Assembly (NCBI RefSeq): GCF_946886105.1
Contig: NZ_CAMPHV010000008.1
Span: 86,779 to 150,778 of the forward strand
Origin: an uncultured Pseudomonas sp.
Lineage (GTDB): Bacteria; Pseudomonadota; Gammaproteobacteria; Pseudomonadales; Pseudomonadaceae
Reading direction: 5' to 3'
DNA length: 64,000 nt
Each line of letters starts with the position of its first letter. The stretch's first letter is position 1. Both the position numbers and the translations under genes were made by a program. The notes beneath the pieces were generated by a model. That model made no database searches. It saw only the letters and a program-made list of their open reading frames with translations, and had not been told where the DNA came from. Below, piece after piece: positions 1-64,000 of this stretch.

Positions 1-171
1 ACGGTCTACCTGCTCTATGTCGGCATACCGACCTTTATGGGCATACCGAATGATGAGGGCTTCATGTTCTCCAGCTCGGTACTGGCCGTGGGCCTGGTGG
101 TACTGGTCGCAATGATCGCCTGCTCGGTGATCCTCTGGGGCTTCGGTGTAGGCCCGGTCTACACCAGCTAA
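1..171 (+). CDS. Yip1-domain membrane protein, C-terminal fragment
   Basis: The window opens inside a reading frame that runs 56 codons to a TAA. The visible C-terminus is hydrophobic (LAVGLVVLVAMIACSVILWG) after a short loop GIPTFMGIPNDEGF, as in the last helix of Yip1-family integral membrane proteins. The next gene downstream is the same kind of protein, so the two are probably paralogous neighbours. The start lies outside the window. A terminator-like hairpin follows. The family assignment rests on a short fragment and on the neighbour. Confidence 0.6.
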   Translation, partial: TVYLLYVGIPTFMGIPNDEGFMFSSSVLAVGLVVLVAMIACSVILWGFGVGPVYTS

Positions 172-199
172 ACGTCAGCCGAGCATCCATCTCTCGGCA

Positions 200-222
200 G
201 GCCGCCTTCGGGCGGCCTTTTG
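200..222 (+). terminator. Rho-independent terminator after the Yip1 fragment
   Basis: A seven-base-pair stem GGCCGCC / GGCGGCC closed by a TTCG tetraloop is followed directly by TTTT. It lies 29 bases after the upstream stop codon and before the next gene on the same strand. Confidence 0.75.
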
Positions 223-340
223 CTGCCCGCCGCGCGACCGCCACAGCGCCCTGCGATTACAGGGAACCGACGCCGGCATCCACCATTCAAAACTCCATCG
301 TTTGCGTATCGCATGCCTGTACGACAGATGGAGACTTCCT

Positions 341-1006
341 ATGATTTCGCATTTTTTCGCCCTGCTGACCCGTCCCGAGCGCGCTTGGGTCGAAATAGAT
401 CGCGAAGAGACTCGCAGCAACTTCGGCCATCTCGTCTATCTGCTGCTCTTCGCCCTGCTCCCTGCGGTCTGCCTGTTCGTCGGCACCCGTTGGGTCGGTT
501 GGAGCCTGGTCGAGGACGAGCGTATCCGCCTGGATACCCCCAGCGCCCTGCAACTGAGCCTGTTGTTGTATCTGACCATCATCGCCGGCGTATTCGTTAT
601 GGGCGCTTTTCTGCGCTGGATGTCGCGCACCTTCGAGGCCCACCCCAGCTACCAACAATGCGTGGGTTTCGTCGCTTACCTGTGCACGCCGTTTTTCATC
701 GCCGGGCTCGGTGCGCTCTACCCAACGCGCTGGGTGGCCATCACGGTTCTGCTGCTCGCCGGCCTGTACGCCAGCTACTTGCTGCATGTCGGCCTGCCGA
801 AGTTCATGCACATCGGCTACCAACAAGCCTTTCTCTACGCCGTCTCGAGTTGGAGCGTCGGCTTGCTGGTGTTGGTCAATCTGCTGGTCGGGATGATTCT
901 GCTTTGGCTGTTGGCGCTCGAACCCGACTACCAACGCACCGTGCAGCAGGACCAGAGCTACGGCACCCAGGAGCAGCGCCCGCAGGACGGACCCGGCGAA
1001 CGGTAA
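341..1006 (+). CDS. Yip1 family integral membrane protein
   Basis: A 221-residue polytopic membrane protein beginning MISHFFALLTRPERAW. The opening pattern (short amphipathic segment, LxxPxxAW, then acidic residues) and about five hydrophobic segments between residues 30 and 190 are typical of bacterial Yip1-domain proteins, whose exact role is unknown. The ATG at 341 was chosen because GGAGA lies about seven bases upstream and the earlier in-frame ATGs add a charged leader that does not fit the family. The C-terminal 25 residues are polar (QQDQSYGTQEQRPQDG) and should be cytoplasmic. The neighbouring upstream gene appears to be a paralogue. Confidence 0.75.
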   Translation: MISHFFALLTRPERAWVEIDREETRSNFGHLVYLLLFALLPAVCLFVGTRWVGWSLVEDERIRLDTPSALQLSLLLYLTIIAGVFVMGAFLRWMSRTFEAHPSYQQCVGFVAYLCTPFFIAGLGALYPTRWVAITVLLLAGLYASYLLHVGLPKFMHIGYQQAFLYAVSSWSVGLLVLVNLLVGMILLWLLALEPDYQRTVQQDQSYGTQEQRPQDGPGER

Positions 1007-1065
1007 CTGCCCGGCACAAGCGATTACGGCATAATCGCCCGCACACTCAAGCCAGCAATGACCTT

Positions 1066-1560
1066 ATGCCCGAACATCTGCACGCCCGCGTCGAAGCCTG
1101 CTATCAACAGGCCGAAGCCTTTTTCAAGCAAACCTTCGTACGCGCCGAAGTCAGCTTCAAGTTACGCGGGCAAAAGGCCGGGGTGGCGCACCTCACGGAA
1201 AACAAGCTGCGTTTCAACCCGCAGCTGTATGTGGAAAATCGCGAGGACTTCCTCAAGCAGACGGTGCCCCATGAGGTGGCGCATCTGATCGCCCATCAGT
1301 TGTTCGGTTTGAAGATTCAGCCCCACGGCGAGGAATGGCAGTTGATCATGCGCGGCGTCTACCATTTGCCGCCAAACCGTTGCCACAGCTATGCGGTCAA
1401 ACGCCGCAAAACCAGCCGTTTTATCTACCGCTGCGACTGCCCGCAAGGCGAGTTCCCCTTCTCCGCCCAGCGCCATGCTTTGGTCGCCAAAGGGCGACGC
1501 TATTTCTGCCGACGTTGCAAGGAAACCCTGAGTTTTACCGGCGAACAGCGCGTCGAATAA
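1066..1560 (+). CDS. sprT: SprT family zinc metalloprotease-like protein
   Basis: A 164-residue protein with the SprT-like zinc site HEVAH near residue 70, inside VPHEVAHLIAHQLFG. A C-terminal zinc ribbon follows (YRCDCPQGEF ... YFCRRCKETL, two CxC/CxxC pairs). Length and order match bacterial SprT, a cytosolic SprT/Spartan-family protein whose cellular role in bacteria is poorly defined. It stands alone, converging on the HlyIII-type gene 20 bases further on. The start at 1066 is the first ATG in a frame that otherwise opens far upstream across another gene. Confidence 0.9.
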   Translation: MPEHLHARVEACYQQAEAFFKQTFVRAEVSFKLRGQKAGVAHLTENKLRFNPQLYVENREDFLKQTVPHEVAHLIAHQLFGLKIQPHGEEWQLIMRGVYHLPPNRCHSYAVKRRKTSRFIYRCDCPQGEFPFSAQRHALVAKGRRYFCRRCKETLSFTGEQRVE

Positions 1561-1580
1561 GCGGGTAAACGAACGGCCTG

Positions 1581-2198
1581 CTAGAGCACGTAGAACAGCA
1601 CAGCAATGAAGTGGGTCAGGCTGCCGGCCATCACGAACAGGTGCCAGATACCGTGCCAGTGGCGGAAGCGACTGTCGTAGGCGAAAAAGATGATGCCCAC
1701 CGTATAGAGCACGCCACCGCCGGCCAGCCAAGCGAAACCCGCCGTACCCAGCGCAGCGATCAGCGGTTTGACCGCCACCAGTACGATCCAGCCCATCACC
1801 GCGTAGATCACGATGGACAACACCCGCGCTTCGGAACGCGGCTTGATCTCCTGCAGCATGCCGATCAGCGCCAACGTCCAGACCACCCCGAATAGCGACC
1901 AACCCCAGGCGCCATGCAGCGTCACCAGGCAAAACGGGGTATAGCTGCCGGCGATCAGCAGGTAGATGGACAGGTGATCGAGCTTGCGCATCAGCACTTT
2001 CGCCGCGCCTTGCAGGCTGTGGTAGAGCGTCGAGATGCTGTACAGCAGGATCAAGGTAACGCCGTAAATCGCCACGCTGACGATCTTGCGCGGCTCGCCG
2101 TCCAGGCTCGCCAATACCAATAACCAGACCGCCCCGATACAGGCCAGCACAGCGCCGACCAAATGGGTCCAGGCGTTGAGTCGTTCACCGTGATACAT
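1581..2198 (-). CDS. Hemolysin III / PAQR family membrane protein
   Basis: A 205-residue protein with seven predicted membrane helices and the family signatures: ERLNAWTHLVGAVLA at the N-terminus, STLYHS near residue 59, LDHLSIYLLIAGSYTPF near residue 75, and a C-terminal FRHWHGIWHLFVMAGSLTHFIAV. The conserved histidines (HS, DH, H-x-x-H) suggest a metal site, as in PAQR proteins. In bacteria such proteins are usually called HlyIII or TrhA-like; haemolytic activity is unproven for most. It is read toward sprT and is probably monocistronic. Confidence 0.9.
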   Translation of the reverse strand: MYHGERLNAWTHLVGAVLACIGAVWLLVLASLDGEPRKIVSVAIYGVTLILLYSISTLYHSLQGAAKVLMRKLDHLSIYLLIAGSYTPFCLVTLHGAWGWSLFGVVWTLALIGMLQEIKPRSEARVLSIVIYAVMGWIVLVAVKPLIAALGTAGFAWLAGGGVLYTVGIIFFAYDSRFRHWHGIWHLFVMAGSLTHFIAVLFYVL

Positions 2199-2344
2199 GT
2201 TTTTCCACTTCGACCAGAATCATGGCGATGGCAAAAACTGCTGCCAACAAGGCGCTCGTGCGCGTTCGGCCGACAGGCTACCGGAAAGCGCAAGGTGATG
2301 CCTAGGCGCCAGCTTGTGTTTGCCCTGCGAAGTCCGCGCTCTGG

Positions 2345-3526
2345 TCAGCCAACCACTTTTGCCGCGCGCAGTTCGGCGATGCGCGCGGGCGAACAACCCA
2401 GTTCGGCGAGCACCTCATCGGTATGTGCGCCCAGGGCCGCGCCTATATGCCGGGGCGCGGGCAGGCCGGAGGAGAATTTGATCGGGCAGGCGATCTGCCG
2501 TTGCGGCTGGCTGCCGGCGCGCGGCACTTCGCAGACCGACTCGCGGGCGACGAGTTGGGGATGCTCGGTCGCTTCGCTCAGCGTGAGCATCGGTTCGACG
2601 CAAGCATCCAGTTCGGCGAATACCCGGCTCCAGTCGGCGAAATCGCGTTTCTCGAACTCGCTGGCGATCTCGCGCTTCAGCGCCTGCTGCTCGTCCGGTT
2701 TGGCCGATAACCCGCGCGGCGCCAGCTCGGGGCGGCCGATGGCGGCGCAGAGCTGCTGCATGAATTGCGGCTCCAGGCTGCCCACGGCGAACCAGCGGCC
2801 ATCGCGACTGCGGTAGTAGTCGTAGAAGCTGCCGCCGTTGAGCGCCTGGTTTTCCATCTGCGGCTCGGCACCGGTGGCGAGCAAGCCGGCACCGGCCATG
2901 CCGTTCAGGCTGAAGGCGCAATCGGTCATGCTGATATCCACATGCTGACCCAGCCCCGTGGTTTGCCGCTGGATCACCGCGGCCAGCAGGCCGATCGCCC
3001 CGTGCAGGGAACCGCCGGCGATATCGGCGGCCTGGATACCCAGCGGCAACGGGCCGCTGTCGCGGCGCCCGGTGTAGCTGGCGACGCCAGACAGCGCCAG
3101 GTAATTGATGTCGTGGCCGGCGCGGTCCTTGTAAGGCCCGGTCTGGCCGTAACCGGTGATCGATACGTAGATCAGCCCGGGGTTGATCGCCTTGAGCGCC
3201 TCGTAACCAACGCCGAGCTTGTCCATCACGCCCGGACGGAACTGCTCCAGAACGATGTCGTACTCGGCGACCAGCTGCTTGACCAACGCCACCGCCTCGG
3301 CTTGTTTCAGGTCCAGGGCGATGCTGCGTTTGTTGCGATTGAGGTAGGCGTGGCTGGCGGAGACGCCGCCGTCATAGGGCGGCAGCAGCCGCACCAGGTC
3401 GACCCGGCTGGGCGACTCGACGCGCAGCACCTCGGCGCCCATATCGGCGAGCAGCAGCGAGGCGAATGGCCCCGGCAGCAAGGTGGAGAAATCGAGGATT
3501 TTCAGCGCGGACAACGGGCCGTTCAT
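2345..3526 (-). CDS. CaiB/BaiF CoA-transferase family protein, alpha-methylacyl-CoA racemase-like
   Basis: A 393-residue class III CoA-transferase-fold protein beginning MNGPLSALKILDFSTLLPGP. The motif AGHDINYLALSG (residues about 145-156) and a second acidic site in AADIAGGSLHGAIG correspond to the His/Asp pair of alpha-methylacyl-CoA racemases, so racemisation of a 2-methylacyl-CoA is more likely than simple CoA transfer. The ATG at 3526 has AAGGAT upstream. It is the last gene of a minus-strand cluster with an amidohydrolase and an acyl-CoA dehydrogenase, consistent with catabolism of a branched or cyclic acyl-CoA. The substrate is not known. Confidence 0.82.
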   Translation of the reverse strand: MNGPLSALKILDFSTLLPGPFASLLLADMGAEVLRVESPSRVDLVRLLPPYDGGVSASHAYLNRNKRSIALDLKQAEAVALVKQLVAEYDIVLEQFRPGVMDKLGVGYEALKAINPGLIYVSITGYGQTGPYKDRAGHDINYLALSGVASYTGRRDSGPLPLGIQAADIAGGSLHGAIGLLAAVIQRQTTGLGQHVDISMTDCAFSLNGMAGAGLLATGAEPQMENQALNGGSFYDYYRSRDGRWFAVGSLEPQFMQQLCAAIGRPELAPRGLSAKPDEQQALKREIASEFEKRDFADWSRVFAELDACVEPMLTLSEATEHPQLVARESVCEVPRAGSQPQRQIACPIKFSSGLPAPRHIGAALGAHTDEVLAELGCSPARIAELRAAKVVG

Positions 3527-3559
3527 AAGGGATCCTTGATGCGAATTAGCGTTTGGCAG

Positions 3560-3627
3560 GTAGCCCGGGTGCAATCCGGGGCAGCGATGGCGCCTGTTAC
3601 AAAATTCCCGGATTGCATCCGGGCTAC
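3560..3627. repeat. Dispersed inverted repeat (GTAGCCCGGG family)
   Basis: An imperfect palindrome opening GTAGCCCGGGTGCAATCCGG and closing with its complement, CCGGATTGCATCCGGGCTAC. It fills most of the gap between the amidohydrolase and the CoA-transferase genes. At least five relatives occur elsewhere in this window. Confidence 0.85.
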
Positions 3628-3638
3628 GAAAAGCTTCT

Positions 3639-4469
3639 TCAGAGCTTGAACACCCGCCGGGCATTGTCGTGAAGAAACTTGGCCTGTACCGCGGCGCTCA
3701 GCCCCAGCTCGCGAACCTGATTGATGCAGCGCTCCAGCGACAGCTGCGGGAAGTTGGAACCGAACAGCACCTTGTCCTGGCCGTAACTCTGCATGAATTG
3801 CAGCAGCTGCGCCGGGTAATAACGCGGCAGGTAAGCCGAGGTATCGATATAGACGTTATCGTGCTTCCAGGCCACACCGATCATCTCGTCGGTCCAGGGG
3901 TGGCCGATATGCCCGGCGACGATGCGCAACTCGGGAAAATCCAGCGCCACCTCGTCCAGATAAGGCACCGGCCGCCCGGTTTCCGAGGGCATCAGCGGGC
4001 CGGTATGGCCGACCTGGGTGCAGAACGGGATATCCAGTTCGATGCACTTCACGTAGAGCGGGTAGTAGAGACGGTGATTGGGCGGCAACTTCCACAGCCA
4101 GGGCACGATGCGCAGCGCCTTGCAGCCGAATTCGTGCACCGCCCGTTCCAGCTCGCGCACCGCAGCCAGCGGCTTGCTCAGGTCGACAGTGGCGACGCCG
4201 ACGAAACGCTCGGGGTAGGCGCGCGTGTATTCGCCTATTTCATCGTTGCTGAAAACCCAGCCCTCGGGCCGGCACCAGGCGGCGAGCATCAGCTTGTCCA
4301 CCCCGGCCCGGTCCATCTCAGCGACCGTTTGCTCCGGGCTCAAGGGCTGGTCGAGCAACTGGGCGGAACCGGACTTCTCGAATAGCCGAACGACTTCCGG
4401 CAACAGTTGGCGCGCGCGCCCGTTGGCGGGCTGAGCCCAGGCGTCTATGGCGCCGATGGCAGTGGACAT
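3639..4469 (-). CDS. Amidohydrolase family protein (amidohydrolase_2)
   Basis: A 276-residue TIM-barrel hydrolase of the amidohydrolase-2 / ACMSD-like group. Visible signatures are the central GHTGPLMP segment, IVAGHIGHPWTDEMIGVAWKHDNVYIDTSAYLPRYYP with conserved histidines, and the C-terminal KVLFGSNFPQLSLE (FGSNFP/D barrel end). Family members hydrolyse C-N bonds, open lactones or decarboxylate aromatic-derived acids. The N-terminal HxH metal motif of many members is not evident, so the metal site may be reduced. It lies 112 bases before the racemase-like gene and 58 bases after the acyl-CoA dehydrogenase on the same strand, probably in one operon. Confidence 0.8.
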   Translation of the reverse strand: MSTAIGAIDAWAQPANGRARQLLPEVVRLFEKSGSAQLLDQPLSPEQTVAEMDRAGVDKLMLAAWCRPEGWVFSNDEIGEYTRAYPERFVGVATVDLSKPLAAVRELERAVHEFGCKALRIVPWLWKLPPNHRLYYPLYVKCIELDIPFCTQVGHTGPLMPSETGRPVPYLDEVALDFPELRIVAGHIGHPWTDEMIGVAWKHDNVYIDTSAYLPRYYPAQLLQFMQSYGQDKVLFGSNFPQLSLERCINQVRELGLSAAVQAKFLHDNARRVFKL

Positions 4470-4527
4470 AGCGGTCTCCTTGACGGCGGGGATGTCGGCT
4501 GGCGGGTTGCACCCGCCCTACCTTTGT

Positions 4528-5667
4528 TCAGAGCTTCATGCCGCGGCTGATGATCTCTTTCATGATCTCCGAAGTGCCGGCGAAGATGCGTTGGATACGC
4601 GCATTCGCGTACATCTTGCAGATCGGGTATTCCCACATATAGCCCCAGCCGCCGTGCAGTTGCACGCCCTCGTCGACCACCTTGCCGAGCAGTTCGGTGG
4701 TGAACAGTTTGGCCTCGGCGGCCACTTCCGGGGTGAGCTTCTTCTGGTTGTGGTCCATCACGCAGCGGTCGACGAAAACCTGGGCCACGTCGATCTGGGT
4801 ACGCATTTCGGCGAGCTTGAAGCGGGTGTTCTGGAACTGCGAGATCGGCCGGTCGAACGCCTTGCGCTCGCGCACGTAGTCGAGGGTCACCTGCAACGCC
4901 GCTTCGGCGCCGGCCACAGCCGCGCAGGCGTTGGTCAGGCGCTCCTGGGCGAGCATGTTCATCAGGTAGAAGAAGCCGCCCTTGGCGTCGCCCAGCAGGT
5001 TTTCCTTGGGCACCTTGACCTTGTTGAAGAACAACTCGGCGGTGTCCTGGCTCTTCATGCCGAGCTTTTTCAGTGGCGTGCCGCGCTCGAAACCGGGCAT
5101 GCCGCGCTCGACCAGGAACAGGCCCATGGCATGCTTGTTGGCCGGATCGGTCTTGGCCGCGACTATCACCAGGTCGGCCAGGATGCCGTTGGAGATAAAC
5201 ACCTTGGAGCCATTGAGTTCGTAGTGACCGCCCTTGTCCACCGCTGTGGTGCGCATGCCGGCCAAATCGGAGCCGGCGCTCGGCTCGGTCATCGCCACCG
5301 CGAGTATGGTCTCGCCACTGACGATGCCCGGCATAAAACGCGCCTTCTGCTCGGTATTACCGTATTCGGCGATATAGGGGCCGCACAGCGACGAGTGCAG
5401 CGGCAGCATAAAGCCCGCCTCGTTGATCAGCGCCAGTTCCTCGCACATGATCTGCTCGTAGCGAAAATCCTTGAGCCCGGCGCCGCCGTATTCCTCGTCA
5501 GCCCAGGGCAGCAGGAAGCCCATCTCGCCGGCCTTTTTCCACACCTCGCGGCTGACCATCCCGGCCTCTTCCCACTGCTCCTGATAAGGCAGCACTTCCT
5601 TACGCAGAAAGGCGTTGAATGCGTCGCGGAACATCCTGTGTTCGCTGTCGAAAATAGTGCGCTGCAC
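4528..5667 (-). CDS. Acyl-CoA dehydrogenase
   Basis: A 379-residue flavoprotein starting with GTG (VQRTIFDSEHRMFRDAF). The longer frame upstream adds an unlikely 31-residue arginine-rich leader. Family signatures: AMTEPSAGSDLAG near residue 130, a central WxISNG-like KVFISNG, YVRERKAFDRPISQFQ, and the C-terminal LHGGWGYMWEYPICKMYANARIQRIFAGTSEIMKEI. The base is probably the Glu in VAGAEAALQVT (about residue 245), aligning with the long-chain/isovaleryl-type position, because the YEGT glutamate of medium-chain enzymes is alanine here (FAGT). First gene of the catabolic cluster; electrons would go to ETF. Substrate unknown. Confidence 0.9.
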   Translation of the reverse strand: MQRTIFDSEHRMFRDAFNAFLRKEVLPYQEQWEEAGMVSREVWKKAGEMGFLLPWADEEYGGAGLKDFRYEQIMCEELALINEAGFMLPLHSSLCGPYIAEYGNTEQKARFMPGIVSGETILAVAMTEPSAGSDLAGMRTTAVDKGGHYELNGSKVFISNGILADLVIVAAKTDPANKHAMGLFLVERGMPGFERGTPLKKLGMKSQDTAELFFNKVKVPKENLLGDAKGGFFYLMNMLAQERLTNACAAVAGAEAALQVTLDYVRERKAFDRPISQFQNTRFKLAEMRTQIDVAQVFVDRCVMDHNQKKLTPEVAAEAKLFTTELLGKVVDEGVQLHGGWGYMWEYPICKMYANARIQRIFAGTSEIMKEIISRGMKL

Positions 5668-5869
5668 GGCAGAGTCGCTCCCCTGATGAGTCGTCCCGCA
5701 GGTTAGGCGCCGTCGCCCCGCCGGCTCAATGACCCATACGCTCAGGCTCGATTGACCCATTCGGTCAGCCCGCGCAGGCTCTAAGCATTTAGTGGCAGGG
5801 ACATCTCAGCAAGCAGAAAAACCCTATACTCACCAGGGTTTATCGCGCCCATTTATCGGCGAGACAGTC

Positions 5870-8074
5870 ATGCCCAAACAGTCGTCGCTCCACATTCCCC
5901 CTTCCAGCAATCGCTTGCCCATCCTCTTGCTCGGTGGTCTCTCGCTATTGCTGCTGGCGGTGTGGATGCTGCCGTCGGGCGCCAAACAGTGGCTGGACAT
6001 CGCCTGGTTTCCGGTTGCGCTGCACACCATAGCCGAGTCCTTCGCGGTGGCCGTGGCCATCCTGGTATTCGCCGTCACTTGGCACGCCTATCGCCCGGAG
6101 CGACCGGCCAACCTGATCGTGCTGGCCTGCGGCTTTCTTGCCGTCGGCCTGCTGGATTTTGCCCACACGCTGTCCTACCTGGGCATGCCGACCTTCGTCA
6201 CCCCGGCCTCGGTAGAAAAAGCCATCGACTTCTGGCTGGCCGCGCGCCTGGTGGCTGCCGCAACCCTGCTGGTCATCGCCTTTCGCCCCTGGCAACCGCT
6301 GGCTGCGGCGAACAGCCGCTATCTGCTGCTGGCAGCGGCGCTGCTGCTGGTTGCCGGCGTCTACATACTGCAACTGGGCTTCCCGCACCTGTGGCCGCGC
6401 ACCTTTATTGCCGGTTCCGGACTGACCCCATTCAAGGTCGCCATGGAATGGTTGATCATCGCGCTGCTCGTGGTGGCAGCGCTGCGCTTCAACCGGCTGC
6501 AAAGCGAGGAGCAGCCCTATGATGCCCAAGGCATGCTGGTAGCGGTGCTGCTGTCGATTCTCTCGGAGCTGTGCTTTACCGCCTACAGCAACGTCCACGA
6601 CCTATTCAGCTTGCTCGGCCACGTCTACAAAGTCATCGCTTACTGCTTCATCTACCGCGTGGTGTTCATCTCCAGTGTGCGCGCCCCCTATGAACGCCTG
6701 AGCATCGAAATCGCCGAACGCGAAGCGGCCGAGCAGCGGGTCGAAGTGCTGGCGTTCTACGACGGCCTCACCGGCCTGCCCAACCTGACCCTGCTGCAGG
6801 ATCGCACCGAGCAGGCACTGACCGCCTCCGCCCGCGACCGTAACCACGTGGCGCTGCTCTATCTCGATCTCGATCGCTTCAAACTGATCAACGACTCGCT
6901 CGGCCACTCCTGCGGCGACAACCTGCTGCGCGGCGTCGCCGGACGCCTGCAGTGTTGCGTGCACAGCACCGACACCATCTGCCGGCCGGGTGGCGATAAG
7001 TTCGTCATCCTCCTGACCGATATGGACGACACCGAAGAAATCGCCGCGGTGCCGGAAGCCATCGCCGCTCAGTTGACCCTCCCCTTCAGCGTCCTTGGCC
7101 AGAACATCAGCATCTCGGCCACTATCGGTATCGCCGTGGCACCGAGCGATGGCCAGGATTTCGAAACCCTGCGGCGCAACGCCGAAACAGCCATGTACAA
7201 AGCCAAGGGGGCCGGTGGCCGGACCTGGTGCTTCTACGACTCGACCATGAACGATGAAATGGTCGAACGGCTCAACCTGATCAATGGCTTACGCCATGCT
7301 CTCGAACGCCGGCAACTGCTGCTGCACTATCAATTGCAATTCGATCTGCACAGCGGCCGCGTCGTCGGTGCCGAGGCGCTGGTGCGTTGGCAACACCCGG
7401 AGTGGGGCCTGGTGCTGCCGATGCGCTTTATTCCAGTGGCTGAAGAAAGCCAACTGATCATTCCCATCGGCGAGTGGGTCATTCACCAGGCCTGCCATCA
7501 AGCCATGGCCTGGCGCCGGGAGGGGCTGCCGATCCCGCGGATCGCGGTCAATCTGTCGCCCCTGCAACTGCACAAGGGCAATATCGAGCAGGTGGTGATC
7601 GCCGCCCTCGCCGCCAGCGGCCTGCCCGCCTCGGCGCTGGAACTGGAGCTGACCGAATCGAGCCTGATCGACGACACCGAGCAGGTGTTGATCACCATGC
7701 AGCGACTCAAGACCCTGGGGGTGATGTTGTCGATCGACGACTTCGGCACCGGCTATTCCAGCCTTGCCTACCTGCGCCGCCTGGCAGTGGACAAGCTGAA
7801 GATCGATCAATCCTTCATCCGCGACCTGCTCAATAGCAGCGATGGCATCACCCTGGTCACCGCCATCCTGCACATGGCCCAGTCGCTGGGGTTGAAGACC
7901 CTCGCCGAAGGTGTGGAGGACGAACGTACCGCCGATGAGCTGCGACGCCTGGGCTGCGCCGAAGTACAGGGCTACCTGTATGCGAAACCGTTGCCGGCGA
8001 ATGAGGTGACGGCGGTACTGAAAGCGCAAACGCAAACCCAAAACGTGGCGCAAACCCCCTCGTCTCGGGCCTGA
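5870..8074 (+). CDS. MASE3-GGDEF-EAL protein, probable c-di-GMP phosphodiesterase
   Basis: A 734-residue inner-membrane protein. A MASE3-like sensor occupies about residues 15-275 (multiple helices, FPVALHTIAESFAVAVAI, DFAHTLSYLGMPTF), followed by GGDEF (about 295-455) and EAL (about 480-720). The active-site motif is GGDKF rather than GG(D/E)EF near residue 372 and the I-site arginine is replaced (HSTD), so cyclase activity is doubtful. The EAL domain keeps GAEALVRW, ELTESSLI, IDDFGTGYSSLAYLRRL and KIDQSFI, so it should hydrolyse c-di-GMP. ATG at 5870 is the last reasonable start before the first helix. Transcribed divergently from the acyl-CoA dehydrogenase cluster. Confidence 0.9.
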   Translation: MPKQSSLHIPPSSNRLPILLLGGLSLLLLAVWMLPSGAKQWLDIAWFPVALHTIAESFAVAVAILVFAVTWHAYRPERPANLIVLACGFLAVGLLDFAHTLSYLGMPTFVTPASVEKAIDFWLAARLVAAATLLVIAFRPWQPLAAANSRYLLLAAALLLVAGVYILQLGFPHLWPRTFIAGSGLTPFKVAMEWLIIALLVVAALRFNRLQSEEQPYDAQGMLVAVLLSILSELCFTAYSNVHDLFSLLGHVYKVIAYCFIYRVVFISSVRAPYERLSIEIAEREAAEQRVEVLAFYDGLTGLPNLTLLQDRTEQALTASARDRNHVALLYLDLDRFKLINDSLGHSCGDNLLRGVAGRLQCCVHSTDTICRPGGDKFVILLTDMDDTEEIAAVPEAIAAQLTLPFSVLGQNISISATIGIAVAPSDGQDFETLRRNAETAMYKAKGAGGRTWCFYDSTMNDEMVERLNLINGLRHALERRQLLLHYQLQFDLHSGRVVGAEALVRWQHPEWGLVLPMRFIPVAEESQLIIPIGEWVIHQACHQAMAWRREGLPIPRIAVNLSPLQLHKGNIEQVVIAALAASGLPASALELELTESSLIDDTEQVLITMQRLKTLGVMLSIDDFGTGYSSLAYLRRLAVDKLKIDQSFIRDLLNSSDGITLVTAILHMAQSLGLKTLAEGVEDERTADELRRLGCAEVQGYLYAKPLPANEVTAVLKAQTQTQNVAQTPSSRA

Positions 8075-8133
8075 ATCCACCTTGTCCTCGGCAGCCCAAG
8101 CTGCCTACCATCGCGCAACCCCAAGGAGCAGTT

Positions 8134-9132
8134 ATGCGCGAACGCACCATCGCCAGCCATTTTGTCCGCGCCGCCATATGCGGGGCCGAGCGCCAGGGCC
8201 ACGACTGTGCGGCGCTACTGCGCCAAGCCGGAATCCAGCCGGCCTTGCTCGACGAGCCGCGCGCCCGGGTCGCGCCGGAGCAATTCGCCCGTCTGCTGCA
8301 ATTGCTCTGGGAAAGCCTCGACGACGAGTACCTGGGCTTTAACCGACAGCGCAGCAAGCGCGGCACCTTCGCCATGATGTGCCATGCGATCATCCACTGC
8401 CATTCGCTGGAAAAAGCCCTGAGCCGCGGCGCCTTGTTCTACGGCCTGTTTCCCGAGGCGCCGAGCATCGTTCTGCAGCGCGAGGGTGACTGGACCCGCC
8501 TGTCGCTGGACCACTCGATGCTCTGCGACCCGGACCATTTCCTGGTGGAAAGCCTGCTGGTGATCTGGCACCGCCTCGGCAGTTGGCTGATCGGCCAGCG
8601 CATCCGCCTGGAGGAAGCCACCTTCGCCTATGCCGAACCGCCCCACTCGAGCGAATACGAGTTGCTGTTCCCCTGCAGCCGACGCTTTTCCGCCGGGGGC
8701 ACCAGCCTGCTGTTCCACGCCCGCTACCTGGCGATGCCGCTGCTGCAGGACGAACGCACGCTCAAGCAGTTCCTGCTGCACTCCCCGGCCGACCTGCTCT
8801 CCCGCCCCGATGGCGGCGACAGCCTGATCAGCCAGATCCGCCGCCAACTGGGCCGCGACTGCTGCAACTGGCCGGACCTCGAAGCGGTCGCGCAACAGCT
8901 GCATATGAGCCCACAAACCCTGCGCCGCCATCTGCGCGAAGAAGGCTCGAGCTTTCAGGAACTCAAGGACCATCTGCGCCGGGATTTGGCGATTTACCAC
9001 CTGGGACGCGACGAACTGGCGATTCAGGATATCGCCGAGCATCTGGGGTTCTCCGAGCCTTCGGCATTTCATCGGGCGTTTAAGAAATGGACGGGGCTGA
9101 CGCCGGGCGCTTATCGGGCGCAGGAGGGTTAG
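8134..9132 (+). CDS. AraC family transcriptional regulator (arabinose-binding-like N-domain)
   Basis: A 332-residue regulator. Residues about 15-200 form the PF12625-type N-terminal domain (ARVAPEQFARLLQLLWESLDDEYLGF, MMCHAIIHCHSLEKAL), also found in OruR/ArgR-like and AraC-type activators of lipid or amino-acid catabolism. The C-terminal 100 residues are the double helix-turn-helix (AVAQQLHMSPQTLRRHLREEGSSFQELKDHLRR ... IAEHLGFSEPSAFHRAFKKWTGLTPGAYR). An AAGGAG sequence lies upstream of ATG 8134. The gene is 59 bases behind the GGDEF-EAL gene and could share its transcript; its target is not evident. Confidence 0.88.
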   Translation: MRERTIASHFVRAAICGAERQGHDCAALLRQAGIQPALLDEPRARVAPEQFARLLQLLWESLDDEYLGFNRQRSKRGTFAMMCHAIIHCHSLEKALSRGALFYGLFPEAPSIVLQREGDWTRLSLDHSMLCDPDHFLVESLLVIWHRLGSWLIGQRIRLEEATFAYAEPPHSSEYELLFPCSRRFSAGGTSLLFHARYLAMPLLQDERTLKQFLLHSPADLLSRPDGGDSLISQIRRQLGRDCCNWPDLEAVAQQLHMSPQTLRRHLREEGSSFQELKDHLRRDLAIYHLGRDELAIQDIAEHLGFSEPSAFHRAFKKWTGLTPGAYRAQEG

Positions 9133-9169
9133 GGCTAAAGGGACTTGTCGCATAGCCCGAACAGAAGCA

Positions 9170-9225
9170 TCAACAGCAAAAGCTCGCGGCTAAAGCCCCT
9201 CCTACAAGGCCGGTGGCGTGCCTTA
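9170..9225. repeat. Pseudomonas REP-like element
   Basis: The segment AGCTCGCGGCTAAAGCCCCT followed by CCTACAAGG matches the general form of Pseudomonas REP sequences (GCGGCTNAAGCCGCTCCTAC). It lies in the 239-base gap between the AraC gene and the converging GGDEF-EAL gene, where bidirectional repeats are common. No other feature is seen in that gap. Confidence 0.5.
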
Positions 9226-9371
9226 AGTCCGTAGGATCGGGCCGCGCAGGTGGCACAACGCGATACCCTTCAGATTGCTGCGGTGGAAAACGCTTCGCAG
9301 TTTTCAACCCTACGCCGATGCGCAAGGCTGTTGCTTTTGATTAACAGAACAGCATGCGAGAACGGGCTGAC

Positions 9372-11972
9372 TTACAGAAGCAAGGAGCTAGCCGCGCGTT
9401 CTTCTGCGTCGAAGTCTTTCAACCACTGTTTGAGCTCAGCGATCGGCTTGGGCGTGCACAGCCAAAAACCCTGCAGTAAATCGCAGCCCTTTGCCTTTAA
9501 ACGGCTGGCGGTCTCGGCGGCCTCAATGCCTTCGCCCACGACCCGGTAACCGAGGCTGCGCGCCATCTGAATGGCGGTGGACACGATCACGTCGGCGCTT
9601 TCGCTGATGCAGATATCGTGAATCAGCGAGCGATCCAGTTTCAGCTCCGAGGCTGGCAGTTGCTTGAGGTAGGACAACGAGGAATAGCCGCTACCAAAAT
9701 CATCGATGGATATCCGATAGCCCAGATCGGCCAAGACGTTCAGCGCCTGCAGGCTGCGGGCAGGGTCGAGCATGGCGGCTGTCTCGGTGATTTCAAGGAT
9801 CACCGAGCAAGCCTGCAATCCACTCTGCTGAAGTGCCGACTCCAATACGCCCTTAAGCTCGGCGGACTCCAGGTCCCGCGCAGAAATATTGATGGCGACC
9901 GTCAATTCCCGGTTGTCGTTGTGCAAGTCCGCCAGGTCTTTCGTGGCCTGCCCGATGACCCATCGGGTCAGTTGGGTGATGACGCCCGTTTCTTCCGCCA
10001 GGGGGATGAAATCTGCCGGGCTTACCCAGCCGCGCTCATCGTGGCGCCATCGAATCAAAGCCTCCACGCCGACAATTTGCCCGGTCTCGAGCTCCTGTTT
10101 GGGCTGGTAATAGAGCATGAGCTGGTTCTGTTGCAGGGCTTTGCGCAAGTCCGCCATCAACGTCAGCCGACTCTCGTTGTAAATATCGTGTGCAGGGGAA
10201 TAGATGCCGGTTTCGTTACCGCCTTGGGGCGTGATCTCCATGCCAACATGAGCGTTGCGGATCAGCTCGGCGGCGGAGCGACCATGCTCCGGGTAACTGG
10301 CGGCGCCAAAGCGCGGGTGCAGTTCTATGGCCAGGTGGTCCAGCGAGATAGGTTCGGTCAACTGCCTTAGCGCGGTGTTGAGAGCTGAGAAATCGTTCCC
10401 CGCTTTATCCACGTCGACCAGCAAGCAGAAACAATCGCCCGACAGCTGATAAACCCGCTCTTCCCGGCCTTGATCGTCGCGAACGGCCTGAATGAAGGGT
10501 AGGCCGGCGGCCAGTTCTAGCATTTGCTCAGCCACGCGTTTCATTATCCATTCGCTCCTGGCCAGGCCCAGGGTGCGATTGATCTCATCGAGCCGCGTGA
10601 TCCGGGCCAACCCCACCATATAACGGCGCTCAGGGGCCTGTTGCAGTTGCTGCCCCACCATCCATTCGAAACGGTTGCGGTTGGGCAGCCCGGTAACCGG
10701 GTCGTGGGTCAAGGCTTCGGTGAGCAGGTTCTGCGCGATGTTGCGCGACTGCGCCTCCTGCAGGCTGGCGGCCTGGGCGATGATTTTGTCTTCGCGCTCG
10801 CGATAAAGCCGATCAGCCAGCGCCAACGTCAGGATAAAGGCTTCGAGTGCAGAACCGATCTGCATGGCGTTCTCGGTAAAGAAGTGCTCAGGAAAGACCC
10901 CGAGCGCCCTGCCGGCCGTTGCCAGTACGCCGATGGTCAGCGGGGTCCAGGCCAGGGTAAAAAATGCTCCGGCCCGCACGCCTTCTATCCAGACGACGGG
11001 ACCGGCGACCAGCAGCAACGAAAAAAAGATCAGCGCGGAAAACGACGCCAGTTGGATGCCCGTGTGATAGTCGAGAAAAGGCGCCGAGAAGAGATACAGC
11101 AACTCGAACACCATCATCGCGATCAGCACTTTATCCAACCGCGGGCTATGAACTCTGGTGTTGAGAAACTCCCGGCAGAAAAGCAGTGAAAACAGCGCCA
11201 GGGCGGGTATCGACACGAGCAGCGCCCTGGCATGCAGTTGCGGTGCATAGGGGTAGAGGTGCTGGAAACTGAAGCCTTTGATGGAGGCGAAAAACAGCAG
11301 ATAGCCGAACAGCGCCAGGGCGTAGTAGAGATAGAGTTTCTCGCGCAGGCTCAGGTACACCGCGAGATTGATCAGGATGATGACGAAGATGCAGCCATAG
11401 TAGAAAAAATGCAGTTTCAGCTCATAGGCGGCGCTTTCAAAAAACGCCTGCTCGCGCCAGATACGCAGCGGCACGATCATCGAGCCGCCCGTCGCGACCC
11501 GAACGAAGACAGTCTTCATTTCTTCAGGAGCCAGGGCCACACGCAACAACATGCTCGGATGGTCCACGTCACGTGGATAAAAAGGCCGGCTGTCGCCAGT
11601 TTTCAGCTCTTTTAGCAGGGTGCTCCCCGCATACTCGTAGAACACCACGTCATCCAACTGGGAATAGCCCAGTTCGGCAATCAAGTTCAGGTTGAGCGGC
11701 GTCTGATTTCTGATAGCGAAGCGCAGCCAGTATGCGGACTCTGTAAGACCGAAGGTGTCGCTGCCAGTGGCTACCAACGACCAGCGCTCATCGGGCAAGG
11801 CGATAACCTGATCAATCGAGGCCTCGCCCGTGGTGTCTTCCCAGAACTGGAAATGCGCCTGGATGTTTGCCGCTGGAGTGATCTCGATCGGCTCTGGTTG
11901 CGCCAAAGCCCTGAAACTCAGGCACGTAACCAGAATGGCGGTCAGGATGGTAAATGCCCGGTTCAGATGCAC
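9372..11972 (-). CDS. 7TMR-DISM sensor GGDEF-EAL protein, probable c-di-GMP phosphodiesterase
   Basis: An 866-residue membrane protein with a cleavable signal (MHLNRAFTILTAILVTCLSFRALAQ). A 7TMR-DISMED2-type periplasmic domain follows (about 30-160, AYWLRFAIRNQTPLNL, FYPRDVDHPSMLLRV), then seven transmembrane helices (about 180-395), GGDEF (about 425-590) and EAL (about 610-855). The GGDEF motif is SGDCF, so cyclase activity is unlikely. The EAL domain retains GVEALIRWRH, AINISARDLES, EITETAAM, IDDFGSGYSSLSYLKQL and KLDRSLI and should be catalytic. DISMED2 domains are thought to bind carbohydrates or similar ligands. It stands alone, converging on the AraC gene. Confidence 0.9.
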   Translation of the reverse strand: MHLNRAFTILTAILVTCLSFRALAQPEPIEITPAANIQAHFQFWEDTTGEASIDQVIALPDERWSLVATGSDTFGLTESAYWLRFAIRNQTPLNLNLIAELGYSQLDDVVFYEYAGSTLLKELKTGDSRPFYPRDVDHPSMLLRVALAPEEMKTVFVRVATGGSMIVPLRIWREQAFFESAAYELKLHFFYYGCIFVIILINLAVYLSLREKLYLYYALALFGYLLFFASIKGFSFQHLYPYAPQLHARALLVSIPALALFSLLFCREFLNTRVHSPRLDKVLIAMMVFELLYLFSAPFLDYHTGIQLASFSALIFFSLLLVAGPVVWIEGVRAGAFFTLAWTPLTIGVLATAGRALGVFPEHFFTENAMQIGSALEAFILTLALADRLYREREDKIIAQAASLQEAQSRNIAQNLLTEALTHDPVTGLPNRNRFEWMVGQQLQQAPERRYMVGLARITRLDEINRTLGLARSEWIMKRVAEQMLELAAGLPFIQAVRDDQGREERVYQLSGDCFCLLVDVDKAGNDFSALNTALRQLTEPISLDHLAIELHPRFGAASYPEHGRSAAELIRNAHVGMEITPQGGNETGIYSPAHDIYNESRLTLMADLRKALQQNQLMLYYQPKQELETGQIVGVEALIRWRHDERGWVSPADFIPLAEETGVITQLTRWVIGQATKDLADLHNDNRELTVAINISARDLESAELKGVLESALQQSGLQACSVILEITETAAMLDPARSLQALNVLADLGYRISIDDFGSGYSSLSYLKQLPASELKLDRSLIHDICISESADVIVSTAIQMARSLGYRVVGEGIEAAETASRLKAKGCDLLQGFWLCTPKPIAELKQWLKDFDAEERAASSLLL

Positions 11973-12570
11973 GGAATGACGTCTCCGTTAGCGGCCAGTC
12001 GGCGGCATTTTTTATTTTCGTTGTTGCTCGCAGTGTAGTCTCTCGATGCCTTAAGAGAAGCGGCGCGGACAGGCATATATGCTGCGATTTGTAATGCGAA
12101 ATGCAGGTATTGCATGGGATTGCGCATCGCCTGGCGGGACTCGGGTACGAGCTTGCGACATCGCCATAGCGTCAAACACGGCGGCGCCTGGTTCGTCCCT
12201 TTTACGCCGCGCCCGTGCGGACGAGCGAAAATTTCTTTCAGCAGATCGAAACGCAGCGACGAACTCTAGGGTCAACTCCGTTCAGCATCGCGGCGCTCGA
12301 CCGGCGCGACGGATACCGCGCCCAGAAGAACCGATATCGACCGCCCGTCCTGATCCAGGCCCAGTGCTATGCCTTTAACCCATGCCCGGTCTAGCCTGGA
12401 ATCAATAGTCCTATGGAGTCAGCTGCGCTGCCTGCCGGGCCTGACGACCAGTCGTCCAGAGGTAAGGAAACCTGCCGTCCCTGTCGTTCCTCTGCGTGAT
12501 CATCTGCCTTCCCCTTGCATGCGGACTGCGCTGAGTTACCTCACACCGGAACACGCAGGAGAACCCGATC
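11973..12570. other. Long intergenic region, no gene recognised
   Basis: About 600 bases separate the divergent starts of the 7TM GGDEF-EAL gene and the DUF900 hydrolase. Short open frames exist on both strands, but none shows a plausible ribosome site with recognisable protein composition. The region presumably carries both promoters. GGAG lies ahead of the downstream ATG at 12571. Confidence 0.5.
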
Positions 12571-13575
12571 ATGAACGATTTCGTGGTGAGCGCCCGCCAA
12601 GTCAGGCGGGGCATTTTCAAAGCCGAACCCGGCCCTTCGCGCATGCTCTTGGTACCCGATGACGCGCGAGCGCCTTTACCCAGCCATGGCCGCACGGGCG
12701 CCATCTGGACAAATGCATGGGTGCAGCGACTGCTGGACGAGGCGATCTGGGGCACCGACGAGCGCACCGGTACCCCGCGCGGCGACATCCTGGTGTACGT
12801 ACACGGCTACAACAACAGCGCCGAGGTGGTATTGGCGCGCCACCGCCGCCTCGAGGCCGACCTCAAAAGCATCGGCTGGAAAGGCGCGATGGTTTCCTTC
12901 GACTGGCCGAGCGACAAACGTACGATCGGCTATCTGGAGGACCGCCACGATGCCAAGCGCTCGGCGATGCGCCTGGTCACCGACCTGATCGCCCTGCTGG
13001 CCGCCAAGCAAACCCACGATTGCGCGGTGAACACCCACATAATCGCCCACTCGATGGGGGCCTATGTGGTCCGTGAAGCCTTCGATGACGCCGACGATGC
13101 GCAGCTGGCCGACAACAGCTGGATGATCAGCCAACTGTGCCTGATCGGCGCCGACGTCTCCGCCGCCTCGCTCAGCGCGGGCCATGCCAGCAGCGACTCG
13201 CTGTACCGGCACTGCACCCGCCTGACCAACTACTTCAGCCTCGGCGACAGCATGCTGAAATTATCCAACGTCAAACGCGTCGGGGTCGCACCGCGCGCAG
13301 GCCGCATCGGTTTAGCGACGCCTACGCCGATCAAGGCGGTGGATATCGATTGCACGGCTTATCACCAGGCCTTGTTGCTCGACCCGACCCTACAGCGAAG
13401 CGATCAGCCCCAGGGCTTTCTCGGTAACCCGAATCACTCCTGGTTTATCGGCAACCGGGTTTTCACCCTGGATCTGTTCGAAACCCTCAGGGGCGACCTG
13501 GACCGCCGCCTTGTCGCCACCCGCAGCCGGATCGAGCAATCGCCCCGGTTGCGCCTGGTGCCGGTCGAGCTTTAA
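12571..13575 (+). CDS. DUF900-type alpha/beta hydrolase
   Basis: A 334-residue protein with the DUF900 fold: DILVYVHGYNNSAEVVLARH (oxyanion strand, about residues 70-90), MVSFDWPSDKRTIGYLEDRHDAKRSA, and the nucleophile elbow AHSMGAYVVREAF (Ser about residue 160). The final histidine may be in NPNHSWFIGN near residue 290. No signal peptide is seen, so it should be cytosolic. The reaction is unknown; the family includes esterase/lipase-like enzymes. GGAGAACCCGATC precedes the ATG. Monocistronic, with no functional clue from its neighbours. Confidence 0.8.
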   Translation: MNDFVVSARQVRRGIFKAEPGPSRMLLVPDDARAPLPSHGRTGAIWTNAWVQRLLDEAIWGTDERTGTPRGDILVYVHGYNNSAEVVLARHRRLEADLKSIGWKGAMVSFDWPSDKRTIGYLEDRHDAKRSAMRLVTDLIALLAAKQTHDCAVNTHIIAHSMGAYVVREAFDDADDAQLADNSWMISQLCLIGADVSAASLSAGHASSDSLYRHCTRLTNYFSLGDSMLKLSNVKRVGVAPRAGRIGLATPTPIKAVDIDCTAYHQALLLDPTLQRSDQPQGFLGNPNHSWFIGNRVFTLDLFETLRGDLDRRLVATRSRIEQSPRLRLVPVEL

Positions 13576-13790
13576 AAATTGCGGGCAAAAAAAACGGGAC
13601 CCCTATCGGGCTCCCGCATTTAAATCGGAACCGGAGCTCCAACAAATAACCTCACCTGCGTTTCGAAAAACGCGGCGCTAGTGTGACAAAAGCGCCGCCT
13701 ACAAACCGTTTTGCTTTGTTAGCGCTTTGCAAAGAAATGTAAATGCAGCATTGGCTGGCCGCGCGCGGCGGTGCACGGCAGAATGCCGGC

Positions 13791-14501
13791 ATGAACGACT
13801 TCTACCTACCGGCGTATTGCAGCGCCCTGAGCGCGGATTGGCCGCAACCCCTGCGCCTGCCCGAGGTGCACATGCTCAGCACGCGATTCGATGTGGCGCT
13901 GCTGCACCCCGAGGATTTTCAGCGCTGCGGCGTCCCAAGCGTGAACGGCGTGGCCAAGCGCCAGGCCGAGCACCTGGCCGGGCGTTTGTGCGCGCGCGAG
14001 GCGTTGCGCGCCCTGACCGGCGTAGCGCAAATACCGGCCATTGGCGAGGATCGCGCACCGCAATGGCCGGCCGGCATAGCCGGCTCCATCACCCACGGCG
14101 CCGGTTGGGCCGGCGCCGTGGTCGCTCAGCGCAGTGCATGGCGCGGCCTGGGGCTGGATGTGGAAAAGCACTTGCCGGAGCAACGCGCCGAGCGCCTGGC
14201 CGAGCAAATCCTCACCCCGGCCGAGCTGTCGCGACTGGAGAACTTGCCCGCCGCGCAACGCGCCGCGCGCATCGGCCTGACCTTCTCGCTCAAGGAAAGC
14301 CTGTTCAAAGCGCTCTATCCCCTGGTACTGCGCCAATTCTATTTTCACGATGCCGAACTGATCGACTCGGACCCGAACGGCCGCGCCAGCCTGCGCCTGT
14401 TGATCGACCTGCACGCCGACTGGCCAGCCGGTAGCCAGCTGCAAGGGCAGTTCGCCGAGTTCGACGGCCATTTGCTCAGCCTGGTCGGGATTCCCGCCTG
14501 A
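13791..14501 (+). CDS. pcpS: 4'-phosphopantetheinyl transferase, PcpS type
   Basis: A 236-residue member of the EntD-like group of phosphopantetheinyl transferases, which move the phosphopantetheine arm from CoA to carrier proteins. The signatures are present: AKRQAEHLAGRLCAREAL, GEDRAPQWPAGIAGSITH, GLGLDVE (Mg-binding Asp/Glu) and LTFSLKESLFKALYP (the WxxKExxFK-type motif). The sequence is close to PcpS of P. aeruginosa, where one enzyme serves both fatty-acid and siderophore carrier proteins. The start at 13791 (MNDFYLP) matches that protein better than the ATG at 13743, though no strong ribosome site is visible for either. Confidence 0.93.
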   Translation: MNDFYLPAYCSALSADWPQPLRLPEVHMLSTRFDVALLHPEDFQRCGVPSVNGVAKRQAEHLAGRLCAREALRALTGVAQIPAIGEDRAPQWPAGIAGSITHGAGWAGAVVAQRSAWRGLGLDVEKHLPEQRAERLAEQILTPAELSRLENLPAAQRAARIGLTFSLKESLFKALYPLVLRQFYFHDAELIDSDPNGRASLRLLIDLHADWPAGSQLQGQFAEFDGHLLSLVGIPA

Positions 14502-14603
14502 GGATTTCCGCCTGATATCGCTTTTCCCCGGCCGATTGCAGCGCGCGGCCCCTTGCGACGGCCAATTCCGATAAACTCCGGCGATTGCCGCCTGGAGTGC
14601 CCC

Positions 14604-15893
14604 ATGCACGAAGAACTGAACCAAGGCCTGATCGATTTCCTCAAGGCCTCGCCCACCCCTTTTCACGCCACCGCCAGCCTGGCCCAGCGCCTCGAAGCCG
14701 CCGGCTTCCAGCACCTCGACGAGCGCACAACCTGGCATACCGAAGCCGGTGGCCGCTATTACGTGACCCGTAACGACTCCTCGATCATCGCCTTCAAGCT
14801 CGGCAAACGCTCGCCGCTGGAAGGCGGCATCCGCCTGGTCGGCGCGCACACTGACAGCCCCTGCCTGCGGGTCAAGCCACAACCGGAATTGCAGAAACAA
14901 GGGTTCTTCCAACTCGGTGTGGAAGTCTATGGCGGCGCGCTGTTCGCCCCCTGGTTCGACCGCGATCTGTCGCTGGCCGGACGGGTGACCTACCGCCGCG
15001 CCGGCAAGGTGGAAAGTCAGCTGATCGACTTCCAGGCGCCAATCGCGGTGATCCCCAACCTGGCGATTCACCTCAACCGCGAAGCCAACCAGGGTTGGCC
15101 GATCAACGCGCAAACCGAATTGCCGCCGATTCTCGCCCAGCTCGCCGATCCCGAAGCCGCCGACTTCCGCGCCCTGCTCACCGAACAACTGGCGCGCGAA
15201 CACGACTTCAACGCCGATGCGGTGCTCGACTTCGAACTGAGCTTCTACGATACCCAGGCCGCCGCGGTGGTGGGTTTGAATGGCGACTTCATCGCCGGGG
15301 CGCGGCTGGACAACCTGCTGTCTTGCTACGCCGGGCTGCAAGCCCTGCTCGCCGCGCCGGACGAGGAAAGCTGCGTGCTGGTCTGCACCGACCACGAGGA
15401 GGTCGGCTCCTGCTCGGCCTGTGGCGCCGACGGCCCGATGCTCGAACAGGTGCTGCGCCGCGTGCTGCCGGAAGGTGATGGTTTCGTCCGCACCATTCAG
15501 CGCTCGCTGCTGGTCTCGGCCGACAACGCCCATGCCGTGCACCCCAACTACGCCGACAAGCACGACGGCAACCACGGCCCCAAGCTCAACGCCGGCCCAG
15601 TGATCAAGATCAACAGCAACCAGCGCTACGCCACCAACAGCGAAACCGCCGGTTTCTTCCGCCATCTGTGCCTGGAAAACGAAGTGCCGGTGCAGAGCTT
15701 CGTCACCCGCAGCGACATGGGCTGCGGCTCGACCATCGGCCCGATCACCGCCAGCCAGCTCGGCGTGCGAACTGTGGACATCGGCCTGCCGACCTTCGCC
15801 ATGCACTCGATCCGCGAACTGGCCGGCAGCCACGACCTGGCGCATCTGGTCAAGGTGTTGAGCGCCTTCTACGCCAGCGCCGAGTTGCCCTGA
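14604..15893 (+). CDS. apeB: M18 family aminopeptidase
   Basis: A 429-residue zinc aminopeptidase of family M18, the usual length of the Pseudomonas ApeB protein. Metal-site motifs appear in order: [14 protein letters not shown] (His/Asp near residue 80), [24 protein letters not shown] (Glu-Glu), [12 protein letters not shown], and the C-terminal [17 protein letters not shown] (His). It removes N-terminal residues from peptides in the cytosol. The start at 14604 is preceded by TGGAGTG. It follows pcpS on the same strand 102 bases on but is functionally unrelated. Confidence 0.95.
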
Positions 15894-15902
15894 CGCAGAC
15901 GC

Positions 15903-16865
15903 TTAGCGCTTGAACTGTTGCCGATAGGTCGCCGGAGTCATCCCGGTGACCTGTTTGAACGTCCGGCGAAAGCTGGACTCGTCGCTGTAGCCCAGTGCGC
16001 CGCTGATGCGGCCGATCGAATCGGTGGTCATGGTCAGGCGCTCCGCGGCTTGATTGAGCTTGATCAGGCGCACCTGATCGGACACCGCATTACCCGTCAG
16101 CGCCTGGACTTTGCGGGCCAGCGTGCGAGCGGAAACCGCGAGCTCGTCGGCGAGGCGCTGCACGCTCAGTTGCTGCGCCGGCAAGCGTTCCACCAACAGG
16201 TGCAACCGGCGTAGCAGCGGGTCGGCATTCTCCAGCAGTCCGATGGCGCGGAACACCGAAGTAGTGGGCTCGGGGCGCGGCAACACCATCAGCCTGGCGA
16301 TATCGCGGTAGATCGCCTCCCCCAGCTGCCGCTCTATCAGCGCCCGGGCAATCGACAGGTAACCGCTGACACCGGATGCCGTCATATTCAGGCGATTGGT
16401 CACCTGGGCCTGCTCGAATTGCCAATCCACTTTGGGAAAGCGCGTTTGCAAGCTCGACGCCAGCCACCAAGTGGCCGTCGCCGACTCGCCATTCAAGCGT
16501 CCGCTTTGCGCCAACAGGCAGACGCCGGTGCAGTAGCTCCATAACTGAGTCGTGCGCGGCAACTGGGCCAGGCCGCGAATCACCTCACGATTGGCCTCCA
16601 GCGCCTGCGCGATCATGGCCTCCGAGTCCGCCCAGAGCCCTGGAATCAGCACGGCGCTGCACGCGCCCTCCGCCAGGCGGCTTTGCGGCTGCAAACGCAG
16701 ACCCTGGGCGCACTCCACCAGCTGGGTATCGAACCCCAACCAGCGCAGTTGAAAATGCCGCTGGCCGACACGTTGGTTGGCGGCGACCAACAAGTCGGCG
16801 AAGGCGAACAGGCCCGCAGGCATGCAACCGGGATACAACAAAAGGCCGATGTTCTGGGTAGGCAT
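15903..16865 (-). CDS. GlxA-type AraC family regulator with DJ-1/PfpI domain
   Basis: A 320-residue regulator. Residues 1-185 form a DJ-1/PfpI-like domain (GLLLYPGCMPAGLFAFADLL, LWSYCTGVCLLAQSGRLNG with the nucleophile-elbow cysteine, ATATWWLASSLQTRFP). Residues about 215-320 form an AraC helix-turn-helix pair (LADELAVSARTLARKVQALTG, GRISGALGYSDESSFRRTFKQVTGMTPATYR). This GlxA/CdhR-like architecture often controls amino-acid or quaternary-amine catabolism. It is divergent from the MBL-fold hydrolase gene, which may be its target. Confidence 0.88.
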   Translation of the reverse strand: MPTQNIGLLLYPGCMPAGLFAFADLLVAANQRVGQRHFQLRWLGFDTQLVECAQGLRLQPQSRLAEGACSAVLIPGLWADSEAMIAQALEANREVIRGLAQLPRTTQLWSYCTGVCLLAQSGRLNGESATATWWLASSLQTRFPKVDWQFEQAQVTNRLNMTASGVSGYLSIARALIERQLGEAIYRDIARLMVLPRPEPTTSVFRAIGLLENADPLLRRLHLLVERLPAQQLSVQRLADELAVSARTLARKVQALTGNAVSDQVRLIKLNQAAERLTMTTDSIGRISGALGYSDESSFRRTFKQVTGMTPATYRQQFKR

Positions 16866-16949
16866 GAAATGTCCGCTTTATGGCAATCCTCGCCATCTTT
16901 ATGCCGCCGCGCAATTTTTACAATGGTCACTCCTATCCCGGAGTTCGCC

Positions 16950-17747
16950 ATGAAGATCACTCAACTGCGCAATGCCACCCTGATCGTCGAGTTCGGCCAA
17001 GTACGCCTGCTGGTCGACCCCATGCTGGCCGCCAAGGGGCAATTACCGGCCCTCAAGTATCTCGCCCGCCGTCGGCGCAACCCGCTGGTCGAGCTGCCGG
17101 ACAATGCCAACGAACACCTGCAAGGCGTGACCCATTGCCTGATCACCCATTGCCAGAAAGGCCATTTCGACCACCTCGACCGCGCCGCGATCCGCTGGCT
17201 GCGCGCTGGCAACATTCCGGTGTTGTGCATGGCGGAGGATGCCGACTACCTGCGCAAGCGCCGACTGAACGTGCAGGTGCTGCCTGACCGCGCGGGCGGC
17301 GCCTTCTTCAATGGCAGCATCCAGGCGATCCCCTGCCTGCATGGCGAGGGTCTGATTGGCCGCCTGATGGCCCACGGTTACGGTTACTTTATCCAGATAC
17401 CCGGAGAACCCAGCCTTTATATAGCCGGCGACACCCTGCTCACCGCCAAGGTGCGCCAATGCCTGACCGAGCTGGCACCGGCGCTCAGCGTGCTGCCGGC
17501 GGGCGGGGCGCGGTTCGATGTCGGCGGCGAAATCATCATGGGCCAGGCGGACATACTCGCGGCGCTGCAACTGAGCGAGGGCATCGTGATCGCCAACCAC
17601 CTGGAAGCCCTCGACCATTGCCCGACGACCCGCGCTGGGCTGTTGCAAGCGGCCGCTCAGCGAGGTCTTGAGCAGCGTTTACGGGTGCCGCTGGATGGGC
17701 AGACCCTGGAGTTCTCGGTAGAAATGTCAGGGCTGATCGCGGTGTAA
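16950..17747 (+). CDS. MBL-fold metallo-hydrolase
   Basis: A 265-residue protein beginning MKITQLRNATLIVEFGQVRLLVDP, the opening of UlaG/RomA-like metallo-beta-lactamase-fold proteins. The metal motif is THCQKGHFDHLD, a variant of THxHxDH in which the first histidine pair is spread by inserted residues. Later parts are YIAGDTLL (metal-bridging Asp) and IVIANHLEALDHCP. The substrate is not predictable. It is transcribed divergently from the GlxA-type regulator 84 bases away, which suggests local regulation. Its C-terminus converges on the GntR gene. Confidence 0.82.
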   Translation: MKITQLRNATLIVEFGQVRLLVDPMLAAKGQLPALKYLARRRRNPLVELPDNANEHLQGVTHCLITHCQKGHFDHLDRAAIRWLRAGNIPVLCMAEDADYLRKRRLNVQVLPDRAGGAFFNGSIQAIPCLHGEGLIGRLMAHGYGYFIQIPGEPSLYIAGDTLLTAKVRQCLTELAPALSVLPAGGARFDVGGEIIMGQADILAALQLSEGIVIANHLEALDHCPTTRAGLLQAAAQRGLEQRLRVPLDGQTLEFSVEMSGLIAV

Positions 17748-17752
17748 GCGGC

Positions 17753-18469
17753 TCACTCCGGCACCTCGACGCTGACATGCAGGGCGTCGTGGCGCCAGAA
17801 CTCCAGGTCGCAATCGATGATGCGGCCGTGCTGGTCGCGGTTGACCCGCACGATGCGCAACGCCGGGCTGCCGACCGCGACCCTGAGGGCCGCCGCCGCT
17901 TCGCTGTGCAGCGCGGTGGGCACCATGTCGAAACGCACCCGGCCGTAGTGGATGGCGTATTCGCTGGCGTACAGCTCGGTCAGGGACAGGGTCAGGTCGA
18001 AATCCAGAATACCGGGAAAGTAGGCCGGGTTCAGGTAATGCTCGACGTACAGCACTAGGCGCCCGTCGATGCGCCGCGCACGGCGTATCTGGTAGACGCT
18101 CGATAACGCCGGCAACGCCAGGATCTGGCAGATTTCCGCGCTGGCCGGTATCAGCCGCGCGCTCAGCACCTCGGTCGCCGGCACCCGCCCCTGTTCGCCG
18201 ACCATGGCATGGAAGTGCGAACGCACCAGCGGGTTGTAGGTGATGCGCGCCGGGGAAACGAACCAGCCGCGACGCTCCTCGCGATAAATCAGCCCTTGGG
18301 CTTCCAACTGGCCGAGCGCTTCGCGCAGGGTAATGCGGGTGGTGTCGAATACTTCGCTGAGCTTACGCTCGGCGGGTAACTGGCTGCCCGAGGGCAATAA
18401 GCCGTGTTCGATCTGTTCTTGCAAAGCCCGGCAAATAGCGGTGACCGCCCGAGGCGCTGTATCGCCCAT
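17753..18469 (-). CDS. GntR family regulator, HutC/UTRA subfamily
   Basis: A 238-residue regulator. A winged helix occupies residues about 5-75 (LPSGSQLPAERKLSEVFDTTRITLREALGQLEAQGLIYREERRGWFV), followed by a UTRA effector domain (about 95-235, VYQIRRARRIDGRLVLYVEHYLNPAYFPGILD). UTRA regulators bind small ligands such as sugar phosphates, histidine derivatives or phosphonates. It faces the ABC importer operon across 309 bases that hold a perfect palindrome, so it most likely controls that operon and itself. The ligand is inferred to be the imported, possibly phosphorus-containing, compound. Confidence 0.9.
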   Translation of the reverse strand: MGDTAPRAVTAICRALQEQIEHGLLPSGSQLPAERKLSEVFDTTRITLREALGQLEAQGLIYREERRGWFVSPARITYNPLVRSHFHAMVGEQGRVPATEVLSARLIPASAEICQILALPALSSVYQIRRARRIDGRLVLYVEHYLNPAYFPGILDFDLTLSLTELYASEYAIHYGRVRFDMVPTALHSEAAAALRVAVGSPALRIVRVNRDQHGRIIDCDLEFWRHDALHVSVEVPE

Positions 18470-18482
18470 TGATTACCCTCTA

Positions 18483-18496
18483 TTGGACTAGTCCAA
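18483..18496. promoter_or_regulatory. Perfect 14-bp palindrome, candidate UTRA-regulator operator
   Basis: TTGGACTAGTCCAA is a perfect inverted repeat just upstream of the regulator's start codon, in the divergent intergenic region. Its GAC-TA-GTC core resembles the GT-N-TA-N-AC type bound by HutC-subfamily GntR proteins. A looser match, ending TAGACCAA, lies at 18739-18755 just before the binding-protein gene. The assignment is inference. Confidence 0.6.
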
Positions 18497-18778
18497 ATTA
18501 ATAAATGTGCTGTAGCGAGGCTGTTAGAACGCACTTTGTGGCGATCCTAAGCAGTTTGGATGACTGATAGATGACAGTTTTCGACAGACGGCACGCTGGC
18601 TCCGTGGAATTACCGGCGTTGCTTGGCGCTAACAGTAGTCTACGCTGGGTATGTTTAGTCTGCCCTGGCGTAAAAGCGAGGCGCAAGGCGAGAGACGACA
18701 TAAAAATGTCATGCCGATGGCTTAGATTGGCTGGGTTCTTGCTGATCTAGACCAACACTCACCGTAACGGAGTTTTCG

Positions 18779-19837
18779 ATGAAAAAACGACTGCTGGCTT
18801 CATTGATAGGTTCGACCATCGCCCTCGCGGCATCGGCCATGGCGAGCGAAACGGACGTAAAAGCGCTGGAACAAGCCGCTCGTGCGGAAGGCGCGGTGAA
18901 CAGCGTAGGCATGCCAGACAGCTGGGCCAACTGGAAGGACACCTGGGTCGACCTGGAGAAACTCTACGGCCTCAAGCATATGGACACCGACATGAGTTCG
19001 GCCCAGGAGATCGCCAAATTCGCCGCCGAGAAAGACAACGCCAGCGCCGATATCGGTGACGTCGGTGCGGCCTTCGGCCCCATTGCGGTGCAACAAGGTG
19101 TTACCCAGGCCTACAAACCGAGCACCTGGGAACAGATCCCGAGCTGGGCCAAGGATGCCGATGGCCACTGGATGCTCGCCTACACCGGCTCCATCGCCTT
19201 TATCGTCAACAAGCAGTTGGTCAAGGATGTGCCAAAAAGCTGGGCCGATGTGAAAGCCGGTAAATACCGTGTCGCCATTGGCGATGTCAGCGCCGCGGCG
19301 CAGGCGGTCAACGGCGTGCTGGCAGCGGCCATCGCCAACGGCGGCGACGAGACGAATATTCAGCCGGGCCTCGACTACTTCGCCGCCATCGCCGAACAAG
19401 GCCGCCTGTCGCTGGCCAACCCGACCATCCAGACCCTGGAGAAAGGCGAAGTGGAAGTCGGTGTGGTCTGGGACTTCAACGGCCTGAGCTACCGCGACCA
19501 GATCGACCCGAGCCGCTTCGAAGTGCTGATCCCATCCGACGGCTCGGTGATCTCCGGCTACAGCACCATCATCAACAAATACGCGAAGAACCCCAACGCC
19601 GCCAAACTGGCGCGCGAGTACATCTTGAGCGACGCCGGCCAGATCAACTTGGCCAAAGGCAACGCCCGGCCGATCCGCGCCGAGCACCTGACCCTGCCGG
19701 CCGAGGTTCAGGCCAAGCTGTTGCCGAACGAGCAATACGCCAAGGTTCAACCGATCAAGGATGCCGCCGCCTGGGAAGCCACCTCCAAGGCTCTGCCGCA
19801 GCAATGGCAGGAAAACGTCATCATCAATATGGAGTAA
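18779..19837 (+). CDS. ABC transporter periplasmic substrate-binding protein
   Basis: A 352-residue binding protein with a Sec signal (MKKRLLASLIGSTIALAASAMA) and an iron/polyamine/phosphonate-type family 1 fold: PDSWANWKDTWVDLEKLYGLKH, EIAKFAAEKDNASADIGDVGAAFGP, MLAYTGSIAFIVNKQLVKDVPKSWAD, YSTIINKYAKNPNAAKLAREYILSDAGQ. CGGAG lies before the ATG. It is first in an operon with two permeases, an ATPase and two hydrolases, but is separated from the rest by tandem repeats, a common device for making more binding protein than permease. The ligand is inferred to be an organophosphorus compound. Confidence 0.9.
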   Translation: MKKRLLASLIGSTIALAASAMASETDVKALEQAARAEGAVNSVGMPDSWANWKDTWVDLEKLYGLKHMDTDMSSAQEIAKFAAEKDNASADIGDVGAAFGPIAVQQGVTQAYKPSTWEQIPSWAKDADGHWMLAYTGSIAFIVNKQLVKDVPKSWADVKAGKYRVAIGDVSAAAQAVNGVLAAAIANGGDETNIQPGLDYFAAIAEQGRLSLANPTIQTLEKGEVEVGVVWDFNGLSYRDQIDPSRFEVLIPSDGSVISGYSTIINKYAKNPNAAKLAREYILSDAGQINLAKGNARPIRAEHLTLPAEVQAKLLPNEQYAKVQPIKDAAAWEATSKALPQQWQENVIINME

Positions 19838-19847
19838 CGCCAGATCC

Positions 19848-20188
19848 GTAGCCCGGGTCGAGCACAGCGACACCCGGAAATCTGCCCTGGGTATCGCTCC
19901 GCTCAACCCAGGCTACGGCCTCGAGGAATGCGGTACCGTAGCTCGGGTCGAGCGCAGCGACACCCGGGAATCTGCCCTGGGTATCGCTTCGCTCAACCCA
20001 GGCTACGCCCTTGAGGAATGCGGTACGGTAGCCCGGGGCGAGCGCAGCGACACCCGGGAAACCTGCCCTGGGTATCGCTTCGCTCAACCCAGGCTACGCC
20101 CTTGAGGAATGCCGTACCGTAGCTCGGGTCGAGCGCAGCGACACCCGGGAAATCTGCCCTGGGTATCGCGGCGCTCAACCCAGGCTAC
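19848..20188. repeat. Four tandem copies of a 90-bp double-hairpin repeat
   Basis: Copies start at 19848, 19938, 20028 and 20119 (periods 90, 90 and 91). Each 69-70 base core holds two hairpins: one from CCCGGGT pairing with ACACCCGGG, the other from CCTGGGT pairing with ACCCAGG. Cores are joined by a 21-base linker of the form GCCCTTGAGGAATGCGGTAC. They fill the gap between the binding-protein gene and the phosphatase gene. Confidence 0.95.
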
Positions 20189-20216
20189 GACTCACTTAGC
20201 GATCACAGGACAATCC

Positions 20217-21023
20217 ATGGCGTGCAACGTCATCCTCGTCATTCTCGATGGCCTGAACTACGAGGTGGCCCGCCATGCGCTGGGGCATCTGCAGGCCTAC
20301 TGCGGCGCCGAGCGCGCGGCCTTGTACAAGCTCGACTGCGAGCTGCCGTCGCTGTCGCGCCCGCTGTACGAATGCATCCTCACCGGCACCCGGCCTATCG
20401 ACAGCGGTGTGGTGCATAACCAGGTGGTGCGCCTGTCCAACAAGCGCAGCATCTTTCATTACGCCCGCGATGCCGGCCTCTGTACCGCCGCCGCGGCTTA
20501 CCACTGGGTCAGCGAGCTGTATAACCGCGCGCCTTTCATTGCGGTCCGCGACCGCCATACCGATGACCTCGAACTGCCGATTCAGCATGGCCACTTCTAC
20601 TATGCCGATCACTACCCCGATTCCCATCTGTTCGCCGACGCGGAAAGCCTGCGTCTGCGCCACAGCCCGAACTTCCTCCTGGTACACCCGATGAATATCG
20701 ACGACGCCGGTCACAAGCACGGCCTCGACAGCGCGCAGTACCGCAACAGCGCGCGGGTCGCCGATATCCTCCTGGCCGACTACCTGCAAGGCTGGCTCGA
20801 GGCTGGCTACCAGGTGCTGGTCACCGCCGACCACGGCATGAACAACGACCGTTCGCACAACGGCCTGCTCGCCGAAGAACGCGAAGTACCGCTATTCGTG
20901 CTGGGTTCGGCGTTCAGCCTAAATCGCGATGCCCAGCCCAAACAGACCGAGCTGTGCGGCACCGTCTGCGAACTGCTCGGCGTGGCCCACGACAAACCCG
21001 TCTGTAGAGAGTTACTGAAATGA
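20217..21023 (+). CDS. Alkaline phosphatase superfamily (nucleotide pyrophosphatase-type) hydrolase
   Basis: A 268-residue protein of the type I phosphodiesterase/nucleotide pyrophosphatase group. Motifs in order: VILVILDGLNYEV (first metal Asp), ELPSLSRPLYECILTG (nucleophile Ser/Thr region), NIDDAGHKHGLDS (the DxxGHxxG metal signature) and VTADHGMNNDRSHNG (Asp-His). No signal peptide is visible, so it should act in the cytosol, unlike classical alkaline phosphatases. It overlaps the first permease gene (ATGA), so it is clearly part of the importer operon and probably cleaves the imported phosphate ester or phosphonate. AGGA precedes the ATG. Confidence 0.85.
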   Translation: MACNVILVILDGLNYEVARHALGHLQAYCGAERAALYKLDCELPSLSRPLYECILTGTRPIDSGVVHNQVVRLSNKRSIFHYARDAGLCTAAAAYHWVSELYNRAPFIAVRDRHTDDLELPIQHGHFYYADHYPDSHLFADAESLRLRHSPNFLLVHPMNIDDAGHKHGLDSAQYRNSARVADILLADYLQGWLEAGYQVLVTADHGMNNDRSHNGLLAEEREVPLFVLGSAFSLNRDAQPKQTELCGTVCELLGVAHDKPVCRELLK

Positions 21024-21934
21024 GCGCGCCACTCGAACAAAGCGCCAAACTACCCGGTGAGGCGCAGCCGCTGGCCGTGCCACGCGCACGTCTGTCGCCA
21101 CAGCTCAGGGGCAAATGGCTGGCGGCGCTGTGCCTGCTGCCGTTCGCGATTTTCTTTATCGTCTTTCAGATCGCGCCGCTGGTATGGGTGGCGATCAACA
21201 GCCTGAACAGCGCCGAAGGTTGGGGCCTGGCCAACTTCGCCAAGATACTCGGCTCCAAGTTCTACCTGCAGGCGATCAAGCACAGCCTGCAGATCGCCTT
21301 CTGGTCGAGCCTGTTCGGCATGGCCATCGCCATCGTTGGCAGCTATTCGCTGCACCAGGTGGACTCCAAGCTGCGCGACTTCGTCATGGCCTTCTCCAAC
21401 ATGACCAGCAACTTCGCCGGGGTGCCGCTGGCCTTCGCCTTTATCATCCTGCTCGGCTTCAACGGCGCGCTGACCCTGCTGCTGATCAAGGCCGGGCTGA
21501 TCGAGAGCTTCAACCTCTATTCGAAGAACGGCCTGACCGTGCTCTACACCTACTTTCAGATTCCCCTCGGCGTGCTGCTGCTCTACCCGGCCTTCGACGC
21601 CCTGCGCGAGGACTGGCGCGAGTCCGCCGCGCTGCTCGGCGCGGGCACCTGGGACTTCTGGCGGCATATCGGCCTGCCGGTGCTGACCCCGGCGCTGCTC
21701 GGCACCTTCGTCATCCTCCTGGCCAACGCCCTCGGCGCCTACGCCACCGTGTACTACCTGACCACCGGCAACTTTAACGTGATGCCGATCCGCATTGCCG
21801 GCCTGGTTTCCGGCGACATTTCCCTCGACCCGAATCTGGCCAGCGCCTTGGCGATGATCCTGGTCGGCCTGATGGCGGTAATCACCGTGGCCCATCAACT
21901 GCTGCTGAAGAGGAACCGCCATGTCGCGCGCTGA
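21020..21934 (+). CDS. ABC transporter permease
   Basis: A 304-residue inner-membrane permease with six or so helices and the binding-protein-dependent transport signature EDWRESAALLGAGTWDFWRHIGLPVLTPALLGTF near residues 195-230 (the EAA loop that contacts the ATPase). Its start overlaps the phosphatase stop and its end overlaps the second permease by 14 bases, indicating translational coupling. It forms a heterodimer with the next gene product. Confidence 0.92.
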   Translation: MSAPLEQSAKLPGEAQPLAVPRARLSPQLRGKWLAALCLLPFAIFFIVFQIAPLVWVAINSLNSAEGWGLANFAKILGSKFYLQAIKHSLQIAFWSSLFGMAIAIVGSYSLHQVDSKLRDFVMAFSNMTSNFAGVPLAFAFIILLGFNGALTLLLIKAGLIESFNLYSKNGLTVLYTYFQIPLGVLLLYPAFDALREDWRESAALLGAGTWDFWRHIGLPVLTPALLGTFVILLANALGAYATVYYLTTGNFNVMPIRIAGLVSGDISLDPNLASALAMILVGLMAVITVAHQLLLKRNRHVAR

Positions 21935-22718
21935 CGCCATCCCGGCAGCGCTGTACCACCGCATCGTGGTCTGGCTGCTGTTTCTGATTTTGCTGACGCC
22001 GCTGGCCGGCACCCTGCTCTATTCGCTGTCGACCAGTTGGTCGGCGACCATCCTGCCGGACGGCCTGACCTTCAAGTGGTACCTGGCGCTGTGGAGCGAC
22101 GCGCGCTTTCTCGACGCCTTCGGCCAGTCGTTGCTGGTGTGTTTCAGCGCCCTGGCGCTGTCGGTGCTGTTGATCCTGCCGCTGCTGTTTGTGGTGCATT
22201 ACCACTTCCCCAAGCTCGACGGGCTGATGAACATCCTGATTCTGCTGCCGTTCGCCGTGCCGCCGGTGGTGTCGTCGGTGGGCCTGCTGCAGCTGTATGG
22301 CTCGGGGCCGCTGGCGATGACCGGCACGCCGTGGATTCTGATCGGCTGCTACTTCACCATCGCCCTGCCCTTTATGTACCGCGCGATCACCAACAACCTG
22401 CAGGCGATCAATCTGCCGGACCTGATGGACGCCGCCCACCTGCTCGGCGCCAGCACCTGGAAAGCGGCGTTTCTGGTGGTGCTGCCGAACCTGCGCAAGG
22501 GCCTGATGGTCTCGCTGTTTCTCTCCTTCAGCTTCCTGTTCGGCGAGTTCGTGTTCGCCAACATGCTGGTCGGCACCCGCTACGAGACGCTGCAGGTCTA
22601 CCTCAACAACATGAAAAACAGCAGCGGCCACTTCAACAGCGCCCTGGTGATTTCCTACTTCTTCTTCGTGCTGGTCTTCACCTGGGCCGCCAACCGCCTG
22701 AACAAGGACAAGTCATGA
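21921..22718 (+). CDS. ABC transporter permease
   Basis: A 265-residue second permease with six helices and an EAA-loop sequence (LPDLMDAAHLLGASTWKAAFLVVLPNLRKGLM, about residues 165-195). It overlaps the upstream permease by 14 bases and the ATPase gene by four (ATGA at 22715-22718). It belongs to the phosphonate/Fe/polyamine-type importer permeases that pair with family 1 binding proteins. Confidence 0.92.
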   Translation: MSRADAIPAALYHRIVVWLLFLILLTPLAGTLLYSLSTSWSATILPDGLTFKWYLALWSDARFLDAFGQSLLVCFSALALSVLLILPLLFVVHYHFPKLDGLMNILILLPFAVPPVVSSVGLLQLYGSGPLAMTGTPWILIGCYFTIALPFMYRAITNNLQAINLPDLMDAAHLLGASTWKAAFLVVLPNLRKGLMVSLFLSFSFLFGEFVFANMLVGTRYETLQVYLNNMKNSSGHFNSALVISYFFFVLVFTWAANRLNKDKS

Positions 22719-23719
22719 GTTACCTGAGCATCCGCGGCTTGCACAAAAACTACGGCGACACCTCGATCTTCAGCGATATTAATTGCGAGATCGGCAAGGG
22801 CGAATTCGTCACCCTGCTCGGCCCCTCGGGTTGCGGCAAATCCACCCTGCTGCGCTGCATCGCCGGCCTCACCGAAGTGGGCGGCGGGCAGATCCTTCTG
22901 GATGGCGACGACCTGGTGCCGCAAGCACCGCAGAAACGCGGCATCGGCATGGTGTTCCAGAGCTATGCGCTGTTCCCCAATATGACCGTGCAGCAGAACG
23001 TCGCCTTCGGTCTGCGCATGCAGAAGGTCGCCAAGGAAGAGAGCGCCGAGCGCGTGCGCGAAGCCCTGGCCATGGTCGAACTCGGCGACTTCGCCACGCG
23101 CTACCCGCATCAGTTGTCCGGCGGCCAGTGCCAGCGCGTGGCCCTGGCCCGCTCGCTGGTCACCCGCCCGCGCCTGCTGCTGCTCGACGAACCGCTGTCG
23201 GCCCTGGATGCACGGATTCGCAAACACCTGCGCGAGCAAATCCGCAGCATCCAGCAGGACCTCGGCCTGACCACCATCTTCGTCACCCACGATCAGGAAG
23301 AAGCGCTGGTGATGTCCGACCGGATCTTCTTGATGAACGCCGGCAAGATCGTCCAGAGCGGCGATGCGGAAACCCTCTACACCGCGCCTGTCGACGCCTT
23401 CGCCGCCGGCTTTATCGGCAACTACAACCTGCTCGACGCCGACGCCGCCAGCCGCTTGCTCGACCGGCCGATAAACAGCCGTATCGCCATCCGCCCCGAG
23501 GCTATCCGGCTCGACGGCGAAGGCGGCGCAAACGGTATAGGTATAGAGGGGCAGATCCGCAGCCACAGCCTGCTCGGCAACGTCATCCGCTACCGGGTCG
23601 AGGCCCGCGGCGTGGAGTTGCTGGTCGATGTACTTAATCGCACCGCGAGCGACATGCACGGCAGCGGCCAGCGCATCGCGCTGAGCATCGACGCCGACGC
23701 GATCCGGGAGGTGGCGTAA
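22715..23719 (+). CDS. ABC transporter ATP-binding protein
   Basis: A 334-residue ATPase: Walker A GPSGCGKST near residue 40, Q-loop QSYALFPNMTV, signature LSGGQCQRVALARSL near residue 135, Walker B LLLLDEPLSALD and H-loop VTHDQEEAL. After about residue 240 comes a TOBE-like regulatory domain (NYNLLDAD, SRIAIRPEAIRL, LLGNVIRYRVEARGVELLVDV), as in PotA/FbpC/PhnT-type importers. ATG at 22715 overlaps the permease stop. The stop codon TAA overlaps the ATG of the following HAD gene. Confidence 0.94.
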   Translation: MSYLSIRGLHKNYGDTSIFSDINCEIGKGEFVTLLGPSGCGKSTLLRCIAGLTEVGGGQILLDGDDLVPQAPQKRGIGMVFQSYALFPNMTVQQNVAFGLRMQKVAKEESAERVREALAMVELGDFATRYPHQLSGGQCQRVALARSLVTRPRLLLLDEPLSALDARIRKHLREQIRSIQQDLGLTTIFVTHDQEEALVMSDRIFLMNAGKIVQSGDAETLYTAPVDAFAAGFIGNYNLLDADAASRLLDRPINSRIAIRPEAIRLDGEGGANGIGIEGQIRSHSLLGNVIRYRVEARGVELLVDVLNRTASDMHGSGQRIALSIDADAIREVA

Positions 23720-24372
23720 TGGCCCTGGCGATTTTCGACCTCGACGAAACCCTGATCCACGGCGACTGCGCCAGCCTGTGGAGCCAGGAGATGGCCAAGC
23801 TCGGTTGGGTCGACGGCGACAGCTTTCTTCAGAAAGACCATGAGCTGATGGCGCTCTACGCCGAGGGCAAGCTGGCCATGGAGGACTATATGACCTTCAG
23901 TCTCTCGCCGTTGGTCGGGCGCAGCGCCGAGGAAGTCGCCTTCGTCGTCGAGCCCTATGTCGAGGATGTGATCGAGCCGCTGTTCTACAGCGACGCCACC
24001 CGCTGCCTGGCCACCCACCGCGCCGCCGGCGACCGCATTCTGATCATCTCCGCCTCCGCGCACTTTCTGGTCAGCGCCATCGCCGCACGCCTGAAAGTCG
24101 ACGATGTGCTGGCCATCGACATCGAAGAGCAACACGGCACCTACAGCGGCCGCACCCGCGGCGTGCTGACCTACCGCGAGGGCAAGGTCACGCGCCTGCA
24201 GGCCTGGCTCGAAGAACAGGGCGAAAGCCTCGACGGCGCCTACTTCTACTCCGATTCGCGCAACGACCTGCCACTGCTGCAACTGGTCAGCCAACCCTAT
24301 GCGGTCAACCCGGACCCGGTGTTGCGCCGGCACGCCGAACAAGCCGGCTGGCCGATTCTCAGCTGGAAGTGA
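23719..24372 (+). CDS. HAD superfamily subfamily IB phosphatase
   Basis: A 217-residue HAD phosphatase: motif I AIFDLDETLIHGDCASLW (nucleophile and acid Asp pair at the N-terminus), motif II ILIISASAHFLV, motif III region REGKVTRLQAW and motif IV FYSDSRNDLPLL. These are the subfamily IB (SerB-like) patterns, acting on small phosphorylated metabolites in the cytosol. Its ATG overlaps the ATPase stop, so it is the last gene of the importer operon. It probably removes phosphate from the imported compound or from the product of the companion phosphatase. Confidence 0.9.
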   Translation: MALAIFDLDETLIHGDCASLWSQEMAKLGWVDGDSFLQKDHELMALYAEGKLAMEDYMTFSLSPLVGRSAEEVAFVVEPYVEDVIEPLFYSDATRCLATHRAAGDRILIISASAHFLVSAIAARLKVDDVLAIDIEEQHGTYSGRTRGVLTYREGKVTRLQAWLEEQGESLDGAYFYSDSRNDLPLLQLVSQPYAVNPDPVLRRHAEQAGWPILSWK

Positions 24373-24385
24373 TCCGTTAGCTTGT

Positions 24386-24455
24386 GTAGCCCGGATGAAA
24401 TCCGGGGGAGCTCAAACGACCGCTCCCGGATTGCGCTGGCGCTTATCCAGGCTAC
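24386..24455. repeat. Dispersed inverted repeat (GTAGCCCGG family)
   Basis: Opens GTAGCCCGGATGAAATCCGG and closes with ATCCAGGCTAC. The right arm is partly decayed compared with the copy at 58970-59038. Confidence 0.75.
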
Positions 24456-24506
24456 AACAGCACGCGGTGGGAGGCGTTTCAGCGGCAAGCTTCCTAGCAG
24501 CACTGG

Positions 24507-24584
24507 GTAGCCCGGAGACAATCCGGGAAAAGCTTGCGCATGCACCACCGCTCCCGGAGTGCACCAAAGGCCAATTCGGGCTAC
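24507..24584. repeat. Dispersed inverted repeat (GTAGCCCGG family)
   Basis: Opens GTAGCCCGGAGACAATCCGG, carries CTCCCGGAGTGCACC in its centre and closes with ATTCGGGCTAC. It is the second, more diverged copy in this gap. Confidence 0.7.
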
Positions 24585-24764
24585 CGAATTGCAGGTTTCC
24601 GTGGATTCGGATGCGGCGAGAGCGGCTTTACCCTGACTGCTCGTCTATAACTGCCACTTCACCCGCCGTTTGGCACAAATACTGGCAATTTGCTCAACTT
24701 TCGCCCTTGCCAGGCATCGACAAAGCTCGGCATCCTTGAGCGCATAACAACTACAGAATCCGCT

Positions 24765-25814
24765 ATGGCAATGCTGATCCGGCGAATGCTTACGCGCCTG
24801 CGCAATGACTTCCAGCTGTCCATCATCACCTTGATGGGGCTGATCGGCGTCCTGGGCATTTCGCCCTACGCGATTTACCGGCTGCTGGAGGGCAACTATC
24901 TGGTTGGCTTGGCCGACTGCGTGATCGTGTTCTCGACCCTGGTCGCGGTGATTTACGCCTGGCGTAGCGGCGATACGGAAAAGCCCGGCATCTATCTGGC
25001 CACCGTACTCACAGTGGGAGGAACCCTGGTGGCGACCAACCTCGGAGTCAACGGGGTGTTCTGGCTGTACCCGCTTATTCTCTTCAACTTCTTCATGGTG
25101 ACACCCGGCAAAGCGGTATTGGCCACGGCACTGGTATTGCTGGCCCTGGTGAGCCATGCCCTGCTGGTACCGGGTTCGGTGTTCGAGAGCAGCTACCAGA
25201 TGACTTCATTTCTGGTCACCAGCTCGGTCGCTGGCCTGTTGGCCTTTATCTTCGCTTACCGCACCCGTCGCCAACGCGATCAGCTGCAGATTCTGGCGAT
25301 CCAGGACCCATTGACCGGCGCGCGCAATCGCCGGGCGATGAACGAAGAACTGAGAATCGCCGTGGCGCTGAATCGCCGGCACGGCAGCATGTTCGCGATT
25401 TTGGTGATGGACCTGGATCACTTCAAACGGATCAACGACACCTTCGGCCACCAGGCCGGCGATCAGGTGCTGATGGACTTCGTCAAACTGATCAGAAAGT
25501 CCTCGCGCAAGGAGGATCGGCTGTTCCGCTTCGGCGGCGAAGAATTCCTCATGCTCCTGCCGAACACCGACAAAGCCGGCCTGCTGGCGGCGGCCAAGCA
25601 CCTGCACAGCCAGGTCGCGCAACACCTGCTCGGCCCGGGTGGGCCGGTAACCATGTCGATCGGCGGCGCCATTCTACGCACCGGTGAGGACTGGGAAAGC
25701 TGGCTGCTACGGGCCGATCAACGCCTCTATCGCGCCAAGGCCGCGGGCCGCAACTGCACCGTTGCCGACGACGCCTCGCAAGCCCTTCCACCCGTGCTGT
25801 CGAACCTGTTCTAA
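24765..25814 (+). CDS. Membrane-bound diguanylate cyclase (GGDEF)
   Basis: A 349-residue protein with about six transmembrane helices (residues 20-185), then a GGDEF domain (about 190-345): DPLTGARNRRAMNEEL, MDLDHFKRINDTFGHQAGD and an intact RFGGEEF. The inhibitory I-site RKED sits five residues before the motif, so product feedback is expected. It should make c-di-GMP, in contrast to the two EAL-active proteins upstream in the window. ATG 24765 (MAMLIRRM) was chosen as closest to the first helix; 24771 is also possible. No operon partner. Confidence 0.9.
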   Translation: MAMLIRRMLTRLRNDFQLSIITLMGLIGVLGISPYAIYRLLEGNYLVGLADCVIVFSTLVAVIYAWRSGDTEKPGIYLATVLTVGGTLVATNLGVNGVFWLYPLILFNFFMVTPGKAVLATALVLLALVSHALLVPGSVFESSYQMTSFLVTSSVAGLLAFIFAYRTRRQRDQLQILAIQDPLTGARNRRAMNEELRIAVALNRRHGSMFAILVMDLDHFKRINDTFGHQAGDQVLMDFVKLIRKSSRKEDRLFRFGGEEFLMLLPNTDKAGLLAAAKHLHSQVAQHLLGPGGPVTMSIGGAILRTGEDWESWLLRADQRLYRAKAAGRNCTVADDASQALPPVLSNLF

Positions 25815-25900
25815 GCGTGGCGAACGACGTCAACGCCACGCTGTAACAAACGGACAACTGCCCAGTCTATTCAGCACACTCCCCCCACCTGGGAATCGCG

Positions 25901-26425
25901 ATGAAACGACGTAACTTTATCCGGGGCCTGGCCCTGCTTCCCGCCCTGCCGTTGCTCGGCAGCCATGCACCCTCGAGCCTCGCCGCGGCCATCAGCGGCG
26001 CGACCAGCGTTACCCCGCTGGACAAACCGCACAGCGCCTGGCGCGAACTGCTGTCGCCGCAGGCCTATGCGGTGCTGTTCGAAGAAGACACCGAACGCGC
26101 GGGCAGCAGCCCCTTGAACCATGAGAAACGCAGCGGCACCTACGTCTGCGCCGCCTGTTACCTGCCGCTGTTCGACAGCCAACACAAGTACGAAAGCGGC
26201 ACCGGCTGGCCGAGCTTCACCCAGCCGATCGAAGGCCATGTCGGCCTCAAGAGCGACCGCACACTGTTCTTCCCGCGCACCGAGTATCACTGCGCCCGTT
26301 GCGGCGGGCACCAGGGCCATGTGTTCGACGACGGCCCGAAACCGCGCGGCGAGCGTTGGTGCAACAACGGTCTGGCGCTGCGCTTTATCGTCGCGGGCGA
26401 AAGCCTGCCGGAATTGAGGAGTTGA
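25901..26425 (+). CDS. msrB: Peptide-methionine (R)-S-oxide reductase MsrB, Tat-exported form
   Basis: A 174-residue MsrB with an N-terminal leader MKRRNFIRGLALLPALPLLGSHA. The RRNFIRG followed by a hydrophobic stretch resembles a Tat signal, so it should be periplasmic. The catalytic domain shows KRSGTYVCAACYLPLF and YHCARCGGHQGHVF (two CxxC zinc pairs), SGTGWPSF, and the active-site RWCNNGLALRF. It reduces methionine R-sulfoxides in proteins. The exported MsrA lipoprotein begins two bases after its stop, so the two form one operon for repairing envelope proteins. Confidence 0.92.
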   Translation: MKRRNFIRGLALLPALPLLGSHAPSSLAAAISGATSVTPLDKPHSAWRELLSPQAYAVLFEEDTERAGSSPLNHEKRSGTYVCAACYLPLFDSQHKYESGTGWPSFTQPIEGHVGLKSDRTLFFPRTEYHCARCGGHQGHVFDDGPKPRGERWCNNGLALRFIVAGESLPELRS

Positions 26426-26427
26426 GT

Positions 26428-27087
26428 ATGCGCATGCCCTCGTTCACCCGCGCGCCGACTGTCGCCGCCGCGCTGATCCTCGCTTCGCTGCTGGTCGCCT
26501 GCGGGCAGAGTTCGGCGCAAGCCCCGAAAACCGCGGCCAGCGCCAGCGAAATACCGGCGAATAGTGCAGTCGCGGTGTTCGCCGGCGGCTGCTTCTGGTG
26601 CACCGAATCGGACTTCGACAAAGTCCCCGGCGTATTCGAAACCACCTCCGGCTATATCGGCGGCAACGTCGACAACCCCACCTACGAACAAGTGTCGGCC
26701 GGCACGACCGGGCATATCGAAGCGGTGCAAGTGCGTTATGACGCCAGCAAAACCAGCTACGCCAAATTGCTGGAAGCCTACTGGCCCACCATCGACCCCA
26801 TCACCGCCAACGCTCAGTTCTGCGACCACGGCCCGCAATACCGCAGCGCGATCTTCTATGCCAACGCCGAGGAACAGGCCCAGGCCGAGGCGTCGAAAGC
26901 CGCGCTACAAGCCTCCGGGCGCTTCAAGCGGGACATCGTCACCGAGATTTTGCCGATGACGACTTTCTATCCTGCGGAGGACTACCACCAGGACTACTAC
27001 CAGCGAAACCCGCTGCGCTACGCCTACTACCGCAACGGTTGCGGCCGCGATGCACGGCTGGAAAGGCTCTGGGGCAAAAAGCCCTGA
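26428..27087 (+). CDS. msrA: Peptide-methionine (S)-S-oxide reductase MsrA, lipoprotein
   Basis: A 219-residue MsrA preceded by a lipoprotein signal: SLLVACGQ has a lipobox with the acceptor Cys near residue 25. The catalytic motif AVFAGGCFWCTESDFDKVPGV (GCFWC) starts near residue 50. YIGGNVDNPTYEQVSAGTTGHIEAV and DYHQDYY complete the family pattern. It would be anchored facing the periplasm and reduce methionine S-sulfoxides, complementing the R-specific MsrB next to it. GAGGAG precedes the ATG and overlaps the end of msrB. Confidence 0.93.
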   Translation: MRMPSFTRAPTVAAALILASLLVACGQSSAQAPKTAASASEIPANSAVAVFAGGCFWCTESDFDKVPGVFETTSGYIGGNVDNPTYEQVSAGTTGHIEAVQVRYDASKTSYAKLLEAYWPTIDPITANAQFCDHGPQYRSAIFYANAEEQAQAEASKAALQASGRFKRDIVTEILPMTTFYPAEDYHQDYYQRNPLRYAYYRNGCGRDARLERLWGKKP

Positions 27088-27093
27088 CCTGCT

Positions 27094-27126
27094 CGGCATC
27101 AGCTGGCGAAACGGCGGCTGATGCCG
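27094..27126 (+). terminator. Hairpin after msrBA
   Basis: CGGCATCAGC pairs with GCTGATGCCG across a 13-base loop, seven bases after the msrA stop. There is no T-run, so it may stabilise the message rather than terminate it. Confidence 0.45.
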
Positions 27127-27209
27127 AAGTATTCAGCCGCTGATTCGAAGCGGCATTGCGCCTGCGCCTGGGTTAGTTTCACTACTTACCCGCTTCGCGA
27201 GCAGCCCCT

Positions 27210-27647
27210 ATGCCTTCCTTGAAACCCCTGTTCAAACTGGCCACCTTCGTCGCCCTTGGCGGCTGGCTGCTGCTCGTCTGCCTGCCCTTCTGGCAGCTTG
27301 CCGACGAAGTGGTACTGGGCATCGCCGTGGTGCTGCTCGGGCTGATCTACAGTTGGCTGCTGATCGCCGCCATGCGCCAACGCCCCGAGCCCGGCAGCGG
27401 CAGACCGGGCTTCTTCAGCCTCAGCGGCGTACTGGCATTGCTGCGCCAACCCACAGCCGCACTGGCGGCCTGGGTGCATATCCTGGCGTTCGACCTGATG
27501 GTGGGGTTGTACATCCGCAGCGAAGGCACCATCGCCGGCATCAGCCATTGGGCGCTGCTGCCCTGCTACCTGCTGACCCTGATGTTCGGCCCCTTGGGCC
27601 TGCTGGCGTTTCTCGCGTTGCGTTGGTGGGTTGGCTTGGCGGCCTAA
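27210..27647 (+). CDS. ABA4-like / DUF4281 membrane protein
   Basis: A 145-residue protein with four hydrophobic segments. The second half carries AAWVHILAFDLMVGLYIRSEG and LLPCYLLTLMFGPLGLLAFLALRW, the recognisable core of the DUF4281 (ABA4-like) family. Plant ABA4 is needed for neoxanthin formation; the bacterial role is unknown. The gene converges with a small secreted-protein gene, overlapping it by four bases at the stops (27644-27647). Confidence 0.78.
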   Translation: MPSLKPLFKLATFVALGGWLLLVCLPFWQLADEVVLGIAVVLLGLIYSWLLIAAMRQRPEPGSGRPGFFSLSGVLALLRQPTAALAAWVHILAFDLMVGLYIRSEGTIAGISHWALLPCYLLTLMFGPLGLLAFLALRWWVGLAA

Positions 27648-27985
27648 CGGCTGCGCTGGTATTGCTGGCTACCCTGCCCCGGCAATGTCTGCACCTCATA
27701 ACCGTTGGGATACTCGATGCTCTGACGAATAGCGCCGCGGCTTTCTACCGATTGGCTGCTTGAGTGGCTTTCATAACGCCTGAGCGTACCGTCGCCCGGC
27801 AAGCGTTGGCCGCCATACAGATTATGTTGCTCGTAGTGCTGCGAGCTGCCGATGCTGCCACTGGCACCTGGGCTGATGTAGGTTTTCGGGATGACACGAA
27901 TCTCCTGTGGGGCCTGGGAGTCGGCATAAACCGGCGATACCAGCGCCACGCCGAGAATGACCAATAGGCGAACAAAAACTGTCAT
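27644..27985 (-). CDS. Small secreted protein of unknown function
   Basis: A 113-residue protein with a Sec signal (MTVFVRLLVILGVALVSPVYA). The mature part is polar and rich in Ser, Gln, Tyr and Gly (SSQHYEQHNLYGGQRLPGDGTLRRYESHSSSQS), ending IEYPNGYEVQTLPGQGSQQYQ. No domain is recognised. Composition suggests a periplasmic protein with little hydrophobic core. The predicted signal and normal coding bias support a real gene. Confidence 0.6.
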   Translation of the reverse strand: MTVFVRLLVILGVALVSPVYADSQAPQEIRVIPKTYISPGASGSIGSSQHYEQHNLYGGQRLPGDGTLRRYESHSSSQSVESRGAIRQSIEYPNGYEVQTLPGQGSQQYQRSR

Positions 27986-28141
27986 GGCAACCTCTGCATC
28001 ATGCGATCTGGAGTGTGGCTACCTGCTCATTGCGTAGCTGGGTGAGCGAACAGAGCAACGCGCAATACCGACACCAGCCATAGCCTATAAGGGCAAAGAC
28101 TACTTGAGCACTTCGCGAAAGAATAGCAGCTTGGCGAGCGC

Positions 28142-28471
28142 TTAAACCGGCACTGAAAGCATTAAATGAATAGGATACATGGCATACACCATCAGGCCCG
28201 TAATTAAACAGGCTGCCAGCGAAACACGCCCCAAGTAAGCCCTTAGATTGTTATTAAAGAAAGTAGCGATCAGAAAGGCGCCAATAAGCAGCGGCGAGAC
28301 AAGCCAGCCAGGCCCGATGGAAAATGCCATAGCGGACCAAGCTGGAACACCGCCGTACATTGAGGCGAATACATTTTCAAATTGCCTAACAGTCACTTCC
28401 GAACAATACCAAGCGATCAAGGATTGGGCAGCAGCAAATAGTATCGATAGAAGTACGGCTATTATTTTCAC
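28142..28471 (-). CDS. Small polytopic membrane protein, possible integron cassette gene
   Basis: A 109-residue hydrophobic protein (MKIIAVLLSILFAAAQSLIAWYC ... GPGWLVSPLLIGAFLIATFF ... VSLAACLITGLMVYAMYPIHL) with three or four predicted helices. The gene is clearly lower in GC than neighbouring chromosomal genes and lies at the distal end of the minus-strand cassette-like array. No clear attC site was found beside it, so its membership is inferred from strand, size and composition. Function unknown. Confidence 0.6.
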   Translation of the reverse strand: MKIIAVLLSILFAAAQSLIAWYCSEVTVRQFENVFASMYGGVPAWSAMAFSIGPGWLVSPLLIGAFLIATFFNNNLRAYLGRVSLAACLITGLMVYAMYPIHLMLSVPV

Positions 28472-28579
28472 TTTGATTACCTAGGATTGTCTTTAAGACA
28501 AATAACAAACTACAAACATCAACAATAAAGTTAAGGGAGTGTGTCAGCGCGCCCCAGTGAACGACCGATTAGATCAAGC

Positions 28580-28933
28580 CTAAATGGACGCACCATCGTA
28601 TACCTGAAAAGGCAGCGCTGATGAATCCATTCCCTCTATGCATCCGAGATTTATGCGATAGTGACCTGGCTTTCTCATTGTTTGGTGAAATGGATAGATC
28701 CCACACTTGCTACAAAAGTGGTGCTTTGCAATGTGGCTACCGAATTCGTAGGTTGACAGAGAGCCTGGAGTTGCAGTGATAAGCAAATCATTAGGTGCCA
28801 AAATGAATGCACTCATAATGGCACCTTTTCGCTGGCAAATAGAACAGTTGCAGCGCAATCCGCTTTCAATGGTTGGGGCCGAGAACTCGAATTTTACTGC
28901 ACCGCAATGGCAACTTCCCTTGTATTGCTGCAT
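28580..28933 (-). CDS. GFA family (glutathione-dependent formaldehyde-activating-like) zinc protein
   Basis: A 117-residue GFA/CENP-V-fold protein starting MQQYKGSCHCGAVKFEF. It has the zinc cysteines: CHCG near residue 9, CNCSICQRKG near residue 30, and FCSKCGIYPFHQ near residue 75. The start was chosen for AGGAGGT just upstream, although the frame is open further. GFA proteins are common in integron cassettes and the wider accessory genome; the real substrate is usually unknown. It sits among low-GC minus-strand genes of the degenerate integron. Confidence 0.85.
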   Translation of the reverse strand: MQQYKGSCHCGAVKFEFSAPTIESGLRCNCSICQRKGAIMSAFILAPNDLLITATPGSLSTYEFGSHIAKHHFCSKCGIYPFHQTMRKPGHYRINLGCIEGMDSSALPFQVYDGASI

Positions 28934-29198
28934 ATAACCTCCTGCGTGATCGGACAGTTTAAGGGACGCAAGCGAAGCTTGTGGGCGTTTTGGGTGAGAA
29001 AAACGAACAGCCTTGAACACTTGCCCAGCTGCGCGAACGACAGAGTGGCCAGGGCTAAAAGCCCAAAACAGGCCAGATATACGAATGCAACCGCGCTGAC
29101 GACAGGCTCGAAAAGCTATTCCTCACCGCTTGCGGGGAGAGTCCATATACAATTGTTATGCTGCTCAAATTTCTGATTGGTAATTTAGAATTGTTATG

Positions 29199-29594
29199 TT
29201 ATGCATTTTTTGGAAGCCGAAATTTTCCCAGTGCAGTGGAGTACCACTGGCCTAAATATTTTACCCAAATAGAGCTAAATGATGTCTTGGTTTGCTCATT
29301 ATAATAAACTGAGTATTCAACTTTTATTGCTGGATTAGAACCGTATAATTCTGATTTTGGATGAAACTCCGCAATTTGAAAAGCTCCCAATTCTGCAGTT
29401 TCGATTGAAGCTAAAAAATCTGTGATTGAATCTATTGTCAGCTGAGGCTCATCGGTTCGCTCCCGCTCTCGTTTCTCGCGTATGGCCGGCAAGATAAGAT
29501 CATATAGCGCGGCAGCATCCCCTGTGACTTCAGCCTGAATCTGTTCTTGAATTCGGGCTTCAATTTCTATTTTGTAATTTTCTGGTGGCTTCAT
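29199..29594 (-). CDS. Integron cassette gene, unknown function
   Basis: A 131-residue, probably cytosolic protein: a charged helical N-terminus (MKPPENYKIEIEARIQEQIQ ... REKRERERTDEPQLT) and a C-terminal beta-rich part (IKVEYSVYYNEQTKTSFSSIWVKYLGQWYSTALGKF). That layout recalls NTF2-like small domains, without a firm match. It starts 12 bases after the attC site at 29607-29689, the usual close spacing of a cassette gene, and its TAA stop lies inside a GCATAAC core-like heptamer (29198-29204). AT-rich relative to the chromosome. Confidence 0.65.
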   Translation of the reverse strand: MKPPENYKIEIEARIQEQIQAEVTGDAAALYDLILPAIREKRERERTDEPQLTIDSITDFLASIETAELGAFQIAEFHPKSELYGSNPAIKVEYSVYYNEQTKTSFSSIWVKYLGQWYSTALGKFRLPKNA

Positions 29595-29606
29595 TTTTTT
29601 GATTAG

Positions 29607-29689
29607 GCATAACGTTGTAGGTAAGGGGCGCTGCGCGGCGCTTTATCGCGCAGCGTCCAGAGGGAGCGGCCTTGACCGCGGTGTTAGGC
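29607..29689 (-). other. attC recombination site of an integron cassette
   Basis: Read on the minus strand, the site opens with GCCTAAC and closes with GTTATGC, the R'' and R' core heptamers of attC. Between them lies an 83-bp imperfect palindrome (for example GCTGCGCG pairing with CGCGCAGC). It lies directly after the gene at 29708-30124 and just before the next cassette gene, exactly where an attC belongs. Confidence 0.85.
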
Positions 29690-29707
29690 CGAGTGCTGGA
29701 TTGCACG

Positions 29708-30124
29708 TTATTTCCCTGCTCTGTCCTTGATAAGCTCACGGCAACGATATGCAAGCCAGTGGTTTTTGTCAGCCAATCCTGAAAGCACTGCTTCCATCTC
29801 GTGTTCGTCGATAAACGGGTAGACCTCCAAATGAAGGGCAATACGCAGTTTTCGGTTGTCTAGGCCCTCTCGAAGCCAGTCTTCAATGGCGCGCGTGACG
29901 CTTGCGCCATTGTCGTTGGTGCGCCACGCAAGCAGGTCGAACAGGTCACAAACTACTTCGTAACGCACAGAACGGGGAATTTCGCTATACAAACGGTCTG
30001 CGAGACCATCCTCGCCAAATTCCTCAACTAACGCGGACAAGACGTCCTCATCAAGCGATTTCCAGCCGCCCTCATCTCGACTCAGGCAAACCGTGTCGAT
30101 TGCTTGCGCTACCAGTGGGTGCAT
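29708..30124 (-). CDS. Integron cassette gene, unknown helical protein
   Basis: A 138-residue acidic, largely helical protein (MHPLVAQAIDTVCLSRDEGGWKSLDEDVLSALVEEFGEDGLADRLYSE ... LHLEVYPFIDEHEMEAVLSGLADKNHWLAYRCRELI). No domain recognised. Its ATG lies only five bases after the end of the upstream attC (30130) and its stop 18 bases before the next attC, so gene plus 3' attC makes one complete cassette. Such cassettes usually rely on a promoter in the integron platform. Confidence 0.7.
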   Translation of the reverse strand: MHPLVAQAIDTVCLSRDEGGWKSLDEDVLSALVEEFGEDGLADRLYSEIPRSVRYEVVCDLFDLLAWRTNDNGASVTRAIEDWLREGLDNRKLRIALHLEVYPFIDEHEMEAVLSGLADKNHWLAYRCRELIKDRAGK

Positions 30125-30129
30125 GAGAG

Positions 30130-30205
30130 GCCTAACGTTTGGTTAAGGGGCGGGCTTTAGCCCGTCCCAGTGAGCGAAGCGAACGATTTGAACCAGTTGT
30201 TATGC
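30130..30205 (-). other. attC recombination site of an integron cassette
   Basis: On the minus strand the site reads GCATAAC ... GTTAGGC. The inner arms are CTGGTTCAA and TTAACCAAAC (L'' and L'), with a central stem GACGGGCT / AGCCCGCC. At 76 bp it has the right length and symmetry for attC. The HEPN gene's stop codon touches it on one side and the next cassette's start lies five bases away on the other. Confidence 0.88.
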
Positions 30206-30826
30206 TTACCAAGGACTCTTGCCGATAACAAGGACGGCTTTTTCACCGACTTTTTCATCAAGTTTTTTTGCAAGAGTTTCGATGAACTGCTTAAGTGATG
30301 TAACTTTTTGCTTTGTTATTGCTTCTTTCTTGCCGTGAGCAATCTTATTTCTTGTTTCCAAGTAACCTGTTAGGCGTGACTTTACAGACTTGTTGTCACA
30401 TTTCTGCCAGCTGATTGAGTCCATGACTTCGTATATAGCTAGCCCTGAAAACATTTGATTGATGACATTTACATGCGGATTGCTGCGCGGCGGTTTGATT
30501 AGTTTTATGACAGCTGTAGGATCGTTTGCCTTACCCTTTAGAATTACAGCTCCTGCCTCTGCATGGAGGTCATCTACGAAGCCTTGGAAATGTGCGGTTA
30601 GTAGCACAAAAGCAGCTCTATTAATTGCATCTACCTCTTTGGGTTTTCCGCGGCCAGGGTCAGTTACTAGCGCATGCATGACCGAAGATATTTTGGCGAG
30701 CTCTCCACCGGCCTTTTGAGCCGCAGACTCTGCATTATTAAATTTCGTAATGGCAGAGTGCGCCTTGATCAATTGATCGATATCTTTTAGGCGCTCATGG
30801 AGGCTGCTCAGTGCTTTAGATGTCAT
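30206..30826 (-). CDS. RiboL-PSP-type HEPN domain protein, first integron cassette
   Basis: A 206-residue protein with a HEPN-like fold. The early helix pair (about 66-92) contains INRAAFVLLTAHFQGFVDDLHAEAG, and the late motif RNKIAHG (residues 159-165) gives the Rx4-6H signature of HEPN ribonucleases. This arrangement is typical of RiboL-PSP-HEPN/MAE_28990-type proteins, usually found in toxin-antitoxin or defence settings. No separate antitoxin gene is seen beside it. It is the cassette nearest the integrase stub, with attC (30130-30205) directly after the stop. RNase activity is inferred. Confidence 0.7.
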   Translation of the reverse strand: MTSKALSSLHERLKDIDQLIKAHSAITKFNNAESAAQKAGGELAKISSVMHALVTDPGRGKPKEVDAINRAAFVLLTAHFQGFVDDLHAEAGAVILKGKANDPTAVIKLIKPPRSNPHVNVINQMFSGLAIYEVMDSISWQKCDNKSVKSRLTGYLETRNKIAHGKKEAITKQKVTSLKQFIETLAKKLDEKVGEKAVLVIGKSPW

Positions 30827-30978
30827 CGGATTTCCTTATGCATAACTATAAATATAGACACCAATTGGTGCATAACCTGCCGAACGGGACTGGTGGATAA
30901 CATTCCTTGTCCTTTCTGGCGAGCGCTCTAGCCTGGGCCTTGCAGCGGCCGAATGACCCTATAAGGGAGTTATACACC
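30827..30978. other. Probable attI and promoter region of the integron
   Basis: This 152-base gap lies between the integrase stub (plus strand) and the first cassette gene (minus strand). Read on the minus strand it holds two GTTATGC heptamers (plus-strand GCATAAC at 30840-30846 and 30870-30876) that could be the attI crossover core. The plus-strand end carries AAGGGAG before the stub's ATG. Which heptamer is the crossover is undecided. Confidence 0.55.
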
Positions 30979-31083
30979 ATGGACGGAAAGCCCCGGTTGC
31001 TCGCGCAGATGCGCGAGCAGATTCGTCCGAACACTACTCTATTCATGCCGAATGCGTCTATTGAGAATGGGGAATGGCCTTAA
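30979..31083 (+). pseudogene. N-terminal stub of an integron integrase (intI remnant)
   Basis: A 34-codon frame begins MDGKPRLLAQMREQIRP, which matches the P-x-LL-x-Q-x-R-x-x-IR opening of integron integrases. The reading then continues NTTLFMPNASIENGEWP and stops, without the expected HYSxRTExxY sequence. AAGGGAG is well placed upstream. It is divergent from the cassette array across an attI-like gap, the standard position and orientation of intI. The gene appears cut after about 17 codons and no tyrosine-recombinase catalytic boxes are seen downstream, so the integron can no longer recombine by itself. Confidence 0.7.
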
Positions 31084-31326
31084 CTGCACAGCCCTGCATA
31101 TGCAGGCTGGATAGGCCGACTGGAAGATCTATATTCAAGGCCACAGGCTTTCAAGCGAAGCCGGCTGGGTGGCTGTGTCTAGGGGGTAGAAGATTCGAGG
31201 CTAATCGCGGTCTTCTGCTGGGCCAGCTGCAAACATAGGCAGCGTGCATTTCTTTGATAAGCCTTTGTCCCGCATAGCGCTGTACGGAAATGTGTACGAT
31301 TCGCGCTGCTGATCAGCCTTCAAAGT
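31084..31326. other. Intergenic remnant between the intI stub and the carbonic anhydrase terminator
   Basis: About 240 bases with no recognisable gene on either strand. A short GCATATGC palindrome lies near 31096. No integrase C-terminal motifs were found in any frame. It may be what replaced the deleted part of intI. Confidence 0.45.
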
Positions 31327-31356
31327 AAAAGGGGCCGTTATAAACGGCCCCCTTTT
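31327..31356 (-). terminator. Bidirectional-type terminator after carbonic anhydrase
   Basis: AAAAGGGGCCGTT pairs with AACGGCCCCCTTTT around a short TAT-type loop. It has A/T runs on both sides and lies 17 bases beyond the carbonic anhydrase stop codon. It could also stop transcription coming from the integron side. Confidence 0.85.
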
Positions 31357-31373
31357 ACTCAGCTTCGAGCCGA

Positions 31374-32102
31374 TTATTCCAACACAGGACGTGCGTTAAC
31401 AGCCTGTACGGGGCGGTTGTTGTGATGATGAATCACATGCAGGAACTGATCTATTTGTTCTTTGGATGCGGAGATCGGTTGTTTCATTACCAGCCAGCGC
31501 ACGCCTTCAGAGCAAGGCGGTGTGGTCAGCGAACCATTGAAGCGGTAGTAGTCGCGCTTAGCAGGCAGGATTTCCAGGGGGGAGATATCTGACGACAGCG
31601 CTACTTTTTCGCCCTTCTTCGGCATTTGCGCCCAGGCTTTTGCAAGTGCCTTGTTTGCCTCTCCTTCGGTAACCATCACGGCGACTACGGCCAGGTTGCC
31701 ATTCTTATCGGCATGGACGAGATGCCCTTCCATGGGATAGGACTTGCCATGTATCTGATTTTCGCTCGGCACATGGAAGTGGAATTGTTTCAATTCGAAT
31801 TCGATGTCATCGACGGTGATGGTGCTGCCCGGGGTAGCGTTTACCTGAACGGTGTGGCCGTTATTGAGAATCTCCGAACTGCCAGCCTTGTAGTTGAAAA
31901 CAATGGGCTTCAGTTTGGCATCGATAAAGCCAGTCAAGTTGATCGGCGACTGATTGCTCCCGGCACATGAGCTGTACTCGGGGCTGAGTTTTGCCCAGTT
32001 ATCGGGCCCTGCGTCGCCAGTGTAGTCCCAAGCGGCGCCATCACTGGAAAATGCGAAACTTGAAAACAACAACATACCGGCTGCAATCAATGCTCTTTTC
32101 AT
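31374..32102 (-). CDS. cah: Periplasmic alpha-class carbonic anhydrase
   Basis: A 242-residue alpha-carbonic anhydrase with a Sec signal (MKRALIAAGMLLFSSFAFSSD). Key motifs: SNQSPINL near residue 60, the zinc histidines FHFHVPSENQIHG and EGHLVHAD, and the C-terminal RFNGSLTTPPCSEGVRWLVMKQPISAS. It interconverts CO2 and bicarbonate in the periplasm. The ATG at 32102 has AGGTAG upstream; the frame extends 13 codons further without a signal-like sequence. It is read in the same direction as the two-component genes but 66 bases beyond them. Confidence 0.95.
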   Translation of the reverse strand: MKRALIAAGMLLFSSFAFSSDGAAWDYTGDAGPDNWAKLSPEYSSCAGSNQSPINLTGFIDAKLKPIVFNYKAGSSEILNNGHTVQVNATPGSTITVDDIEFELKQFHFHVPSENQIHGKSYPMEGHLVHADKNGNLAVVAVMVTEGEANKALAKAWAQMPKKGEKVALSSDISPLEILPAKRDYYRFNGSLTTPPCSEGVRWLVMKQPISASKEQIDQFLHVIHHHNNRPVQAVNARPVLE

Positions 32103-32168
32103 GGTTCTACCTCGTGAATGCCTTATCGACGGAAGCGGCACGATAGAAGGACGGGCGTTAAGAACACG

Positions 32169-33419
32169 TTAAGAATCGCGCACTATCGGAAACGTCAGGA
32201 CGAAGCGAGTGCCCCCTGCTTGCGGAATTTCCAGGCGTACGTCCCAGCCGACATGGTCGACCACACGTTTGACGATCGACAGGCCCAGGCCAGTGCCTTC
32301 GTGTGCCGGCAAGTCGTCGCCGTGGACAAATCGTTCGAACAGCCGCTCGCGCACCTTCTGGGGAATGCCCGAGCCAGTGTCTTCAATCACCAACCGACCA
32401 GCAGCGAGCTGAACCAGGACCTGGCCCTGCTCGGTGTGTCGACAGGCATTGCGCAGCAGATTGCCGATCACGATGCCAGCCAGCTCGGGCCGCACATGGA
32501 CCGAGACCTCCTCGCTCCAATCCAATCTGCATTCGACCGGTTTGCCGTGCAACAGAGGCCGGCAGCGCTCGATTTCCGACTTGATGATGCTGTTGAGAAC
32601 GATGCGTGGCGCATCCAGAGATTCGGGAACACGCGCAAGCAGGAGCAATGCACTGACCCCTTGCGCCGCTTCGGCCGCGACGCGCCGGATGCGTTCCGCC
32701 GTGGCCAGTTGTGCCGGGCGGTCGGCCAGCTGCGCGGTCAGTACCTCGGCTGCGCCTAACATGATGGTCAAGGGCGTGCGTAGCTCATGGCTGACATCGC
32801 CTGTGAACAGTCGCTCGCGCTGCAAAAACTGTTGGAGTTCGTCGGTGCGCTTGGCGAAGGCGCGCGCCAAGATACCGATTTCGTCTTGCGCGGAAAGGGA
32901 AGGCAATTCAGTCGGCCCGGCGTTGCGACCGACCGCTTCGGCAAGCGCCGCTACCGGGGCGATTATCCGCTTAGCGCACACTACCCCGAGTACAGCGGCG
33001 AGCAGCAGACTGACGGCAAAGCCGATTGCCAGAGACAGGAGAATCACCAGTTCCGTGTGCTCGAGTTCGTCGACCTCCTGCACCACCGCGTAGCGGCTGG
33101 AGCCGTGATCGCGTAGCAGCACATGCACGTGTCGATTGCCGAGCCCCACTTCATGGGAACCGGCGGGTAGCTGGCGCAACTCGGCGGGAATCCTGTCGTC
33201 GATCATGAAGCGTATGTCCGGCGGCGCATCCGGCATGCGCCCACCCGGCTGGAGTTCGATCAACCTGTCCGCCATCTTGGACAAGCGCGCATCGATTACC
33301 TGCTCTTCGATGACCTCCACCGAAATATAGGAAACCAGGCTGAAGGCGCCGGCCACTATGACCGCCAACAGAATATAGGTGAGCGAAATACTCTGTTTGA
33401 GCGAAAGTCTAGGTTTCAC
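32169..33419 (-). CDS. Two-component sensor histidine kinase, ColS-like
   Basis: A 416-residue kinase: helix at residues 12-32, a periplasmic domain of about 100 residues, a second helix about 123-148, a HAMP linker (KRIIAPVAALAEAVGRNAG), HisKA with FTGDVSHELRTPLTIMLGAAEVL (His near residue 220), and HATPase boxes NLLRNACRHT, DTGSGIP and GTGLGLSIVKRV. The start is GTG and overlaps the end of the response-regulator gene by 11 bases, so the pair is co-translated. The sensed signal is unknown. Confidence 0.9.
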   Translation of the reverse strand: MKPRLSLKQSISLTYILLAVIVAGAFSLVSYISVEVIEEQVIDARLSKMADRLIELQPGGRMPDAPPDIRFMIDDRIPAELRQLPAGSHEVGLGNRHVHVLLRDHGSSRYAVVQEVDELEHTELVILLSLAIGFAVSLLLAAVLGVVCAKRIIAPVAALAEAVGRNAGPTELPSLSAQDEIGILARAFAKRTDELQQFLQRERLFTGDVSHELRTPLTIMLGAAEVLTAQLADRPAQLATAERIRRVAAEAAQGVSALLLLARVPESLDAPRIVLNSIIKSEIERCRPLLHGKPVECRLDWSEEVSVHVRPELAGIVIGNLLRNACRHTEQGQVLVQLAAGRLVIEDTGSGIPQKVRERLFERFVHGDDLPAHEGTGLGLSIVKRVVDHVGWDVRLEIPQAGGTRFVLTFPIVRDS

Positions 33420-34092
33420 CGGGTGCCGCCAGTCGATAGCCGGTGCCCGGCAGGGTCAGCAGCATGGGATAGGGAAACGGCTTGTCGAGCACCTGACGCA
33501 AGGTATGGATATGGGTACGCAAGGCATCGCTATCCGGCGGGCTATCGCCCCAAACCTCACGCTCGACCGCTTCACGCGTCATCAGTGTCGGTGCGGCACG
33601 CATCAGCGCGGTGAGTATCTTGTAACCCGTCGGCGTCAGGTCGAGCAACTGCCCGGCACGTGTCACCCGGCCGGTGCCCGCGTCCAGCCGCAGCTCGCCG
33701 AAGCTCAGCACCGATTGCACATGCTCGTTGCGCGAGCGGCGCACTAGAGCCTTCAGGCGCGCATCCAACTCGGGGAGGGAATAGGGCTTGACCAGGTAAT
33801 CGTCGGCGCCGACCTCGAAACCCGTCAATTTGTCGTGTTCCGTATCGCGCGCGGTCAACATCAGGATCGGCGTCGCCAGCCGATATTCCTGGCGGAGCGT
33901 TCGGCATACCTCCACGCCATCCATGCCCGGCAACGACAGATCGAGAATGATCGCGTCGTGAAAGGCAGCCGTTGCGCGGGCCACACCGGCATTGCCATTG
34001 CGCACCACATCCAGCGTATAGCCGAGTGGTTCCAGATATCCGAAGAGGTTCGCGATGATATCCGGGTTGTCCTCGACGATCAGCACATGCAT
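33409..34092 (-). CDS. OmpR-family response regulator, ColR-like
   Basis: A 227-residue regulator: receiver (residues 1-115, LIVEDNPDI acidic pocket, phosphoacceptor Asp in AIILDLSLPGMDG, MLTARD, LVKPYSL) and a winged-helix DNA-binding domain (about 125-220, LTPTGYKILTALMRAAPTLMTREAVEREVWGD ... LRTHIHTLRQVLDKPFPYPMLLTLPGTGYRL). The second ATG, at 34092, is preferred because GGGA lies five bases before it; the ATG at 34107 has a ribosome site too close. The receiver resembles ColR (VEDNxDIxANLxxYL). Confidence 0.9.
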   Translation of the reverse strand: MHVLIVEDNPDIIANLFGYLEPLGYTLDVVRNGNAGVARATAAFHDAIILDLSLPGMDGVEVCRTLRQEYRLATPILMLTARDTEHDKLTGFEVGADDYLVKPYSLPELDARLKALVRRSRNEHVQSVLSFGELRLDAGTGRVTRAGQLLDLTPTGYKILTALMRAAPTLMTREAVEREVWGDSPPDSDALRTHIHTLRQVLDKPFPYPMLLTLPGTGYRLAAPGET

Positions 34093-34107
34093 CAGTTTCC
34101 CGTCCAT

Positions 34108-34950
34108 CTTCCTATACCGTACTCGGCCTGACTGCTATGAGGGGAATGCATGATTTTGGCTCATTATCATGCGGATCTGCCAGGCAAGCCCCTGCCCTTT
34201 CCATTCAGCAGTTCGGCTATTTGAGAACCATGACAGGAAAACAATGATCGTCCGTTTAATTGTTCGGCGTCCATCTGGGCGCCTTTTTAGCTAACTCATT
34301 GTTGTGAGTGCCAAAAAAAACCAGTTATTCAACCACTTCCGAGCCCGCCGGTAGGGGGCACCCTACCGACATCATCATTAGGCTTACTTAAATTCAGTAT
34401 TCCCCGATAGGCACTGTGTCTTGGCACCTTCATCATAAGCCACTGTTTCGACATTACTGATTCCGAATACGGAAAAGCTAAGCAGTGTCGCTAACGGGTT
34501 GATTCACTCGAATGGCTTGGATGTCGGCTCATGGCTTTTTCTTGGGATAACGAGTGACTCCCCCGGGCATTGAAAGGGGAGGTGTGTATGTTTGAGTCAT
34601 GTTCGTTTAGCCGTCCGGGACATTCCGGACGAGCAGCTATCGATACGTCCTGGTGGCCTGTATTGGGTGGCGTCGACCGCATCGACGATGCCGAAAACCC
34701 TGGCGGTACAGGCGTGATGGCATTACCCGCGCAGCATCGGGCGCCCTTGGTATGGCCAGCCTGCGCCGATTCGGCGATATCGCCGCCATGGTGGATGGCG
34801 CTTTCTATTCGTTCCCGTTCGCTTGGCGCAGCAATGGCCTGGGGTAGCCCCTTGAGCGATAGCTGGCGATTGCCGTGGCGCGACCTTGGCCACAGGACTT
34901 CACGCAGTCAACCGCCACCATCGGGAGATGGCGGTAGAGGAGTTCGATAG
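34108..34950. other. Long intergenic region of mixed composition
   Basis: An 840-base gap between divergent regulatory genes. It is AT-rich at 34190-34500, then high in GC. A GGCGTCC/GGGCGCC hairpin with TTTTT lies at 34266-34288. A 126-codon frame ends one base before the kinase start (34570-34950), with GGGGAGG upstream of an inner ATG, but its proline-, serine- and arginine-rich composition is not protein-like and no family is recognised. A GTCCGG...CCGGAC inverted repeat is present near 34615. Confidence 0.4.
34266..34288 (+). terminator. Orphan terminator-like hairpin
   Basis: GGCGTCC and GGGCGCC form a seven-pair stem (one G-T pair) around ATCT, followed by TTTTT. No gene ending here on the plus strand is recognised, so the gene it served may be lost. 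Confidence 0.5.
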
Positions 34951-37446
34951 ATGGTGCGAGACAATCCCAACGTCGTATCCCATAAGCATTCATTGACCAC
35001 ACGCGCCCTGCGCCTTGCTGTAATACGCATTGGTCTGGTGTCCCTGGCCGCGGGGGCGATTTCCTACCACGTCAATTCATCCTCGATCGAGCGAGAAGTG
35101 ACTGGGCAACTGCTGCTGTCTACCGAGCAATCCTTGCAACGCGAGTCCTTGCCGTTTCGTGAAATCAAGGACCTGCAGCAGAACTTCCTCATGGAGTTCA
35201 AGGAGACTCTGAGCCGTCCGGGCATGGAGGCCACGCTGGTCAACGACTTTCGACAGATTTTCTATCGTCACGAGGATGGTTCTTATACGCAACGTCCGCA
35301 GCTGTTCGAAGGCCAGCCGCTGGCCGACGGGCGGCGTTTTGCTGGAATGTCGGCGACCTACGCGCCCGATATTGCGCCCGACGAAAACACCCAGGCGCGA
35401 TTTGCCCTGTCGTATCTGCTATCCCACAAGTACGGTTCGAGCGCCAAGGGCCGGTTGTTCAACTTCTACGGCGTGGTGCCGGAAAAAGGCTTCCCCATCT
35501 ACCAGGAGGCCGATATCGCCAAGGTGTTCACCTACTCGGGGCCGGACGCCCTGGAACTTGAAACCTATGAATTCTATGCGCGGGGTTTCGGTACGCCGGC
35601 AAACGACACGCTGTTTACTCGCATGTATTGGGACTACTCCAATAACGCCTGGATGACGACCGTCGCTACCGCCGACGTGGCCGATGCCTCTGGAAAGCAC
35701 GCTATTCTGGCCTGTGTCGATGTGCTGCTTGATGATCTGATGGAACGGATTGCCAAGCCCGCGATACAGGGTGCGTACAGCTCACTGTTCATCGCCGACG
35801 GGGACGGCACGCTGATTTACCATCCCACCGCGATGGAACAGGTCAAAAGCACCGCGGGCGAGGCGTCCATCCGCTCGCTCAAGATGGCTAAGGATTACCC
35901 GCTGCTCGACGCCGTTGCTGGTCTCACGCCTGGCCAGGCGCGAATCGTCCAGACAGAGGACAACATCGTCGCGATGGGTTTCATTCCCGAGACCCCCTGG
36001 GTGCTTGCCGTGCACTATCCGCGGACGCTGATGACACCGGCCATTTACGACAACTTGGTTATCGTCGTCGCTCTCGGTTTGCTGACCCTGCTGGTGGAAA
36101 TTTTTATCCTGCGATCCATTTTGCAAAAGCAGGTGGCCCTCCCACTGTTCCGGTTCGTCCAGGCTACACGGCTCTTGGGCGTCGGCAAGACGCGCCTGTG
36201 CCCTGAGCACCTCCCCATCCAGTCCGAAGACGAAATCGGTGAGCTGGCCCGTGCCTTTGCCAAAATGGCCGAGCGGGTCCAGGACGCACAGGAGCATCTG
36301 GAACTCAAGGTACAAGAGCTTACACGTCAGACCAGCCACCTGACTGCGATTGCCAAGGAACGTGAGCGTGCCGAGACGTTGCTGCTGGCCCGCGAGCAGG
36401 AATTCCGGGCCTTGGTGGAAAACACCCCCGATGTTATCTCACGCTTTGATCTGCAGTGCCGTTGCCTCTATGCAAACCCCGCAGCGCAAAAAGTACTTGG
36501 CCATTCGCTGGACTTCCTGCGAAACAAGAATTTGCACGAGGTTTTCCCGGATTCGGATGTAGCGCGCTTCTTTCAGCACAAGCTCGAACATCTTATCGGT
36601 ACGAATAACGCGTCCGAAGAAGAAGTATCGATCAGCATCCCGGTAAAACGGCGCACGGAGATTGCCAGTTACCAAGTACGCCTGGTGCCGGAACGCGATC
36701 AACACGGGGCATTGGTGAGTATCCTTTCCGTCGGACGCAACGTCAGTGCCATGCATGCAGCCGAACAGCGCCTCAAGGAGTCCCATGCACAACTGCGCCA
36801 GCTATCCACTCACCGGGAAGCCATGCGTGAAGAAGAGCGTAAACGCATCGCGCGGGAAATCCATGACGAACTGGGCCAGCAACTCACCGCGCTGCGCATG
36901 GGCCTTTCGCTACTGCGCCTGCAATTCGGCGAAGGCCAATCGTTATTGGTAGAGCGGATCCAGATATTGATGGGGCGGATCGACGAAATCATTCAAGTCG
37001 TTCGCAACGTCGCCACCGCCTTGCGGCCCTCATCCCTCGATATGGGGTTGACGTCAGCACTCGAATGGTTGGTCTCCGAGTTTTCGAACAACACTGGCAT
37101 CACCTGTCGGCTCAGGGCACCCGAGGCCAGACTGGAGCTGGATGACGAGCGCGCCACTGCGGTCTTTCGTGTCATCCAGGAATCGCTGACCAACGTCGCC
37201 CGACATGCGCAGGCGAGCCGGGTGGACATTCACCTGGAATGTTCTACCGAACACGTCCTGATTAAAGTCGCCGACAATGGCAAAGGCTTCGATCCAAGTC
37301 AGTTGCCCAAGGGCACGCTGGGAATGCTCGGCATGCATGAGCGCGGACACATGCTCGGCGGAACGGTGACCATCGACAGCACCCCGGGGCGGGGAGTCTG
37401 TGTGCAGGTGTGTATTCCCTTTCAAATAGACCCCGAAACCCCATGA
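34951..37446 (+). CDS. NarL-type hybrid-less sensor kinase with periplasmic sensor and PAS domain
   Basis: An 831-residue membrane kinase: helix near residues 25-45, a large periplasmic sensor (about 50-365, Cache-like, YSSLFIADGDGTLIYHP), a second helix about 370-390, HAMP (QVALPLFRFVQATRLLGVGKT), a PAS domain (about 475-600, LVENTPDVISRFDLQCRCLYANPAA), then HisKA_3 with RKRIAREIHDELGQQLTALRMGL (His near residue 640) and a HATPase (VIQESLTNVARHAQASR, DNGKGFDPSQLPKGTLGMLGMHERG). Such kinases pair with LuxR/NarL-type regulators. Its partner gene overlaps it (ATGA) but is truncated, so the pathway here is broken or uses another regulator. Confidence 0.9.
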   Translation: MVRDNPNVVSHKHSLTTRALRLAVIRIGLVSLAAGAISYHVNSSSIEREVTGQLLLSTEQSLQRESLPFREIKDLQQNFLMEFKETLSRPGMEATLVNDFRQIFYRHEDGSYTQRPQLFEGQPLADGRRFAGMSATYAPDIAPDENTQARFALSYLLSHKYGSSAKGRLFNFYGVVPEKGFPIYQEADIAKVFTYSGPDALELETYEFYARGFGTPANDTLFTRMYWDYSNNAWMTTVATADVADASGKHAILACVDVLLDDLMERIAKPAIQGAYSSLFIADGDGTLIYHPTAMEQVKSTAGEASIRSLKMAKDYPLLDAVAGLTPGQARIVQTEDNIVAMGFIPETPWVLAVHYPRTLMTPAIYDNLVIVVALGLLTLLVEIFILRSILQKQVALPLFRFVQATRLLGVGKTRLCPEHLPIQSEDEIGELARAFAKMAERVQDAQEHLELKVQELTRQTSHLTAIAKERERAETLLLAREQEFRALVENTPDVISRFDLQCRCLYANPAAQKVLGHSLDFLRNKNLHEVFPDSDVARFFQHKLEHLIGTNNASEEEVSISIPVKRRTEIASYQVRLVPERDQHGALVSILSVGRNVSAMHAAEQRLKESHAQLRQLSTHREAMREEERKRIAREIHDELGQQLTALRMGLSLLRLQFGEGQSLLVERIQILMGRIDEIIQVVRNVATALRPSSLDMGLTSALEWLVSEFSNNTGITCRLRAPEARLELDDERATAVFRVIQESLTNVARHAQASRVDIHLECSTEHVLIKVADNGKGFDPSQLPKGTLGMLGMHERGHMLGGTVTIDSTPGRGVCVQVCIPFQIDPETP

Positions 37447-37562
37447 TCAAACTAATGATCGCCGACGACCACGCCGTCATGCTTGAAGGCTTTAAGCAAT
37501 TGTTCGCACTGCCCGGTGATGTTCAGGCGTGGCCGCAGCGGAAAACGGCGTCCTGTAGCTGA
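37443..37562 (+). pseudogene. Truncated NarL-type response regulator
   Basis: An ATG overlapping the kinase stop begins MIKLMIADDHAVMLEGFKQL, the opening of a NarL/FixJ receiver with its acidic DD pair. After about 28 codons (FALPGDVQ) the sequence changes to AWPQRKTASCS and stops. The phosphoacceptor Asp (near residue 54), the rest of the receiver and the LuxR-type DNA-binding domain are missing. The break lies about 120 bases from the 3' end of tRNA-Thr, a usual junction for genomic islands. Confidence 0.8.
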
Positions 37563-37590
37563 AACGAAAACGACGGAACGCCAAAACGAG

Positions 37591-37615
37591 AAAACCTGCC
37601 AGAAGGCAGGTTTTT
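37591..37615 (-). terminator. Terminator of tRNA-Thr
   Basis: ACCTGCC and GGCAGGT pair around AGAA with A- and T-runs on either side. It lies 44 bases beyond the tRNA 3' end on the minus strand and could also stop plus-strand transcription from the kinase gene. Confidence 0.8.
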
Positions 37616-37658
37616 CGGGGGGTTCAGAGACTTTGCTGGCTTTCTCTGGAACTTCAAA

Positions 37659-37734
37659 TGGTGCCGGAGATAGGAATCGAACCTACGACCTTCGCGTTAC
37701 GAGTGCGCTGCTCTACCGACTGAGCTACACCGGC
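37659..37734 (-). tRNA. tRNA-Thr (anticodon CGT)
   Basis: The minus strand gives a full cloverleaf: acceptor GCCGGTG, D-loop AGCTCAGTCGGTAGAGC, anticodon loop CTCGTAA (CGT, reading ACG), T-loop GGTTCGATTCC and an encoded CCA. The 3' end is the likely attachment site for whatever DNA truncated the neighbouring response regulator. No second copy of the tRNA 3' sequence was noticed in the window. Confidence 0.95.
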
Positions 37735-37809
37735 ACGGGTGCCGGCGTATTATTCAACGTTGCTAGGCGAGGCTCAAGCGGGTTTTACCAACCAGGCAAG
37801 CGGAATCCC

Positions 37810-38652
37810 TTACTTGTCGACCAGTTCGATACGGTCTTCGTGGATCAGGATGCGGCCCTGCTTGTACAAACCGCCGATGGCCTTTTTGAAGTTGCCTTTG
37901 CTCACGCGGAACAGCGCGCTGATGGCTTCCGGCGAGCTTTTGTCATTGAGGGCGAGCACCCCGCCCTGCTCGCGCAGTTTGCCGAGGATCTGCTCGCCGA
38001 GGCTGCTCGCGGCCTCCTGGCCGACCGGCTGCAAGCTCAGGCTGATCTTGCCGTCGACGCGCACTTCTTTGATAAAGCCCTTTTCCTGCATACCGCTGCG
38101 CAGGAACTTGAACAGTTCGTTCTTGTGAATCAGGCCCCAGTGCTTGCCGTTGATGATCGCCTTGAAACCCAGGTCGGTGGCATCGGCCACCAGCAGGTCG
38201 ACTTCCTGGCCGGCCTTGTAGGTGGCGGGCAGGTTATCGAGGTAACGATCCAGGCGCGCGGTGGCGGTGATGCGCTTGCTGCGCTTGTCGAGAAACACAT
38301 GCACCACGCAGTAGTCGCCGATCTGCAGCGGACGCTTCTCTTCGGAATGCGGCAGCAGCAGGTCTTTCGGCAAGCCCCAGTCGAGGAACAGGCCGACGCG
38401 GTTGATATCCACCACTTTCAGACTGGCGAATTCGCCGACCTGAACTTTAGGTTTTTCCGTGGTGGCGATCAGCTTGTCGTCGCTGTCGAGGTAGATGAAT
38501 ACGTTGAGCCAGTCTTCCACCTCGCTCGGCGTGTCCTTGGGAATGTAACGCTTGGGCAGAAGTATTTCGCCATCCGCGCCGCCATCCAGATACAAGCCGA
38601 AGTCGGTGTGTTTAACGACTTGCAAACTATTCATTCGTCCAATTACAGCCAT
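37810..38652 (-). CDS. CvfB-type S1 RNA-binding protein
   Basis: A 280-residue protein of the CvfB/YitL family: tandem S1-like domains (GRMNSLQVVKHTDFGLYLDGGADGEILLPKRYIPKD; GEFASLKVVDINRVGLFLDWGLPKDLLLPHSEEKRPLQIGD; third segment LVADATDLGFKAIINGKHWGLIHKNELF) and a C-terminal winged helix (ALNDKSSPEAISALFRVSKGNFKKAIGGLYKQGRILI). It binds RNA in the cytosol; in Staphylococcus the relative affects virulence gene expression. The ATG at 38652 gives MAVIGRMNSLQ, the family's usual start; a GTG nine bases earlier is also possible. Confidence 0.92.
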   Translation of the reverse strand: MAVIGRMNSLQVVKHTDFGLYLDGGADGEILLPKRYIPKDTPSEVEDWLNVFIYLDSDDKLIATTEKPKVQVGEFASLKVVDINRVGLFLDWGLPKDLLLPHSEEKRPLQIGDYCVVHVFLDKRSKRITATARLDRYLDNLPATYKAGQEVDLLVADATDLGFKAIINGKHWGLIHKNELFKFLRSGMQEKGFIKEVRVDGKISLSLQPVGQEAASSLGEQILGKLREQGGVLALNDKSSPEAISALFRVSKGNFKKAIGGLYKQGRILIHEDRIELVDK

Positions 38653-38967
38653 GGTGCCCACCCTCGTTGCGAGGCCGGCATTCTACCTGAGTTACCGCCG
38701 GGTTTCTCGGCCTCGCTCGCTGGAGGTAGAACCCCGTTCGCACCGCACCCACGCCCCACCCCACGAAAAAAATAGCGACGCACCCGACAAACGACGCAAT
38801 GCCGATATGCCAAGACTAAACAACAACTTAAGCGGCCTATTGGCCATATATAACGGCATATCGCCGATTATTCGCATGATATAAAAGCGACATCGGCCAT
38901 TATCAACCAAGCAATTGTCAAGTAATTCGCGTACAATCCCCGACCAATTTAATTTTGAAAAAGGTTA
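38653..38967. other. AT-rich divergent promoter region
   Basis: No gene is seen. The right half (about 38805-38960) is strongly AT-rich for this chromosome and holds short inverted segments around ATGGCCGATGT-like sequence (GGCATATCGCCGATT ... GACATCGGCC), as expected for promoter DNA ahead of the small gene at 38968. Confidence 0.5.
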
Positions 38968-39156
38968 ATGACTGCCATGCGCGTAAAAGCCTCCAACAGC
39001 AAGCCGAAACCCGCCCCAGCCGTTGAAACCAGCGCCTCGATCGATGCGCAGGTCGCGGCCTTTCTGAAGTCCGGCGGCGAGATCCAGCAGATCGCCAAGG
39101 GTGTCAGCGGTCAGGTCTACGGCACGTCCAAGCAAATCACCATCGGCAAGAAGTAA
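38968..39156 (+). CDS. Small basic protein with a SutA-like motif
   Basis: A 62-residue protein, MTAMRVKASNSKPKPAPAVETSASIDAQVAAFLKSGGEIQQIAKG ending TSKQITIGKK. The segment AAFLKSGGEIQQI resembles EEFLSRGGKVQEI of the Pseudomonas RNA-polymerase-binding protein SutA, but the acidic N-terminal arm of SutA is replaced here by a Lys/Pro/Ala tail. Function is unknown; a nucleic-acid or polymerase role is possible from charge and motif. AAAGGTTA precedes the start and a strong hairpin follows the stop. ATG at 38977 is an alternative start. Confidence 0.7.
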   Translation: MTAMRVKASNSKPKPAPAVETSASIDAQVAAFLKSGGEIQQIAKGVSGQVYGTSKQITIGKK

Positions 39157-39175
39157 TCTCGCCTATCGAGCCCCA

Positions 39176-39204
39176 CAGCGCTTTGCCGTTTCTACAAAGC
39201 GCTG
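39176..39204 (+). terminator. Hairpin after the small SutA-like gene
   Basis: CAGCGCTTTG and CAAAGCGCTG form a perfect ten-pair stem with a nine-base loop, 19 bases after the stop codon. No T-run follows. Confidence 0.55.
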
Positions 39205-39366
39205 GGTCGCCTCCCGCTACTCCCCTCCCCGCTTCACTACAAATTTATTTCTCCGCTGAATTGGCTGGCGCTACTAGCGTCTAAGCACAATCATGTTTCA
39301 AAATCATGAACGGCCGTGATTCACGGTATTCCGCGCGCATTGCTAGCGACTAGCTCAGGAGTTGTT

Positions 39367-41583
39367 GTGCGATTTTTCAGCCATTGGCTGCGCCACCCCG
39401 TTGTGCCTGCACTGGCGCTGGGGTTTCTGTTAATAGCTCTGCCCCTGGCCAGTCGTTTCGCTTTGGGCTGGGGACATCCTTTCGGCCTGCTCTCCGATGT
39501 GGCCATCGGTAGCCTGCTGCTGGTGCTGCTGCATCGACGCGGCTGGCTGCTGAGCGTGCCGCTGTTGCTGATCTGGTGCCTGTTCACCCTGGGGACCGTC
39601 GAACTGGTCAACGCCGTCGGGCGTATGCCGGAGTTTGCCGATCTGCACTACTTGACCGACCCGCAGTTCATCAGTCTCTCGACCGGAGGCAGCGGCCTGA
39701 GCCAGCCGTTATTGGCATTGGCCCTGGGACTTTGCCTGGTGTGCTATGGCGTCGCACGCTGGGGCCAGAGCGAGCCCAAACCTGCGCTCCGCGCTGTGTG
39801 GCTGATCCCTGGATTGGCGCTGCTGATCGGCCACGCGGCCCTGCAATACCGTGCCCCCAGCGACGCCGACCAATGGCTGCAATTCAACCTGCCGCATAAA
39901 TTGCTGGCCGAGGGCCTGAGTGCGGCCCAGCGGCAAACCGAGGACTGGCTGGACGCCGGCTCGCCGGAAAGCCCGCCGGATATCCACGACCTCACCGCGC
40001 TCGACCTGCAGGGCACACCGCTACTGGCCCAGGCCGGTAAGGCGCGCAATGTGCTGATCGTAACGCTGGAAGGGGTTCCCGGCGCCTATATCGAGGCCAG
40101 CCGCAAGGCCATCGGCAGCAGCTATCAGCAAGCGCCGATGCCCAGACTGAGCGCTTGGGCCGAGCGCGGCATGCTCACCCCCGATTACGTGTTGCACAGC
40201 CACCAGACCATTCGCGGCCTCTACGCCATGCTCTGCGGTGATTACAGCAAACTCGACTCCGGCACGCCGAAAGGCATCGAACTGCTCAACAACCCCGAAC
40301 GCAGTGAGCAATGCCTGCCGGCACAATTGCGCGAAAACGGCTTCAGCACCCATTACCTGCAAGGCGCGGGGCTACGTTTTATGGCCAAGGACCAGATCAT
40401 GCCGCGCATGGGTTTCGACAAGACCCTCGGCCGCAGCTGGTTTCGCAACGAGCCCTATCTGGAATTCCCTTGGGGCATGGACGATAAGGCCTACTTCGAA
40501 GGAGCCCTGGGTTATGTGCAACAACTGCGCAAGCAGAAAAAGCCCTGGATGCTGACCCTATTGACCGTCGGCACTCATCAGCCCTACTCGGCGCCGGCCG
40601 ACTACCTCGCTCGCTTCCCGACCGCCAAACAAGCGGCCATCGCCTACCTCGACGATGCCGTGGCGGATTTTCTGCAAGCGCTGCAAGACCAAGGCGTACT
40701 CAAGGACACCCTGGTCATCGTCACCTCCGATGAATCCCATGGCCTGGAGAACGTTCGCCTGGCTTCGGCCTGGGGCTTCAACCTGCTGCTCGCCCCCGAA
40801 CAGGCGCAATTGCCGGCACTGAAAAGCGGTGTTTACGGCCATGTCGATTTAACCGCCTCGGTGCTCGATTACCTGGCTCTGCCGATGCCGACAGATATCG
40901 CCGGGCGTTCGTTGCTGCGCGATTACGCGGGCGGGCGGCCGATGATTTCCTACACCAACGGTTTGCTGCGCGAACACGACGGCCAGGGCACTTTCACCGA
41001 ATGCGATTTCCGTCAGGTCTGCCGCCAGTACGCCAGCCCGGGGTTCATCGCCGACAGTGCGCGCTATCTGCGCCGGCTCGGCGGCCGTATGGCGCGTCTG
41101 CTCAGCCAGCGTGCCGAATTGCTCGATCAATCTTTACGCGCGGGCAAGCCCGACTCGCAGTACCAGTTCGCCCAACGCACGCCGATCAAGCTCAAGACCA
41201 GCGCCGGCGACGATTGGGCCGACAACCTGGTCGGCGCCCAGTACCTGGAACTGCCCAAGGGCACCCGCACCCGGGTCAGCCTGAAAATACGCGCCGTGCG
41301 TCTGGACCGGCAAGGCGCCCAGTTGCAGCTGAAAACCAAGGAATACGACCGCGACTCGCTGGTACCGCTACCGGTCTTGCCGCTGCTGACCCGCGATCGC
41401 CCCGTCGAAGTCAGCTTCGCCTTCGACAATCTCGCGGCGCGCAAGGCGTTTTCCTTCCATCTGCTGGGCCAGGGGCGCGGCAGTATCGAAATCGTCGATT
41501 TCAGTGTCGTCAGCGAGCCGCTCGAAGAACGCTTGCTCGCGGCGCAAAAGAATATCGAGGAGAGCCAGGCGCTAATGCCCTGA
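39367..41583 (+). CDS. LTA synthase family membrane sulfatase/phosphotransferase
   Basis: A 738-residue protein: five N-terminal membrane helices (to about residue 165), then a periplasmic alkaline-phosphatase-fold domain. Motifs: RNVLIVTLEGVPGAYIEASR (metal site), HSHQTIRGLYAMLCG (nucleophile Thr), TLLTVGTHQPYSAP and VIVTSDESHGLE. In place of the usual D-H pair the last motif reads TSDESHG. Family members include LtaS, OpgB and similar phosphoglycerol or phosphoethanolamine transferases acting on envelope glycans. A further C-terminal beta domain (about 600-735) is unusual. The start is GTG with AGGAG seven bases upstream. Confidence 0.82.
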   Translation: MRFFSHWLRHPVVPALALGFLLIALPLASRFALGWGHPFGLLSDVAIGSLLLVLLHRRGWLLSVPLLLIWCLFTLGTVELVNAVGRMPEFADLHYLTDPQFISLSTGGSGLSQPLLALALGLCLVCYGVARWGQSEPKPALRAVWLIPGLALLIGHAALQYRAPSDADQWLQFNLPHKLLAEGLSAAQRQTEDWLDAGSPESPPDIHDLTALDLQGTPLLAQAGKARNVLIVTLEGVPGAYIEASRKAIGSSYQQAPMPRLSAWAERGMLTPDYVLHSHQTIRGLYAMLCGDYSKLDSGTPKGIELLNNPERSEQCLPAQLRENGFSTHYLQGAGLRFMAKDQIMPRMGFDKTLGRSWFRNEPYLEFPWGMDDKAYFEGALGYVQQLRKQKKPWMLTLLTVGTHQPYSAPADYLARFPTAKQAAIAYLDDAVADFLQALQDQGVLKDTLVIVTSDESHGLENVRLASAWGFNLLLAPEQAQLPALKSGVYGHVDLTASVLDYLALPMPTDIAGRSLLRDYAGGRPMISYTNGLLREHDGQGTFTECDFRQVCRQYASPGFIADSARYLRRLGGRMARLLSQRAELLDQSLRAGKPDSQYQFAQRTPIKLKTSAGDDWADNLVGAQYLELPKGTRTRVSLKIRAVRLDRQGAQLQLKTKEYDRDSLVPLPVLPLLTRDRPVEVSFAFDNLAARKAFSFHLLGQGRGSIEIVDFSVVSEPLEERLLAAQKNIEESQALMP

Positions 41584-41588
41584 TCGCG

Positions 41589-42746
41589 CTATTGCGGCTT
41601 TAGCAGGCCCAGGCGCAGCAAGCGGCCATTGGCCTCGTCGGTCAATACGTAGAGGTAACCGTCGGAGCCCTGGCGCACATCGCGGATGCGCGCGCCCAGC
41701 TCTTCGAGCAGACGCTCTTCATGCACGACCCGCTCGCCGTCCAAGTCCAGGCGGATCAGCGCTTGGCCAGCCAATGCGCCGATAAAGAGATCGCCCCGCC
41801 ACTCGGGGAACCGCTCCGCGCTGTAAAACGCCATGCCGCTGATCGCCGGCGACTTCTTCCAGACATACAGGGGCCGCTCGGTCCCCGGCACCCACTCGCC
41901 TTCGGCTTCGGGAATCGCCAAGAACGAATAGTTGATGCCATGGGTGGCAAGCGGCCAACCGTAGTTCTTGCCGGGCCGGGGAATATTGATCTCATCGCCG
42001 CCACGCGGGCCGTGCTCGTGAACCCAGAGTTCGCCGCTCCAGGGGTTGAGCGCCGCGCCCTGAGGGTTGCGATGGCCATAGGACCATATCTCCGGGCGCA
42101 CCCCGGGCCGGCTGACAAAGGGGTTGTCGCGCGGCACCTGGCCATCCGCGTGCAGACGCACCACCTTGCCCTGCAGCTTGTCGAGGTGCTGCGCAGTGGG
42201 TCGCTCGTTGTTTTCGCCGAGGGTGACGAACAGATCGCCGTCACGGTCGAACACCAGCCGCGAGCCGAAGTGCACCCCCGTGGAGAGTTTCGGCGCCTGC
42301 CGGAAAATCACCGTGAAATGCTCCAATTGGCGATTGTCCGCGGACAACCTGCCATGCCCGACCGCGGTACCGGCGCGCCCCTCGTGACCGCCTTCGGCAT
42401 AGGCCAGGTAAACCAGGCGGTCATTGGCGAAATCCGGCGACAGCGCGACATCGAGCAAACCGCCCTGCCCCTTGGCATAGACCTCGGGCACACCCTCGAT
42501 GGGCTCGGATATCGCGCCTTGGTAACCGACCAGGCGCAAACGTCCCGGCCGTTCGCTCACCAACATGCCTTGGGCATCTGGCAGAAAGGCCAACGCCCAG
42601 GGATTTTCCAGCCCCGTTGCCAGCGTCTCGACCTGCAATCGGCCCTGCTCGCTCGGTAGCTGCAGGCTTTCAGCCTGCGCCATGGATGCCGCCGATACCG
42701 CCACCACCCACAACCCGATACAAGCCACTAGCTGTCGATAGGCCAC
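41589..42746 (-). CDS. PQQ-dependent aldose sugar dehydrogenase (YliI-like)
   Basis: A 385-residue exported six-bladed beta-propeller with signal peptide VAYRQLVACIGLWVVAVSAASMAQAE. Family signatures include GLENPWALAFLPDAQGMLVSERPGRLRLV, GQGGLLDVALSPDF, HFGSRLVFDRDGDLFVTLGE, SYGHRNPQGAALNPWSGELWVHEHGPRGGDEINIPRPGKNYGWP and DIRDVRQGSDGYLYVLTDE. These soluble dehydrogenases oxidise aldoses in the periplasm using PQQ and Ca2+. The GTG at 42746 with GGAG upstream is preferred over a TTG 36 bases earlier. It follows the binding-protein gene closely and may be co-transcribed. Confidence 0.9.
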   Translation of the reverse strand: MAYRQLVACIGLWVVAVSAASMAQAESLQLPSEQGRLQVETLATGLENPWALAFLPDAQGMLVSERPGRLRLVGYQGAISEPIEGVPEVYAKGQGGLLDVALSPDFANDRLVYLAYAEGGHEGRAGTAVGHGRLSADNRQLEHFTVIFRQAPKLSTGVHFGSRLVFDRDGDLFVTLGENNERPTAQHLDKLQGKVVRLHADGQVPRDNPFVSRPGVRPEIWSYGHRNPQGAALNPWSGELWVHEHGPRGGDEINIPRPGKNYGWPLATHGINYSFLAIPEAEGEWVPGTERPLYVWKKSPAISGMAFYSAERFPEWRGDLFIGALAGQALIRLDLDGERVVHEERLLEELGARIRDVRQGSDGYLYVLTDEANGRLLRLGLLKPQ

Positions 42747-42778
42747 ACGTTTCTCCTTCGCCGGCTTACCGCCAGCGT

Positions 42779-43501
42779 TCAATAGCTCTCGTACTTGCGC
42801 TCGATCGCCCCGTACTCGCCGCTCTCGCGCAATGCCGCCAGGCCCTTATCGAATCGATCGCGCAAAGCCCGGGAAACGAAGCCGACACGGTAAGCGGTCG
42901 GTTCGAACAGAGGATACGACGTCAGCGGCTGGCTGACGTCCACCTGATCGCCGACCTCGCGATTGAAATAGCGGAAGATTCGCATATCGCCGACCACCAC
43001 ATCGACACGGCCACTATAGAGCAAGCGGTTACGGGCGATCTGGTGCGCCTCTTCGCGATAGCGCGGATGGTTTTCCACCACCTGCGCATACTCGCTACCG
43101 AGCAAGAAACGCGCACGCTGAAAAGCGCTCAGCGAATAGTGCGCCAGATCGGCTATGCGCTCGATCCTGAAGCCCCGTTCGCGCAAAGCCAGCGCAACGT
43201 TCTGGTAATGGATATAGGGTTCGGAATAAAAACCCTGCACGCCGCTGCGCTCATTGGTGGTGGCAATCGCATCGATCTGCCCACGGCGCAGCAATAAATG
43301 CAGACGCTCCATCGGCGCATACAACACCTCGACGGCGAACCCGGCCTTGGCTGCAGCAGCGGTGACGATCTCGAACTCCAGGCCTCTGGCCTCGTCCTCG
43401 AACACATAGGGCGGCTTATGCGTGCCGAAACCGAAGCGCACCGGCGCCGCGATGGCCGCCAGGCTGGAGCACAGTAATAGCAGTGCGGTTAACCACTTCA
43501 T
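42779..43501 (-). CDS. Periplasmic substrate-binding protein, family 3 type
   Basis: A 240-residue protein with a Sec signal (MKWLTALLLLCSSLAAIAA) and an SBP_bac_3 fold: RFGFGTHKPPYVFEDEARGLEFEIVTAAAAKAGF, LLLRRGQIDAIATTNERSG, SEPYIHYQNVALALR, GRVDVVVGDMRIFRY and LRDRFDKGLAALRESGEYGAIERKY. Such orphan binding proteins are common in Pseudomonas and may serve an amino-acid importer elsewhere or a sensor. The aldose dehydrogenase gene begins 33 bases further on in the same direction. Confidence 0.88.
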   Translation of the reverse strand: MKWLTALLLLCSSLAAIAAPVRFGFGTHKPPYVFEDEARGLEFEIVTAAAAKAGFAVEVLYAPMERLHLLLRRGQIDAIATTNERSGVQGFYSEPYIHYQNVALALRERGFRIERIADLAHYSLSAFQRARFLLGSEYAQVVENHPRYREEAHQIARNRLLYSGRVDVVVGDMRIFRYFNREVGDQVDVSQPLTSYPLFEPTAYRVGFVSRALRDRFDKGLAALRESGEYGAIERKYESY

Positions 43502-43891
43502 GCCAATACCTTAAACGGGGCAGCGTCGGTTGTCGGCAATTGAAAGTCGCCTATCAACCTAGTGAAAAACCGACTGAACATCTATCGAACTTGGACACTC
43601 ATGCGCAGGCGCAACCCACGCCGAAGCTTCCTCGCGCCATAAACTGCGGGGTAGACGGAAAACAACCGAATCCGATGTTCTACGCAGCGGGCGTTATCGA
43701 GCCGGGCAAGTTCTTAGTATGGTGCACGCTTAAGGTAAGGCCATCTGCCTGTATGCCTCCTCTCCATGATGCCCCCCGGCAATCCGTTTCCGGGGGTAGC
43801 GATGAGCCAATTTCGGCGACTGAGTTCCAGATGCCGAATGACTGCGTTTCACAGCGAGCCGTGCTGTGCGTCACGACTCGCCGACCACCCA
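43502..43891. other. Intergenic region without a recognised gene
   Basis: About 390 bases upstream of the binding-protein gene and downstream of the MSYHWDL-type gene. It holds a CCCCCGGCAATCC/TTTCCGGGGG inverted repeat near 43772-43798 and no plausible protein. The promoter of the binding-protein gene should lie at its left end. Confidence 0.45.
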
Positions 43892-44284
43892 TCACACCAG
43901 ATTCGCCTCGCTGGCCACTTCGTCGAACACTTCCGGCACCAATGCCGCCGAGCCTTTTTGCTCGAGAACCTCGCGAGAGTGTTCGCCGCCGGGAATGCTG
44001 CTGTCGATCATGCTCAATAACTGCAAGCCGCGTTCGGTCAATACGAAATTTTCACCGTTGCCGCCTTCCTCTTCCGGCCGTGGCGCGATAAACCCGCCGT
44101 TGAGCAACTGCGCTTCATATTCGGAAGCCTGTGCTTTAAGCCGATCAAGATCGTCGGTGTGCTCGCCGGCGCGCTCCAATTCCTGTGCGAGCTGTTCGGC
44201 ATAGGCGCGTGGAGCGAAACTCTTGCCCGCCGAGTTTTGCACTTCGTGCAGTAACCGCTCGATAAGATCCCAGTGATAAGACAT
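43892..44284 (-). CDS. Small winged-helix-like putative transcriptional regulator
   Basis: A 130-residue protein, MSYHWDLIERLLHEVQNSAGKSF. The layout (a helical start, a middle YEAQLLNGGFI followed by an acidic turn EEEGGNGENFVLTERGLQLLSMID) resembles small winged-helix DUF2513-like proteins, in which the 'GGFI ... LTxRGxxLL' part is the wing. A DNA-binding role is inferred only. GGGAG lies upstream of ATG 44284. The acidic C-terminus (EVFDEVASEANLV) is outside the domain. Confidence 0.65.
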   Translation of the reverse strand: MSYHWDLIERLLHEVQNSAGKSFAPRAYAEQLAQELERAGEHTDDLDRLKAQASEYEAQLLNGGFIAPRPEEEGGNGENFVLTERGLQLLSMIDSSIPGGEHSREVLEQKGSAALVPEVFDEVASEANLV

Positions 44285-44540
44285 GCCATTTTCTCCCTTG
44301 TGTTTAGACAACAGAAAACACTGCGCTTGGCTATGCGGCAGTTGAACGGCGCGCGGCAACCCTCGCCACGCTTTCGCATATTCGCGACAGCGCCGAACGT
44401 GGAGCCTCTCGATGCCCCGGCTCCATCGAATTCGACCCCCGGCACGGGCTTAAGGTTCGAGCCTGTTGCTCACTGAACTTTCCCGCACTGGCGGCAATCA
44501 ACCGAACGGATAGCCCTCTTCGAATTGCGAGGTGGTAACC

Positions 44541-44828
44541 ATGCACATTCGCCCAGGCCTTTGCGCCGCACTGTTGTTATCGACCCACACCCTGGCGTAC
44601 GCCTCCTGCACCTTGGAGGAAGCGACGGCCAAGGCCGAACTTCTAGCCAACAAGATTGACGCCCTGACCCTCGACGATCCGCAACGCGCCGCACAGCTAC
44701 GCCAGGAGCTCAAGGCTCTGTCACCGGAGACCTCGGCCCAGGAACTGCAAGACAGCTGCGAGGCCTATGACCAACGCTTGCGCGAACTCGAAAAGATCGG
44801 CGAGGAAATCGGCGCGGCGGACGAATAA
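44541..44828 (+). CDS. Small secreted protein of unknown function
   Basis: A 95-residue protein with a signal peptide (MHIRPGLCAALLLSTHTLAYA) and a short, acidic, helical mature part (CTLEEATAKAELLANKIDALTLDDPQRAAQLRQELKALSPETSAQELQDSCEAYDQRLRELEKIGEE). Two cysteines, one at the mature start and one near residue 71, could form a disulfide. Possibly a coiled-coil periplasmic protein. GAGG lies nine bases before the chosen ATG. Confidence 0.6.
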   Translation: MHIRPGLCAALLLSTHTLAYASCTLEEATAKAELLANKIDALTLDDPQRAAQLRQELKALSPETSAQELQDSCEAYDQRLRELEKIGEEIGAADE

Positions 44829-44989
44829 CGCATAGCAGGCCATTTTCAACGCGGGTTCGCCCACGCGGATAGGTTCTCAACCGCCTGATAGCCGATCACC
44901 GGGATCGATAACAGGGGATTCGTCGCAACGCTGCCAGGCAGGTCTAGACTCTATCTCCAGCCTAATCATCACCCTCCTGGAGAATCTTC

Positions 44990-45970
44990 ATGCTCAAAGC
45001 CGAATACCAAACACGCGGCCCGGTGCCCTACGAGTCCATTGCCGCCGTCGAGTTGCAGCTCCCCGAGCTCGCCGAAGGTCAAGTGCGGGTCAAGGTACTG
45101 GCGGCGCCGATCAACCCATCCGACGTCCTTACCCTGACCGGCGAATACGGCATGCTGCCGCCATTGCCCGCGGTTGGCGGCAACGAAGGCGTTGGCCGTG
45201 TGGAGGAAGTGGGACCAGGCGTCGGCCAGTTGAAAGTCGGCCAGATGGTCCTGCTGCCGGTCGGTTGCGGCACCTGGGTCAGCCACCTCAACGCCGCGGC
45301 CAACAAACTGATTCCGTTGCCCGAAGCCGACCCGCAGCAATTGGCGATGATGACCGTCAACCCGCCTACCGCGTCCTTGATGCTCAGCGAATTCGTCGAC
45401 CTCAAGCCCGGCGACTGGGTGATCCAGAATGCCGCCAACTCGGGCGTGGGCAGCTACCTGATTCAGTTGGCCAAGCTGCGCGGTTTCAAGACGATCAACG
45501 TGGTGCGCCGCGAGTCGGCGGTCGCCGGCGTCGAAGCCGAAGGCGGTGATCTGGTACTGGTCGACGGTGCCGACCTGGCTAAACGCGTGCGCGCAGCGAC
45601 CGGCGGCGCGAGCATACGCCTGGGCATCGACGCGGTGGGCGGCGAGTCCACCGACCATCTGGCGGCGTGCCTCAGCGAGGGCGGCGTCTTGGTCAACTAC
45701 GGCATGATGAGCCGCCAACCGTGCCAGGTATCACCGGCGTCCTTCGTGTTCCGCGATGTCAGCCTGCGCGGTTTCTGGCTGGCAAAGTGGTTCCAGAACG
45801 CCAGCCAGGCCGAGCAGATGAAGGTATTCGGCGAGCTGACCCAACTGATCGCCAGCGGCAAGCTGCACACCCGCGTGGCGGCGACCTACGACGTCAGCCA
45901 GATCAAGGAAGCCGTGGCCGCGGCCGCCAGCGGCGAGCGCGACGGCAAGATTCTGATCGTACCGAAGTAA
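44990..45970 (+). CDS. Zinc-dependent-type alcohol dehydrogenase family oxidoreductase (MECR/quinone reductase-like)
   Basis: A 326-residue medium-chain dehydrogenase/reductase: N-terminal GroES-like domain (VKVLAAPINPSDVLTLTGEYG, AVGGNEGVGRVEEVGPGVGQLKVGQMV) and a Rossmann domain (WVIQNAANSGVGSYLIQLAKLRGFKTINVVRRE). It resembles 2-enoyl thioester reductases (MECR/ETR), including the INPSD Tyr/Asn region and absence of the structural zinc cysteines. It probably reduces an enoyl or quinone substrate with NADPH. CCTGGAG precedes the ATG. Monocistronic. Confidence 0.85.
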   Translation: MLKAEYQTRGPVPYESIAAVELQLPELAEGQVRVKVLAAPINPSDVLTLTGEYGMLPPLPAVGGNEGVGRVEEVGPGVGQLKVGQMVLLPVGCGTWVSHLNAAANKLIPLPEADPQQLAMMTVNPPTASLMLSEFVDLKPGDWVIQNAANSGVGSYLIQLAKLRGFKTINVVRRESAVAGVEAEGGDLVLVDGADLAKRVRAATGGASIRLGIDAVGGESTDHLAACLSEGGVLVNYGMMSRQPCQVSPASFVFRDVSLRGFWLAKWFQNASQAEQMKVFGELTQLIASGKLHTRVAATYDVSQIKEAVAAAASGERDGKILIVPK

Positions 45971-45999
45971 CGGGACGCGGCGGCCTGCCGGGCGCTTTT

Positions 46000-46066
46000 G
46001 TAGCCCGGATGTAATCCGGGGAAAGTCGGTGTATCCACCACAGCTCCCGGATTGCGCCGAGGCTAT
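46000..46066. repeat. Dispersed inverted repeat (GTAGCCCGG family)
   Basis: Opens GTAGCCCGGATGTAATCCGG, with CTCCCGGATTGCGCC in the right arm, ending GGCTAT. The right end is decayed by comparison with the copies at 58970 and 61113. Confidence 0.75.
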
Positions 46067-46074
46067 TCAGCCTC

Positions 46075-46156
46075 GTAGGGTGGATGACGCTTCACCCATC
46101 CACTAACTGCGATGGCGGATGAAAAGGCATCAGCTACGCGCCCCGATCCACCCTAC
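46075..46156. repeat. Inverted repeat (GTAGGGTGGA family)
   Basis: GTAGGGTGGAT at the left pairs with ATCCACCCTAC at the right. The same terminal sequences bound a second element at 62411-62486. Confidence 0.7.
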
Positions 46157-46347
46157 AGAACTCCCGGATGCAATCCGGGGGGAAAGCGGTGCGTGCACCG
46201 CCGCTACCAACAACACCGCATAGCATCTTGTTGGGTTACGCGGCGGCCGACGGCGATGTCGCTACTCAAAATGCGATAGTCGCCGCTAACCCGACCTACC
46301 CTAGGCGATACGTTGTGGGCCTTGCCCAAGAACATGGGAGCTACGGG

Positions 46348-47697
46348 TTATTCTGCTGCCGGCTTGCGGCGCTTCAACGGCGCCAACCCATCCTGGCTGA
46401 CCAACACCGGCGCCTCGGCTTTCGGTTTGTTGATCGTGTTGCGTTTGCTCGGTGCCTTGGCGGCCGGCTTCTTGGCGATTTTCTTGCCGGTCTTGGGATC
46501 GACTTTTTTCTTCTTCGGCCCGACCGCTTTACCGGACGCCTTGAGGTTTTTCGGGCCCTGATAAATGCCTTTCAGATCCTTGATATTGCGGCGCTCGAAG
46601 CGTTGCTTGAGGTAGCGCTCGATGCTCGACATCAGCGCCCAGTCGTTATGACAGATCAAGGAGATCGCCAGACCTTCGGCACCGGCACGCCCGGTGCGGC
46701 CAATGCGGTGCACGTATTCGTCGCCGGAACGCGGCATATCGAAGTTGATCACCAGGTCCAGTCCCTCGACATCCAGACCGCGGGCGGCCACGTCGGTGGC
46801 CACCAGAACCTTCACCGCGCCCTGTTTGAGGCGGTCGATGGCCAGCTTACGGTCCTTCTGATCCTTCTCGCCGTGCAGCACGAACACCTTGACATCCTTG
46901 GCCACCAACTTGCCGTAGAGGCGGTCGGCCTGCACCCGGGTGTTGGTGAAGATGATCGCCTTCTCGTAGGTCTCGTTGGCCAACAGCCACTCGACCAGAC
47001 GCTCTTTGTGGTGATTGTGGTCGGCGGTGATGATCTGCTGACGAGTGCCTTCGCTGAGCTGGCTGACGCGGTTGAGCTGCAAGTGCTGCGGCTCCTTCAA
47101 CACCTTGTCGACCACCTCGCGCAGGGCGGCGCCGCCGCTGGTGGCGGAAAACAGCAGGGTCTGACGCGCGGCGTTGCACAGGCCGGCCAGACGCTGCACA
47201 TCTTCGGCAAAGCCCATGTCGAGCATGCGGTCGGCTTCATCGAGCACCAGCACTTCGACTTCGTCGAGCAGCAGATTGCCGGCATTGGCGTGTTCAATCA
47301 GGCGCCCAGGCGTGCCGATCAGCACATCGACCCGGCGCAGCATGGCGGCCTGCACCTTGAAATCTTCACCACCGGTGATCAAGCCGGCCTTGAGGAAGGT
47401 GAACTGAGCGAAACGCTCGACTTCCTTGAGCGTCTGCTGAGCCAGCTCGCGGGTGGGCAGCAAAATCACCGCACGCACACTGACCCGCTGCGTGGAAGCG
47501 CCCGTGCCGAGCAAGCGGTTGAGCATCGGCAGCACGAAAGCCGCGGTCTTGCCGCTGCCGGTCTGCGCGGTTACCCGCAAATCATGCCCTTGCAGCGCCG
47601 GCGGAATGGCCGCCACCTGCACAGGCGTAGGCACGGTAAAGTTCAGCGCAGCCACGGCTTTGAGCAGGCGTTCATGCAGGGCGAATTGGGAAAACAC
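46348..47697 (-). CDS. DEAD-box ATP-dependent RNA helicase
   Basis: A 449-residue RhlE/SrmB-type helicase: Q-motif (FSQFALHERLLKAV ... PTPVQVAAIPPAL), Walker A AQTGSGKT, PTRELAQQ, GTPGRLIEH, DEAD box VLDEADRMLDMGF, SAT motif FSATS, then VKVLVATDVAARGLDVEGLD and YVHRIGRTGRAG. A lysine-rich C-terminal tail follows (KKKKVDPKTGKKIAKKPAAKAPSKRN), probably for RNA binding. It unwinds RNA in the cytosol. GTG at 47697 (VFSQFALHE) with GAGG upstream seems the true start; an ATG 24 bases earlier is possible. Confidence 0.93.
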   Translation of the reverse strand: MFSQFALHERLLKAVAALNFTVPTPVQVAAIPPALQGHDLRVTAQTGSGKTAAFVLPMLNRLLGTGASTQRVSVRAVILLPTRELAQQTLKEVERFAQFTFLKAGLITGGEDFKVQAAMLRRVDVLIGTPGRLIEHANAGNLLLDEVEVLVLDEADRMLDMGFAEDVQRLAGLCNAARQTLLFSATSGGAALREVVDKVLKEPQHLQLNRVSQLSEGTRQQIITADHNHHKERLVEWLLANETYEKAIIFTNTRVQADRLYGKLVAKDVKVFVLHGEKDQKDRKLAIDRLKQGAVKVLVATDVAARGLDVEGLDLVINFDMPRSGDEYVHRIGRTGRAGAEGLAISLICHNDWALMSSIERYLKQRFERRNIKDLKGIYQGPKNLKASGKAVGPKKKKVDPKTGKKIAKKPAAKAPSKRNTINKPKAEAPVLVSQDGLAPLKRRKPAAE

Positions 47698-47862
47698 GGG
47701 GGCGACCTCGACGAAAAGCATAAAATCAGCCGCATAGCGTAACCCGTTCCGGCGCTATGGCCGAATTTCTTTGCATTCGTCTGCTCGGCCATACTTGAAC
47801 GGTGCCCAGCCCAAGGGTTTAAATCAGCCGAGCCAATCGCCACGATTGGCATGGAGATCACG

Positions 47863-48291
47863 ATGAACAGGCCATTTCGTATCATGCTGACCCGCTCCAC
47901 TCTGGCTTTTACCCTGATGACCGCCCTGGCAACGCAAGGCGTATCCGCCGCCCCCAAGCACGATAATCCCGGCAAGCAAGCCGACGCCAAACACGGCGAC
48001 GTCAGTGTCAGCCTCAGCGGCCCGTCGATCGATATAGGCCGGGTACGCATCGTGCTGGGGCAGAACCGCGACCTGATCGCCCCGGCCTCCGCGTTACCAC
48101 CGGGCATCGCCAACAACCTGGCGCGCGGCAAGCCGCTGCCGCCGGGCATCGCGAAGAATTTCGATAGCCGGGTGAGCAGCCAGCTGCCGAATTACGAAGG
48201 CTACGAATGGAAGCAGATCGGCACGGACGTGGTGCTGGTGGCGATCGCCACGGGCATCGTCTATGAAGTGCTGAGAAACGTACTGGATTGA
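47863..48291 (+). CDS. RcnB/CigR-like periplasmic protein
   Basis: A 142-residue protein with a signal peptide (MNRPFRIMLTRSTLAFTLMTALATQGVSAA) and a proline-glycine repeat pair LPPGIANNLARGKPLPPGIAKNF (about residues 83-105), then LPNYEGYEWKQIGTDVVLVAIATGIVYEVLRNVL with a C-terminal hydrophobic helix. This is the layout of the CigR/RcnB family; Salmonella CigR is described as an anti-virulence factor. The role here is unknown. Divergent from the helicase gene. Confidence 0.78.
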   Translation: MNRPFRIMLTRSTLAFTLMTALATQGVSAAPKHDNPGKQADAKHGDVSVSLSGPSIDIGRVRIVLGQNRDLIAPASALPPGIANNLARGKPLPPGIAKNFDSRVSSQLPNYEGYEWKQIGTDVVLVAIATGIVYEVLRNVLD

Positions 48292-48301
48292 CGCCGGCGG
48301 G

Positions 48302-49192
48302 TTAGCGGCGCTGCTGCTTGAGCAGCAAGCGCCCGCTGTCCCAACCGACCAGCACCACCGCCAGCCAGATCGGCAGGTAGGTCAACCACTGGCCAGGGTC
48401 GAAGGTTTCGCCCAGAAACAACAAGGCCGTGAGAAACAGCAGTACCGGTTCGACATAGCTGAGAATGCCGAATAGCCCCAGGGGCAACAGCCGGCTTGAG
48501 GCCATCATCGCGGCGAACGCCAGCGCACTGAGCAAGCCCAGGCCGGGCAACAACCACCAGAGTTGCGGCGCCGCCTCGAATACCGCCCGCGGCCCCCAGA
48601 CAATGATCAACCACACTGCCAGCGGCGCCAGCATGAGCATTTCCAGGACGAAACCGGACAGGGCGTCCAAGCGCATCCAGCGTCGCAACATGAAGTACGG
48701 CGGATAGCCCAGCACCGTCACCAGCACCACCCAGGAGAACGCCTGGGTGCGCCATAACTCATGGGCCACCCCGGCGAACGCGCAAGCCACGGCCAGCCGT
48801 TGCAGCGGGCGCAAGCGCTCGCCATAAAACACCCGCCCCACCAGTACCATCGCCAGCGGCAGCAGAAAGTAGCCGAGGGAAACCTCGAGCATGCGCCCCG
48901 CCAAAGGCGCCCAGACGAACAGCGCCCATTGCACGCCCATCAGCACGGCGGCCAGCGGCAAGGCGGCCAACAACCCGGGTTCGCGTCGCAAACGCGCAGT
49001 GGCCGCGCACAACACCGCCCATTGTCTGGAGAGCGTGACGAGCAACAGCACGGCGGGGATCGACCAGAGCACGCGCTGGGCGAAAATCTGCACGCCATCG
49101 AGCGGCGCCAGTTGCTGCACGTAGCCGGGAATCAGGGCGAATAGAATCGATGCGAAGACCGATAGCGACACACCACGTCCGGACAACTGCAT
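48302..49192 (-). CDS. rarD: RarD-type EamA family transporter
   Basis: A 296-residue protein with ten predicted helices and two EamA repeats: VSLSVFASILFALIPGYVQQLAPLDGVQIFAQRVLWSIPAVLLLV at the start and SALAFAAMMASSRLLPLGLFGILSYVEPVLLFLTALLFLGE near residue 225, the RarD hallmark. RarD proteins are drug/metabolite-type exporters first linked to chloramphenicol sensitivity. It converges on the CigR-like gene with a ten-base gap. Confidence 0.88.
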   Translation of the reverse strand: MQLSGRGVSLSVFASILFALIPGYVQQLAPLDGVQIFAQRVLWSIPAVLLLVTLSRQWAVLCAATARLRREPGLLAALPLAAVLMGVQWALFVWAPLAGRMLEVSLGYFLLPLAMVLVGRVFYGERLRPLQRLAVACAFAGVAHELWRTQAFSWVVLVTVLGYPPYFMLRRWMRLDALSGFVLEMLMLAPLAVWLIIVWGPRAVFEAAPQLWWLLPGLGLLSALAFAAMMASSRLLPLGLFGILSYVEPVLLFLTALLFLGETFDPGQWLTYLPIWLAVVLVGWDSGRLLLKQQRR

Positions 49193-49429
49193 TGCGGCAC
49201 CTTGAGCGAATGCGCAGGGTTATGCGCAGCAATAATGAGGAAAACGCCGCCAAGCGCTTCAGGAGCGCCCGCGAATCGGCCTGGCAGCCGACCAACGGCG
49301 TGCCCTATGACGGGGATATTGCGCGGTGCAGTATAGCCGCACCCGAATCGATACGAAGATGCACTAAAAAGCCGGAACATATCGACTACGTTGATTTATG
49401 CAAATCCGCACATTAGTCTCGTGGCGCGT

Positions 49430-49744
49430 TCATTGCGGCTCGCAGGTCAACTCGACGCGCAGGCGGATGATGCTACGGTTGGATTTGTAGGTCAGATTAT
49501 GGCTCTGCCCGGCTGCTAGCGAGGCTTTGCGCGTACGCGGCGTTTCCGGACCATTGCGGAAAATCGCCGAACACTCGGCTGCGGCCTGACCATAGTTGTA
49601 AAGACGCACCGCGCCCATGTTGTGATCGATCTCCACGGTAGTTGCAGAAACTTCCGCGCCGTTGAGCTGTTTTTCCACCTCGATGGGATAGGCGAAAGCA
49701 GTCAGCGGCAAGCAGGCGAGCACAGCACAGCAGTAATTTTTCAT
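49430..49744 (-). CDS. Small secreted protein conserved in Pseudomonas
   Basis: A 104-residue protein with a Sec signal (MKNYCCAVLACLPLTAFA) and a beta-rich mature part of about 85 residues (EKQLNGAEVSATTVEIDHNMGAVRLYNYGQAAAECSAIFRNGPETPRTRKASLAAGQS, ending RLRVELTCEP). The two cysteines at mature positions near 45 and 83 probably form a disulfide in a small immunoglobulin-like fold. Relatives in databases sometimes carry the label '3-phosphoglycerate kinase', which this size and signal peptide cannot support. Function unknown. Confidence 0.75.
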   Translation of the reverse strand: MKNYCCAVLACLPLTAFAYPIEVEKQLNGAEVSATTVEIDHNMGAVRLYNYGQAAAECSAIFRNGPETPRTRKASLAAGQSHNLTYKSNRSIIRLRVELTCEPQ

Positions 49745-49837
49745 CCGGCGGTCTCCAAATAGGGGATGTCAGTGTAGAGCGAGTGCGCCAGGGATTGCAT
49801 CCCGGCTGCCGCGCCAGACGGTCATAAAGGAAACACT

Positions 49838-50764
49838 ATGAAAGCCCCACGCGTCACGCTGGACCAGTGGCGTACCCTGCAAGCGGTGGTCGATCAGGGC
49901 GGTTTTGCCCAGGCGGCCGAGGTTCTGCACCGTTCGCAATCGTCGGTCAGCTATACGGTCGCACGCATGCAGGAACAACTGGGCGTGCCGTTGTTGCGTA
50001 TCGACGGACGCAAAGCGGTGCTCACCGACGCGGGCGATGTGCTGTTGCGCCGCTCGCGGCAACTGGTCAAGCAAGCCAGCCAACTGGAAGACCTCGCGCA
50101 TCACATGGAGCAAGGCTGGGAAGCCGAAGTTCGCCTGGTGGTGGACGCCGCCTACCCCAACGCGCGCCTGGTGCAAGCGTTGACCGCATTTATCCCGCAA
50201 AGCCGCGGTTGCCGGGTGCGCCTGCGCGAAGAAGTGCTGTCCGGCGTCGAAGAAGTGCTCAAGGAAGGCATCGCCGACCTGGCGATCAGCAGCCTGAATA
50301 TCCAGGGTTTTCTCGGCGCGGAGATGAGTGCGGTGGAATTCATCGCGGTCGCCCACCCCGATCACCCGCTGCACCGTTTACAGCGCGAGCTGACTTTCCA
50401 GGACCTGGAAACCCAGATGCAGGTGGTGATTCGCGACTCTGGCCGGTTGCAGCCTCGCGACGTCGGCTGGCTCGGCGCCGAGCACCGCTGGACGGTGGGC
50501 AGCTTGGCCACCGCCGTGTCCTTCGTCAGCAATGGCCTGGGCTTCGCCTGGCTACCACGGCATATGATCGAACGCGAACTCAGGGAAGCCTTGCTGAAAC
50601 CGCTGCCGCTCGATCAGGGCGGCTGCCGCAACCCGCTGTTCCATCTTTATTCGAGCAAGGACAAACCCCTCGGCCCCGCCACCCAGATACTCGTGGAGCT
50701 GATCAAGCGCTTCGATGCAGTGCCCTTGAACGCAGCCATCGCCGCCTCCCAGCCCTCAGCCTGA
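49838..50764 (+). CDS. LysR family transcriptional regulator
   Basis: A 308-residue LysR-type regulator: a winged helix in the first 65 residues (LDQWRTLQAVVDQGGFAQAAEVLHRSQSSVSYTVARMQEQLGVPLLRIDGRKAVLTDAG) and a periplasmic-binding-like effector domain after about residue 95 (VRLVVDAAYPNARLVQALTAFIPQSRGCRVRLREEVLSGVEEVL, SFVSNGLGFAWLPRHMI). GGAAAC lies before the ATG. The alpha/beta hydrolase gene starts 13 bases after it, so the two are probably co-transcribed. Confidence 0.92.
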   Translation: MKAPRVTLDQWRTLQAVVDQGGFAQAAEVLHRSQSSVSYTVARMQEQLGVPLLRIDGRKAVLTDAGDVLLRRSRQLVKQASQLEDLAHHMEQGWEAEVRLVVDAAYPNARLVQALTAFIPQSRGCRVRLREEVLSGVEEVLKEGIADLAISSLNIQGFLGAEMSAVEFIAVAHPDHPLHRLQRELTFQDLETQMQVVIRDSGRLQPRDVGWLGAEHRWTVGSLATAVSFVSNGLGFAWLPRHMIERELREALLKPLPLDQGGCRNPLFHLYSSKDKPLGPATQILVELIKRFDAVPLNAAIAASQPSA

Positions 50765-50777
50765 CAGGACGTTGCAC

Positions 50778-51605
50778 ATGCCCTATTTCGATAACGACGG
50801 TTGCCAGTTGCACTACGAAGACTATGGCCAGGACGAATACGGCCAGGGCACTCCCGTGCTGCTGCTCCACGGCCTGGGCTCGAGCACCCGCGACTGGGAG
50901 TACCAGATACCCGAACTGGCCGCGCACTACCGGGTGATCGCACTCGATGTCCGCGGCCATGGCCGTTCCGACAAACCCCGCGAGCGCTACAGCATTGCCG
51001 GTTTCGCGGCGGACGTACTCGCCCTGATCGAACACCTGCAATTGGGGCCCGTGCACCTGGTCGGCATATCCATGGGCGGCATGATCGGTTTCCAACTGGG
51101 CGTCGACCGTCCTGAATTGCTGAAAAGCCTGTGCATCGTCAACAGCGGCCCGGAAGTGAAGGCCAAAAGCCCGCGCGACTACCTGGAAGTCGCCAAGCGC
51201 TGGACGCTGTCACGCCTGTTCAGCCTGGACAGCATCGCCAAGGCGCTGGGTAAACTGCTGTTTCCCAAACCGGAGCAAGCGGAACTGCGGCGCAAGATCG
51301 AGGAACGCTGGCCACAGAACGACAAGCGCGCCTACCTGGCGAGCCTCGATGCGATCATCGGCTGGGGCGTGCGCGAACGCCTGGCGCGCATCACCTGCCC
51401 GACCCTGGTGATTACCGGCGACCACGACTACACCCCGGTCGCGCGAAAAGAGGCGTACGTCAAAGAATTGCCCAATGCCCGCCTGCTGGTGATCGAAGAT
51501 TCGCGCCACGGCACACCGCTGGATCAACCCGAACGCTTCAATAGCAGCCTGCTGGCGTTCCTCGCCGAACAGCAAGCGACCTCCCCCCATTCCCCCCAAC
51601 ACTGA
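50778..51605 (+). CDS. Alpha/beta hydrolase
   Basis: A 275-residue serine hydrolase: oxyanion strand [21 protein letters not shown], nucleophile elbow [13 protein letters not shown] (Ser near residue 102), acid in [26 protein letters not shown] and the histidine in [15 protein letters not shown]. Similar proteins include 3-oxoadipate enol-lactonase and lipase-like esterases; the substrate here is unknown. AGGA lies nine bases before ATG 50778. ppiA begins 14 bases downstream, in the same direction. Confidence 0.88.
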
Positions 51606-51619
51606 AAGGACCCACGAGA

Positions 51620-52174
51620 ATGCTGAAAAAACTCGCCCTCGCCGCCTGCTCCCTGCTGCTGACCGCCAGCGTAATGGCTGCGGACAATCCGAAAGTGCTG
51701 CTGAGCACCAGCCTCGGCGAAATCGAAATCGAACTGGAAGCCGAAAAGGCCCCGATCAGCGTGGCCAACTTCCTCGCCTATGTCGACAGCGGCTATTACG
51801 CCGGCACCCAATTTCACCGGGTAATCCCCGGCTTTATGGTGCAAGGCGGCGGTTTCGACGCGCAGATGGAGCAAAAGCAAACGCTGGCGCCGATCAAGAA
51901 CGAAGCCGATAACGGCTTGCACAACGTACGCGGCACCCTGGCCATGGCCCGTACCCAGATCCGCGACTCGGCAACCAGCCAGTTCTTTATCAACCACAAG
52001 GACAACGCCTTCCTCGACCACGGCTCGCGCGACTTCGGCTACGCGGTATTCGGCAAAGTGGTCCGCGGCATGGATGTGGTCGACAAGATCGCCCAGGTCC
52101 CGACCGGCAACCGCGGCGGCCACCAGAACGTACCGCGCGAACCCGTGCTGATCGTCGAGGCCAAACGTTTGTAG
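51620..52174 (+). CDS. ppiA: Periplasmic cyclophilin-type peptidyl-prolyl isomerase
   Basis: A 184-residue cyclophilin with a Sec signal ([21 protein letters not shown]). The active-site region is [25 protein letters not shown], followed by [25 protein letters not shown] and [22 protein letters not shown]. It catalyses cis-trans isomerisation at proline in periplasmic proteins. Close in length and sequence to the Pseudomonas PpiA. GAAAGGA precedes the start, and it may be read with the alpha/beta hydrolase. Confidence 0.94.
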
Positions 52175-52181
52175 TCCACCT

Positions 52182-52290
52182 GTAGGATGGGTTAGCCGCC
52201 AACCGAGTACTCAGGCGAGCCATCCATTTAAGTGCGGCGTAACCCATCGTGGTAGTGGATACCGTTGTTGGGTTACGCGGCAGCTTGCCT
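52182..52290. repeat. Repeat-like intergenic element (TGTAGGATGGGTTA family)
   Basis: TGTAGGATGGGTTAGCCGCC, then GCGTAACCCATCGTGG and TTGGGTTACGCGG form an imperfect palindromic set after ppiA. The GCGTAACCCA / TGGGTTACGC arms recur near 46229. Confidence 0.55.
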
Positions 52291-52430
52291 AGCATCGTGC
52301 CATGCAGCCCGCCCCACCTACTCACTTTGCCGGCCCCCAGTCCCTATCCCGAGAAATGGGCAATGCGCGCTTGGCCGCGGTGATTAAGCGATAGAATCGC
52401 CACTCACCATTCGGCAGGACGCCCGACCTT

Positions 52431-54263
52431 ATGCTGTTCCAACGCTTCGAAGCGCTGATCGACGTATTCAAAGCCACCCCCGACGTCGAACCGCCCCAGG
52501 CCCTACTGCCGTTCTACGCCCACTACCTGCGCCAGGTCTGGCCGCTGATGCTCGCCGTGATGGCGGTCGGCTTCTTCGCCGCACTGATCGAAGTCGCGCT
52601 GTTCAGCTTTCTCGGTCAATTGATCGATATGACCCAGGCGACGCCGAGCGGCGAGTTCTTCGCACGCTACCGCAACGAGTTGCTGTGGATGTTGCTGGTC
52701 GCGCTGATCGTCCGGCCATTGGTGTTCGGCCTGCACGATCTGTTGGTCAACCAGGCGATCTCGCCGAGCCTGACCAACCTGATCCGCTGGCAAAATCATC
52801 GTTATGTGCTCAAGCAGAGTCTGGGCTTCTTCCAGAACGATTTCGCCGGGCGCATCGCCCAACGCATCATGCAAACCGGCCCCTCGTTGCGCGACTCGGC
52901 GATGCAGGTGGCCGACGCGCTTTGGCATGTGCTGGTGTATGCCGGCAGCGCCCTCTACCTGTTCGCCGAAGCCGACCTGCGGCTGATCGTGCCGCTGCTG
53001 CTGTGGGTCGGCGGTTACTGCCTGACGCTCTGGTACTTCGTGCCGCGCATCAAACAGCGCTCGAGCATCGCCTCGGCGGCGCGCGCCAAGCTGATGGGGC
53101 GGATCGTCGACGGCTACAGCAACGTCACCACCCTGAAGCTGTTCGCCCATACCCAGGAGGAGGAAAACTACGCCCGCGAAGGCATCGAGGAAGTGCTCGG
53201 CAAGGTGCGCATCCAAACCCGCACCGTTACCGCCCTGGATTTTTCCGTGACCGCCCTCAACGGATTGCTGATCGTCACCACCGGGGCACTGGCGTTATGG
53301 CTATGGAGCCAGGGCAGCATCAGCACCGGCGCCATCGCCTTGGCCGTCGGCCTGGTGATCCGGATCAACAACATGGCCGAATGGATCATGTGGGTGGTCA
53401 ATGGCATCTTCGAGAACGTCGGCACCGTACACGACGGTATGCAGACCATCGCCCGGCCCCGTCATGTGCTCGACCGCGCGGAGGCGAAACCCTTGGCGGT
53501 CAGTCAGGGCGCCGTGCATTTCAATGACGTGCATTTCCACTACGGCAAGGCCGAGGGGGTGATCGGCGGCCTGGATTTCAAGGTGCACGCCGGCGAGAAA
53601 ATTGGCCTGGTCGGCCCTTCGGGCGCGGGCAAGTCGACCCTGGTCAACCTGCTGCTACGCCTCTACGACGTGCAGGATGGACGCATCCTGATCGATGGAC
53701 AAAACATCGCCGAGGTCACCCAGGAAAGCCTGCGTGCGCAAATCGGCGTGGTCACCCAGGACACCTCGCTGTTGCACCGTTCGATCCGGGACAACCTGCG
53801 CTACGGCAAACCCGACGCCAGCGATGCGGAGCTACTGGAAGCGGCGCGCAAGGCCCGCGCCGACAGTTTCATCCCCTTGCTCGACGACGGCCAGGGCGGC
53901 CTGGGCCTCGATGCCCAGGTCGGCGAACGCGGGGTCAAGCTGTCCGGCGGGCAGCGCCAACGCATCGCCATCGCCCGCGTGCTGCTGAAGAACGCGCCCA
54001 TTCTGCTGCTCGACGAAGCCACCTCGGCGCTCGACTCGGAAGTCGAAGCAGCGATTCAGGAAAGCCTCGATACCCTGATGCAGGGCAAAACGGTCATCGC
54101 CATCGCCCACCGTCTTTCGACCATTGCGCGCATGGACCGTTTGGTGGTCATCGACAAGGGGCAGATCGTCGAAACCGGCAGCCACAGCGAGTTGATCGCC
54201 AAGGGCTGTCTTTACGCGCGCCTGTGGCAGCACCAGACCGGCGGTTTTGTCGGGGTGGAATAA
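52431..54263 (+). CDS. ABC exporter, fused membrane and ATPase domains
   Basis: A 610-residue half-transporter: six membrane helices in residues about 40-320, with the ATPase after about 355 (Walker A GLVGPSGAGKST, Q-loop QDTSLLHRSI, signature VKLSGGQRQRIAIARVL, Walker B ILLLDEATSALDSE, H-loop IAIAHRLSTIA). It resembles the lipid/multidrug exporter group (MsbA/YfiB-like) and should act as a homodimer in the inner membrane. Substrate unknown. It stands alone; a MITE-like element begins five bases after its stop codon. Confidence 0.93.
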   Translation: MLFQRFEALIDVFKATPDVEPPQALLPFYAHYLRQVWPLMLAVMAVGFFAALIEVALFSFLGQLIDMTQATPSGEFFARYRNELLWMLLVALIVRPLVFGLHDLLVNQAISPSLTNLIRWQNHRYVLKQSLGFFQNDFAGRIAQRIMQTGPSLRDSAMQVADALWHVLVYAGSALYLFAEADLRLIVPLLLWVGGYCLTLWYFVPRIKQRSSIASAARAKLMGRIVDGYSNVTTLKLFAHTQEEENYAREGIEEVLGKVRIQTRTVTALDFSVTALNGLLIVTTGALALWLWSQGSISTGAIALAVGLVIRINNMAEWIMWVVNGIFENVGTVHDGMQTIARPRHVLDRAEAKPLAVSQGAVHFNDVHFHYGKAEGVIGGLDFKVHAGEKIGLVGPSGAGKSTLVNLLLRLYDVQDGRILIDGQNIAEVTQESLRAQIGVVTQDTSLLHRSIRDNLRYGKPDASDAELLEAARKARADSFIPLLDDGQGGLGLDAQVGERGVKLSGGQRQRIAIARVLLKNAPILLLDEATSALDSEVEAAIQESLDTLMQGKTVIAIAHRLSTIARMDRLVVIDKGQIVETGSHSELIAKGCLYARLWQHQTGGFVGVE

Positions 54264-54268
54264 AGGGC

Positions 54269-54415
54269 TAACAGGCCGTTGAAAACGTAGGCGAGGCAGG
54301 CAAGACAAGGACTAGGCGTCCCCACAAAAACGGCCGAAAAAGCGGACTGGGCTCGCACGCGAGGCCGTTTTTAACGCGGTATTGCCAACGCAGGTAGTTT
54401 TTCAACGGCCTGCTA
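54269..54415. mobile_element. MITE-like element with 17-bp terminal inverted repeats
   Basis: A 147-bp element begins TAACAGGCCGTTGAAAA and ends with the complement of TAGCAGGCCGTTGAAAA (16 of 17 positions agree). The inside is non-coding, with a further inverted pair around AAAAACGGCC/GGCCGTTTTT. It lies between two converging genes, and its right end supplies the TAG stop of the Sel1 gene. No transposase is encoded. Confidence 0.8.
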
Positions 54416-54880
54416 AAGCCCCAGCTCACGTGCCTTGACGCCGTAGTGCGCAGCCTGCTTGGCATCTGCCGGTACGCCCGGCGCACCCTGGCGATAGAGT
54501 TCGGCGAGACGGTGCGCCGCCAAGGGGTGGCCGGCATCGGCGGCGATCTTCCAGCAACGCGCCGCTTCGCCAGCATCCGGCGCTTGGCGGCTATCGCCGG
54601 CCAGGCTCAACACACCCAATTGATAAGCGGATTTAGCATCGCCGGCGCCGGCGGCCAGACGCAGCAAACGTATGCCCTCCTCCCGCGCCCCGAAACCTTG
54701 ACCGCGAAACAGCAGAATATGCCCATAGAAACTCTGCGCCGCGACATTGCCCAGGTTGGCCGTGCGCGCAAACTGCCCTTCCATCCAGCGCCACGCCCGC
54801 GGCTGCTTGACCAACCAGGGCCAATGGAACAGCCGTCGGGCCACGGCATAACTCAAACGGGCCCGCAGATGGAGCAGCAT
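54413..54880 (-). CDS. Sel1-repeat protein
   Basis: A 155-residue protein, MLLHLRARLSYAVARRLFHWPWLVKQPRAW, with Sel1-like repeats from about residue 35: AQSFYGHILLFRGQGFGAREEGIRLLRLAAGAGDAKSAYQLGVLSLAG and DAGEAARCWKIAADAGHPLAAHRLAELYRQG. Such helical repeats mediate protein contacts. The ATG at 54880 gives the start seen in Pseudomonas relatives; earlier in-frame ATGs add an unrelated arginine-rich leader. The TAG stop lies within the terminal repeat of the adjacent MITE-like element, so the C-terminus may have been altered by the insertion. Confidence 0.78.
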   Translation of the reverse strand: MLLHLRARLSYAVARRLFHWPWLVKQPRAWRWMEGQFARTANLGNVAAQSFYGHILLFRGQGFGAREEGIRLLRLAAGAGDAKSAYQLGVLSLAGDSRQAPDAGEAARCWKIAADAGHPLAAHRLAELYRQGAPGVPADAKQAAHYGVKARELGL

Positions 54881-54917
54881 CGAGGTTCCAGTCATAAGTG
54901 AGGGTTGCCGCCGCCGA

Positions 54918-55277
54918 TTAAATGTCATCGGGATAGCTGAATTCGAACACCCGCACCACCTCGGCGGCATGCCAGGACGCCGCCGCGACCCCATCAGATG
55001 CGCCGCTGAAGCGCCCCAAACGGGTCACACAGTCGAAGAACCCGGTACGCGGCAGACGGCTGGCGCCCTGACTGATTACCAGGGCGCTACGCAGCGGGCG
55101 CTCCGCCCGCGCGTCCAGGGTGGCCAGATACTCCAGAGCCGCCGCCAAGGTTTGCATTGCCGGGCTGGGCAGCGCCAAACGCTCGATCAAAGCGCGATAC
55201 GTCAGCAAATGGCGCTGGCGGCGGGCGGTCTCCAATTCATCGAGCAGGGCTTGCCAATGTTGTCGGCTAATACGCAC
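54918..55277 (-). CDS. Unknown partner of an XRE regulator, possible toxin-like protein
   Basis: A 119-residue protein from a GTG start (VRISRQHWQALLDELETARRQRHLLTYRALIERLALPSPAMQTLAAALEYLATLDARAERPLRSALVISQG ... GFFDCVTRLGRFSGASDG, ending VVRVFEFSYPDDI). No domain recognised. The GTG lies two bases after the stop of the XRE gene, so translation is coupled. The helix-then-strand layout with a short LVISQG strand suits a small soluble enzyme or DNA-binding partner. A toxin role would be inference from gene order alone. Confidence 0.6.
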   Translation of the reverse strand: MRISRQHWQALLDELETARRQRHLLTYRALIERLALPSPAMQTLAAALEYLATLDARAERPLRSALVISQGASRLPRTGFFDCVTRLGRFSGASDGVAAASWHAAEVVRVFEFSYPDDI

Positions 55278-55279
55278 GC

Positions 55280-55600
55280 TCAAGAATCCGCCTCCCAGCC
55301 CGCGATACCGAGGTGCCAGGCCAGCGAACGGCGAATGGCCGCATCGGGCTCGCGCTCGCCGCTTTCGATCATCGCCAGGTAGTGCGGGCTGATCCCCACC
55401 AAGCGTGCCAGTTGCTCGGCAGCCAGCCCCTTTTCTTCGCGTAAACGCTTGAGTTCGCTCAACGCCGGGCAACCGCTGGCGGAAATGACCTCCGCCTTGC
55501 CCGCATCACGACCAGCGGCCTGCAGCAAGCCCTGGTAATCCGCCCAGGACAGCACCGCGTACTCCGGCTCGCCGTCGCGTTCGATCACTTGCACCTTCAT
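55280..55600 (-). CDS. XRE family regulator with an N-terminal antitoxin-like segment
   Basis: A 106-residue protein. Residues 1-45 (MKVQVIERDGEPEYAVLSWADYQGLLQAAG) look like the N-terminal part of Phd/YefM-type or HigA-like antitoxins. Residues about 50-95 form a Cro/C1-type helix-turn-helix (LKRLREEKGLAAEQLARLVGISPHYLAMIESGEREPDAAIRRSLAWHLGI). GGGGAGG lies before the ATG. It heads a two-gene operon with the unknown 119-residue protein and probably represses its own promoter. Confidence 0.78.
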   Translation of the reverse strand: MKVQVIERDGEPEYAVLSWADYQGLLQAAGRDAGKAEVISASGCPALSELKRLREEKGLAAEQLARLVGISPHYLAMIESGEREPDAAIRRSLAWHLGIAGWEADS

Positions 55601-55784
55601 CGTTACCTCCCCGTCCTTGCAGGCGGCAATATTAACAGCCATGTGCCATAAAGGGCGTGTCTTGCTGCCACACGCGAATTTGCAGGGGCTGGACCGGGCC
55701 AACGCCTTCACGCGGGGCGCCATCTGCAGCGCTGCGATATCACTCGCCGGCGCCTACTCGACAGTTCGGGCAAGCCCCTGTCGA

Positions 55785-56219
55785 TCAACCCTCGGCCTGA
55801 TCCAGCTCCGGCAGATGTTCTAACAGCGCGACATGCTCGGGCGTCTGCGCATCGCGCCAGACACGAAACGCCTGCAATTCATCGCTCCAGGTGCGTAACA
55901 CCCAGGCCAACACCGCCAGGTCGTCGATAAAGCCCACCGCCAGCAACCAGTCCGGCACGCCGTCCAAGGGTGTTACCAGGTAAATCAGCCCAGCAACCAC
56001 CGCCAATAGCGCCTGACGGCTGATAGCCCGGTACTCGCCGCGCCACCAAGCCACGCACAAGCTCTGCAAAAGGCGCAAATCGTCCTTGATGGTGGCAAAG
56101 CGATTCCCCTGCTTATCGCTTTTGCGTACCACTGCCTGAAGCAAAAAAGGTAACCGGCCGCGGCTCAAAAAATTCTGCGCCAGGGGCAGGTAACGGGGGA
56201 AATTCCAAGGTGATTTCAT
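55785..56219 (-). CDS. DUF1232 (YkvA-like) membrane protein
   Basis: A 144-residue protein with the DUF1232 core LAVVAGLIYLVTPLDGVPDWLLAVGFIDDLAVLAWVLR (about residues 72-110), which has the invariant Y-x-x-x-P-x-D-x-x-PD pattern. An N-terminal basic part (LPFLLQAVVRKSDKQGNRFATIKDDLRLLQSL) precedes it. The family is membrane-associated and of unknown function. Monocistronic; GAGGA lies before the ATG. Confidence 0.85.
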   Translation of the reverse strand: MKSPWNFPRYLPLAQNFLSRGRLPFLLQAVVRKSDKQGNRFATIKDDLRLLQSLCVAWWRGEYRAISRQALLAVVAGLIYLVTPLDGVPDWLLAVGFIDDLAVLAWVLRTWSDELQAFRVWRDAQTPEHVALLEHLPELDQAEG

Positions 56220-56548
56220 GGTTCATCCTCCTCAGCCCGCATGCCGACTGGGCTGCTTCAGGTTATCCACCGAATCTGTGGATAACCTTGTGAACAGATT
56301 CTTCATTAGCCTAGCAAACGCCCAGCCCATGCGGCTTCTGCACAGATCGGGCATTTTTTACTCAGCCAACAAAATCCATATAAATCAATAAGTTAATAAT
56401 TGCAAAAGATTTATATGCGGTGCCGTGTCAAGACAGCGCGCAGACTGCGGCAAATGTGCATAACCGTAACATCGAACCCGCCTCCGCAGTACTTTCAGAC
56501 CACCAAGTCAACCCCGAATCGACATTTTATTCCCCCCTGAAACGACAA
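56220..56548. other. AT-rich intergenic region
   Basis: Between the DUF1232 gene start and the terminator of the FKBP gene there is about 330 bases without a recognisable gene. The middle part (about 56340-56420) is strongly AT-rich and could hold the DUF1232 promoter; a TTATCCACCGAATCTGTGGATAA inverted repeat is centred near 56275. Confidence 0.5.
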
Positions 56549-56568
56549 CGCCCCGTCGAAACGGGGCG
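56549..56568 (-). terminator. Terminator of the FKBP isomerase gene
   Basis: CGCCCCGT and ACGGGGCG form an eight-pair stem around TCGA, 20 bases past the stop codon. On the minus strand it is followed by TTGTCGTTT, a weak T-tract. Confidence 0.65.
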
Positions 56569-56587
56569 CTGTGTGAACGGCTCGGTC

Positions 56588-57337
56588 TTACTGCTCGGTG
56601 GCAGCGGCCTCGCCAGCTTCCGCACCGGAGGCAGGTGCTTCTTCAGCACCCTTGATGCCCAGCAATTCGAGATCGAATACCAGCACCGAGTTGGATGGGA
56701 TGGCCGGCGTGGGGCTTTGCTCGCCATAGGCCAGTTCGCTCGGAATGTAGAGCTTGTACTTCTCGCCGACATGCATCAGTTGCAGACCTTCGACCCAACC
56801 CGGAATCACGCCGCCAACCGGCAGTTCGATCGGGCTACCACGCTCGATGGAGCTGTCGAAGACGCTGCCGTCGGTCAGCTTGCCTTCGTAGTGAACTGTC
56901 ACCACGTCGGTGGCCTTGGGCTGAGCGCCATCGGCTTTCTTGACGATTTCATACTGCAAACCGGATTCGGTGGTAACCACCCCTTCACGCTTGGCGTTTT
57001 CTTCGAGGAATTTTTTACCGGCCTTGGCCGACTCCTCGTTCATTGCGGTCATGCGCTCTTCGGCGCGCTTCTGCAGGAAGGCGAAGGCTTCCATCAGCTC
57101 TTCGTCCTTCAGACGTTGTTCTTTCTTGCCGATTGCATCTTCGATGCCCTGGGCCACGGCTTTCGAGTCCAGATCATCCATGCCTTCCTGAGCCAGGCTC
57201 TTGCCCATATTCAGGCCGATGCCGTAGGAGGCCTTCTGCGCCGGGGTCTCCAGGCTTACTTCCTTGGGCTGCGGATCACAACCCGCGAGAACCAAGCCAA
57301 CCAGGGCGACCGCCGCCGCTAAACGATGCTGTTTCAT
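56588..57337 (-). CDS. FKBP-type peptidyl-prolyl isomerase lipoprotein (Mip/FklB-like)
   Basis: A 249-residue protein with a lipoprotein signal ([12 protein letters not shown], acceptor Cys near residue 20). A helical dimerisation domain (about 30-115: [35 protein letters not shown]) precedes the FKBP domain (about 125-230: [60 protein letters not shown], ending [10 protein letters not shown]). It should assist folding in the periplasm. An Ala/Glu-rich tail ends the protein. It lies beside tRNA genes and rdgC, an order known in other Pseudomonas. Confidence 0.93.
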
Positions 57338-57524
57338 GCTTATTCCTTGTCCGGTACGCCCTAGGGCAACGAGTGAAGACGCGAGCTTAGCAGGCTGTCG
57401 CGACCAATGGCTACCGCCATACGAACAAGGAAATGCGTATAAGTTCAGGTGTTTAGAAGATAAATGAGGAGAATCGGATGGGTATTGCGAGGAACTGCTA
57501 GAGGAGATGAAGCGAGGAGAAAAA

Positions 57525-57601
57525 TGGCGCAGCGGACGGGACTCGAACCCGCGACCCCCGGCGTGACAGGCCGGTATTCTAACCGACTGAACTACCGCTG
57601 C
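57525..57601 (-). tRNA. tRNA-Asp (anticodon GTC)
   Basis: The minus strand forms a cloverleaf starting GCAGCGGTAGTTCAGTCGGT, with anticodon loop CTGTCAC (GTC), T-loop GGTTCGAGTCC and an encoded CCA. It is 21 bases from the tRNA-Val gene and probably shares its transcript. Confidence 0.95.
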
Positions 57602-57622
57602 GCGTAACCTCAAAAGCGAGTT

Positions 57623-57698
57623 TGGTGGGTGATGACGGGATCGAACCGCCGACCCTCTGCTTGTAAGGCAGATGCTCTCCCGGCTGAGCTAATCACCC
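57623..57698 (-). tRNA. tRNA-Val (anticodon TAC)
   Basis: The minus strand reads GGGTGATTAGCTCAGCCGGG at the 5' end, anticodon loop CTTACAA (TAC), T-loop GGTTCGATCCC and CCA. It is upstream of tRNA-Asp on the same strand. Confidence 0.95.
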
Positions 57699-57988
57699 TT
57701 CACTCTCGAAGTGGGGCGCATTCTAGAGAGCCAATCCCACCTTGGCAAGCACTGTTTTAAAAAATTTCTATCGGCGCGCCAAAGGCTTAGCGCAGGCTTG
57801 GCCTGAGCCGCCAAGGGGGCAATAATGCGCGCTTTGCGTTAACGGCCCTACCGCAAGCGGCACGCCGTAAACGCTTCTCGCGGTATGGCCGCATTCTTTA
57901 TCCGTCGCTGCGCGCCCCTTCCCCCTCTGAAGGAGAAGGCCTTAAGGACGCGCTGCCTGGCGACTTTCACCTGGAGTATCACCCCCTC

Positions 57989-58909
57989 ATGTGGTTTCGA
58001 AATCTGCTGGTCTACCGCCTTACCCAGAACATCCCTTTCGATGCCGAGGCTCTCGAAGCGGCATTGGCGGCTAAACCGGCGCGCCCATGCGCCAGCCAGG
58101 AACTGACCACCTATGGGTTTATCGCCCCGTTCGGCAAGGGCGGCGACGCGCCGCTGGTGCATGCCAGCGGCGACTTTCTGCTGATCGCCGCACGTAAAGA
58201 AGAACGCATCCTGCCGGGCAGCGTCGTGCGCGATGCGCTGAAGGAGAAGGTCGACGAGATCGAAGCCGAGCAAATGCGCAAGGTCTACAAGAAGGAACGC
58301 GACCAGCTCAAAGACGAGATCGTGCAGACCTTCCTGCCGCGCGCCTTTATCCGCAAATCCGCCACCTTCGCCGCAATCGCACCGAAACAGGGCCTGATCC
58401 TGGTCGATGCTTCCAGCCCGAAGCGCGCCGAAGACCTCCTCTCCACCCTGCGCGAAGCCATCGGCTCGCTGCCGATACGCCCGCTGACCGTGAAGATCGC
58501 CCCGAGCGCGACCCTGACCGACTGGGTCAAGACCCAGCAAGCCGCCGCCGACTTCCACGTGCTGGACGAATGCGAACTGCGCGACACCCACGAGGACGGC
58601 GGCGTGGTGCGCTGCAAGCGCCAGGACCTGACCAGCGACGAAATCCAGCTGCACATGACCTCGGGCAAGCAGGTCACCCTGCTGTCGCTGGCCTGGCAGG
58701 ACAAGCTGTCGTTCATGCTCGATGACAAATTGGTGATCAAGCGCCTGCGCTTCGAAGACCTGCTGCAGGATCAAGCCGAACAGGACGGCGGCGACGATGC
58801 CCTCGGCCAGCAGGACGCCAGCTTCACCCTGATGATGCTGACCCTGGTCGACTTCCTCCCGGCGTTGTTCGAAGCCCTGGGCGGCGAAGAGATTCCGCAG
58901 GGGATCTAA
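57989..58909 (+). CDS. rdgC: Recombination-associated protein RdgC
   Basis: A 306-residue RdgC of typical length. Signatures are [17 protein letters not shown] at the start, TYGFIAPFG near residue 45, [42 protein letters not shown] (helical arm) and the C-terminal [17 protein letters not shown]. RdgC forms a ring-shaped dimer on double-stranded DNA and restrains RecA. A hairpin with a T-run follows the gene. Confidence 0.96.
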
Positions 58910-58923
58910 GCCCTGCCAGGCAC

Positions 58924-58951
58924 AAAAAACCGCTCAGTGAGCGGTTTTTTT
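58924..58951 (+). terminator. Terminator of rdgC
   Basis: AAAAAACCGCTCA and TGAGCGGTTTTTT form a strong stem ending in seven T residues, 14 bases after the rdgC stop codon. Confidence 0.95.
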
Positions 58952-58969
58952 ATGCGTTGAAACAGCCTC

Positions 58970-59038
58970 GTAGCCCGGATGCAATCCGGGGAGCGATGTT
59001 AAAGCCGCCACCGCTGCCCCGGATTGCATCCGGGCTAC
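58970..59038. repeat. Dispersed inverted repeat (GTAGCCCGG family)
   Basis: GTAGCCCGGATGCAATCCGG at the left end is matched by its exact complement at the right. This is the best preserved copy in the window, lying between the rdgC terminator and the converging MFS-PlsC gene. Confidence 0.9.
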
Positions 59039-59065
59039 CAAAGCGCCATCCGAGGTAAGTCCGTA

Positions 59066-60940
59066 CTAACGCACCTCACCACGCAACTCGGCCACCTGCG
59101 CCTGCAACACCTGGCGCTTGGCCGCCTCGGCGGCGATAGGCGCGCCGGCCACCAGCACGATGCGCGACCACAGCCGTTTGAAGAAGCCCTTATGCGGGTC
59201 GCGACTGAAGAAACTGCCCCACAGCCCCTGTAGCGCAAGAGGAATTACCGGCACCGGGTTCTCCTCGAGGATGCGCTCCACCCCGCTCTTGAACTCGTTG
59301 ATCTCGCCATCGGCGGTCAACTTACCTTCCGGGAAAATACACACCAGCTCGCCGTTACGCAGGTACTCGGCAATTTTCTTGAACGCCGCCTCGTAGATCA
59401 GCGGGTCCTCGTTGCGCCCGGCAATCGGCACGGTACCGGCGGTGCGGAAGATGAAATTGAGTACCGGCAGGTTGTAGATCTTGTAGTACATGACGAAGCG
59501 TATCGGCCGACGCACCGCCCCGCCGATCAACAACGCATCGACGAAAGACACGTGATTGCATACCAGCACCGCCGCGCCGTCGTCGGGAATGGCGTCCAGG
59601 CCTTTATGTTCGACCCGGTACATCGAGTGGCCGAGCAGCCAGATCATGAAACGCATGCTGAACTCGGGGACGATCTTGAAGATGTAGGTATTGACCGCGA
59701 TGTTCATCAGCGATGCGGCAAGGAACAGCTGCGGGATCGACAGCTCGGCCAGGCTCAGGAACAAGATGGAGACGATCGCCGACACCACCATGAACAGCGC
59801 ATTGAGGATATTGTTGGCGGCGATCACCCGCGCCCGCTCGTGCTCGGCGGTACGCGATTGGATCAGGGCGTACAGCGGCACTATGTAGAAGCCGCCGAAT
59901 ACGCCAATACCGAGGATCGAACCGAGAATCCACCAGGCCTGCGGCTGGCTCAGCACCGCCAACCAATCATGCGCCAGCTCGGCTTGCACGAAGCCGCCCG
60001 AATGCCACCAGAGCATGATGCCGAACAGCGACAGACCGGCGGAGCCGAACGGTACCAGACCAATTTCCACTTTATGCCCACTCATCCGCTCACAGAGCAT
60101 CGAGCCCAGGGCGATGCCCACGGAAAATACGGTGAGGATCAGGGTCACCACGCTTTCGTCGCCATGCAGCCATTCTTTGGCATAGGCGGGAATCTGCGTC
60201 AGGTAGATGGCGCCGAGAAACCAGAACCAGGAATTGCCGACCAGCGAGCGCGATACCGCGGGGCGTTGGCCCAGGCCGAGCTTCATGGTCAGCCAGGACT
60301 GACGGAAGATGTTCCAGTCCAGCTTCAACTCCGGCAGCCCCGCCGCCGCTGCGGGAATCGCGCGACTGGCCAGGTAGCCGAGCACCGCCACCAGCACGAT
60401 GGAACTGGCGACGATACCGGCATAGGCGCTGCTGGCCATCATGATGCCAGCGCCTATGGTGCCGGCAAGAATCGCCAGGAAAGTGCCCATCTCCACCAGG
60501 GCGTTACCACCGACCAGCTCTTCTTCGTGCAGGTGCTGCGGCAGAATCGAATATTTAACCGGACCGAACAGCGCCGACTGGGTACCCATGGCGAACAGCA
60601 CCAGCAGCATCAGCGGCAAGTTGTCCAACAACACCCCGGCGGCGCCGGTGAGCATGATCAGGATTTCGGCGAATTTGATCTTGCGGATCAGACCGTCCTT
60701 GGCGAACTTCTCGCCGAACTGGCCGCCGAGGGCCGAGAACAGGAAGAACGGCAGGATAAACAGCAGCGCGCAGAGATTGACCAGCAAATCGCGGTCGGCA
60801 CTCACTGCCAGCTTGAACAGAATCGCCAGAATCAGCGACTGCTTGAAAATATTGTCGTTGAAGGCGCCGAGCAATTGGGTGATGAAGAACGGCAAGAAAC
60901 GCTTTTTGCCGAGCAAGGCGAATTGGGATTGTTCGGTCAT
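59066..60940 (-). CDS. MFS transporter-acyltransferase fusion (LplT-PlsC type)
   Basis: A 624-residue protein. Residues about 10-405 form a 12-helix major facilitator domain (ITQLLGAFNDNIFKQSLILAIL, GPVKYSILPQHLHEEELVGGNALVEMGTFLAILAG, the LplT-type signature). Residues about 430-624 form a PlsC acyltransferase domain with VLVCNHVSFVDALLIGG (the HX4D box), PIAGRNEDPLIYEA and CIFPEGKLTADGEINEFKSG. The pair flips and re-acylates lysophospholipids in E. coli (LplT and Aas), so a phospholipid repair role is likely. The ATG at 60940 (MTEQSQFAL) was chosen; upstream codons are arginine-rich. Confidence 0.9.
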   Translation of the reverse strand: MTEQSQFALLGKKRFLPFFITQLLGAFNDNIFKQSLILAILFKLAVSADRDLLVNLCALLFILPFFLFSALGGQFGEKFAKDGLIRKIKFAEILIMLTGAAGVLLDNLPLMLLVLFAMGTQSALFGPVKYSILPQHLHEEELVGGNALVEMGTFLAILAGTIGAGIMMASSAYAGIVASSIVLVAVLGYLASRAIPAAAAGLPELKLDWNIFRQSWLTMKLGLGQRPAVSRSLVGNSWFWFLGAIYLTQIPAYAKEWLHGDESVVTLILTVFSVGIALGSMLCERMSGHKVEIGLVPFGSAGLSLFGIMLWWHSGGFVQAELAHDWLAVLSQPQAWWILGSILGIGVFGGFYIVPLYALIQSRTAEHERARVIAANNILNALFMVVSAIVSILFLSLAELSIPQLFLAASLMNIAVNTYIFKIVPEFSMRFMIWLLGHSMYRVEHKGLDAIPDDGAAVLVCNHVSFVDALLIGGAVRRPIRFVMYYKIYNLPVLNFIFRTAGTVPIAGRNEDPLIYEAAFKKIAEYLRNGELVCIFPEGKLTADGEINEFKSGVERILEENPVPVIPLALQGLWGSFFSRDPHKGFFKRLWSRIVLVAGAPIAAEAAKRQVLQAQVAELRGEVR

Positions 60941-61112
60941 CGTCCGTGTACCTGTCCGTAAGGCTGACTGGGGGCGTTGAGCATTGGACTGCAAGATGCA
61001 GTGGCAAAGCCACAGGTATCGACGATTTTTGCCGCTATTTTCCGGAGCGTGCTGTTTGTTGGGCTTCGTGCCTCAGCGCCAACCTACCAGGGCAAGCCAA
61101 ACGGATGCTTTG

Positions 61113-61181
61113 GTAGCCCGGATGCAATCCGGGGAAAAGGCGCCGCGGCCAATGCCGCTCCCCGGATTTCATCCGGGCTAC
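61113..61181. repeat. Dispersed inverted repeat (GTAGCCCGG family)
   Basis: GTAGCCCGGATGCAATCCGG at the left and CCGGATTTCATCCGGGCTAC at the right (one mismatch). It lies downstream of the azlD stop and upstream of the MFS-PlsC start. Confidence 0.88.
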
Positions 61182-61213
61182 ATTTCGTCCGAGCTACAGA
61201 GTGCGCCGACGAA

Positions 61214-61543
61214 TCAGACCGGCAATTGCCCCAAAGCCCAGCGCAACACGAAAAACACCAGAAACCCTCCACCAATGGTCGCCAGCAGATTGCGGCTCAG
61301 CGCGGCTATGGCGATGGCCGCCAAACCGGCCAGCAGGTAGGCGTTATCCAGACTGAAAGCCCAGTGCTGCCCGTCGGGGATCAGCATGCCCGGCACCACT
61401 ATCGCAGTGAGCACGGCGGTCGGCACATAGTGCAAACCCTGGCGCACCAGCGGCGGAAAGCGCAGATCGGGAAAGGCGAACAAGCTGTAACGCGTGCCGA
61501 AGGTGATCGCCAGCATGCCGAGAATCAGGATCCAGTTTTCCAT
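61214..61543 (-). CDS. azlD: AzlD family branched-chain amino acid transport subunit
   Basis: A 109-residue protein with four hydrophobic segments and the AzlD pattern ILILGMLAITFGTRYSLFAFPDLRFPPLVRQGLHYVPTAVLTAIVVPGML. It pairs with AzlC as a small membrane exporter of branched-chain amino acids. Its ATG overlaps the azlC stop (ATGA), so they are translationally coupled. Confidence 0.93.
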   Translation of the reverse strand: MENWILILGMLAITFGTRYSLFAFPDLRFPPLVRQGLHYVPTAVLTAIVVPGMLIPDGQHWAFSLDNAYLLAGLAAIAIAALSRNLLATIGGGFLVFFVLRWALGQLPV

Positions 61544-62256
61544 CAGACCACCTCCTCATCGACAGGCGCCATGGCGCGTCGCTCCAGCGCCACGCCGACG
61601 ACAATCCCGCTGAACGCCGCGGCGAGCAGACCGAGTTTGTAAGGCAACTCGTGACACACCAGCGCCACCGCGGCAGCGGCGAGCGCCGCGGCTACCTGGG
61701 GGCGATTGCGCAGCATCGGCACAACTATGCCGATAAAGGTCGCCAGCATGGCGAAGTCCAGCCCCCAGGCCCCGAGGTTCGGCACGTTCTGCCCGAACAT
61801 CACCCCGACCAGGGTGCACAGCTGCCAGTTCACGTACATCGCCAGGGCGGCGCCGAGAAAGTACCAGTGCTTGTTCGGCGAGGCGTCCAGTTCGGCATAG
61901 CGGTGCTGCACCACGGCGTAGGCCTCGTCGGTCAGCCAGAACGCCAAGGGCACCCGCCAACGCGCGGGCAGGTGGCTCACGAAAGGTTGCAAGCTGGCGC
62001 TGTAGAGCGCGTGGCGCAGGTTGACCACCGCGGTGGTCAATAGCAGCACCGCCAGCCCCACCCCGGCACCGAGCAAGCTGAGCGCGATGAATTGCGCGGA
62101 ACCGGCGAACACCAGCAGCGACATGCCGAGGGTTTGCCAGACGGACAGTCCCGCAGCCCCAGCCAGGCTGCCGAAAATGATGCCGAACGGAATGGCGCCA
62201 AGCAGCATCGGCAGCATGTCGCGGGCGCCTTGGGTGAATTCTTGCGAGCGGGTCAT
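61543..62256 (-). CDS. azlC: AzlC family branched-chain amino acid permease
   Basis: A 237-residue membrane protein: GARDMLPMLLGAIPFGIIFGSLAGAAGLS at the start, VFAGSAQFIALSLLGAG, VVNLRHALYSASLQPFVSHLP and DEAYAVVQHRY, the AzlC family core. With AzlD it exports branched-chain amino acids or analogues. GGAGGA lies before ATG 62256. The AraC gene further upstream on the same strand may regulate it. Confidence 0.94.
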   Translation of the reverse strand: MTRSQEFTQGARDMLPMLLGAIPFGIIFGSLAGAAGLSVWQTLGMSLLVFAGSAQFIALSLLGAGVGLAVLLLTTAVVNLRHALYSASLQPFVSHLPARWRVPLAFWLTDEAYAVVQHRYAELDASPNKHWYFLGAALAMYVNWQLCTLVGVMFGQNVPNLGAWGLDFAMLATFIGIVVPMLRNRPQVAAALAAAAVALVCHELPYKLGLLAAAFSGIVVGVALERRAMAPVDEEVV

Positions 62257-62410
62257 GAACAATCCTCCAGACCCGCAAGGCTAACGTGGCCGCTGGATGT
62301 CGTCTTGAACAATCTTGCGCAGAATGACGTTGAGCGCGGCCGTGACAGGCCCCTCGTTGCTGAACCGGATGGTAGGCGCTGGTTATCCCCGGATTGGGAA
62401 ACGCGCTGTT

Positions 62411-62486
62411 GTAGGGTGGACATGGCGCAGCCTTGTCCACCGCGGGCGCCGAGATGGCGGACAAGCCTTCGGCATGTCCACCCTAC
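62411..62486. repeat. Inverted repeat (GTAGGGTGGA family)
   Basis: GTAGGGTGGACATGGCGCAG at the left and GGCATGTCCACCCTAC at the right form an imperfect palindrome. The right arm overlaps the stop codon of the AraC-type gene (62483-62485). Confidence 0.8.
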
Positions 62487-63358
62487 GAAAGCGATTCGGA
62501 CTCGGCCGCCGGGCTCATCTTCTTACTCGATGTGTGACAGGCCTTGCGGTAAGCACCGGGCCCGATGCCGTAGGTCTGCTTGAACTGCCGGGTCAAATGG
62601 CTCTGGTCGGCGAAGCCCAATTGCATGGCGACCGTCAGTGGCGTGCAGCCGACTTTCAATAACGAGCGGGCCTGCTCCACGCGGCGTTGCATCAGCCAGC
62701 TGTGCGGCGGCAAGCCGGTGGCGCGGCGAAACACCCGGGCGAAATGGAACGGCGACAACCCCACCGCCGCGGCCAACGCCTCCAGTGAAGGCGGATCGGC
62801 CAGGTGCGCGTTTAGCAACTCCTTGGCCCGCGCCACGGCCTGAGGCTCGCGCCCCGGGATGCCAACGGCGGGAATACGGGCATGCCGCCGGAACAACAGC
62901 AAGATGGCTTCGCGCCAGGCGGTTTGCTGCTGTAGGGCGCTCGCCGGGCTCTCCATCAGGCGGTGCAGGTCGCTGAACACCTGCCCCACCGTGGGGTCGT
63001 GCAGCACGCTGTCGGCAAAACTGGGCATGCCGCCCTGGCCCAATTGCAACTCGTCCAGCACCCCGGATATCTGCGTCATCTCGGGATAAAACGCGCGATA
63101 ACGCCAGCCCTGTTCATGGGATTTGGAGCAGGAATGCACTTCGTCCGGGTTGATCAGAATCATGCTGCCGGTCGACGCCACGTGATCGCTGCCGCGATGC
63201 TGGAAACGGTGGGAGCCCTGCTCGATCACGGCGAGCACGAAACCCTCGTGCACATGAGGCGAAAAGCGCTGCTCGATAAAGTGCGCATGCAGCAGCTCGA
63301 CTCCGCCCAATCCTTGGGACTGCCAGAAACGGGTCCGCTCGACACCTTCTTGCTCCAT
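62483..63358 (-). CDS. AraC family regulator with cupin-type N-terminal domain
   Basis: A 291-residue regulator. Residues about 20-160 form a cupin-like ligand domain (HFIEQRFSPHVHEGFVLAVIEQGSHRFQHRGSDHVASTGSMILINPDEVHSC). Residues about 180-285 form the AraC helix-turn-helix pair (LEALAAAVGLSPFHFARVFRRATGLPPHSWLMQRRVEQARSLL; VAMQLGFADQSHLTRQFKQTYGIGPGAYRKA). Members of this type often control transporters such as the nearby AzlCD, which lies downstream on the same strand. The last residues and stop lie within a repeat, so the C-terminal tail (SSKKMSPAAESESLS) may be repeat-derived. Confidence 0.9.
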   Translation of the reverse strand: MEQEGVERTRFWQSQGLGGVELLHAHFIEQRFSPHVHEGFVLAVIEQGSHRFQHRGSDHVASTGSMILINPDEVHSCSKSHEQGWRYRAFYPEMTQISGVLDELQLGQGGMPSFADSVLHDPTVGQVFSDLHRLMESPASALQQQTAWREAILLLFRRHARIPAVGIPGREPQAVARAKELLNAHLADPPSLEALAAAVGLSPFHFARVFRRATGLPPHSWLMQRRVEQARSLLKVGCTPLTVAMQLGFADQSHLTRQFKQTYGIGPGAYRKACHTSSKKMSPAAESESLS

Positions 63359-63361
63359 CGT

Positions 63362-63931
63362 TCAACCGCTGAAACGCGCCTCCAGTTCCTGTTTGATCGC
63401 CGGCCAGTCTTCGTCGGTGATGCTGTACAGCACGCTATCGTCCAGACGCCCATCGGCCAAACGCCGATGATTGCGCAGCAAGCCTTCGCGCACCGCACCG
63501 AGTTTTTCGATGGCGCGCTGGGAGCGCAGATTGCTCGCGGCGGTTTTCAGCTGCACGCGCACCAGCCGCCAGTTTTCGAAGGCGTGCCGCAACATCAGGT
63601 ACTTGACCATGCCGTTCAAGCCGCTGCCATGCTGGGTCCGATCCAGCCAGGTCCAGCCGATTTCGGCGGCGGGCAGATTGGCGATGAAATCGCCGAAGCG
63701 CGTGGTACCCACCAGTTGCTCGCCGAGGCGGATGACGAAGGGCAACGTCTTGCCCTCGCGCTGCTCGTTCAGGCCACCGCGGTACCAATCCAGACGCTGG
63801 GCACCGTTCATGTGGATCAATTCCTGGCGATTGGCCTCGGCCAGGGTCACCAACGCGGGAATATCGGCATCCAGCATCGGCTCGATACGCAGCGCTCCGC
63901 GTTGCAAGGTAATCATTTGCGGCTTGAACAT
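63362..63931 (-). CDS. GNAT family N-acetyltransferase (RimJ/RimL type)
   Basis: A 189-residue acetyltransferase: LRIEPMLDADIPALVTLAEANRQEL at the start, FVIRLGEQLVGTTRFGDF, AEIGWTWLDRTQHGSGLNGMVKYLMLRHAFENWRLVRVQLKTAASNLRSQRAIEKLGAVREGLLRNHRRLADGRLDDSVLYSI at the end (the RimJ/RimL core). It uses acetyl-CoA to acetylate an amine or protein N-terminus; the target is unknown. It ends three bases before the AraC gene on the same strand, so the two are likely one operon. Confidence 0.88.
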   Translation of the reverse strand: MFKPQMITLQRGALRIEPMLDADIPALVTLAEANRQELIHMNGAQRLDWYRGGLNEQREGKTLPFVIRLGEQLVGTTRFGDFIANLPAAEIGWTWLDRTQHGSGLNGMVKYLMLRHAFENWRLVRVQLKTAASNLRSQRAIEKLGAVREGLLRNHRRLADGRLDDSVLYSITDEDWPAIKQELEARFSG

Positions 63932-64000
63932 GGGATCCCTCCTCCAACTAGGGTCTGTTGCCGTTTCAGCGCAAGCCGCGTTGCCGCGAAAAATCTCGCC

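Follow-up and report, generated by a model that had tools for sequence, protein, structure and literature searches.

A probable integrase-less remnant of a Pseudomonas stutzeri-type integron, with a short cassette array, in an uncultured Pseudomonas

Genes and sites in a low-GC island

We analysed a 64,000-nucleotide stretch of an uncultured Pseudomonas genome (the window), in which the interval at 28-31 kb has a GC content of 47%, compared with 61-62% for the kilobases to either side (27-28 and 32-34). The open reading frame (ORF) list holds five minus-strand ORFs in this interval, in agreement with the four or five small, lower-GC minus-strand genes described by the first-pass annotation. 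All five small ORFs read in a single orientation, away from a putative attI site. From the integrase side inwards, the features are:

30979-31070, plus strand: intI pseudogene stub, residues 1-31 of a P. stutzeri-type IntI of 321 aa, broken by a frameshift and a stop
30840-30978, minus strand: attI region, 72-82% nucleotide identity, junction core GTTATGC at 30846-30840 on the minus strand
30206-30826, minus strand: cassette 1, HEPN protein of 206 aa (PF18735, RNKIAH motif); cores GTTATGC/GCATAAC
30130-30205, minus strand: attC1, 76 bp, hairpin, foldable strand plus; 101.6 bits (first covariance model)
29708-30124, minus strand: cassette 2, all-helical protein of 138 aa, function unknown; cores GTTAGGC/GCCTAAC
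29607-29689, minus strand: attC2, 83 bp, hairpin; 30.7 bits, E 9e-5 (first covariance model)
29199-29594, minus strand: cassette 3, protein of 131 aa, function unknown; cores GTTATGC/GCATAAC
29013-29148, plus strand: remnant of the right end of an IS1111-attC-type element, which lacks its transposase, its left end and most of its length
28932-29160, minus strand: attC3, split by the IS remnant; R'' core GCATAAC at 29160-29154, other arm at 28932-29017
28580-28933, minus strand: cassette 4, GFA-family protein (PF04828), 117 aa counted from a start at 28933
28517-28585, minus strand: attC4, probable and degenerate; 16.2 bits, E 0.22 (first model), and a partial match of 14.3 bits, E 0.91 (second model)
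28142-28471, minus strand: probable cassette 5, ORF of 109 aa, function unknown

The GFA start at 28933 is our choice; the ORF list places one further upstream. As no attC was seen downstream of the 109-aa ORF, we regard it as only a probable cassette. In all three cassettes with two clear boundaries, the R'' and R' cores are perfectly complementary.

The suggested attI-like gap and divergent integrase-like stub both proved to be homologous to known platforms. Positions 30840-31074 align with the attI site and intI start of relatives at 72-82% nucleotide identity, and the attI region lies beside the intI stub, as in a complete integron. In the nucleotide alignment with nine relatives the intI homology stops at 31070-31074, and tblastn matches IntI residues 1-16 and 18-31 (best E 4e-5). 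The stub has no match in Pfam or NCBIfam, the 64-kb window holds no further IntI pieces beyond it, and no plasmid match was found for 31050-31400. In place of the full-length intI of a complete integron, the locus retains 31 residues with a frameshift and a stop, together with a single-orientation array of attC-bounded cassettes (two attC sites clear, one marginal and one split by an IS).

attC sites and the IS1111-attC remnant

The two attC-like sites with complementary heptamers that had been proposed at cassette junctions, attC1 and attC2, hold up with exact coordinates, each spanning precisely from R box to R box. Both are matched by covariance models of our own, which place attC above noise, and to them we add two sites that had been overlooked, the marginal 28517-28585 and the IS-split 28932-29160. 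The first model was trained on 58 attC sites, all from other loci and none from the window; 71 had been collected, of which 13 were left out of the model because they were IS-interrupted, redundant, off-register or, by eye, not attC-like. Over the 64 kb at E<=10 it gave three matches, all within the array and on one strand (30130-30205, 29607-29689 and 28517-28585). Because its automatic structure comprised only nine pairs, we gave a second model a hand-written attC structure. This model returned four matches in the window, clearly attC1 and attC2, partly attC4 (E 0.91), and attC1 on the opposite strand (E 1.4); in 12 further loci, 238,425 bases in all, it found nothing at E<=10. The high score of attC1 is partly circular, since the training sites were gathered in part by BLAST with 30130-30205; attC2 (29607-29689) was never used to gather them. 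attC3 was detected by neither model and is assigned from its sequence. attC1 shares 81-99% identity with attC sites that other genomes carry in Pseudomonas cassette arrays, and matches sites in 81 plasmid records as well (81-99%).

Simpler searches were less discriminating. A motif-plus-fold caller performed weakly, giving five candidates in the window, four of which are attC1 and attC2 on both strands, compared with a mean of 2.7 (0 to 8) in 20 first-order Markov shuffles of the whole window and 0.21 in 300 shuffles of the island. When sites were folded by script with DNA energies, none passed the pairing cut-off in 14 loci, among them known arrays, and the window yielded a single unlisted candidate. 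As the DNA-energy fold leaves the boxes unclosed in three of the four strands tried, RNA energies were adopted. At gathering thresholds, Rfam reports three tRNAs and no attC. The reading in which ordinary low-GC genes are separated by chance palindromes, with no integron involved, could draw on the candidates that the motif-plus-fold caller finds in shuffled windows, but it is contradicted by the attI/intI alignment, and also by the covariance matches and the IS remnant. We consider it extremely unlikely.

An attC-targeting IS hit the array and then decayed. The remnant is 83-88% identical to copies in three other loci (L104-L106), with further copies in plasmids and other genomes, and the right-end matches to copies in other genomes start at 29013. 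As in IS1111-attC elements such as ISPst6 and ISKpn4 (PMC11187229), its right end adjoins an attC R box, at a distance of 5-6 bases (compare the copies in L104 and L114). It differs from them in keeping only 136 bp of the right end, with no left end and no ORF in the region for the DEDD transposase.

One conceivable route to such a remnant, which we judge quite improbable, is that the element's own targeting sequence gave rise to it as a scar. In RNA-guided IS1111 elements, the noncoding region of the right end would hold a short copy of the attC target (here TTGAA), so that any inserted element would come with a short direct repeat on its two sides. If the stretch between target and copy were deleted, the left end, transposase and guide would go with it, and a lengthened attC would be left with the right end alone. 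We presume that this TTGAA belongs to the guide, and the window provides the single example of such a scar. A recurrent scar of this kind was looked for and rejected: among 28 right-end rows in the loci compared (25 distinct places; one row partial and one without upstream sequence), none shows the junction with an attC arm that the window has. Other sequence lies upstream of the right end in L128 and L134, L130 resembles an internal deletion, and no genome match spans the attC arm and the IS end together.

Origin and decay of the array

Our preferred reading, to which we assign a probability of about 0.93, is that the locus is an integrase-less remnant of a P. stutzeri-type integron. The proposal of a fossil integron that lost its integrase and kept its cassettes is supported by the attC sites with their complementary cores, the attI site and the 31-codon intI stub, by the IS right end beside an R box and the low GC content, and by the absence of the segment from the orthologous place in all six relatives, for each of which the fetched stretch reached both flanks. 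An ABA4-like gene served as the anchor; the carbonic anhydrase gene was rejected as a poor anchor because its best relatives are of Marinobacter and Halomonas type. This absence, together with a single weak match to the HEPN gene (27% identity) among 199 Pseudomonas-group genomes, also argues against a stable core operon shared by all relatives, which the first-pass annotation had named as the contrary outcome.

As a remnant of this kind, the array would have been built by an intact IntI that once recombined folded attC sites of circular cassettes into attI. As insertion was at attI, the HEPN cassette, nearest to it, would have been captured last. Loss of intI past codon 31 would then have frozen the array, and cassette expression would depend on the remaining promoters. 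None of the three promoter-like matches in the region (4.2 expected by chance) is directed from attI into the array. As attC1 and attC2 retain boxes and hairpins, the 138-aa cassette that they enclose might still be excisable by an IntI provided in trans. That the array still turns over in this way, with an intact IntI encoded at another place in the genome, is nevertheless unlikely. The preserved sites would allow it, and intI lies above the family cut-off in 25 of the 199 genomes of the group, but the 64 kb hold no second IntI piece, attI carries a 2-nt insertion relative to all nine relatives, attC3 is split and attC4 is degenerate.

The array, next to a Halomonas-like carbonic anhydrase/two-component block, sits in a variable segment that ends at a tRNA-Thr. 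A variant of the preferred reading, which we hold to be possible but less likely than not, concerns its arrival: rather than a resident chromosomal integron that decayed in place, a portion of an integron that may already have been broken would have come with a segment of about 9.7 kb (27.98-37.66 kb), together with that block. Besides the six relatives that lack the segment, this agrees with the nucleotide identity of 77-82% between 31328-34134 and loci of Marinobacter, Halomonas, Litchfieldella and Billgrantia (over its length in 5 of 38 fetched loci), with the coincidence of the segment's end and the 3' end of the tRNA-Thr, and with the lack of any rimO match in the 64-kb window. Set against it are an attI and intI start of the type found in the relatives' chromosomes and the lack of a direct repeat of the tRNA end of at least 12 bases elsewhere in the window, and stepwise acquisition of the parts is equally possible.

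In related platforms, intI lies near rimO in 13 genomes; as the present array lies away from rimO, the integron may be a moved one or a second one. By homology of attI and intI start (72-82%) it belongs with the P. stutzeri-type chromosomal integrons, and it lacks their proximity to rimO, an association found here and not part of a published definition. Chromosomal integrons of the P. stutzeri group, for which PMC3108266 names strains Q and BAM, were the subject of studies in 2003 and 2005 cited in PMC2426708. The window has an attI and a divergent intI start homologous to those of loci with this type of IntI, and the attC type of their arrays, but its intI is cut to 31 codons, no rimO is nearby, and its short array includes a split and a degenerate attC. 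Clusters of attC sites lacking an integrase (CALINs) have been proposed to be degraded integrons (IntegronFinder 2.0, PMC9024848). The window likewise has two or more attC sites and, apart from the stub, no integrase, as judged with our own covariance models and not those of IntegronFinder, and differs in retaining attI and the intI stub. Thus, its origin is visible.

Integrase-less integron relics are common and already described, and current understanding is unchanged by this locus. It offers a well-resolved case of integron death, in which intI was truncated, attI kept, an attC-seeking IS struck and a few cassettes were retained, and an example of a P. stutzeri-type platform away from rimO.

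Proteins encoded by the cassettes

One retained cassette encodes a HEPN protein, and HEPN proteins of its kind have been linked to the response to stress or phage. The protein matches PF18735 at 50 bits (cut-off 28.4) and has the HEPN domain with the R-x4-6-H motif, in which R159, N160, A163 and H164 are invariant across 31 aligned sequences. Judging by its motif, its relatives and a tentatively predicted fold, it would most likely be an RNase for stress or phage response. Like the integron-cassette HEPN proteins of PMC3710099, where PDB 3jrt is named, it is borne on a cassette and carries an R-x4-H motif; it differs from them in being of the Pfam type RiboL-PSP-HEPN. The 3jrt entry was absent from the results of a sequence search of solved structures, and fold searches with the predicted models of the HEPN and 138-aa proteins gave no match at E<=0.001. 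We rejected the idea of a purely integron-borne HEPN gene, as an 87% homologue occurs in another locus (L136) where neither model finds an attC.

Among plasmids, the HEPN protein and the 138-aa protein each match one record (at 28% and 32%, respectively), and the GFA protein matches 211 records, all below 60%. The 138-aa query also matches one locus of a viral collection over 28 residues.

Structure of the array and its attC sites

The island is set off by its composition, with a GC content of 47% at 28-31 kb and 52% at 31-32 kb against 61-62% in the adjoining kilobases. We identify an attI region, a broken intI start, attC-bounded genes and an IS end inside an attC. The five ORFs, all on the minus strand, encode 109, 117, 131, 138 and 206 aa, the 117-aa (GFA) length being counted from the start codon adjoining the attC3 core.

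Features in gene direction, with scores of R1 and R2 (covariance models of attC, R2 with a hand-written structure)
Divergent intI stub
attI region
HEPN cassette, minus strand
30130-30205, attC1: R1 101.6 bits, R2 101.9 bits (score partly circular, because attC1 was a BLAST query during site gathering)
138-aa ORF, minus strand
29607-29689, attC2: R1 30.7 bits, E 9e-5; R2 28.2 bits
131-aa ORF, minus strand
28932-29160, attC3, split by an IS remnant: missed by R1 and R2
GFA ORF, minus strand
28517-28585, attC4, degenerate: marginal, R1 16.2 bits, E 0.22; R2 in part, E 0.91
109-aa ORF, minus strand

The first-pass annotation placed attC1 and attC2 at cassette junctions with complementary heptamers, and both proposals hold: each site extends from one box to the other and, when RNA energies are used, forms an attC hairpin on the strand opposite to that of the genes, and the core heptamers are perfectly complementary in all three cassettes having clear boundaries. 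With DNA energies, the boxes of attC1 and attC2 closed in one of four strands tried. The 71 candidate sites came from eight intI-bearing loci and from a cassette array in a viral-collection contig (L097); 13 were discarded, and the remaining 58 training sites (L097 and seven intI-bearing loci) included no window sequence. At E<=10, R1 matched three places in the 64 kb, all within the array and on a single strand, and R2 also matched the opposite strand of attC1 (E 1.4). With filters off, 27900-31400 gave nine places at E<=10, of which the five beyond those above scored no more than 8.7 bits. Across 238,425 bases of 12 other loci, R2 had zero matches at that threshold. A motif-plus-fold caller, which is weak evidence for attC, returned five window candidates against means of 2.7 in 20 shuffled windows and 0.21 in 300 island shuffles. 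Identity of attC1 to attC in the other arrays is 81-99%; plasmid matches number 81 records, and among the 20 listed the matched part is the attC1 stretch.

The attI region and the broken integrase gene

The stretch 30840-31074 aligns at 72-82% nucleotide identity with nine short integron loci, and alignment with nine longer loci gives a shared start codon at 30979; the window attI carries a 2-nt insertion relative to all nine longer loci. IntI residues 1-16 and 18-31 are matched in two frames (E from 4e-5 to 0.008), the second containing a stop, and homology ends at 31070-31074, with no further IntI piece found anywhere in the window. The NCBIfam IntI model scored above cut-off in 25 of 199 Pseudomonas-group genomes, several of whose best matches are short or contain stops (G454, G460, G473, G495, G499, G393). 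A broken intI is ordinary: the available text of two surveys gives nearly one third (PMC2426708) and 43% (PMC3108266). A ~150-bp stretch elsewhere in the window (54269-54415) has 76% identity to part of the disrupted intI stretch in loci L104/L087, and is perhaps a small mobile repeat also inserted in an integrase gene elsewhere.

The cassettes would have been captured by IntI, whose loss would have frozen the array, and mobilisation in trans may be possible. Promoter-like matches in the region do not exceed the chance number, and none of them reads from attI into the array. Like CALINs, attC clusters lacking integrase and a category already described in the available part of PMC9024848, the remnant is a degraded integron.

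Additionally, in 13 genomes intI has rimO no more than 3.3 kb away; this pairing is seen in 10 of 30 short loci and in 7 of 10 longer ones, with four genomes counted in both sets. Among eight longer intI-side flanks, six have mutually similar sequence, L104 has none and L111 only 191 bases; none of the eight has sequence in common with the window.

The HEPN cassette probably encodes an RNase that acts in the response to stress or phage. A homologue (87%) lies among phage-like genes without attC at L136:2528-3621, and the gene family also travels outside integrons.

The insertion sequence end within attC3

The IS remnant at 29013-29148 shares 83-88% identity with element right ends in L104-L106, and in L104 two element copies adjoin a transposase gene. 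Of 199 Pseudomonas-group genomes, 24 contain matches to the surrounding 28930-29180, a few of them weak; it is also matched in 51 plasmid records, one match being an IS110-family element adjoining aadB on a Stutzerimonas plasmid. In the window, L104 and L114, 5-6 bases separate the right end from the R core. According to the available text of PMC11187229, ISPst6 and ISKpn4 target one end of attC sites, with a guide RNA from the noncoding region 3' of the transposase gene. The window element is truncated at TTGAA (29013-29017), a motif common to attC and the IS noncoding region in nearly all copies read; we infer that this motif is part of the guide.

The remnant is a solo right end of an IS1111-attC-type element, joined to attC at a TTGAA common to target and IS. 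No second such junction occurred among the rows examined, and the partial literature texts, from searches not aimed at such a scar, included no solo right end joined at a target/guide repeat.

Genomic surroundings

All six relatives reaching both flanks (L092, L098-L102) match up to 27.95 kb and next from 37.66-37.83 kb, these matches lying 0.15-0.96 kb apart in the relatives. Stretches from G234, G466 and G574 are too short to judge presence of the segment, and in more distant genomes the match is limited to an ABA4-like gene. The variable segment ends at a tRNA-Thr(CGT), which ARAGORN calls in one of the six relatives' loci. In this end part of the segment (37446-37734), a short open stretch 3' of the sensor kinase resembles a truncated response regulator start.

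Genes for a carbonic anhydrase, a histidine kinase and a response regulator occupy 31328-34134. Five loci, from Marinobacter, Halomonas, Litchfieldella (two) and Billgrantia, carry them in the same order at 77-82% nucleotide identity; this is likely an acquired block. At 19848-20188 lie four ~70-bp copies spaced ~90 bp apart, REP-like repeats that are also matched adjoining the L106 integron.
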